From Rubrobacter sp. (GTDB lineage: Bacteria > Actinomycetota > Rubrobacteria > Rubrobacterales > Rubrobacteraceae): 33,200 bases of DNA. The translations under genes and the position numbers were made by a program. Under the pieces are notes generated by a model, which was not told where the DNA came from, did not search any database, and worked only from the letters and a program-made list of their open reading frames with translations. Position 1 is the stretch's first letter. Each line of letters starts with the position of its first letter. This document shows, piece after piece, positions 1 to 33,200 of the stretch. The DNA is taken from positions 1 to 33,200 of the forward strand of contig JACCTS010000380.1 in assembly GCA_013812245.1 (NCBI GenBank). The letters are read 5' to 3'.

Positions 1-697
1 CTCTCCGTTTCGGGTTCTCCAGATCGTAGCCTACTTCGTCCTTCGTCCTCTCTCGTGTGGCGGAAGGGCGCGAAACTTTGTCTTCCCAGTACGTCTCTCC
101 GAACTTTTTCCTGGTATTTCTCTCCAGACGGGCGAACACATCGCCGACGTTCTGTTCGTCGTGACGAAAAGGAGAAAACGTGGTCCCGAACCTGTCGTTT
201 ACGCGTTGGATGACCTGTCCGAAGTCCCCTGTTACCTCTTCGAAGCGTCCCAGGACGTACGCGTCGCGGTACTTCTCGATCGTCTCGTAGAACGAGAGGT
301 AGTATCTGAGGGCCTGGTCGACGGATAATGGGTCTCGCACGGCGTAAGACAGCACGGCGTCTTTGGGGTTTCGTATCAGCACCAGGGTGGGTATCCGCCA
401 CCGTGCCGCCCGGATCACCTGCGCCGGAACGTGGAGACCGTAGGCAATGCGCACCTTCTCGCTTTGCGCCCTGCTGAAGGCCACCCTGGCAAACGAATTG
501 GCCGACCTCGGGAACCCCTCCATGACCAGTTGCGTGTCCGGGGTCACGACGCGCGCACGATCCTTGCGCGCCAGCCGGTACAGACTGTAGAAGACGGCTG
601 GGTGTTTGCCCGCGTAGATCTGGAACCACTTTTCGAGCTTGAAGACGGCTGGGTGTTCGCCCGCGTAGGGTCTTAACCGCTCCTCCACAGCTCTCAT
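1..697 (-). CDS. sulfotransferase-like protein (3' end runs off the window)
   Basis: Minus-strand frame open from ATG at 697 to the window edge (not in the ORF track because it has no stop). Translation includes MEGFPRSANSF (PAPS-binding-like) and IPTLVLIRNPKDAVLSY (3'-phosphate-binding-like). Confidence 0.75.
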   Translation of the reverse strand, partial: MRAVEERLRPYAGEHPAVFKLEKWFQIYAGKHPAVFYSLYRLARKDRARVVTPDTQLVMEGFPRSANSFARVAFSRAQSEKVRIAYGLHVPAQVIRAARWRIPTLVLIRNPKDAVLSYAVRDPLSVDQALRYYLSFYETIEKYRDAYVLGRFEEVTGDFGQVIQRVNDRFGTTFSPFRHDEQNVGDVFARLERNTRKKFGETYWEDKVSRPSATRERTKDEVGYDLENPKRR

Positions 698-981
698 TTT
701 GCCGCTTTTCGCCTGGCCACTCTACGTCTCACTTTCAACCTTATACAAGCTCACCGCGTGATACTACACGAACGACGATTTCATCGTTATCTACCCTCTG
801 AACAGATGGAACCACGTCTTCTCGCCCGTCGCCTGCGGGCACGGGCCCGCGCCGGTCACAACCGGACCCACGCGGATTACGAGATCTTCGTCTCCATCAA
901 GGACCGATAACGTGCGTCCGGCGGTATAGGTCAGCAACCGAGGTGGCCGCGGCTTCGGCGCGGGAAGGGCTCTCCGGGCGG

Positions 982-987
982 TATACT
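982..987 (+). promoter_or_regulatory. -10 hexamer TATACT upstream of glycosyltransferase gene
   Basis: TATACT at 982-987, GGAGG at about 996-1000, ATG at 1006. Confidence 0.4.
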
Positions 988-1005
988 TCTCCCTCGGAGG
1001 ACCCC

Positions 1006-2400
1006 ATGCGGATCATGAAAAACACTCTGAAGAGGCTTCTAAGCTTCAAATCCTTACGGCGGTCTTTGAGCTTCGTGGTTCTGGCGTTCGCGGACGGGCT
1101 CTCGTTGGTACTCGGTCTGTCCGGCGCGGCCTGGTTTTTGGGTGGTGATAGGTTGGACCCGGTCCTGGACCTCGCGCCATTGTTGCTGGCGGCCTGGATC
1201 TCCCTCTTCGCCGCATTCCGCCTCTACGATCGGGCACCGGTCCGCCGCAACCCGGGGGCGTTGATCGGGGCCGCCTTCTGCTGGGCTGGCCTTGCGGCGG
1301 TCGGGGCGGCGGTCTATCCGGGGACCGGGCTCGGGCTCGGCGAGATACTGCCGGCCGCCTTCCTCGCCCTGTCGTGCGCCGCCGCGATCAGGGTCCTCTA
1401 CGAGCAAATCATAGGCAGGATCTACCGCCGCGGCTTCGGCCAGTCGCCCGTCTTGGTGGTGGGTAGTGAAAGGGATCGGGCGCGGGTGCGCAGGACGATG
1501 GAAGACGCGCCGGGCGCCTACGCCCTGGCGGGCGAGGTTGACTTGGGAGACAAGGACCCCGATGCGCTACTAGCCGCGCTGCGAAGGGCGCTGGACCACA
1601 CGGATGCCCGGGGCGTCGTCCTCGTCGGGGCCGAGCGACTGCCCGACGACTACCTCCTGGAGTTGCTACGCTCCGTGCGGCTGCGCGGGGTGCCGCTCAG
1701 GGTCGTGCCAGGGGCCCTCGCCCTGATGCGGGGCCGCATAATCCTCTCCGAGGGTCTGGGCCTGCCGCTGCTCGAGGTCGGCTATCCCCGGCTGGACAAC
1801 ACCCAGAGGGCCCTCAAGCGGACCCTCGACATGGTGGTCTCCGTAGTTGGTCTCGTGCTCCTCTCCGTACCCTTCCTGGCCGTGGCCTTCGCCATCAGGC
1901 TCGATTCGCCTGGGCCGGTGTTCTTCCGCCAGAAACGGGTGGGAGCAGACGAGAGAATCTTCGTCTGCTTGATGTTCCGCTCAATGCAGGAGGAGGCGGA
2001 GCGGCACCTGCGGGAACTGGAAGCGTTGAACGAGGTCGAGGGGCCGATCTTCAAGATGAGGAACGACCCGCGCGTGACCAGGGTCGGGCGCTTTTTGCGG
2101 CGCTGGAGCATAGACGAGTTGCCTCAACTCGTGAACGTGCTCAAGGGTGAGATGAGCCTGGTCGGCCCCAGGCCCCTGCCGGTACGAGACTTCTTGCGGA
2201 TGGAGGAGGCCCACAAGAGACGGCTCGGGACCATCCCCGGGATGACGGGCTACTGGCAGACCAGCGGGCGCAGCGACCTCTCTTTTGAAGAGATGGTGCG
2301 CCTGGATCTCTACTACATGGAGAACTGGTCGCTCTCCTTTGACGTGAAGATCATACTCCGAACCCTGGGAGCAGTGCTGCGCCGCGAAGGCGCATATTAG
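1006..2400 (+). CDS. exopolysaccharide biosynthesis polyprenyl glycosylphosphotransferase (bacterial sugar transferase)
   Basis: C-terminal sugar transferase motifs (KRTLDMVVSVVGL, DSPGPVFFRQKRVG, LRRWSIDELPQLVNVLKGEMSLVGPRP), N-terminal TM segments. Start moved to ATG 1006 because GGAGG precedes it; the track start 943 lies upstream of the -10. Confidence 0.9.
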   Translation: MRIMKNTLKRLLSFKSLRRSLSFVVLAFADGLSLVLGLSGAAWFLGGDRLDPVLDLAPLLLAAWISLFAAFRLYDRAPVRRNPGALIGAAFCWAGLAAVGAAVYPGTGLGLGEILPAAFLALSCAAAIRVLYEQIIGRIYRRGFGQSPVLVVGSERDRARVRRTMEDAPGAYALAGEVDLGDKDPDALLAALRRALDHTDARGVVLVGAERLPDDYLLELLRSVRLRGVPLRVVPGALALMRGRIILSEGLGLPLLEVGYPRLDNTQRALKRTLDMVVSVVGLVLLSVPFLAVAFAIRLDSPGPVFFRQKRVGADERIFVCLMFRSMQEEAERHLRELEALNEVEGPIFKMRNDPRVTRVGRFLRRWSIDELPQLVNVLKGEMSLVGPRPLPVRDFLRMEEAHKRRLGTIPGMTGYWQTSGRSDLSFEEMVRLDLYYMENWSLSFDVKIILRTLGAVLRREGAY

Positions 2401-2402
2401 AA

Positions 2403-2552
2403 TAGCCTGGCGGCACGTCAGCCTGTCGACAATTTCAGCAAGAGAACCGGGGAGGAAAGCCCGGGCCCGCTATGTCTCCGGCCTGGGACGCGGTTGCTTT
2501 TGCGCGGCGTGGATGCGACGATCTAAACGGTAGCTGACAGGCTGACAGGCTA
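2403..2552. other. intergenic imperfect inverted-repeat element (MITE-like or structured RNA)
   Basis: TAGCCT(2403-2408)-8 nt-GTCAGCCTGTC(2417-2427) is complementary to GACAGGCTGAC(2536-2546)-AGGCTA(2547-2552); internal hairpin CCGGG..CCCGG. Confidence 0.55.
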
Positions 2553-2566
2553 CAGAGGGAGAGGTT

Positions 2567-3938
2567 TTGGCCGAGAGTTTCAGCGTCGGAGTGGTGGGGT
2601 CCGGGTACGTCGGGCTAGTGACGGGAGCCTGCCTGGCGCATGTCGGGCACAGGGTCGCGTGCGTGGACAAGAACGAGGCTCTGGTCGAGCAACTCCGGGA
2701 GGGCCGGATGCCGATCTTCGAGCCTGGCCTGGAGGAGTTCGTCTCGCGCGGCGTGCGGAGTAGCAGGCTCTCGTTTACTACGAGCCTGCCGGAGATCGTG
2801 CGCGACTCGGACGTGGTCTTTATCGCCGTGGACACCCCGCAGGGCGACGATGGCTCGGCGGACCTCGGGAGCGTCGCCGCCGTCGCCCGCAGCATAGGCG
2901 GCGCGCTGGCCGGGACACACCGCGAGCACCCGCTCGTCGTGGTCAACAAGAGCACCGTCCCCGTCGGCTCCGGTGACTACGTTTCGATGCTCGTCCGTGA
3001 AGGTGCCGCCGAAAACGATGGGGTGGACGTAGACTACCGCGTCGTATCCAACCCGGAGTTTTTGCGGGAGGGGAGCGCGGTCTACGATTCGCTGTTCCCA
3101 GACAGGATCGTGCTCGGCTCCGAGGGGCGCGACGCGCTGGACACCATGAGGGAACTGTACAAGCCCATAATCGAGCAAACCTTTCCGACGGAGATGGACC
3201 CGAGGCCGCGGGCGGCGGTGCCGTTCGTCACCACGGACCTGGCGAGCGCCGAGATGATCAAATACGCCGCCAACGCCTTCCTTGCCACCAAGATCAGCTT
3301 TATCAACGAGATCGCCAACGTCTGCGAGCTTGTCGGCGCGGACGTCTCCAGCGTGGCGACGGGCATAGGGCTGGACGCCCGCATCGGCAGCCGCTTCCTG
3401 AACCCCGGCATCGGATGGGGTGGCTCTTGCTTCCCTAAGGACGTCTCGGCGCTGCGTTCCATAGCCCGCGAGTACGATTACGAGCCGACGCTCCTGGATT
3501 CCGTGGTCTCAGTGAACGAGCGTCAGCGGCGGCGTGTGATCTCCAAGCTCCAGCACGACCTGCACACCCTGAAGGGCAAGCGCATCGCCCTGCTCGGCCT
3601 CGCCTTCAAGCCGAATACCGATGACATCAGGGAGGCCCCGAGCCTGGAGATCGCCCGTGCCCTCGTCTCCCGCGGCGTGCGGGTGATGGGCTACGACCCC
3701 GTGGCCGGAAAGGCCGCCGCCCGTCGTCTCCCCGATCTCAAGGTCGTATTCGACCCCTACGAGGCGCTCTCCGGGGCGCACGCGGCGGTCGTGGTCACGG
3801 AGTGGGAGGACATCCGGGGCCTCGACCTGAAGGAGGCTTCGTCCCTCATGGAGCCACCGAAGCTCCTGGTGGACGGCCGCAACGCCCTGGACGCGACCCT
3901 GGCCCGCGACGCCGGGCTGCTCTATAGGGGCTTCGGGC

Positions 3939-3946
<8 letters not shown>
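2567..3946 (+). CDS. UDP-glucose/GDP-mannose dehydrogenase family protein (UDP-glucose 6-dehydrogenase)
   Basis: [22 protein letters not shown] Rossmann start; [18 protein letters not shown] catalytic Cys motif; [16 protein letters not shown]. Confidence 0.93.
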
Positions 3947-4906
<960 letters not shown>

Positions 4907-4910
<4 letters not shown>

Positions 4911-5824
4911 GGGTTCTTGTCACCGGCGGGGCTGGCTTCATCGGGTCGCACGTGGCAGATCACCTTCTGGAGCGCGGTTACGAGGTTGCCGTCGCGGACA
5001 ACCTCTCGACCGGGAAGCGGGAGAATGTCCCCGAGGGCGCCAGCTTCTACGAAGCTGACGTCCGTTCCGGGCTCGATGAAGTTTTCGAGGAGTTCAGGCC
5101 GGAGGTAGTCGCGCATCAGGCGGCCCAGATGGACGTGCGCCGCAGCGTCCGTGAGCCGGATTTCGACGCGGACGTGAACGTGATCGGCACCGTCCGGCTG
5201 TTGCAGAACTGCGTGGAGCACGAGGTCCAGAAGTTCGTCTTTGCTTCGACAGGCGGGGCGGTCTACGGCGAGCAGCGGGAGTTTCCGGCCCCGGAGGACC
5301 ATCCGCAGTACCCCGTTTCTCCTTACGGCGTCTCCAAGCTGGCCGGGGAACGGTACCTGCATTACTACGAGACACAGTACGGGCTTCCGTACGTGGCCCT
5401 GCGCTACGCCAACGTGTACGGCCCGCGCCAGGACCCGCACGGTGAGGCCGGGGTGGTGGCCATCTTCTGCGGCAACCTGCGCGATGGCCGGACCTCGACC
5501 ATCAACGGCACAGGAGAGCAGACCCGCGACTACGTGTACGTTGGTGACGTGGCCCGCGCCAACGTCCTCGCCCTGGAGAGTGAGACCCCTCCCGGCGCAT
5601 ACAACGTGGGTACTGGCGTAGAGACGGATGTGAACCGTCTCTACGAGTTGCTGCTGGAAGCGTCCGGCAAGGATTTGCCTCCGGAGCACGGTCCCGGCAA
5701 GCCGGGCGAGCAGAGCCGCAGCAGCGTGTCTCCGGCGCGTGCCGGAGATACTTTCGGATGGCGGCCTGAGATGGACCTCGCGGCGGGGTTGCGGGAGACA
5801 CTACGCTTCTTCGGCGCCGCGTAG
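4907..5824 (+). CDS. NAD-dependent epimerase/dehydratase, UDP-glucose 4-epimerase-like
   Basis: [68 protein letters not shown]. Overlaps upstream stop (ATGA). Confidence 0.85.
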
Positions 5825-5941
5825 GAACACGGAGTATGCGCCCCGTCGGGGTTGATGCCTTGCCAAAGGGCTCTGCAGGGGTTAAATACGAGTATATTGC
5901 GTTACGCAAGAAACCGGTGAATTTTTCCGAGAAGGAGCAGG

Positions 5942-7405
5942 TTGCGCCGCACGCTGACGCGCAAAGAATTTCTGAAGGCGGCCGGAGCAGGGACCGCGGG
6001 GACCGCCCTTCTGGGTTCTTCGGCCGCCAGTTCGGGCTGCGCCTATCTTCCTAGTGGAGGGTCGAGAATGAACGTGATAATGGTGATCCTGGACAGCTTC
6101 CGCAAGGACCACATCGGGGTCTACGGGAACGATTGGATCCGGACCCCCAACCTCGACGCCCTGGCGGGGGAGAGCCTGCGCTTCACGCGGGCGTACCCCG
6201 AGTCCATCCCCACCATCCCCGCCCGCCGGGCCATCTATACCGGCATAAGGACCTGGCCTTTCAGGAACTGGATCCCCCAGAAGGGAGAGACCTACTTCCC
6301 GGCTGGCTGGCAGCGCATCCCCGAAGATGAGACCACCCTCACGGAGATCCTAAAACCCGAGGGCTACAACACGGTCCTCATCACCGACACCCAGCACGAG
6401 TTCAAGGCTTCGATGAACTTTCAGCGCGGTTTCGACGTCTTCGACTTCATCCGGGGTCAGGAACGTGATCACTACCGCTCCACGCTCTCCATCCCCGAGA
6501 GCCAGGTTAACCGCTACACGGTCCCAGGCAACGATGGAAGCATGCGCGACAAGGTCCGGCAGTACCTCGCCAACACCCGCCACCGCAAGGGAGAAGAGGA
6601 TTACTTTGCGCCGCAGGTCTTCACCCGCTCCGGAGAGTTCCTGGAACTGGCCCGCGAGGCCCAGCCGTTCTTCCTCGTGGTGGATTCTTTCGATCCCCAC
6701 GAGCCCTGGGACCCGCCCGAGGAGTACGTCAACATGTACAGCGACGGCTACGACGGCCCCGAGCCCATCGTCCCCAACTACAGCAAGGACGATTGGATCA
6801 CCGACCGCGAGCTCGAAAGGATGCGCGCCCTCTACGCCGCGGAGGTCACGATGGTGGACCGCTGGCTGGGAAATTTCCTGAACCGGGTGGACGATCTCGG
6901 GCTCGCGGAGAACACTCTGCTCATGGTCCTCTCCGACCACGGCGTCGCCCTCGGAGAGCACGGCTACACCGGCAAGCCTTTCCCGGCTCTCTATCCTGAG
7001 CTCACGGACGTTCCATTCTTCATCCGCCATCCCGAGGGCAGGGGCGCGGGAGAGACCAGCGACTACTTCGCCTCCATCCACGACGTAGCCCCAACGGTGC
7101 TCGGCGCCCTGGGCATCGAGCAGCCGGGTGCGATGAACGGGCAGGATCTCACCCCGATCCTCGACGGCGGAGCGCCGGAAGAGGAGCGCCCCCACTTTAC
7201 TTTAGGCTACGATGATTATGTCTGGGCCCGCGACGAGCAATACATAATGTCCGCCCGCAACGACCGGACGGAGGCGAATCTCTTTGATCTGGAGGCCGAC
7301 CCGGACATGAAGAACAACATCGCCGGCGGCAATCCCGACATCGTAAAGCGCATGTTCGAGGACTACGTGCTTGCGGATGCGGGGGGTCCTCTGCCAAAGT
7401 ATTGA
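5942..7405 (+). CDS. sulfatase/alkaline phosphatase superfamily hydrolase, predicted Tat-exported lipoprotein
   Basis: N-terminal RRTLTRKEFLKAAGAGTAGTALLGSSAASSGC (Tat-like and lipobox-like); MVILDSFRKDHIGVYG; SDHGVALGEHGYTGK. TTG start with upstream AAGGAG. Confidence 0.8.
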   Translation: MRRTLTRKEFLKAAGAGTAGTALLGSSAASSGCAYLPSGGSRMNVIMVILDSFRKDHIGVYGNDWIRTPNLDALAGESLRFTRAYPESIPTIPARRAIYTGIRTWPFRNWIPQKGETYFPAGWQRIPEDETTLTEILKPEGYNTVLITDTQHEFKASMNFQRGFDVFDFIRGQERDHYRSTLSIPESQVNRYTVPGNDGSMRDKVRQYLANTRHRKGEEDYFAPQVFTRSGEFLELAREAQPFFLVVDSFDPHEPWDPPEEYVNMYSDGYDGPEPIVPNYSKDDWITDRELERMRALYAAEVTMVDRWLGNFLNRVDDLGLAENTLLMVLSDHGVALGEHGYTGKPFPALYPELTDVPFFIRHPEGRGAGETSDYFASIHDVAPTVLGALGIEQPGAMNGQDLTPILDGGAPEEERPHFTLGYDDYVWARDEQYIMSARNDRTEANLFDLEADPDMKNNIAGGNPDIVKRMFEDYVLADAGGPLPKY

Positions 7406-7449
7406 GTTGGTAAGACGCACGGTTCAGGGATAAGCACACGGGAGAGGCA

Positions 7450-8076
7450 TTGCGCGGTCTGATTCGGTTCCTCATAAGGTGGGTCGGGCTGCTGTGCGTG
7501 CCCGGCGGCGCGCTGTGGGCGCTCGCGCCCCTGGGTGTCCATCTCTCCGACCTCAAGTTCAAGACCCCCGATGTGTTCTGGAAGCTCTTTCCCTCGGCCC
7601 CGCTGCTACTTCTGGTGGGCCTGATCGGGCTGCAGCTCCGGCAATCAGGCCGCTCCGGCTGGCTGGAGAAAATCGGATTTTTCGCGGCGGCCGTGGGGCT
7701 CGTGCTGATCATCATGGGCGACGTGGGCCTGTACTGGCTCCGGCTGGACAACATCTACATCATGACGGCCCCCGCCTGGAGGACCTTCCGGCTGGGGCTC
7801 CTTCTGCTGGCCGCGGGCTCGATGCTCTTCGGGATCTTTGCCCCGAAGGATGGCGCTTTGCCGACCTGGGGATTGTTGCCGTTCGTGATCGGGGGCCTAT
7901 GCGGCCTGATCTCCTTCCTCCACGACTTCGGGACGTCCGGGGCGGTGCTGTGGGCGATCTTCGGCGCCGGCTGGGTCTGGCTGGGTCTCTCCCTGCTAAT
8001 CCACGGTCTCGTGTCCTTCTGGCGCAAAAAGCGCGCTTCTACGCGATCCTCGCCTCCCGCGCCAAAACCTCTATAA
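7450..8076 (+). CDS. multi-pass membrane protein of unknown function
   Basis: Several hydrophobic segments; TTG start; lies inside the polysaccharide gene cluster. Confidence 0.6.
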   Translation: MRGLIRFLIRWVGLLCVPGGALWALAPLGVHLSDLKFKTPDVFWKLFPSAPLLLLVGLIGLQLRQSGRSGWLEKIGFFAAAVGLVLIIMGDVGLYWLRLDNIYIMTAPAWRTFRLGLLLLAAGSMLFGIFAPKDGALPTWGLLPFVIGGLCGLISFLHDFGTSGAVLWAIFGAGWVWLGLSLLIHGLVSFWRKKRASTRSSPPAPKPL

Positions 8077-8085
8077 TCTAGCGCC

Positions 8086-9798
8086 GTGACTATGGAAGGA
8101 AACTCGCCGCGCGGTGAGGCCGTGCCCGACGGAGAGCCCGGAACGGGGGCCGAAAGACACGCCCGGCCGCCCGAAGCGGCAGGCGACGCTCCCTCCGGGG
8201 TACCGGGCGTCGCCGAGACCGACTCGCTCGGTGAAGACAAGGACGACTCCTACGTTGCGCGGGTAGCGAGGGGAGCCGGCATCAGCACGGCGGGGCAGGG
8301 GATCGGGCGCGTGCTCGGCTACTTCTCTCTGCTCGCCATGGCACGTCTGTTCGGGCCCACGGCACAAGGCTTCTACCAGGCGGGTGTCGCCATTTTGAAT
8401 GGCGCGCAGATCCTGTCGCGCTTCGGCATGGAGAACGGTGTTGTGCGCTACGTAGCCCATTACCGGGCGCAGGAGGACACCGCAAGAGTCAAGGGGACGA
8501 TAATCCAGGCTGTTGCGATCACCTTCGCCTTGAGTATGGTCATTTCCGCCATCATGTTCCTCGGGGCAAGCTTGGAGATCGTGCAAAACTGGGAGTTCCG
8601 GGACTACTCCATGGCGCCGGTGCTCCGGGCTTTCGCGGTCGTGTTGCCGTTCTTCGTGTTCATGATGATGCTACTCTGGGCTACGCAGGGGTTCCAGACG
8701 GTCACCTACGCGAGCTACGTACAGCAGATAATCCGCCCCGCGTTGTTCCTGGGATTCCTCTTCGTCTTCTACCTGCTAGGTACGGAGACCGTGGGTATCA
8801 TAGCGGCCTACGGCATCTCTATGGCGTTGGGCTCCGCGGTCGCCGTCTACTATCTGTGGAAGTTGTTTCCGGAGATCTTCGACCGCAGCGTTCCGGCGAA
8901 GTTCGAGACCAAGGCGCTGTTCAACGTCTCGGTGCCGATGAGCATTACCACCGGCGCGCAGTACCTCAACACGTGGTCGGCGCTGCTTGTGCTTGGGATC
9001 TTCGCGATCGGGCCCCCCGTGGCGGTCTTCGGCACCGCCGCCCGCACGGCTACGCTCTCGACCATCGTGCGCTTCGCTTTCTCCGGCATCTTCTCTCCGA
9101 TGATCTCCAGTTTTTACTCACGCGGGGAGATGGGTGACCTCGACCGGCTCTACAAAGACATATCTCGCTGGATCTTTACGGGCGCGTTCGGCATCTTTTT
9201 GCTGCTCGCGTTGCTCTCCTACGAGGTCCTGGCCGTCTTCGGCGAGAAGTACATCGAAGGCATCGCGGCCCTGATCATCGTGGCCGTGGCGCAGCTCTAC
9301 AGTTCCGCTGTCGGCCCGACGCCGCGGATGCTTGCGATGACCGAGAACCAGAACGTCGTCATGATCGCCACCGCTATCGCGGCCATGATCGGTCTCTCCG
9401 TCAGCACCGTCCTAATCGTGACCGCGCCTACTTCTGAAGGCAAGATCCTCGGCGCCGCCATCGGAATGGCCTCTGGCATCGTCATAGAGAACACGGCCAC
9501 CCTACTGGCCGTCCGACGACGCCTCGGCTTCTGGCCGTATAACCTCGCGTGGCTGAAGCCGCTGCTTGCCGGCCTGGCCGCCGCCGCGCTGGCCTTCCTG
9601 GTAAACCTGTTTCTGCCTATGCCGGTGCTCATCACCATAGCGGTCGTCGGGGCGATCTTTGGGACAGGTTACCTGGCACTGCTATTCTTATTCGGGCTCT
9701 CTGAGACGGACAAGGAGTTCCTCGGAGCCTTCTGGAACGTCGCGCAGCGCGTACTGCGGCGAGGTCGGCGTTCCGGTGGGGAAGAGGGCCGTGGATAA
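8086..9798 (+). CDS. oligosaccharide flippase family protein (Wzx/MurJ-like)
   Basis: About 12 hydrophobic segments; N-terminal GAGISTAGQGIGRVLGYFSLLAMARLFGPTAQGFYQAG is typical of polysaccharide exporters. Confidence 0.85.
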   Translation: MTMEGNSPRGEAVPDGEPGTGAERHARPPEAAGDAPSGVPGVAETDSLGEDKDDSYVARVARGAGISTAGQGIGRVLGYFSLLAMARLFGPTAQGFYQAGVAILNGAQILSRFGMENGVVRYVAHYRAQEDTARVKGTIIQAVAITFALSMVISAIMFLGASLEIVQNWEFRDYSMAPVLRAFAVVLPFFVFMMMLLWATQGFQTVTYASYVQQIIRPALFLGFLFVFYLLGTETVGIIAAYGISMALGSAVAVYYLWKLFPEIFDRSVPAKFETKALFNVSVPMSITTGAQYLNTWSALLVLGIFAIGPPVAVFGTAARTATLSTIVRFAFSGIFSPMISSFYSRGEMGDLDRLYKDISRWIFTGAFGIFLLLALLSYEVLAVFGEKYIEGIAALIIVAVAQLYSSAVGPTPRMLAMTENQNVVMIATAIAAMIGLSVSTVLIVTAPTSEGKILGAAIGMASGIVIENTATLLAVRRRLGFWPYNLAWLKPLLAGLAAAALAFLVNLFLPMPVLITIAVVGAIFGTGYLALLFLFGLSETDKEFLGAFWNVAQRVLRRGRRSGGEEGRG

Positions 9799-10732
9799 CG
9801 CGCCCACGAAGGTCCTTTACATCGCCGGTTTCGGACGGAGCGGGAGTACGATCCTCTCGAACAGCCTGGGCCAGGTCGAGGGCTTCTTCTCGGCGGGAGA
9901 GTTGAACTTCATCTGGAAGCACGCCCTGATCGAAAATCGCCTCTGCGGTTGTAGACGCCCTTCCCGCGAGTGCCCTGTCTGGCGAAGCGTCTTCGACGAT
10001 GCGTTCGGCGGCATGGATAAGGTGGACGCCCGCGAGATGATGCGCCTCCAGGCTTCCGGCGCCCGCACCCGCCACATCCCCCGGATGCTGACGTCCCGCG
10101 GCCGGGAAAACCTCAAGGGCCGCATGGGCAAGTTCCTCGACGCTTCGGCCCGGCTCTACGAGGCCATATTGTCCGTCACCGGGAGCCGGGTCATCGTGGA
10201 CTCCTCCAAGGAACCCGCCTACGGCTACGCGATGAGCATGGTCCCCGAACTTGACGTGCGGGTGCTGCACCTGATCCGGGACCCCAGGGCCGCCGCCTAC
10301 TCGTGGTTGAAGAAGAAAGCCCAGCCCGACAGCGAGGACCGCGAGTTCATGCACAGGAAGAGCGCCCTCGACAGCGCGGTTCTCTGGGACGCCTGGAACG
10401 CCTCCATCGAAGCCCTGTGGCACGGCTCCGGCCAAAATCGCCGCCTGCGCTACGAGGACTTCATCGCGGATCCAAAAGACAGCTTCGGGCGGATACTGGA
10501 CCTGCTCGGCGAACCAGACGCGGGTTTGCCGCTGGTGGGTGAGCGGGAGGTCAAACTCGGGATCAGCCACACCGTCTCGGGTAACCCCAACCGCTTCGAC
10601 ACGGGCTCCGTTGCGCTTCGGCAGGACGACGAGTGGACGAAAGAAATGAAGCCCAGCGACAGGAATCTCGTCACGGGGCTGACGTTTCCCCTGCTAAAGC
10701 GCTACGATTACCCGCTGACCCCGAAACACTGA
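9791..10732 (+). CDS. sulfotransferase family protein
   Basis: VLYIAGFGRSGSTILSNSLGQ (5' PAPS loop), RVLHLIRDPRAAAYSW (3' phosphate). Start set to GTG 9791, which follows GAAGAGG and overlaps the flippase stop; the longer track ORF (9659) is an extension inside the flippase gene. Confidence 0.85.
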   Translation: MDNAPTKVLYIAGFGRSGSTILSNSLGQVEGFFSAGELNFIWKHALIENRLCGCRRPSRECPVWRSVFDDAFGGMDKVDAREMMRLQASGARTRHIPRMLTSRGRENLKGRMGKFLDASARLYEAILSVTGSRVIVDSSKEPAYGYAMSMVPELDVRVLHLIRDPRAAAYSWLKKKAQPDSEDREFMHRKSALDSAVLWDAWNASIEALWHGSGQNRRLRYEDFIADPKDSFGRILDLLGEPDAGLPLVGEREVKLGISHTVSGNPNRFDTGSVALRQDDEWTKEMKPSDRNLVTGLTFPLLKRYDYPLTPKH

Positions 10733-10738
10733 CCGGCG

Positions 10739-11341
10739 TCAGAAACTGAAGCTGTAGCGCTGCTCCTGCCAGGGGTCGCCGTAGTTGTGGTAGCCGTTCT
10801 CCTCCCAGAACCCCGGCTTGTCCTCCGCCAGAAACTCCAGTCCCCTGAGCCACTTCGCGCTCTTCCAGGCGTAGAGGCGTGGGATCACCAGCCGCATCGG
10901 CGCCCCATGTCCCGTCTCCAGCGGCTCCCCATTATGGTGTGTCGCAAAGAGCGCATCATCCTCGTACAATTCCTCTACCGGCACGTTCGTCGTGTACCCG
11001 CCATCGCAGAAAGCGGAGAAAAACCTCGCCTCCGGCTTCGGCTCTGCCATGTCCAGCAGATGCTTCGCGTGTACGCCAGACCACACGTTGTCCAGCTTGC
11101 TCCACGAGGTGACGCAGTGCATGTCCGCCTTCACCGCGACCGTCGGAAGTTCGTTCCATTCATCCCACGTGAAGCGCAGCGGGTTCTCTACAAGCCCGGT
11201 TATCGTGAAGTCCCAGTTCTGCGGATCGAACTCTGGCGTCGTGCCGTAGGTCAGGATCGGCCATCGGTCACCGACCAGATATTGCCCCGGCGGCACCCGC
11301 TCCCTGCTCCGCGCCGTGTCTATCTCGATCCGTTCCGTCAC
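10739..11341 (-). CDS. sulfite oxidase-like molybdopterin-dependent oxidoreductase
   Basis: WDFTITGLVENPLRFTWDEWNELP; DMHCVTSWSKLDNVWSGV (molybdopterin Cys); HGAPMRLVIPRLYAWKSAKWL. GTG start one nt after the upstream stop. Confidence 0.85.
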   Translation of the reverse strand: MTERIEIDTARSRERVPPGQYLVGDRWPILTYGTTPEFDPQNWDFTITGLVENPLRFTWDEWNELPTVAVKADMHCVTSWSKLDNVWSGVHAKHLLDMAEPKPEARFFSAFCDGGYTTNVPVEELYEDDALFATHHNGEPLETGHGAPMRLVIPRLYAWKSAKWLRGLEFLAEDKPGFWEENGYHNYGDPWQEQRYSFSF

Positions 11342-11342
11342 G

Positions 11343-11972
11343 CTACTTCGCCTCGACCTTTTTCGGCTTCTGGCCGATGCTGACCATCTCAGGCTGCACG
11401 CCTTCTGCGGGACCATCGCCCAGCTCTTCGTCCCTGTACTGATAGACGCCGCGGCAGGTGTGGCCGCCGGTGGTGCGCTTCTCTGTGTACGAAAGTTTCA
11501 CGTTCGGGTTGATGGCGTTGACCATCGCCTTCTCGTAGGTTGAGAAGGCGGCGCAGGGCTTCACGTCCCAGCCGGGTACGCCGTCGTGGCCCATTCCCCC
11601 GAACCACGGGCAGCGGTCGGCGTTTATGACGTACTCGCCTTCCTTCGTTTCCGTAAGCGTGATCTCGATGTCGAAGAAGCGGTTGGCGAGCATGACCACG
11701 TCCACGGTGTCCTTCATGGTCTTCACACCGAGTTGCTCGCGCAGGTCCGATCCCTGCTTCTCGCCGATACGGGTCATGGCGAGCTTGCCGACCTTCTGGC
11801 CGTCGTAGCCGAGGTCGTCGGCGGCCCGGATCATCTCGTCCAGGATCACGCCGGTCCCCGCGCTGGCCGCTTTCCACTTGTACCACGTCGGCCCCGGCAG
11901 CCCGAGCTTCATCGCCCACCGCGCCAGAAAGAGGGGGAGTTTCGGAAGTCCGTAGACCTTGAGCCACTTCAT
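11343..11972 (-). CDS. conserved protein, possibly L-2-amino-thiazoline-4-carboxylic acid hydrolase-like
   Basis: ATG 11972 preceded by GGAGGAAGG and TATAAT (minus strand); conserved-looking Cys positions (DRCPWFGG, VKPCAAF, GGHTCRGVYQYR). Family assignment tentative. Confidence 0.5.
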   Translation of the reverse strand: MKWLKVYGLPKLPLFLARWAMKLGLPGPTWYKWKAASAGTGVILDEMIRAADDLGYDGQKVGKLAMTRIGEKQGSDLREQLGVKTMKDTVDVVMLANRFFDIEITLTETKEGEYVINADRCPWFGGMGHDGVPGWDVKPCAAFSTYEKAMVNAINPNVKLSYTEKRTTGGHTCRGVYQYRDEELGDGPAEGVQPEMVSIGQKPKKVEAK

Positions 11973-12151
11973 GATGCGAATCCTTCCTCCGCTTGTGCCG
12001 GTACGAAGGCCATTATACTCGCTGCGCGTTCATGTCCGGCAAGTTTTGCTACTAGCCAGGCGGTCGGTAGCTGTTAGGAATACGGTTCTCTCAGCCCGGA
12101 TCTCACCATTCGCCTATCATTTGATCGCCGGATAGAAACTGGACGAGCGTA

Positions 12152-12967
12152 GTGAGCGTGATGCAACCAGCGAAAGACACCAGACATCGAGTTTCGTACC
12201 GGACTGTTCGAGAGCTTCGGGATCGAGTTTTCGGATACGCGGACCTCGGTTCCGAGGTTCTCTTTGGCGCGAAGCCTAACTACGAAACGGTAGGCTGGGA
12301 AACCGCGCTACGGGACCTTGAGCCGCGTCCGGGAGCGACGGCGGAGATCCTGGAAGAAACGGCGTTGAGCGAGGTAGAAGAGGAGACGCGCCGGATACTG
12401 CGCCGCATCCACGACGAGAATCCTCGCGGTGCGCAGTGGCCCGCCGATTCCATCCTGGCTCGCTGCTGCTATCTGGTATGCAGGCTTCTGAAGCCTGCCG
12501 CCGTCGTGGAGACCGGCGTAGCCTACGGGGTAAGCTCGACTTTCATCCTCACAGCCTTGAGAGAGAACGGTCACGGTGTTCTTCATAGCGTGGATCTGCC
12601 GCCCTTGCGCCGGGATTACGCTGGATCATGGGGCGCGGCCGTCCCTGAGACGCTGAGAGCGCGCTGGACGCTCCATCGCGGGTCCAGCGTGCGAGTCCTA
12701 CCCAGCCTTTTTGAAGAGCTGGATTCGGTAGATGTTTTTCTGCACGATAGCCTGCACACCACGCGCAACATGCGCCAGGAATTCGATGCGGTCTGGCCCC
12801 GGCTGCGCTCAGGCGGCATCCTACTCGCGGACGACGTTGAGAGGAACCGGGTATTCGGCGAGTTGCGTTGTAAAAACCCTGCCTTCTGGCGCGTCGTCCG
12901 GGACGTGGAGAGACAGCCGCTCTACGGCAGCGCCGCCCAGATCGTGTTCGGCGTGGCGATCAAATAG
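12152..12967 (+). CDS. class I SAM-dependent methyltransferase
   Basis: VVETGVAYGVSSTFILTALRENGHGVLHSVDLPP; VFLHDSLHTTRNMRQEFDAVWPRLRSGGILLADDV. Confidence 0.8.
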   Translation: MSVMQPAKDTRHRVSYRTVRELRDRVFGYADLGSEVLFGAKPNYETVGWETALRDLEPRPGATAEILEETALSEVEEETRRILRRIHDENPRGAQWPADSILARCCYLVCRLLKPAAVVETGVAYGVSSTFILTALRENGHGVLHSVDLPPLRRDYAGSWGAAVPETLRARWTLHRGSSVRVLPSLFEELDSVDVFLHDSLHTTRNMRQEFDAVWPRLRSGGILLADDVERNRVFGELRCKNPAFWRVVRDVERQPLYGSAAQIVFGVAIK

Positions 12968-12982
12968 GCCGAACCACCGAAC

Positions 12983-14281
12983 CTAGTAACCAGGCCTCCC
13001 CATCCTCTTGTAGGTGATCTGCTTTCCGGTTTCGACCCCAGGCTGGTTGAAGGCGTTGACGCCGTACAGGGAACCGGCGATGGCCGTCTGCACTTCGAGG
13101 GCCTGGAAGAGGTAGCCGAGGTTTTCCTCGTTTATGGCTCCCAGTTTGATCGTGCTGTTGGGACGCCCGGCTTCGGCCAGCGCCCGCCGCGTCGCGTCGC
13201 ACTCGACGTTGAGAAGCTCCGCCATCGTATGGCCGCCGAGGTATCCGACACCATCAAGGCCCCCGTAGGCTTCTGGTATTTCGAGATCCCTGGGATGCTC
13301 TCCGACCTCCAGTATCTCGATGACCTTGTCTTGCGGGCCTTCCATATAGAGCTGGACCTGGGAGTGCTGGTCGGTAGTGCCGACGGCGCCGTGGGGCGTG
13401 GAGCCCTTGCCATCCTTCCCCAGCGACTCCGCCCACAACTGCACGAACCACGCTGCGGTTCTCTCCAGCGCGTCTGCGTAGGCCATCATCACCCGGACGT
13501 TGCGCCCGCGTGCGGTGTCCATCAAATAGTGTATCGCCGCTCCCACGACGGCGGGATGTTCTGCTCTCTGTGCCTCGACCTCGTCCACGCACTGGGCTGC
13601 ACCGCGCAGGAGGGCGTCAACGTCCAGTCCGCCCACGGCGGCGGGCAGGAGGCCGACGGGGGTGAGCACCGAGAATCGCCCGCCAACGTCCTTCGGTATC
13701 GAGAGGGTCCGAATATCTTCGCGGGCGGAGATCTGGTTCAGGTACCCTTCCTCCGGGTCTGTGGTGAACACGGTACGGTCTCCATATCCAGACTCCCCGA
13801 GCGCCTCGATGAGGGCGCCACGGACGACCAGGAAGTTCGTCATCGTCTCGGCCGTCGTGCCGGATTTCGTGACGACGTTGACCCAGGTGTTCGCCGGATC
13901 CGCCACGTCCAGTATTGCGCCCAGCGAGTTTGGGTCTGTGTTCTCGGCGAAGTGGATGCGGGGGCCACCGCGGGTTTCGGCCGGGATCAGGTTGTAATAA
14001 GGGTGGTTGAGTGCCCGCTGCACCGCCATCGGACCCAGGGCCGAACCACCGATCCCGGCGTGCACGAAGTCCGTGGCGCCGGAGTTCCGGATCTCCTCTC
14101 CAAGCTCTTTGCAGGCCGCCGCAGCCTCTTCGGTCTTCGGCAGCCGCATGAAACCGTAGGAATTTTCGAGAAGCTCCCCGGCCGCGTTTTGCAGCCTGGA
14201 TTTTACCCCGTCTAGATCCTGCTCCGTGAGGCCGCCATCGACCTCCATCAAATTCCCATAATCGAAGGTAACGTCGGCCAA
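12983..14281 (-). CDS. pgi: glucose-6-phosphate isomerase
   Basis: FVHAGIGGSALGPMAVQRAL; WVNVVTKSGTTAETMTNFLVVR; GRFSVLTPVGLLPAAVGG; EHPRDLEIPE; ELLNVECDATRRALAE. TTG 14281 preceded by AGAAAGGAAG. Confidence 0.9.
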   Translation of the reverse strand: MADVTFDYGNLMEVDGGLTEQDLDGVKSRLQNAAGELLENSYGFMRLPKTEEAAAACKELGEEIRNSGATDFVHAGIGGSALGPMAVQRALNHPYYNLIPAETRGGPRIHFAENTDPNSLGAILDVADPANTWVNVVTKSGTTAETMTNFLVVRGALIEALGESGYGDRTVFTTDPEEGYLNQISAREDIRTLSIPKDVGGRFSVLTPVGLLPAAVGGLDVDALLRGAAQCVDEVEAQRAEHPAVVGAAIHYLMDTARGRNVRVMMAYADALERTAAWFVQLWAESLGKDGKGSTPHGAVGTTDQHSQVQLYMEGPQDKVIEILEVGEHPRDLEIPEAYGGLDGVGYLGGHTMAELLNVECDATRRALAEAGRPNSTIKLGAINEENLGYLFQALEVQTAIAGSLYGVNAFNQPGVETGKQITYKRMGRPGY

Positions 14282-14346
14282 TGGTCTTCCTTTCTCCGCC
14301 TTCTGAACAGGAAGTAGTCTAATCCACGCTATAATGCCGGACCATC

Positions 14347-14994
14347 GTGTCAGATCAGAACGCCGCCCCAATATCCGAGGTTTTGAACCGCCTGAAGGCG
14401 GAATACCCCGGTGCCACGACCGAATTGCACTGGACGAACCCTTTGGAACTCCTGGTCGCGACGATCCTCTCCGCCCAGACTACGGACGTGCAGGTCAATC
14501 AGGTGACGGAGGGACTCTTCGAGAAGTATCGCTCCGCCATGGACTATGCGGAGGCCGACCCTTCGGAGTTGGAGGAGGATATCCGGCCGACCGGCTTCTT
14601 CCGCAACAAGGCCCGCTCATTGCAGGGTATGGCCTGCGCTTTGGTAGAGGATCACGACGGCGAGGTGCCCCGCACCATGTCCGAGCTCGTCGCCCTCCCC
14701 GGTGTCGGACGTAAGACGGCCAACGTGGTGCTTGGCAACGCCTACTCCGTGGACGAAGGCGTCGTGGTGGATACCCACGTAAAGCGCCTATCGAACCGGC
14801 TGGGTTTGTCCTCTGAACAGAACCCGGAGAAGGTGGAACGGGACCTTATGCGGATCGTTCCCAGAGAGGACTGGACGATCTTCTCGCACCTGCTTATCCT
14901 GCACGGCCGGAGGGTTTGCAAGGCGCGCAAGCCGGATTGCCCTGGTTGCGTGCTAAACGACATCTGTCCGTCCGCCGGAACATTCCAGGTCTGA
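14347..14994 (+). CDS. nth: endonuclease III
   Basis: LVATILSAQTTDVQVN; LPGVGRKTANVVLGNAY; VDTHVKRLSNRLG; C-terminal FeS motif CKARKPDCPGCVLNDIC. Confidence 0.95.
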   Translation: MSDQNAAPISEVLNRLKAEYPGATTELHWTNPLELLVATILSAQTTDVQVNQVTEGLFEKYRSAMDYAEADPSELEEDIRPTGFFRNKARSLQGMACALVEDHDGEVPRTMSELVALPGVGRKTANVVLGNAYSVDEGVVVDTHVKRLSNRLGLSSEQNPEKVERDLMRIVPREDWTIFSHLLILHGRRVCKARKPDCPGCVLNDICPSAGTFQV

Positions 14995-15213
14995 ACGGAC
15001 CAACCTTTGAAGGCCCAAGTTATTCAGAGAGAGAATCGTGGCAGACAAACGCCCGGCAGCTTAGGAGGGGGAATCCACAAAGGTCTCTCACTCTGCGGGC
15101 CACCGAGCTAAGAGCAGAAGTATACCCTTCGGAAATCCGACGCAAACTTGCCTGGTTCACGGGTGACGGCGACGGGGTGCGGAACCCGCGGATCTTCGCT
15201 ATGATGGGATGCA

Positions 15214-15258
15214 GGGCCGATAGCCAACCAGGAGGGGGAGGCGATCGGCCCCTTGTTT
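15214..15258 (+). terminator. hairpin GGGCCGAT/ATCGGCCC with T-rich tail
   Basis: GGGCCGAT 15214-15221 and ATCGGCCC 15244-15251 followed by CTTGTTT; TATGAT 15 nt upstream of position 15215. Confidence 0.35.
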
Positions 15259-15326
15259 CATCCGGGCGATCCTGCGCTCGCCGCGCGAGCCATCCGAGCG
15301 CACCTCATCGTATAAACTCCACGAAC

Positions 15327-15411
15327 GGGGGTATGGCAGAGCGGACGAATGCGCTGGTCTTGAAAACCAGAGGCGGTAAGACGCCCGTAGGTTCGAATCC
15401 TACTGCCCCCG
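15327..15411 (+). tRNA. tRNA-Ser(UGA)
   Basis: Acceptor GGGGGTA/TGCCCCC, anticodon loop CTTGAAA with anticodon TGA, long variable arm, T-arm GTAGGTTCGAATCCTAC. Confidence 0.95.
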
Positions 15412-15463
15412 CTTCCCACCACGAACCGGAACCAGAGAAACATGCTCCATTTATATTATTTCT

Positions 15464-15514
15464 GTTAAAAATCGTTAAGATATTGGAGACTTTTGCGTTT
15501 CGGATATGTACACT
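15464..15514 (+). promoter_or_regulatory. predicted activator-type promoter: GTTAA-N5-GTTAA (15464-15478), 30 nt, -10 TACACT (15509-15514)
   Basis: Same architecture and spacing as 16139-16189; both have AACTTCT starting 7 nt after the -10. Confidence 0.55.
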
Positions 15515-15585
15515 ACGGGTAACTTCTCACTTTGGAGAAGGAGTGCAGGCCGTTGAAGACGAGTAGATAGAAGGAGGTATCTCTT

Positions 15586-15825
15586 TTGAAGAAGAAGGTA
15601 ATCATTCTGGCTACGGCTGCTCTTCTGGTCATGATGATCCTCGCGCCGGCCGCTCTGGCGCAGGGAACCATGATGGAAGGCAGCATGATGGAAGGCACCA
15701 TGATGACTTCGGGTGGCGAAGCTTCGGACATTCCGGAGAGTGGTGGCCCGGCTATTCTGTTGCCGGCTGCCGCCCTGCTGCTGGGTTCGGGCATCCTGAC
15801 CTTCGCGGTATTGCGGCGCAGGTAG
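15586..15825 (+). CDS. small secreted or cell-surface Met-rich protein (signal peptide, MM repeats, C-terminal TM and RRR tail)
   Basis: TTG start with GAAGGAGG; MKKKVIILATAALLVMMILAPAALAQGTMMEGSMMEGTMMTSG...IPESGGPAILLPAAALLLGSGILTFAVLRRR. Confidence 0.75.
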   Translation: MKKKVIILATAALLVMMILAPAALAQGTMMEGSMMEGTMMTSGGEASDIPESGGPAILLPAAALLLGSGILTFAVLRRR

Positions 15826-15847
15826 CATTAGTCCAACACCGTGAAGC

Positions 15848-15866
15848 TCCGCACGTGGCGTGCGGA
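15848..15866 (+). other. perfect 8-bp hairpin TCCGCACG-TGG-CGTGCGGA downstream of the Met-rich gene
   Basis: Read directly from sequence. Confidence 0.6.
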
Positions 15867-15884
15867 AACCAATACACTATTACC

Positions 15885-15917
15885 GACGGAGGAGAGCCTG
15901 CACTCCTCCGTCTTTCT
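15885..15917 (+). terminator. intrinsic terminator
   Basis: GACGGAGGAG (15885-15894) / CTCCTCCGTC (15903-15912), followed by TTTCT. Confidence 0.8.
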
Positions 15918-16022
15918 AATGCGTTCGGCGGGCAGTGGGATCACGGCTCACGTAGTCAGGCTCCGGCCGATCTACGAAGTGTTTGGCCAAATGCCCATTG
16001 CTGAAGACTGAAAGATAGAAAG

Positions 16023-16095
16023 TGAGCCGCCCAGGACTCGAACCTGGAACCTAGAGATTAAGAGTCTCTTGCTCTGCCAATTGAGCTAGCGGCCC
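16023..16095 (-). tRNA. tRNA-Lys(CUU)
   Basis: Reverse complement: acceptor GGGCCGC/GCGGCTC, anticodon stem AGAGA/TCTCT with loop CTCTTAA, T-arm CCAGGTTCGAGTCCTGG. Confidence 0.95.
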
Positions 16096-16138
16096 ATCCG
16101 CTGAGATTATAACATCGGTACGGGAGGCGTAAGGTCAG

Positions 16139-16189
16139 GTTAAGTTTTGTTAACGAGAGCTTGCGCCAACAGTATCTTGTCTCTATAAT
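16139..16189 (+). promoter_or_regulatory. promoter: GTTAA-N5-GTTAA (16139-16153), -35 TTGCGC (16161-16166), 17-nt spacer, -10 TATAAT (16184-16189)
   Basis: Consensus -10, optimal spacer and an upstream direct repeat shared with 15464-15478. Confidence 0.7.
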
Positions 16190-16195
16190 GTTGGC

Positions 16196-16276
16196 AACTT
16201 CTAGCGGTACCCATCAAGGGGCCGCTAAGGGCCGGAAAAGGGTCTCACCCTTCTGTGAAAACCGGCCCTTTTTCTT
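16196..16276 (+). ncRNA. candidate standalone small RNA ending in an intrinsic terminator
   Basis: Predicted start about 16196; hairpin AGCGG(16203-16207)/CCGCT(16222-16226); terminator AAGGGCCGG(16227-16235)/CCGGCCCTT(16262-16270) enclosing AAGGGT/ACCCTT, then the T-run. Confidence 0.6.
16227..16276 (+). terminator. intrinsic terminator of the candidate small RNA
   Basis: 9-bp perfect stem followed by TTTTTCTT; nested 6-bp hairpin in the loop. Confidence 0.8.
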
Positions 16277-16430
16277 GCGCATTTCAGCTTTTCGGCCGAG
16301 TGGTATTTCAGCGTGCGGGCGTGAGCCGCTGTTCCGTCGCAGCCAGCGAAACACTTATTTGTGCTCTTGGCGGGACCGTTTCGTAAGGCGCTGGCCAGGC
16401 GTGGGCCGAACGGCAAAACACACCGGCCAA

Positions 16431-17798
16431 CTATCCCACTTCTTCGGCGATGGTAAAGAGCTCTTCGGCGTGGCGTCGCACGGAGGTTGCGAGATCGTTG
16501 GTGGCGGTGACGATGCGGACGCGACGTAGGGAGGCGTAGTAGCGGGTCATATCCTCTTCGGTCATGCCGGAGAGTCCCTGCCAGTCCGTCAGGCTTCGCT
16601 CCCAAGGGAGGGACGCGGGACGGATGAGCCGCAGATCCATGGAGAACTTTTCTTTGCGGGGTAGATCTATGAGTATGTCGAAGGGACCTGCGGTGCCTTT
16701 TCGATACCGGGTGAGGTAGCTGGCCCACGCTTCCTCTACCCGGCGGCGCCAGGAGGCGTCTTCGCGGAGGCGGATTAGCGAGGCGTAGTTCGGGTGACGC
16801 TCGTCGAATTCCAGGGCGCGGTGGTAGGGGCGCCGGTCTGCGAGGCGTCTGGTCAAGGCGGCTGTAGAGCTGTCTGACTGGGCAGATTCCTGGACCACGA
16901 CGAGGGCTCCGGCGTCGTTCTGGCGGGCGAGCTTCTCGGGGCTTACGTTGCCGGCCTGCACGGCGTCCTGAACAGCTCGCAGGAACATCACGGTCGGGAT
17001 GCGCAGCGCGTGGTGTCCATAGACGTTGTAGTGCATTAGATATCGACAAAAGACCAGGGACTGGAGGGAGCCGGCACCTTCTTCGTCCACGGCGAGGATG
17101 GCCCGGTTTTCCTGCCCGACTATATTGAGGGCCTGTATCAGTGCTTCGGTATCCACCATGCCGTAGGGGACTTTCGTGCCGCGGGCGTCACGGAGGAGGT
17201 AGTCGAGGGCGTTGGCGTCCAGCGCGCCGAAAAGTATGTCCCGCACGAGGTGCTCCGTGGGCGTCAGGCTGTGCGGCTCTGCGCCGGGTTCCCGGGCGAC
17301 TAGCCGAAACACGTTGTGGGGTTCGAGATCCCACTCTTTGGAGAGCACCTCGGCCACTTCGGAGTCTTCGATCAGACGCCGGCTCAACTCCTGGGTGGAG
17401 GTCATGCCGGGCAGGGCGATGTCCTCCACCGCCTGCGCGTAAGGGTAGCGGGCAGCGTCGTGGAGGAGGGCGGCCGCCAGGGCGCCCTGCACGTCACGGT
17501 TCTCCAGGTACGCGCCGGAGTCCATGATCTTCTTGAGGGTCAGCCGCGTCAGGTGGTAGACGCCGACGGAGTGGTCGAAGCGGGTGTGCCGGGCGTCGGG
17601 GAAGGCCTGGGCCGCGAAACCGAGTTGCCCCATTCCCTTCAGGCGCGTGAGGGCGCCGCTTTCGAGCAGCATCCGCGCCGCCCGGTCTATAGGGACGTCC
17701 CCCCAGACGCCGTCCCGGATTCTCCTCCCGGAGCCCCCGAAGAACTCCCCTACGGTCCCACTCAAATCCCTCTCCTGGGTGTGTCGGGTCGCGCCCAT
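16431..17798 (-). CDS. HD domain-containing phosphohydrolase (dGTPase/SAMHD1-like family)
   Basis: DARHTRFDHSVGVYHLTRL; ALLHDAARYPYAQ (HD motif); DILFGALDANALDYLLRD. Confidence 0.85.
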   Translation of the reverse strand: MGATRHTQERDLSGTVGEFFGGSGRRIRDGVWGDVPIDRAARMLLESGALTRLKGMGQLGFAAQAFPDARHTRFDHSVGVYHLTRLTLKKIMDSGAYLENRDVQGALAAALLHDAARYPYAQAVEDIALPGMTSTQELSRRLIEDSEVAEVLSKEWDLEPHNVFRLVAREPGAEPHSLTPTEHLVRDILFGALDANALDYLLRDARGTKVPYGMVDTEALIQALNIVGQENRAILAVDEEGAGSLQSLVFCRYLMHYNVYGHHALRIPTVMFLRAVQDAVQAGNVSPEKLARQNDAGALVVVQESAQSDSSTAALTRRLADRRPYHRALEFDERHPNYASLIRLREDASWRRRVEEAWASYLTRYRKGTAGPFDILIDLPRKEKFSMDLRLIRPASLPWERSLTDWQGLSGMTEEDMTRYYASLRRVRIVTATNDLATSVRRHAEELFTIAEEVG

Positions 17799-17962
17799 TT
17801 AACCAAATGACGTTCCGCTCTGGTAGCGCGGCGCACGTGGCGTGGCTCGGGGCGAAGCGCGTGTGGCGCGCCACTTGAGCGAGCTCATACGGCGTGTAGT
17901 ATTGTAGGCGTCCGAAAGGAGAACTCGAGATCCACGCCGAAGACCTGGAGACGATCAGCGGG

Positions 17963-18472
17963 ATGTCCGTGATCCTGCGCCCGCCGCGCGCATCGGACGT
18001 GGAGGCCGCCTACGCCTGGGACCGCGATCCAGAACTGGCGGCCTGGAACGGGCGGCCTCCGATCTCCGTCTCCCTCCCCGCCGCCCGCCGCGACTATCTC
18101 TCCCGCTGGGAGGACCCGAGCGTGAAGACGTTTATCATCGAGGCCGGAGAAGAAGGAGAACAACGGGAGCCTATCGGCATGGCGACCCTCTACGACTTCC
18201 GCAACGAAGGCTGCGAGCTCGGCATCAAGATCGGCCAGGAAAATTTGAGAGGTCGCGGCTACGCGAGCGAGGCCGTGGGTCTTCTCGCGGATTACACCTT
18301 CGAGGTGCTGAACCTCGAAGTCTTGCGGGGTTCCACGCTCGCCCACAACGACAGGATGCAGCGGGTCTTCGAGAAGAACGGCTTCGAGCAAACCGGCGAC
18401 GGCGCCCTCATCAGCCGCTACGACAACCGCCGCTACACCGAGCTCTCCTACGAGAAGAGAAGAAACGGTTAA
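17963..18472 (+). CDS. GNAT family N-acetyltransferase
   Basis: LRPPRASDVEAAYAWDRDPELAAWNG; ELGIKIGQENLRGRGYASEAVGLLADYTF; VLRGSTLAHNDRMQRVFEKNGF. Confidence 0.9.
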   Translation: MSVILRPPRASDVEAAYAWDRDPELAAWNGRPPISVSLPAARRDYLSRWEDPSVKTFIIEAGEEGEQREPIGMATLYDFRNEGCELGIKIGQENLRGRGYASEAVGLLADYTFEVLNLEVLRGSTLAHNDRMQRVFEKNGFEQTGDGALISRYDNRRYTELSYEKRRNG

Positions 18473-18479
18473 CCTGGAT

Positions 18480-19088
18480 TTGAAGACGATCCTATACCGG
18501 CCCACGGGGCTCGAAGAATTGCTGCTAGTCTACGAGTCGAAGATGCGAGCCTGGCCGCCGCGCCTGCCCGAGCAGCCGATCTTCTACCCGGTCTTGAACT
18601 TTGGCTACGCGGAGCAGATAGCGCGGGACTGGAATACCAGGAGCCGGTCTTTCGCCGGATACGTCACGCGGTTCGAGATAGAAGGCGAGTACGCCGCAAA
18701 CTTCGAGCGGCGCGTCGTCGGCGGCCGGGAGCACGAGGAGCTGTGGGTACCGGCCGAACAACTCGACGAATTCAACCAGCATATCCTCGGGCGCATCGAG
18801 CGAGTCGGCGCGTACTTCGGGTCGCGCTTCGTGGGGTTCGTGCCCCGGCAAGGGCGTCTCGCGGGCCTTGATGCCGCCGCACAACTATCCAGGCTCGCCG
18901 ATCTCGCGCCCGATGACGGCGCCGCTTTGCGTGAAGAAGTGGGAGAAAATCACCGGGTCGTGTTTCTGAACTATCCGTTCTGGGAGACTGAGTGCGTCCT
19001 TTCGGAATGTGCTGCCGAACGGGTGCTTTCAAAGGTGCGCGCCGTATGGTCGGAGGCGTTCCCCGAGATATCGCTGCGGATCACGTGA
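18480..19088 (+). CDS. conserved hypothetical protein (resembles proteins annotated ADP-ribosylation/crystallin J1)
   Basis: LYRPTGLEELLLVYESKMRAWPPRLPEQPIFYPVLNFGYAEQIARDWN; family from recall only. Confidence 0.6.
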   Translation: MKTILYRPTGLEELLLVYESKMRAWPPRLPEQPIFYPVLNFGYAEQIARDWNTRSRSFAGYVTRFEIEGEYAANFERRVVGGREHEELWVPAEQLDEFNQHILGRIERVGAYFGSRFVGFVPRQGRLAGLDAAAQLSRLADLAPDDGAALREEVGENHRVVFLNYPFWETECVLSECAAERVLSKVRAVWSEAFPEISLRIT

Positions 19089-19171
19089 TCCGCTATCCCG
19101 GCATGGTGACCGGGAAACCGCAGAGCACTATACTACCGGCGCAGTGGTGACGACTCTTGAGGAGGACGGTT

Positions 19172-19939
19172 ATGGGGTTCCGCCGGTTGTTGTCGAGCAT
19201 CGGTATTGGGGCGGCGAGGGTGGAGACGCGGCTGGAGCATAGCGACCTGGCGCCGGGGGATGAGGTGCGCGGTGTGGTCGAGGTCCAGGGTGGCGACTCG
19301 GACACGGAGATAGACGGCATCCGCCTCGAGGTCCAGACCCACTACAAGCGCGAGTCGGGCGACGACACGGTCACCGAAACGGGCACCATCGAGCACTTCC
19401 AGGTGGCGGGACACACAGTCGTCGAGGCGAGGAACAAAGACGAATTACCCTTCTCTTTCGCGCTTCCTTACGATACCCCGCTCACCCTGGGCCGCTCCTC
19501 CGTGTGGGTTCGCACGGCCCTCGATGTGAAGATGGCGATGGACCCGTCGGATTCTGACGCCATCACCGTCAGGCCCACCGACACCCAGCAGAAGATCCTC
19601 GACGCCTTCAAGCGGCTGGGATTCATACTGCGCGAAGCGGATAACGAGGATTTGCCCCACCGCCTGCGGCGCAACCTGCCCTTCGCCCAGGAGTTCGAGT
19701 TCGTCGCCCGTGGCGGCGAGTTCCAGGGCCACTTCGACGAGATCGAGATGGTCATGTTCCCCTCGGCGGGCTCCGTGGACGTGGTGCTCCAGATCGACCG
19801 CCGCGCCCGCGGCCTGGGTTCTTTCCTCAGCGAGCAAATGGGCACGGACGAATCCTACGCGGGGCTCACGATCTCCGAGGGCCAGGGCCTCGACTCCGTG
19901 GCCCGCGCCATCGCCGACAACATCCGCCGGCACAGCTAG
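19172..19939 (+). CDS. Spo0M-like sporulation-control family protein
   Basis: Arrestin-like sequence GIGAARVETRLEHSDLAPGDEVRGVVEVQGGDSDTEIDGIRLEVQT; ATG 19172 preceded by GAGGAGG. Confidence 0.85.
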   Translation: MGFRRLLSSIGIGAARVETRLEHSDLAPGDEVRGVVEVQGGDSDTEIDGIRLEVQTHYKRESGDDTVTETGTIEHFQVAGHTVVEARNKDELPFSFALPYDTPLTLGRSSVWVRTALDVKMAMDPSDSDAITVRPTDTQQKILDAFKRLGFILREADNEDLPHRLRRNLPFAQEFEFVARGGEFQGHFDEIEMVMFPSAGSVDVVLQIDRRARGLGSFLSEQMGTDESYAGLTISEGQGLDSVARAIADNIRRHS

Positions 19940-20008
19940 GGCCGAGCTTCGCCAGAGATCGGGCACCGAATGGCATGGCGGGTCTCCTCACCGCTTATAA
20001 TGTAGACG

Positions 20009-20935
20009 GTGAAAACACAACTCAAACTCGATATACGGGGCCACGGCCCGATGAGCGGGGTTCTCACGCTCGGCAGCCTGGATCCGGCCCTCGCCGCCGC
20101 AACGCGGGTGAAGGGGGAGCCGGTCGTGCTCGACCTTCGATCCGTGAAGTTCGTGGAGCCTGCCGGCATCTGTGGACTCGCGGCGCTTCTGGAATTCCTG
20201 ATCCCACGCAGCGAAGAGGTGAGCGTGGCGCTCTCGGGGCGCGATGTACCCGCGTATCTCGAACGAATGAACTTCTTCCAGCTCTTCGGGGATCGGGTGA
20301 AGACGAACGTTGACGTCGCCTCCCTGGAGGAACGTCAACGACACAATCCAGGCACGTTGCAGGAACTGGTCAACTTCCACACCGAGGTGGAAATACCGGG
20401 TGTGGTGACGCGCATCTCGGAGATCCTGGAGAACAGGGGCTATCGTCTGCGGGAGCGCGTGGCGATCTGCTCGACCCTCTCGGAGATCTGCGCGAACGCC
20501 GCCGAGCACGGCGCGTCCGAGGACGGATTCGGGGCGTTTGCCGCCGTCCAGGCGTACAATCACATCGTCAGCGGAGCCAGGAGACGCGGGGAAGAGGTTC
20601 TCGTCGCCATCGCCGACGGCGGCGTCGGCATCCGCGAGACGCTCTCCCAAAACGAGAAGTACGCCGAGCACACCACCACGGATAACGACGCCCTCCGCTG
20701 CGCCATGATGATGGGCGTCTCCGGCACCGGCGAGCTCGGGCGCGGTGGTGGCCTCGCCCTGGTGGCCCAGATCTCCGGCCGCGCCGGAGGCTCCCTCTCC
20801 CTGCGCTCCGGCGCCGGCCGCGTCACCGCCTACCACGACCGTAAAAACAGCCGTACCGTACCGGAATTCCCGGGCACCTTCGTTCGCGTATCCCTGCCCC
20901 GCAAGCTGGAAACCCCACCGCAGGAAGGGCCCTAA
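20009..20935 (+). CDS. STAS-like plus HATPase (anti-sigma/histidine-kinase-like ATPase) protein
   Basis: N-terminal VVLDLRSVKFVEPAGICGLAALLEF (STAS-like); C-terminal LSEICANAAEHG (N-box), VAIADGGVGI (G1), GRGGGLALVAQ (G2). Confidence 0.75.
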   Translation: MKTQLKLDIRGHGPMSGVLTLGSLDPALAAATRVKGEPVVLDLRSVKFVEPAGICGLAALLEFLIPRSEEVSVALSGRDVPAYLERMNFFQLFGDRVKTNVDVASLEERQRHNPGTLQELVNFHTEVEIPGVVTRISEILENRGYRLRERVAICSTLSEICANAAEHGASEDGFGAFAAVQAYNHIVSGARRRGEEVLVAIADGGVGIRETLSQNEKYAEHTTTDNDALRCAMMMGVSGTGELGRGGGLALVAQISGRAGGSLSLRSGAGRVTAYHDRKNSRTVPEFPGTFVRVSLPRKLETPPQEGP

Positions 20936-20965
20936 AATAATGTCAGAATATCCCCCCACATGCGG

Positions 20966-20994
20966 TTGAATTTCACGTCACGGGCAGGTACAAT
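20966..20994 (+). promoter_or_regulatory. promoter TTGAAT-17-TACAAT for the STAS-wHTH gene
   Basis: -35 20966-20971, -10 20989-20994; start codon 8 nt after the -10. Confidence 0.6.
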
Positions 20995-21002
20995 CCTGGT
21001 AT

Positions 21003-21602
21003 ATGATTTCACTGAATACAGTGAGGATAGATTCCGTGGCTGAGGCGCCGGCTGTTTTCGAGGTCGCCGGGGGTGATTTCGGGGGCAAGCTGATGGTGAC
21101 GCGCGGGACGGGCCGCGCGGTGCGAGAGGCGCTCGCGGAGGCGTTGGAGGCGTTGCCGAAGGGTGGCGTGCTCTACGTGGACACGCGGGGCGTTGAGTTG
21201 ATGGACTACTCGTTCGCGGACGAGGCGCTCGGGGTGCTGGTTTCACGGGTGGCTGGCGGAGAATACGGGGAGCGATATCTCGTGCTGATCGAGGAGGATC
21301 GGGACCTGTTGGAGAACGTCGAGGCGTCTTTGCGGCAGCGCTCACTCGCCATAACTCGGGTGGACGAGGTGGGGGGAGAGCCATCCATAGTCGGGGATCT
21401 CCCATCCCACCTGGCGGACACGCTGCGCGCCATCATGGACGCGGGCTCCATCACCAACGCGGACCTGGCCAAGAAGCTTGACCTCAACCATACGGCCTGT
21501 AACAACCGGGCGACCAGGCTCTCGAAACTCGGCCTGATCCACCGCAAAATAGAGACCGCCGCACCCGGCGGCCGGCAGTATTCCTACGAGAGGATCGCCT
21601 GA
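21003..21602 (+). CDS. STAS-like (DUF4325-type) domain fused to a C-terminal winged helix-turn-helix
   Basis: VLYVDTRGVELMDYSFADEALGVL (STAS-like) and TLRAIMDAGSITNADLAKKLDLNHTACNNRATRLSKLGLIHRK (wHTH). Confidence 0.7.
   Translation: MISLNTVRIDSVAEAPAVFEVAGGDFGGKLMVTRGTGRAVREALAEALEALPKGGVLYVDTRGVELMDYSFADEALGVLVSRVAGGEYGERYLVLIEEDRDLLENVEASLRQRSLAITRVDEVGGEPSIVGDLPSHLADTLRAIMDAGSITNADLAKKLDLNHTACNNRATRLSKLGLIHRKIETAAPGGRQYSYERIA
21009..21030. promoter_or_regulatory. operator copy 1: TCACTgaatacAGTGA-g-GATAG
   Basis: Inverted repeat TCACTG-AATA-CAGTGA within the first codons of the STAS-wHTH gene. Confidence 0.6.
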
Positions 21603-21623
21603 TGCCTATTTTTATTTCTAGTC

Positions 21624-21645
21624 TCACTAACATCAGTGAAGATAG
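21624..21645. promoter_or_regulatory. operator copy 2: TCACTaacatcAGTGA-a-GATAG
   Basis: Same half-sites, same 6-nt spacer and same downstream GATAG as copy 1; 31 bp before ATG 21676. Confidence 0.6.
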
Positions 21646-21675
21646 CGGAAACATGGTGTCGAAGGAGGTTCAGTG

Positions 21676-22263
21676 ATGCGGGAAGAGTACATGATCGAGC
21701 GCCAGGGCAAGCGGTTCGTGCTTTACGCGGGCCTACTGGAAGAGGCGCATGAGAGGGGCTTGAGGAGCATCGAGACCGAGCTTCTTCAGGTTCCGGGCGT
21801 GGAGAACGGCGAGGTCGCCATCGCGCGGGCCATCGTGAGGACGGAGGACGGCAAGTTCAGCGGCATCGGGGACGCGAGCCCCGCCAACGTCAACCGCGCC
21901 ATCGCGCCGCACGTCATCCGCATGGCCGAGACGCGGGCGAAGGCCCGTGCCCTCAGGGACGCCATCAACGTCGGCGTCACGGCGTTCGAGGAGCTCGGCG
22001 ACGACGGCGGCGAGGCGGAGGTCGCGATTTCGCAGGGCCGGGACGTACGCCAGGACGAGCGGCGGGATGCGCCGACGAAGGAAGAGAGCCGGGGAGAGTT
22101 GCCGGCGACGCGCAAGCAGCTCAACTACCTGGAGTCCCTCGTCTCCGACGTGGTGGAGGACGGCATCGCCAAGTTCGAGGACATGGTGGGCAAGCCGATA
22201 AGCGAGCTCACCCGCGAGGAGGCGAGCGAGTGGATCGGGCGTCTCTCCGGGAGGGCCGCGTAG
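21676..22263 (+). CDS. uncharacterised protein, possibly mobile-element or recombination-associated
   Basis: RQGKRFVLYAGLLEEAHERGLRSIETELLQVPG...SGIGDASPANVNRAIAPHVIRMAETRAKARALRDAINVGVTAFEELG; C-terminal ATRKQLNYLESLV segment. AAGGAGG RBS. Confidence 0.6.
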   Translation: MREEYMIERQGKRFVLYAGLLEEAHERGLRSIETELLQVPGVENGEVAIARAIVRTEDGKFSGIGDASPANVNRAIAPHVIRMAETRAKARALRDAINVGVTAFEELGDDGGEAEVAISQGRDVRQDERRDAPTKEESRGELPATRKQLNYLESLVSDVVEDGIAKFEDMVGKPISELTREEASEWIGRLSGRAA

Positions 22264-22463
22264 TGCGACTCTGGATCGCCGCCCTGGGCGAGGAGTCGCT
22301 CTACGAGGTGGATCTCCCCGCCTGCTGCCAGCGGAGCGCCCACAGGGCGGAGGACTCCTTCGAGTGTCCGTCATGTGGGGCGATGTGGCAGGAGCCACAG
22401 CCCGTCTTCTCTGATGAGGACGCTTTCATGGACGGCTCCCAGGAGCGGAAGGGCGCGGCGTGA
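22263..22463 (+). CDS. small Cys-rich (zinc-ribbon-like) protein, 66 aa
   Basis: GTG overlaps the upstream stop (TAGTG); LPACCQRSAHRAEDSFECPSCGAMW. Confidence 0.6.
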   Translation: MRLWIAALGEESLYEVDLPACCQRSAHRAEDSFECPSCGAMWQEPQPVFSDEDAFMDGSQERKGAA

Positions 22464-22741
22464 AGAAGAGAAGAACTCTCCGGGCGGACACGACGCTCGC
22501 TCCGGCGGGCGAGGTGGAGCGGGAGATCTACGTTCAGGCGCTCCCGGCGTGTTGCCTGCGATCGTTCAAGGCGGCGGTCCTGGCGAACGTGGAGGAGCGG
22601 CGGCAACTGGCGCTCGACTGCTCGTGCGGGAGGAACTGGTGGATCACCTCCAGCCTCGACGAGCGGGTGCTCGAAAGGTTCGTCACGCATGGCGGCCCGC
22701 GTGTCGGAAGCAGCGCGGATCACGGGCCGTCGGCGGCGTAG
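22460..22741 (+). CDS. small Cys-rich protein, 93 aa
   Basis: GTGA overlap with the upstream stop; LPACCLRSFKAAVLANVEERRQLALDCSCGRNWW. Confidence 0.6.
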   Translation: MKKRRTLRADTTLAPAGEVEREIYVQALPACCLRSFKAAVLANVEERRQLALDCSCGRNWWITSSLDERVLERFVTHGGPRVGSSADHGPSAA

Positions 22742-22789
22742 ATGGCGACCGGCAGACAGATTCGAAAGACTGGAAAGGGAGGAAGCGGT

Positions 22790-23638
22790 ATGGAAGGCGC
22801 ACGAGACACACTCACGCAGTACCTGGGACGAGTCCGGGAAGGACGGCTGCTCGACGCGAACGAAGAGCGCATCCTCAGCCGGAGGTCCCAGCAGGGAGAC
22901 AGGGGAGCGCGCAGGCGTCTCATCGAGTGCAACCTGCGGCTCGTCATCTCCATAGCCAAGAAGTACCGGGGGCGTGGGGTGCCCTTCGAGGATCTCATCC
23001 AGGACGGTAATGCGGGCCTCATCCGGGCGGTCGAGAAGTTCGATCCAGAGATGGGTAACCGGTTCTCTACTTACGCGACGTGGTGGATCCGCCAGGCTGT
23101 CACCCGCGCCGTGGCGGATCACGCGCGCACCGTCCGCCTCCCAGCCCACGTCGTTGACTCCATGTTCAGGATGCGCTGGGCGGAGAACGCCCTGAGCATC
23201 GAACTGGGGCGCGAGCCAACCGAAGAAGAAACGGCCGGACGGTTAGGCACGAAGCTTGAAGAGGTGCGGCGGCTCCACGAAGTCAGCCAGCCGATATCCA
23301 GCATCAACTCCCGCATGGGCGGGTCCGACGAGGACGGCTCCGAGATGGGAGACCTGCTGCCGGACGAGAGATCCAGGGAAGACTACGTCCGGGTCGAGGT
23401 CGGGCAGTGGGAGGGGACACTGGTCGAGGCGGTCAGGTCGCTCCCCGAGCGCGAGGCGAAGGTCATCCAGATGCGCCACGGGCTCGACGGCGGCTCGACC
23501 CGCACCCTGCGCGAGGTCTCCGAGGAACTCGGCATCTCCCAGGAGCGGGCACGTCAGGTCGAGATAAAGGCCCTCAGGACCATCCGCACCGGACGCTACG
23601 CCAGCACCCTGCGGCGCGCCCTCTCCGAAGCCGTCTAG
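22790..23638 (+). CDS. sigma-70 family RNA polymerase sigma factor (RpoD-like, short)
   Basis: [60 protein letters not shown]; region 4 [31 protein letters not shown] 22790 preceded by GGGAGGAAG; track start 22742 lacks this. Confidence 0.9.
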
Positions 23639-23672
23639 CCCGCTCGGAAGTTCGGCTTTCTAGAGTAAATTC

Positions 23673-23708
23673 GCGGATCGAGGCTCTTGTCAGTGGACCT
23701 CGATCCGC
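23673..23708. other. perfect 11-bp hairpin GCGGATCGAGG/CCTCGATCCGC after the sigma factor gene
   Basis: Arms 23673-23683 and 23698-23708, 14-nt loop, no T-run; second hairpin GTTCGG/CCGAAC at 23738-23757. Confidence 0.65.
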
Positions 23709-23825
23709 TTCGTTGTGCTACCTGGTTCGAGAAGCTGGTTCGGACGACCTTCCGAACGGACAATGGGGAGATATTCCATCGTCGATGAGCTAACCTGTCG
23801 CCAGACCGGATGAGGAGGAAGCCCT

Positions 23826-24761
23826 TTGGAGACGACCCAGCGCAACACTGAGCATATTTCGGATCTCTTCGAGAAAATGGGTGGAGCCGTGACGGACGGT
23901 TTTCCCGCTATTCACTCCCCCGTCAGCCATACGGAGGCCGGAACACCGTATCTGCGGGCGCCCGGCGTAGTCATGCTGGCCCGGCCCCAGACCAACGTCG
24001 CAGGGCTCGCCGGGTTCCTGGAGGGCTTTGATCCGGACCTGAACTTCCCTGAGTACGTCAACGATCCCACACCACTTCCTGACTCATCTCAGCTCTGCAA
24101 GACGGCGGGACAGCTCTGCTACGCGAGCTTCGGACCGAGACGCACGACCAACGAGAACGCCGCTGCCTACATCGGGCGGTTGACCTCAGCGGGGCACGGC
24201 TCGGTTCTGGAGCACGCGAACTTCAGCTTCCTGCTCTACGGCATCAGCCGCAGCGTGACCCACGAACTGGTGCGCCACAGAGCCGGGGTTGGTTTTTCAC
24301 AGATTTCACAGCGCTATGTTTCTGGGAGTGTGCTGCGCTTCGTGGAACGACCGGAGTACACGGAAGACGCGGAGCTTCATCGGCTGTTCGAGGAGCGGGC
24401 CGACCGGGCCGCCGCGGAGTACGAGGAGATGGCCGGGCGTCTGCTGGAGTACCAGGAGGGCGGGAACACCATGCTCTCCGCGGATTACAAGACAGACGCG
24501 CGCAAGAAGGTGCAACAGACCGCGCGTTCGCTGCTTCCGAACGAGACGGAAGCGCCGATGGTGTTCACGGGGAACGTCCGGGCGCTGCGGCACATCGTTG
24601 AGATGCGGGCCGACGCGCACGCGGAAAGTGAGATCCGGAACCTCGCCGTCCGTCTCTTCCTGTGCCTCCGGGAGGCCGACCACATCCTCTTCGGGGACTA
24701 CGTGCTCGATACGCTCCCGGACGGTACCCACACCGTCGCGACCGAGCATCGTAAAGCCTAG
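23826..24761 (+). CDS. thyX: FAD-dependent thymidylate synthase
   Basis: ThyX signature RHRAGVGFSQISQRYV; HGSVLEHANFSFLLYGISRSVTHELVRHR. Confidence 0.93.
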   Translation: METTQRNTEHISDLFEKMGGAVTDGFPAIHSPVSHTEAGTPYLRAPGVVMLARPQTNVAGLAGFLEGFDPDLNFPEYVNDPTPLPDSSQLCKTAGQLCYASFGPRRTTNENAAAYIGRLTSAGHGSVLEHANFSFLLYGISRSVTHELVRHRAGVGFSQISQRYVSGSVLRFVERPEYTEDAELHRLFEERADRAAAEYEEMAGRLLEYQEGGNTMLSADYKTDARKKVQQTARSLLPNETEAPMVFTGNVRALRHIVEMRADAHAESEIRNLAVRLFLCLREADHILFGDYVLDTLPDGTHTVATEHRKA

Positions 24762-24825
24762 ATAGAGGTGCGGTCTCGTCAGATAGTATTAGCAACGGTG
24801 TGCTGTCGGTAATGAGGGAAGACGG

Positions 24826-25128
24826 ATGGCGGACGGTGACGAGGAACTGGCCGCTGAAGGCAGAGAGACAAAGGAGCAAACAGGCGTCGAGGATGTCCAC
24901 GAGGCGTTGCGGTCAGAAGAGGTGACCATCGTGGACGTGCGGGAGCAGGAGGAATGGGAGGTGGACCACATCCCGGGCGCGAAGCTCATCCCGCTAGGCT
25001 CGCTGGGGAGCAGGGCTGCCGGGGAGTTGCCGGACCGCGACGCGCGTATTGTGGTCCAGTGCGCCGCCGGTGGCCGGGGCGCGCAGACGGCGAGAACGCT
25101 CCGGGAGATGGGTTACGAGGTCGAGTAG
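24826..25128 (+). CDS. rhodanese-like domain protein, short at the C-terminus
   Basis: VTIVDVREQEEWEVDHIPGAKLIPLGSL; VVQCAAGGRGAQTARTLREMGYEVE-stop. Confidence 0.85.
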   Translation: MADGDEELAAEGRETKEQTGVEDVHEALRSEEVTIVDVREQEEWEVDHIPGAKLIPLGSLGSRAAGELPDRDARIVVQCAAGGRGAQTARTLREMGYEVE

Positions 25129-26272
25129 CCACCGGACGCTCCTGGCGGTGGAGCTGGGGGCGTTCGCCTTTTTCGGATTCTTCTGGGGCAACTTTGCGGT
25201 CCTGTTGGCCGACCTGAGCCGCGCGTTGGACCTCTCTCCCGGCCCCCTCGGGTTCGCGCTCTTCGTCGGGGCGGCGGCTTCGATCCTGGCGATGGCGGTT
25301 CTCGGGCGGACCTCCGACCGCATCGGGCGGCGGACGTACCTCGTGATCTGGGCCTGCGTCTTCGGATTTGGTATCTGCGGCCTGGCCTTCGCCGGCGGCT
25401 ACGCCTTCTTCCTGGTTGTCCTGGTGATCCTGTACGCAGCGGGCGGTCTCTACGACGTGGGCATGAACGCCGTGGCCGTGGACCTGGAGAGGGCCGCGGG
25501 CCGTCGCTTCATGTCGTACCTGCACGCCGGTTTCTCCGGCGGGGGCGCGGTCGGCGCCCTCTCCGCCGGAGCCCTCCTGCAGGCCGGGGTGAACTACCGC
25601 TACGTGTATCTCGGGGTACTGATACCGTTGGTCGCCGTGGTCGCCGCTTTCCTGACGGCCCGGTTTCCCCAATCGGAGCAACCGGTGGATGGAGAGAAGA
25701 CCGGGACGCTGGCGTTGTACCGGAACGTGTCCCTCATGCTGGTCGCCGTGATCGCCACGTTGGGACTTCTGGCGGAGGGAGAGATGGAGCACTGGTCCGG
25801 CGTATACCTGCGGCAGACGCTGGAGTTGCCCGCGTTGCTCGGTGGATCTGGCGTGGCAGTGTTCTACGGCGCGATGGCTGTTGGGCGTCTGGCCGCCGCC
25901 GGAACCATAGTCCGCTTTGGGGACCGCCGAACCCTCATCGGCGCGGGCCTGCTGACGGCGACCGGGATGGCGCTTGCGCTCGTCACCCGGGAACCACTGC
26001 TCGTGGTGGCCGGGTTCCTGGTGGTCGGGCTGGCGCTCTCGGCGGTGGTGCCCATAGCCTTCTCGCTCGCAGGGGGTCTCGCGCCAGGGCGGGCGGGGAC
26101 CGCCATCTCGGCCGTCACCACGCTGGCGTACGGCGGGTTCTTGCTGGGGCCAGTGATCGTGGGCGGCCTAGCGGAAGTCCTCGGCCTGCGCGTTGCCCTG
26201 GCGACCATAGCGGTGGCGGGGATACTGGTCTTTGTTCTCTCGTTGCGCGTGAAGTCTTCGCGGTCCGGTTAG
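25049..26272 (+). CDS. MFS transporter (start uncertain)
   Basis: LGRTSDRIGRRTYLVIWACVFG; about 12 hydrophobic segments. Track ORF overlaps the rhodanese by 80 nt in another frame; no clear RBS. Confidence 0.8.
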   Translation: MWSSAPPVAGARRRRERSGRWVTRSSSHRTLLAVELGAFAFFGFFWGNFAVLLADLSRALDLSPGPLGFALFVGAAASILAMAVLGRTSDRIGRRTYLVIWACVFGFGICGLAFAGGYAFFLVVLVILYAAGGLYDVGMNAVAVDLERAAGRRFMSYLHAGFSGGGAVGALSAGALLQAGVNYRYVYLGVLIPLVAVVAAFLTARFPQSEQPVDGEKTGTLALYRNVSLMLVAVIATLGLLAEGEMEHWSGVYLRQTLELPALLGGSGVAVFYGAMAVGRLAAAGTIVRFGDRRTLIGAGLLTATGMALALVTREPLLVVAGFLVVGLALSAVVPIAFSLAGGLAPGRAGTAISAVTTLAYGGFLLGPVIVGGLAEVLGLRVALATIAVAGILVFVLSLRVKSSRSG

Positions 26273-27169
26273 CTACCTCTCGCAGGCCACACCGTCATCG
26301 TCACCATCCAGGTAGTTCGGGTCCGAGGGATCCTGCTCTAGGACTTTCTGGGCTTCTTTCTGGGTTGCGAAATCCGCGCAGTCGAGGTCAATGTCTCCAT
26401 TCGACTTCGCCTCCCCTGAGCCCGAAGAAGGTTGTTTCTTTACCCCGGATCGAGAGCAGCTACCGCCTATCCCGTTGCCCCTGTCTGTTTGCTGGCAGAG
26501 CTCTTCCTCGGAGAGTCCCCACAGACCCCTTTCGTCCCCTCTGACGTCCCTCTGTGCCTCCCTGAAACGGTCAACGTGCCTGACGTTCGGCGGGAAAGTT
26601 GCCACTTGCGCGTATCCCTCTTCGACGAGAACTTCGTTGAACATCCGGCCATCCGGCAGGTGGACGTAGGCCAGGAGCCTTCCGTAAGGGTCTCTCTTCT
26701 GCACGTCCAGTTCGAGGACAACGTCCTTGCCTTCCAGGTGTCTCTTCGCAAACTCCGAAGCCTCCGCCCCGTACGGCTGCGTCCCGAAGTGGGTTTCGGG
26801 CGTGTCGACCCCGATCAGACGCACCCTTGCGAAGCCTTCTACGGAAGGCGAGATGTCCACGGTGTCTCCGTCCACCACGCGGGTTACGGTAGTGTCGTAA
26901 GGTGCCGCTTCGTCCGCGTTCCGGGAAGCCTGCCCCACCGAAGCCTCGGAAGCGGCATCGGGAGAAGAGGCGTTGTCCAAGGACTGTGAGATCCCACCCA
27001 AAGTCAGCGTGAGCGCCAGAGAGACGGCGGCGGCTACTCCAAAGGTTCTTATCGGCTTGTGCCTGGAGCTTCGCAAGAGGAGCCCGCAGACGCTCGCCGC
27101 GAATGCCAGCAGCGAGATCAGGGCAAGTATACCGACGAAGATCGAAATACCCTGGACCACGACGTTCAA
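26273..27169 (-). CDS. staphylococcal nuclease (thermonuclease)-like protein with C-terminal excalibur domain
   Basis: TRVVDGDTVDI; VRLIGVDTPET; DPYGRLLAYVHLPDG; C-terminal DLDCADFATQKEAQKVLEQDPSDPNYLDGDDDGVACER; N-terminal TM segments. Confidence 0.92.
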   Translation of the reverse strand: MNVVVQGISIFVGILALISLLAFAASVCGLLLRSSRHKPIRTFGVAAAVSLALTLTLGGISQSLDNASSPDAASEASVGQASRNADEAAPYDTTVTRVVDGDTVDISPSVEGFARVRLIGVDTPETHFGTQPYGAEASEFAKRHLEGKDVVLELDVQKRDPYGRLLAYVHLPDGRMFNEVLVEEGYAQVATFPPNVRHVDRFREAQRDVRGDERGLWGLSEEELCQQTDRGNGIGGSCSRSGVKKQPSSGSGEAKSNGDIDLDCADFATQKEAQKVLEQDPSDPNYLDGDDDGVACER

Positions 27170-27215
27170 CTTCGTCGCCTCCTAAGTCGCGGGATACTCC
27201 AGGGGCCTGCTCCGG

Positions 27216-28931
27216 TCAGCCGGTGGCGGCCTTCGCGAGGCGCTCCTCCGCGTCGGCGACCTCGGGGTCTTCGATGCGCTTGAAGAGGGGCTTCGCTCCC
27301 TTTACCCGGTATTCATTCGGCAGGCCGTCGAGATCGGAGATGCGGGAGATGGGACCGGGGAAGAAGCTTTGCAGACGCTCCACGGCGTTCGGGACGTATG
27401 GGACCATGTGGTAGGCGATGGAGCCGAGCAACACGCAGCAGGCGTACAGGTCGGCCCTGGTTTGCTCCGGATTCTCCTTGCGGGTCTTCCACGGGGCTGC
27501 GGCGTCGAAGAAGCGGTTGGCCCGCCGTCCCATCGCCAGCAGCTCACCGAGCGCGTCGCGCGGGCGCGGGGCCATCATCCGTTGCTCGAATCGAGCTTCG
27601 AGGGCTTTGAAGTCTGCGAAGACCTCGCTCGCCTCTTCCGATAAGCTCTCGGGACGCGGAAGCTCACCTTCGAAGTATTTCTCGACGAAAGAGAGAACAC
27701 GGTTTATGTAGTTGCCGAGGTTGCCTATGAGGTCCGAGTTGACCCTGATCTGGAAGTCTCGCCAGGAGAAAACCACGTCCCCGGTCTCCGGCAGGTTGGA
27801 GGCCAGATAGAAACGCAGGGGGTCGGCGGGGAACCGGTCCAGAGCCTCATGCACCCATACGGCCAGGTTACGGCTGGTGGACATCTGCATGGCGCGGCGC
27901 TCGCCGTCAACGACGACCTCGAGGTTCATAAACTCGTTGGCCGGCACGTCGTAGGGCAGGATGAACGGCTCCTCGCCGTCCTCGCCGACGCCCATGAGCT
28001 GGGCGGGCCACATCGTGGTGTGGAAGACCGTATTGTCCTTCGCGAGGAAGTGAAACATCTTCGTGCCCGGCTCCTGCCAGTACTCGCGCCACCTGTCGGG
28101 CTCGCCGAGCTTCTCCGCCCATTCGGCCGTCGAGGAGACGTAGCCGATGCAGGCGTCGAACCACACGTAGAACCTCTTGTCCTCGAAACCGGGCTCCGGG
28201 ACGGGGACACCCCAGGAGATGTCGCGTGTGATCGGCCGTTTCTCCAACCCGCTGTCTATGATGCCGAGGATGAAGTTCTTGACGGAGGATCGCCAGTGCT
28301 CCTGGCCGTTTATGTATTTACGGAGCCGATCCGAGAACTGCGGGAGGTTCAGGTATAGGTGCGTCGTCTCCCTGACCTCCACGGGTCCGCCCGTGACCTT
28401 CGAGTGGGGCTCTATCAGCTCGTACGCCTCATACCAGGAGCCGCAGTTGTCGCACTGGTCGCCCCGCGCCTCCTTGTAGCCGCACACCGGGCACGTTCCC
28501 TCAACGTAGCGATCCGGCAGGAAACGTCCCTCCGAAGGGCTGTACATCTGCTGGCTCTCAGCCTCAGAGATGTACCCGCCCTCTTTTAGCTTGCGGTAGA
28601 AGAGCTGGGTGTTCCTGGCGTGTACTTCGGTCGATGTCTGCGAGAAGTTGTCGAAGGAGATCCCGAGCCGTCCGAACGTCTCGTTCATGTGCGCCCACCA
28701 GTAGTTGACGACTTCCTTCGGGTCCTTACCCTCCCGCTCCGCCCTGAGCGTGATCGGGACGCCATGATCGTCCGTGCCGCACACGTACACGACATCTTCA
28801 CCGCGGGTCCGCAGATACCTCACGAAAGCGTCCGCCGGCAGGTACGCGCCCACGATCTGCCCGACGTGCAACGGCCCGTTGGCGTACGGCAAAGCCGAGG
28901 TCACGAGGTACCGCTGTCTTCTCTCTTCCAT
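27216..28931 (-). CDS. metG: methionine--tRNA ligase
   Basis: LVTSALPYANGPLHVGQIVGAYLPADAFVRY; zinc motif CPVCGYKEARGDQCDNCG; MSTSRNLAVWVHE in the KMSKS position. Confidence 0.95.
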   Translation of the reverse strand: MEERRQRYLVTSALPYANGPLHVGQIVGAYLPADAFVRYLRTRGEDVVYVCGTDDHGVPITLRAEREGKDPKEVVNYWWAHMNETFGRLGISFDNFSQTSTEVHARNTQLFYRKLKEGGYISEAESQQMYSPSEGRFLPDRYVEGTCPVCGYKEARGDQCDNCGSWYEAYELIEPHSKVTGGPVEVRETTHLYLNLPQFSDRLRKYINGQEHWRSSVKNFILGIIDSGLEKRPITRDISWGVPVPEPGFEDKRFYVWFDACIGYVSSTAEWAEKLGEPDRWREYWQEPGTKMFHFLAKDNTVFHTTMWPAQLMGVGEDGEEPFILPYDVPANEFMNLEVVVDGERRAMQMSTSRNLAVWVHEALDRFPADPLRFYLASNLPETGDVVFSWRDFQIRVNSDLIGNLGNYINRVLSFVEKYFEGELPRPESLSEEASEVFADFKALEARFEQRMMAPRPRDALGELLAMGRRANRFFDAAAPWKTRKENPEQTRADLYACCVLLGSIAYHMVPYVPNAVERLQSFFPGPISRISDLDGLPNEYRVKGAKPLFKRIEDPEVADAEERLAKAATG

Positions 28932-29029
28932 ACCAAAAGAATAGCATCTGAGTCCACCCCCCGGTCCGAACCCTCCACGGCCTCCCCCAAGAACCCTGAA
29001 CTACCGGTGCAGACTCGAAACGTAAAGCG

Positions 29030-29056
29030 AGCTTGACAAAGCTGTATTGTCAAGCT
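29030..29056. promoter_or_regulatory. operator: perfect 10-bp inverted repeat AGCTTGACAA-N7-TTGTCAAGCT
   Basis: Arms 29030-29039 and 29047-29056, spanning -35 TTGACA (29033-29038) and the spacer. Confidence 0.7.
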
Positions 29057-29068
29057 AACTTTACAGAC

Positions 29069-29266
29069 ATGGAGAACGGCGTACGAGATTTGAGGACGAG
29101 CAGGGGGCTATCCCAGGGGAGATTGGCGGAGGAGATGGGGGTATCCCGGCAGACCATCAACGCCATAGAGACAGGCCGTTACACGCCGTCGCTGCCGCTG
29201 GCGATTTCGCTGTCCCGGTTCTTCGGGCGACCCGTAGAGGAGGTATTCCGTGCCGACGAGCAATAG
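29069..29266 (+). CDS. XRE-family helix-turn-helix regulator (65 aa)
   Basis: VRDLRTSRGLSQGRLAEEMGVSRQTINAIETGRYTPSLPLAISLSRFFG. Start ATG 29069; the track start 29033 (TTG) is the -35 element. Confidence 0.9.
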   Translation: MENGVRDLRTSRGLSQGRLAEEMGVSRQTINAIETGRYTPSLPLAISLSRFFGRPVEEVFRADEQ

Positions 29267-29633
29267 GAAGTGGATGGTGCCGCTGCTGTGCCTGGCTTTC
29301 GGTGTGGCTTATTTGGCGGTGTTCTGGATCGGCGGGAACCCCGTAGCCGGGGTGGGGCCGTTCGTGATCATGGTCGGGTACGGCTTGCTGCTGTTGTTGG
29401 GCGGGCGCAGCGAGGTCATCCGCACACTGCGTGCCCAGCCGTCCGACGAGATGTGGAAGTCGTTCGATGTGCGGGCGAGCCTGTTCTCGTTCTTCGTTCT
29501 GGTGGTCGTGCTCATCGGCGCGGCGTTCTACGAGATAGCGCGAGGGCAGGATGCCCAGCCATACGTCCTGCTCTGTCTCGTGGGCGGCGCCAGCTACGTA
29601 GGAGCCTTGATCTGGCTCCGCCTGCGCTCGTGA
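29250..29633 (+). CDS. small membrane protein co-transcribed with the XRE regulator
   Basis: GTG start overlapping the XRE 3' end; four hydrophobic segments. Confidence 0.75.
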   Translation: MPTSNRKWMVPLLCLAFGVAYLAVFWIGGNPVAGVGPFVIMVGYGLLLLLGGRSEVIRTLRAQPSDEMWKSFDVRASLFSFFVLVVVLIGAAFYEIARGQDAQPYVLLCLVGGASYVGALIWLRLRS

Positions 29634-29686
29634 GGGTCGGGTACCAGAGTCGAACCGTTCATAGAACCGCAGAAAGGAGGTGTCTG

Positions 29687-29881
29687 ATGCTAAAGGAAGT
29701 CCCCATACTCCGGTTGACGTTGCTCTTCGTGGCCGTGCTCGCCTTCGGCGCTCTGTCCTGGATCAACGGCGGTCCCGTCGGTAATGTCGGGGCCTGGTTA
29801 GCGGTCGTGCTCGCCATCGGCGGGTCGGCGCTTGCCGGTCGCGGCTGTGTCCTGCGTCGCCTCAACCGCGAGCGTTCGTAG
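29687..29881 (+). CDS. small membrane protein (64 aa)
   Basis: ATG 29687 preceded by AGAAAGGAGG; MLKEVPILRLTLLFVAVLAFGALSW...; two TM segments. Track ORF 29270 is an N-terminal over-extension. Confidence 0.65.
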   Translation: MLKEVPILRLTLLFVAVLAFGALSWINGGPVGNVGAWLAVVLAIGGSALAGRGCVLRRLNRERS

Positions 29882-29904
29882 GCCAGGAACCGCCAACCAA
29901 CAGG

Positions 29905-29933
29905 GGACCGGGGCGTAATGTTCCGGTCCTCTT
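29905..29933 (+). terminator. hairpin GGACCGG/CCGGTCC with TCTT tail
   Basis: Arms 29905-29911 and 29923-29929. Confidence 0.5.
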
Positions 29934-30034
29934 CGCGTTCCCGAAATCCCATTCCGTAGCCTCGTACCACCCGGAAATGCGCCGGATTTTCCACGGACCT
30001 GTCCACGGACCCGCGTGCTAAGATGGCGGTCTTC

Positions 30035-30493
30035 ATGTCCCCCGATCCCCTGCTCAGAGTTCCTTTCCGGCGGCTCCGTCCGGAGGCGCGAGAGCCAGCG
30101 CGGTCTCACGCCGGGGACGCGGGCTACGACCTGCGGGCGGTGGACGAGATGGAGCTTCCACCGGGCGAGCGAGCGCTGGTGGGAACCGGCGTCTCGGTTG
30201 CCATCCCTGACGGGTACGCTGGGCTCGTGCTGCCGCGGAGCGGGCTCGCCGTGAGGTACGGGGTCTCGCTCGTAAACACTCCGGGGCTCATAGACTCCGG
30301 GTATCGGGGGGAGATCCAAATTCCCCTCATCAACCACGACCGCAGGGAGACCTTCCGCGTCGAGCGGGGGATGAGGATCGCGCAACTCGTCCTCGTGCGC
30401 GCCGGAGACGCCGTCTTCGTGGAGGTGGATCTCCTGGATGCCAGCGACGATGGCCGGGGAGAAGGAGGCTTCGGCTCCTCGGGCACGGCATGA
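30035..30493 (+). CDS. dut: dUTP diphosphatase
   Basis: AGYDLRAVDEMELPPGERALVGTGVSVAIPDGYAGLVLPRSGLA; GLIDSGYRGEIQIPLIN; RIAQLVLVR; C-terminal GRGEGGFGSSG. Confidence 0.95.
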   Translation: MSPDPLLRVPFRRLRPEAREPARSHAGDAGYDLRAVDEMELPPGERALVGTGVSVAIPDGYAGLVLPRSGLAVRYGVSLVNTPGLIDSGYRGEIQIPLINHDRRETFRVERGMRIAQLVLVRAGDAVFVEVDLLDASDDGRGEGGFGSSGTA

Positions 30494-30548
30494 CCAGCCC
30501 AGGCCGCAGATCCTCTGTTCATGGTGCCTTCCGGGCGGGCGTCCGCTG

Positions 30549-31151
30549 ATGTTCCTGCTCCGGAAGCCTGACGAAGAGGCCATCGTGCGGTTCGTCGCTG
30601 CTCAGAGGAATCTTCCCTTCGCCTACCACGGGATCGGGGCCACCCGCGAGAGTGTGCCGCCGAAGGGATATGTGGCGGACCGCTACAGGGTGAAGCTCGG
30701 CAAGGGAGAGGAAGCGTACCGGCGGGCGAAGGAGGCCCTGAGGGGCTGGCGGCAGTTCGGCACCGGATGGACGAGCCTGCACCCTCCCGGCACCGGGATC
30801 GAGGTCGGGTCTGTGGTCGCCGTGCTCGCCCGGCATCTTGGTTTCTGGTCGCTCAACTCCGCCCGTGTCGTCTGCACGTTCGATGAGAGATCAGGCGAGC
30901 GTGGCGGGGTAGAACGCTTCGGCTTCGCCTACGGGACGCTTCCCGGTCACTCGGAGCGGGGCGAAGAGCTGTTCTCCGTCGAGTGGGACCACGCGGACGA
31001 TTCCGTCCACTACGCCGTCTTCGCCTTCTCGCGGCCCAACCATCTCCTGGCGTGGCCCGGCTATCCGTTCGCCCGGATGCTGCAGAGGCGTTTCAGAAGG
31101 GATTCAACGCGGGCGATGGTCGAGGCGGTAGGTGGGCCGTCTGTCCGGTGA
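30549..31151 (+). CDS. DUF1990-like protein
   Basis: LPFAYHGIGATRESVPPKGYVADRYRVKLGKGEEAYRRAKEALRGWRQFGTGW; FGFAYGTLPGHSERGEELF; FSRPNHLLAWPGYPFARMLQRRF. Confidence 0.75.
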   Translation: MFLLRKPDEEAIVRFVAAQRNLPFAYHGIGATRESVPPKGYVADRYRVKLGKGEEAYRRAKEALRGWRQFGTGWTSLHPPGTGIEVGSVVAVLARHLGFWSLNSARVVCTFDERSGERGGVERFGFAYGTLPGHSERGEELFSVEWDHADDSVHYAVFAFSRPNHLLAWPGYPFARMLQRRFRRDSTRAMVEAVGGPSVR

Positions 31152-31205
31152 GTTCCGGGCCGAAGGTTCCGCTTCGTCGCGGGTAGTTGTTACACTTCGC
31201 CCGGT

Positions 31206-31760
31206 TTGAACGCGACGACGCATGCCATATTCGGGGTCGGGGCGCTGGCGGGGACCGCGCTCCTGGCCGGCGTGGATCCCCCGCTGTGGGCCTATCCGGT
31301 GGCGGCCGTCGCCGCCTGGCTGCCGGACGTGGACAACCCGCGCAGCACCCTGGGAAACGGACTCAGCCGCAGCAAGAATCGGGTGTGGAACACGATCACA
31401 CGCCCCCCGAGTTGGGCCTTGCGGACCACGTCTTTCTTCCTGGTTCGCACCTTCGGCCACCGCACCCTGACCCACTCGCTGGTCGGTTTCGCGCTCTTCC
31501 TCGTGCCGGTCTGGCTGCTCTTCGGGGCGTTCCCTGAACTGTTCTTCGCCCTAGTGGTGGGATGCGCCTCGCACATCCTGGCCGACGCCCTGAACACGCC
31601 TGGCGTGCCGCTCCTGTGGCCCCTGGATTGGCGGTTCCGGCTTCTTCCGGGAGGCATACGCTCCGGCGGGCTGGCGGAGGCCATCGTGGCGGTCGCGGCG
31701 ACGGCCCTCACTACGGCCGGCATCCTCCTGCTGCACCCGGGGATCGGCGGGCTCATCTGA
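31206..31760 (+). CDS. metal-dependent hydrolase, YdjM-like membrane protein
   Basis: NATTHAIFGVG; AAWLPDVDNPRSTLG; FGHRTLTHSLVG; GCASHILADALNTPGVPLLWPL. Confidence 0.85.
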   Translation: MNATTHAIFGVGALAGTALLAGVDPPLWAYPVAAVAAWLPDVDNPRSTLGNGLSRSKNRVWNTITRPPSWALRTTSFFLVRTFGHRTLTHSLVGFALFLVPVWLLFGAFPELFFALVVGCASHILADALNTPGVPLLWPLDWRFRLLPGGIRSGGLAEAIVAVAATALTTAGILLLHPGIGGLI

Positions 31761-31768
31761 AGCAATCT

Positions 31769-31785
31769 GCGGAAGCGCCTTCCGC
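31769..31785. other. hairpin GCGGAAG-CGC-CTTCCGC after the YdjM-like gene
   Basis: Perfect 7-bp inverted repeat, no T-run. Confidence 0.5.
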
Positions 31786-31888
31786 GGATCGCGCCGGTCA
31801 GCAAGTCAGCGCTTCAGTTTGTCAGCCTTTGTCCTGTCGATGGCCGGTGATTACCTGTTCGCGCAGAACAGATCTCTCGTGAGATGAT

Positions 31889-32479
31889 TCAGTAGCCGGA
31901 GTCCTCCAGCCATCGCAGCGCCTCCTGGCTCGCGGGGTGCGTCTCCCGGCTGCGCTCCTCGTTGTGGGCGATGGCACGCCGCAAGGCTTCGGCGGCGACT
32001 TCTCTGAGGTCTTCTTCGGCAAGATCCCTTAACCGTGCCACGCTCGGGTAGTTGCGTCCCGGTTCGATCGCATCCGCGACAAACACCGCCAGAGCGACTG
32101 GCCCCATATCCGGTGCCCCGGTGGTGTGTACCCGGATGGCCTTCAAAACCTCCTCATCCTCCACGCCCAGGTCCCGACGTGCCAGTTCAGCCGCCACCGG
32201 GCCGTGCAGGAGCATCGGGCTCTCCCGCTCCGGCTGACCGACTGGCATGTCCCACTCCTCCGATATGCGCAGAAACTCTTCCGCGCCGGTTTCGCGCGCC
32301 GCATCATGAAGCAGAGCCGCCAGGCGTGTCCGATACGTGTCGAGGCCGTGCAGGGAGGCCAGGCGCTCCGCGGTTTCGGCCACCCGCTGCGTGTGGCCGT
32401 AGCGTTTGTCGGAGAGCCGGGCTCTCGCGAAGGCGTCAGCCCTCTGAATCATCGCGTCGTCTGTTTCATGGTTTGCCAT
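31889..32479 (-). CDS. yqeK: HD-domain bis(5'-nucleosyl)-tetraphosphatase, YqeK-like
   Basis: KRYGHTQRVAETAERLA; AALLHDAARE; LLHGPVAAELARRDLGVEDEEVLKAIRVHTTGAPDMGPVALAVFVADAIEPGR. Confidence 0.88.
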   Translation of the reverse strand: MANHETDDAMIQRADAFARARLSDKRYGHTQRVAETAERLASLHGLDTYRTRLAALLHDAARETGAEEFLRISEEWDMPVGQPERESPMLLHGPVAAELARRDLGVEDEEVLKAIRVHTTGAPDMGPVALAVFVADAIEPGRNYPSVARLRDLAEEDLREVAAEALRRAIAHNEERSRETHPASQEALRWLEDSGY

Positions 32480-32502
32480 CCGGGGGATTGTAGACTACGC
32501 CG

Positions 32503-33200
32503 GTGAGAGAAGATGGTCACATAAAAAGCGCGGAGATAGTCGCAATAGGCACCGAGATGCTGCTCGGGGACCTGGTGGACACCAACTCGGCGTGGCTCAG
32601 CCAGCGGCTCGCCATGCTCGGCGTGAGCCTCTACCGGCACACCACCGTCGGAGACAACAAGGCCCGCGTCGTCGCCGCCATGCGGGAGGCCACCTCGCGC
32701 TCGGACCTGGTGCTCACGACCGGCGGCCTCGGCCCGACCTCAGACGACATCACCAACGAATGCCTGGGCGAGGTCGCGGGCCGGAAGATGGTCGAGTACC
32801 CGGAGGCCCGACGGCACGTGGACGAGATGTTCCGGCGCTTCGGGCGAAAGCCGACGCCATCCAACTACAAGCAGGCACTCTTCCCGGAGGGTACGCGGCT
32901 CATCCCCAACCCGCGCGGCACGGCGATGGGGGCGCTGCTGGAGGTTGAGGGGACGCTCTTCGCCACCTTCCCCGGCGTGCCGGTGGAGATGCGGGGCATG
33001 TTCGAGGAGACGATAGAGCCGCTCGTCCGGGAACGGTCCGACGGTTCGATCATCTCCCGGACGCTGTGGTTCTCCGGCATCGGGGAGTCCGCGCTCGCGG
33101 AGCAGGTCCAGGAGTTCCTCGACGCCTCCGACCCGACGGTCGCCCCGCTGGCCGGACAGGGCAAGGTGCGCCTGCGCATCACCGCCCGCGCCGCCACCCC
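32503..33200 (+). CDS. cinA: CinA family protein, N-terminal part (truncated by window end)
   Basis: [89 protein letters not shown]. Confidence 0.92.

Follow-up and report, generated by a model that had tools for sequence, protein, structure and literature searches.

WalR and MtrA are response regulators that recognise direct repeats in DNA and have cell-wall hydrolases under their control (PMC4168254, PMC6265350, PMC3353115). The WalR box, TGTWAH-N5-TGTWAH, has an 11-bp period (PMC4168254), and the repeats bound by MtrA, which contain GTNAC or GTAAC, have the same period, with RipA/NlpC-type hydrolases among the controlled genes (PMC6265350, PMC3353115). A related arrangement is found in streptococci, where CiaR repeats of the form NTTAAG-N5-TTTAAG, located 10 nt from the -10, drive small terminator-ended RNAs (PMC3091779). 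The CpxR box of E. coli and Pseudomonas, GTAAA-N4-8-GTAAA, belongs to a regulator with an envelope role (PMC5063474). The locus considered here carries a direct repeat with a 10-bp period at two promoters, one preceding a gene for a small secreted protein and the other a predicted small RNA.

The window, meaning the whole stretch of DNA that was analysed, is 33,200 nucleotides from Rubrobacter sp. A string check located GTTAA-N5-GTTAA at 15464-15478 (site 1) and 16139-16153 (site 2), with exactly 30 nt separating each repeat from a -10 hexamer, TACACT at 15509-15514 and TATAAT at 16184-16189, and with AACTTCT following 6 nt after each -10 (15521-15527 and 16196-16202). All of the strings quoted for the two sites in a first-pass annotation were found in their places, and the paired repeats are not random, as the two exact matches in the window compare with none in 100 shuffles, and the four in the 3.58-Mb genome (G000, 623 contigs) with none for the reversed control. 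The features of the locus are as follows.

15327-15412, + strand: tRNA-Ser(TGA), called by ARAGORN, just 5' of site 1; a neighbour conserved in relatives
15464-15478, + strand: site 1 box, GTTAA-N5-GTTAA, at about -57 to -43 from the predicted start; TTAAAAATNRTTAA in most relatives
15509-15514, + strand: site 1 -10, TACACT, 30 nt past the box, with the weak -35 region GGAGACTT upstream
15523-15540, + strand: 5'UTR hairpin, CTTCTC-ACTTTG-GAGAAG, including most of AACTTCT; its arms co-vary in relatives
15586-15825, + strand: gene for a 79-aa secreted small protein (ORF translation), with homologues in most family genomes
15885-15912, + strand: intrinsic terminator of the small-protein gene, with loop GCCTGCACTCCT complementary to AGGAGTGCAGGC of the 5'UTR (15539-15550)
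16022-16095, - strand: tRNA-Lys(CTT), divergent from the small RNA; a neighbour conserved in relatives
16139-16153, + strand: site 2 box, GTTAAGTTTTGTTAA, at about -57 to -43; retained, or still discernible, at about half of the loci checked for the small RNA
16161-16189, + strand: small-RNA promoter, TTGCGC-N17-TATAAT, read from the sequence; TTGCGC/TTGCAC and TATAAT-like hexamers are conserved in relatives
16196-16275, + strand: small RNA with predicted ends, comprising the P1 hairpin (16202-16227), the P2 terminator stem (16228-16269) and a U run
16431-17798, - strand: gene for an HD-domain protein (Pfam HD and HD_assoc_2), convergent with the small RNA and a neighbour only

Elsewhere in the window, positions 943-10732 hold genes that resemble a surface-polysaccharide cluster, as judged from ORF translations only, with a sugar transferase, a UDP-sugar dehydrogenase, epimerases, a sulfatase, a flippase and a sulfotransferase.

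Across 37 family genomes GTTAA-N5-GTTAA occurs 65 times versus 11 for the reversed control, and in 24 genomes outside the Rubrobacteraceae 21 times versus 24, in totals that count orthologous promoters repeatedly, so that the matches are not independent; among the genomes compared, the excess over the reversed control is found in the Rubrobacteraceae only. Changing the spacer gave 21 matches for N4, 174 for N6 and 19 for N7, each counted over 40 genomes, next to the 65 for N5 over 37. The spacers of the N5 repeats are A/T-rich (66% vs 48-53%), and on sequence grounds the N5 repeats are a class separate from the N6 repeats. A degenerate form of the box, RTTAARWWTYRTTAA, has 63 matches in 40 family genomes versus 2 for the reversed control. 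About two thirds of these lie upstream of the small protein, the small RNA, or genes of the NlpC/P60 or PcsB-like kind. This share comes from a manual tally with domains checked on a sample only; the remainder precede formate dehydrogenase, DUF2339, gamma-glutamyl hydrolase-like and other genes. In several genomes GTTAAGTTTCGTTAA, or a near form of it, lies upstream of formate dehydrogenase-like genes (L039, L041, L047, L058).

The -35 of site 1 is poor, with GAGACT at the same spacing as the -35 of site 2, and is conserved as RGAGACTT. Homologous site 1 promoters have TTAAATTTGTTAAAAATCGTTAAGATAATGGAGACTT in common, followed by TANNNT, and the -10 takes the forms TACACT, TAAACT, TAGACT and TAAAAT across the family, at exactly 30 nt. 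In all 17 scored family promoters exactly 30 nt lie between the end of the TTAA box and TANNNT, the 17 having been chosen by a script on this same box-TANNNT distance with 22 promoters listed, and the other five being one without upstream sequence and those of G003, G012, G015 and G023, which did not fit. Conservation in relatives, which the first-pass annotation had made a test of its proposal, is seen for the site 1 box and its spacing in the Rubrobacteraceae; the site 2 box is conserved less widely, at about half of the loci checked for the small RNA. A stress-sigma promoter, GTTT-N16-GGGTA, was also considered by eye at site 1 and rejected, GGGTA being missing in G009 and G020 and TANNNT at 30 nt being kept.

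The protein encoded downstream of site 1 has a signal peptide, is rich in Met in its middle part and carries a tail of the LPxSG-like kind (IPESGG, a hydrophobic segment and RRR). Its homologues are spread across the family, mostly with a tRNA-Ser gene upstream, and it matches no Pfam or NCBIfam family above cut-off. The two arms of the hairpin in its 5'UTR change jointly in relatives, as in TCCC/GGGA and ATCCTC/GAGGAT (read by eye). Further along the 5'UTR, positions 15539-15550 form a perfect 12-nt complement of the transcript's own terminator loop region, 15896-15907; the core of this pair, TGCAGG/CCTGCA, has both partners present in most relatives and both absent in G003, G015, G020 and G023.

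Site 2 has a proper -35, TTGCGC at 16161-16166, located 17 nt from TATAAT. The small RNA that would start from this promoter is about 80 nt long, ends in a terminator and lies between the divergent tRNA-Lys(CTT) and the convergent HD-domain gene. Its fold is more stable than those of shuffled sequences (z = -3.7), its covariance model match is 93 bits, and 28 distinct copies were collected from the family genomes and named Rubrobacteraceae records, nearly all of those checked adjoining tRNA-Lys. Alignment and pair counts show some compensatory changes in P1 and a nearly invariant P2. A match to the small-RNA pattern in Acetatifactor was set aside as chance. No Rfam family matches the small RNA at the gathering threshold, which tRNAs alone reach, and a literature search found no paper on Rubrobacter small RNAs; judged by its sequence and predicted structure, this is a previously undescribed family, absent from Rfam. 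At most of the small-RNA loci that have the box, it lies 30 nt from the -10, and at that of G019 28 nt. The small-RNA box of G014 (L109) lies 41 nt from the -10 instead of 30, one helical turn further upstream. It was also considered that the small RNA targets the neighbouring small-protein mRNA, and this was rejected, as pairing of the small-RNA leader is no better with cognate (-9.7 kcal/mol) than with non-cognate (-10.4 kcal/mol) mRNAs.

Of the shared architecture described in the first-pass annotation, the box and the 30-nt spacing stand, and the AACTTCT string is not supported as a common element. At site 1 the string is one arm of the 5'UTR hairpin, and at site 2 it is replaced by AATTTCT in a relative of the same genus and by ATCATCCT in many other relatives. 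AACTTCT was therefore dropped as a shared 5'-end element, and its presence at both sites is probably coincidental. In G006, which belongs to a different genus, the series of a -10, 6 nt and AACTTCT recurs in both promoters (L113, L137), although the small RNA there is without the box.

The box is also a feature of hydrolase promoters. Genes for CwlO/PcsB-like NlpC/P60 proteins, which have a PcsB-like coiled coil, have NTTAA-N5-NTTAA upstream in nearly all readable loci, and a GTTAC half-site is conserved 9 bp beyond the box on its upstream side. Domain checks identified NLPC_P60 and CC_PcsB in proteins encoded downstream of boxes. An inverted repeat, GTTTC...GAAAC, and CTTTATTTAAGCC are also common in these hydrolase promoters (L212-L232), downstream of the box. 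In G000, G006, G009, G020, G021 and G024 some 5-8 kb separate the hydrolase gene with the box from the gene for the genome's best MtrA-like regulator. Exonuclease, regulator, kinase and hydrolase genes were read in this order, along with the hydrolase box, in G000, G006 and G024, and the hydrolase and its box were read likewise in G020; in G005 and G018 the link between regulator and hydrolase was not seen.

The candidate regulator, encoded in G000 on contig C356 (L302:1643-2341), has receiver and Trans_reg_C domains, and scores 255 bits against MtrA, 254 against YycF/WalR and 253 against RpaB, below every equivalog cut-off (300 bits for MtrA and 340 for YycF); the MtrA cut-off was passed in none of eight genomes. 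The linked kinase is best matched to WalK, at 283 bits versus a cut-off of 725, and reaches 174 bits versus a cut-off of 450 with an MtrB-type model. No clear box was found in the upstream regions of the regulator's own gene that were inspected, and each genome encodes many further OmpR-family regulators.

Both repeats are probably binding sites of an OmpR/PhoB-family response regulator that controls a cell-wall regulon of the Rubrobacteraceae, similar to those of WalR and MtrA. The first-pass annotation had proposed OmpR/PhoB-type activation from the repeat, and this gains indirect support because site 1 is conserved, because the box is common to hydrolase promoters, and because a WalR/MtrA-like regulator is encoded nearby. 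It is plausible that one regulator acts on both the small-protein and the small-RNA transcripts, and the occurrence of the same tag at hydrolases, small protein and small RNA suggests one sensor system over all of them. The phosphorylated regulator would bind the direct repeat of about 10 bp at -57 to -43 and aid RNA polymerase in starting transcription. At site 1, with its poor -35, the bound regulator would drive expression of the small surface protein, and at site 2, with its good -35, it would boost that of the small structured RNA. The regulator is most likely the WalR/MtrA-like protein encoded with the WalK-like kinase near the box-bearing CwlO/PcsB-like gene. Against this assignment are the sub-cut-off scores, the 11-bp period of the known boxes, the other OmpR regulators, the lack of a clear box at the regulator's own gene, the absence of the box from about half of the loci for the small RNA, and the presence of some boxes before unrelated genes.

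Compared with WalR/WalK (YycF) of the Firmicutes, the Rubrobacteraceae system has in common an OmpR-family candidate, a direct-repeat box, peptidoglycan hydrolase targets and a kinase closest to WalK. It differs in the 10-bp period and GTTAA/ATTAA half-sites of its box, in a regulator and kinase that score under the equivalog cut-offs, and in having a small protein and a small RNA among its putative targets. MtrA/MtrB of the Actinobacteria likewise combines direct repeats and NlpC-type hydrolases with a regulator of the family to which the candidate belongs, but its repeats have an 11-bp period, and the Rubrobacteraceae regulator and kinase again score under the cut-offs. For a small RNA under an OmpR-type regulator, the nearest parallel by analogy is CiaR with the csRNAs of streptococci, where repeats of such a regulator lie upstream of a small terminator-ended RNA. 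The spacing is different, as the CiaR repeats have a period of 11 bp with 10 nt between them and the -10, whereas in the Rubrobacteraceae the period is 10 bp and the gap 30 nt, which places the box on the upstream side of the -35; moreover, the anti-start-codon leader of the csRNAs is not evident in the small RNA of G000. The CpxR box is similar in having five-base repeats in a similar layout and in the envelope role of its regulator, but its repeat sequence differs.

The identity of the regulator is the point at which the WalR/MtrA-like reading meets its most direct competitor. It is possible, if unlikely, that the regulon is real and that its master is another two-component system, the box being bound by an OmpR-family regulator that is not WalR/MtrA-like. 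Many such regulators are present in each genome, the candidate's own gene is without a clear box, and the 10-bp period sets the box apart from those of WalR and MtrA, its layout being similar to the GTAAA-N4-8-GTAAA of CpxR (PMC5063474). In several genera, however, it is the WalR/MtrA-like system that gene neighbourhood links to a hydrolase gene with the box, and the targets match what would be expected for WalR and MtrA.

Other readings dispense with a cell-wall regulator altogether. The repeats occupy -57 to -43, within the UP-element zone, and are A/T-rich in a GC-rich genome, and strong small-RNA and small-protein promoters would gain from contacts with the alpha subunit of RNA polymerase that need no dedicated regulator. 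UP elements, however, do not require an exact sequence with a fixed period, which is what the hydrolase, small-protein and small-RNA promoters have in common; repeats with an N4 or N7 spacer show no enrichment, and six family rRNA operons have A/T tracts upstream but no TTAA repeats, leaving this account improbable. TTAA direct repeats are typical of Pho boxes, and GTTAA repeats do occur near pstS in the Rubrobacteraceae, but those are N6 repeats with an 11-bp period, mostly in the opposite orientation, and the 10-bp box was not found near pstS and marks cell-wall genes instead, making binding by a PhoP/PhoB-type phosphate regulator very doubtful. TTAAC repeats with an 11-bp period that precede pstS-like genes (L159, L165, L174 and G005:C3:189143) themselves look like a Pho box of the family. 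Both the Pho-box and the UP-element readings fit worse than a WalR/MtrA-like regulon. That two unrelated A/T-rich promoters resemble one another by chance might seem to draw strength from AACTTCT, which is not conserved as a common element, and from the absence of the site 2 box in about half of relatives; it is nevertheless disfavoured to the point of being hardly credible because of the conservation data, with site 1 kept family-wide at a fixed spacing, and the shuffled and reversed controls given above also stand against it.

The Rubrobacteraceae are noted for radiation and desiccation tolerance, and the WalR/MtrA-like reading offers this deep-branching actinobacterial family a concrete, testable cell-wall regulon, supplying a candidate regulator, a searchable box and a family-wide small RNA lacking in Rfam. 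With slightly less than even confidence, the proposal can be carried further, to a regulon with a new 10-bp-period box that includes new small RNAs and a Met-rich surface protein, and that would couple remodelling of the wall to RNA-based control. If true, WalR/MtrA control would extend to another lineage, with an altered period of the binding site and with a small RNA in the regulon.
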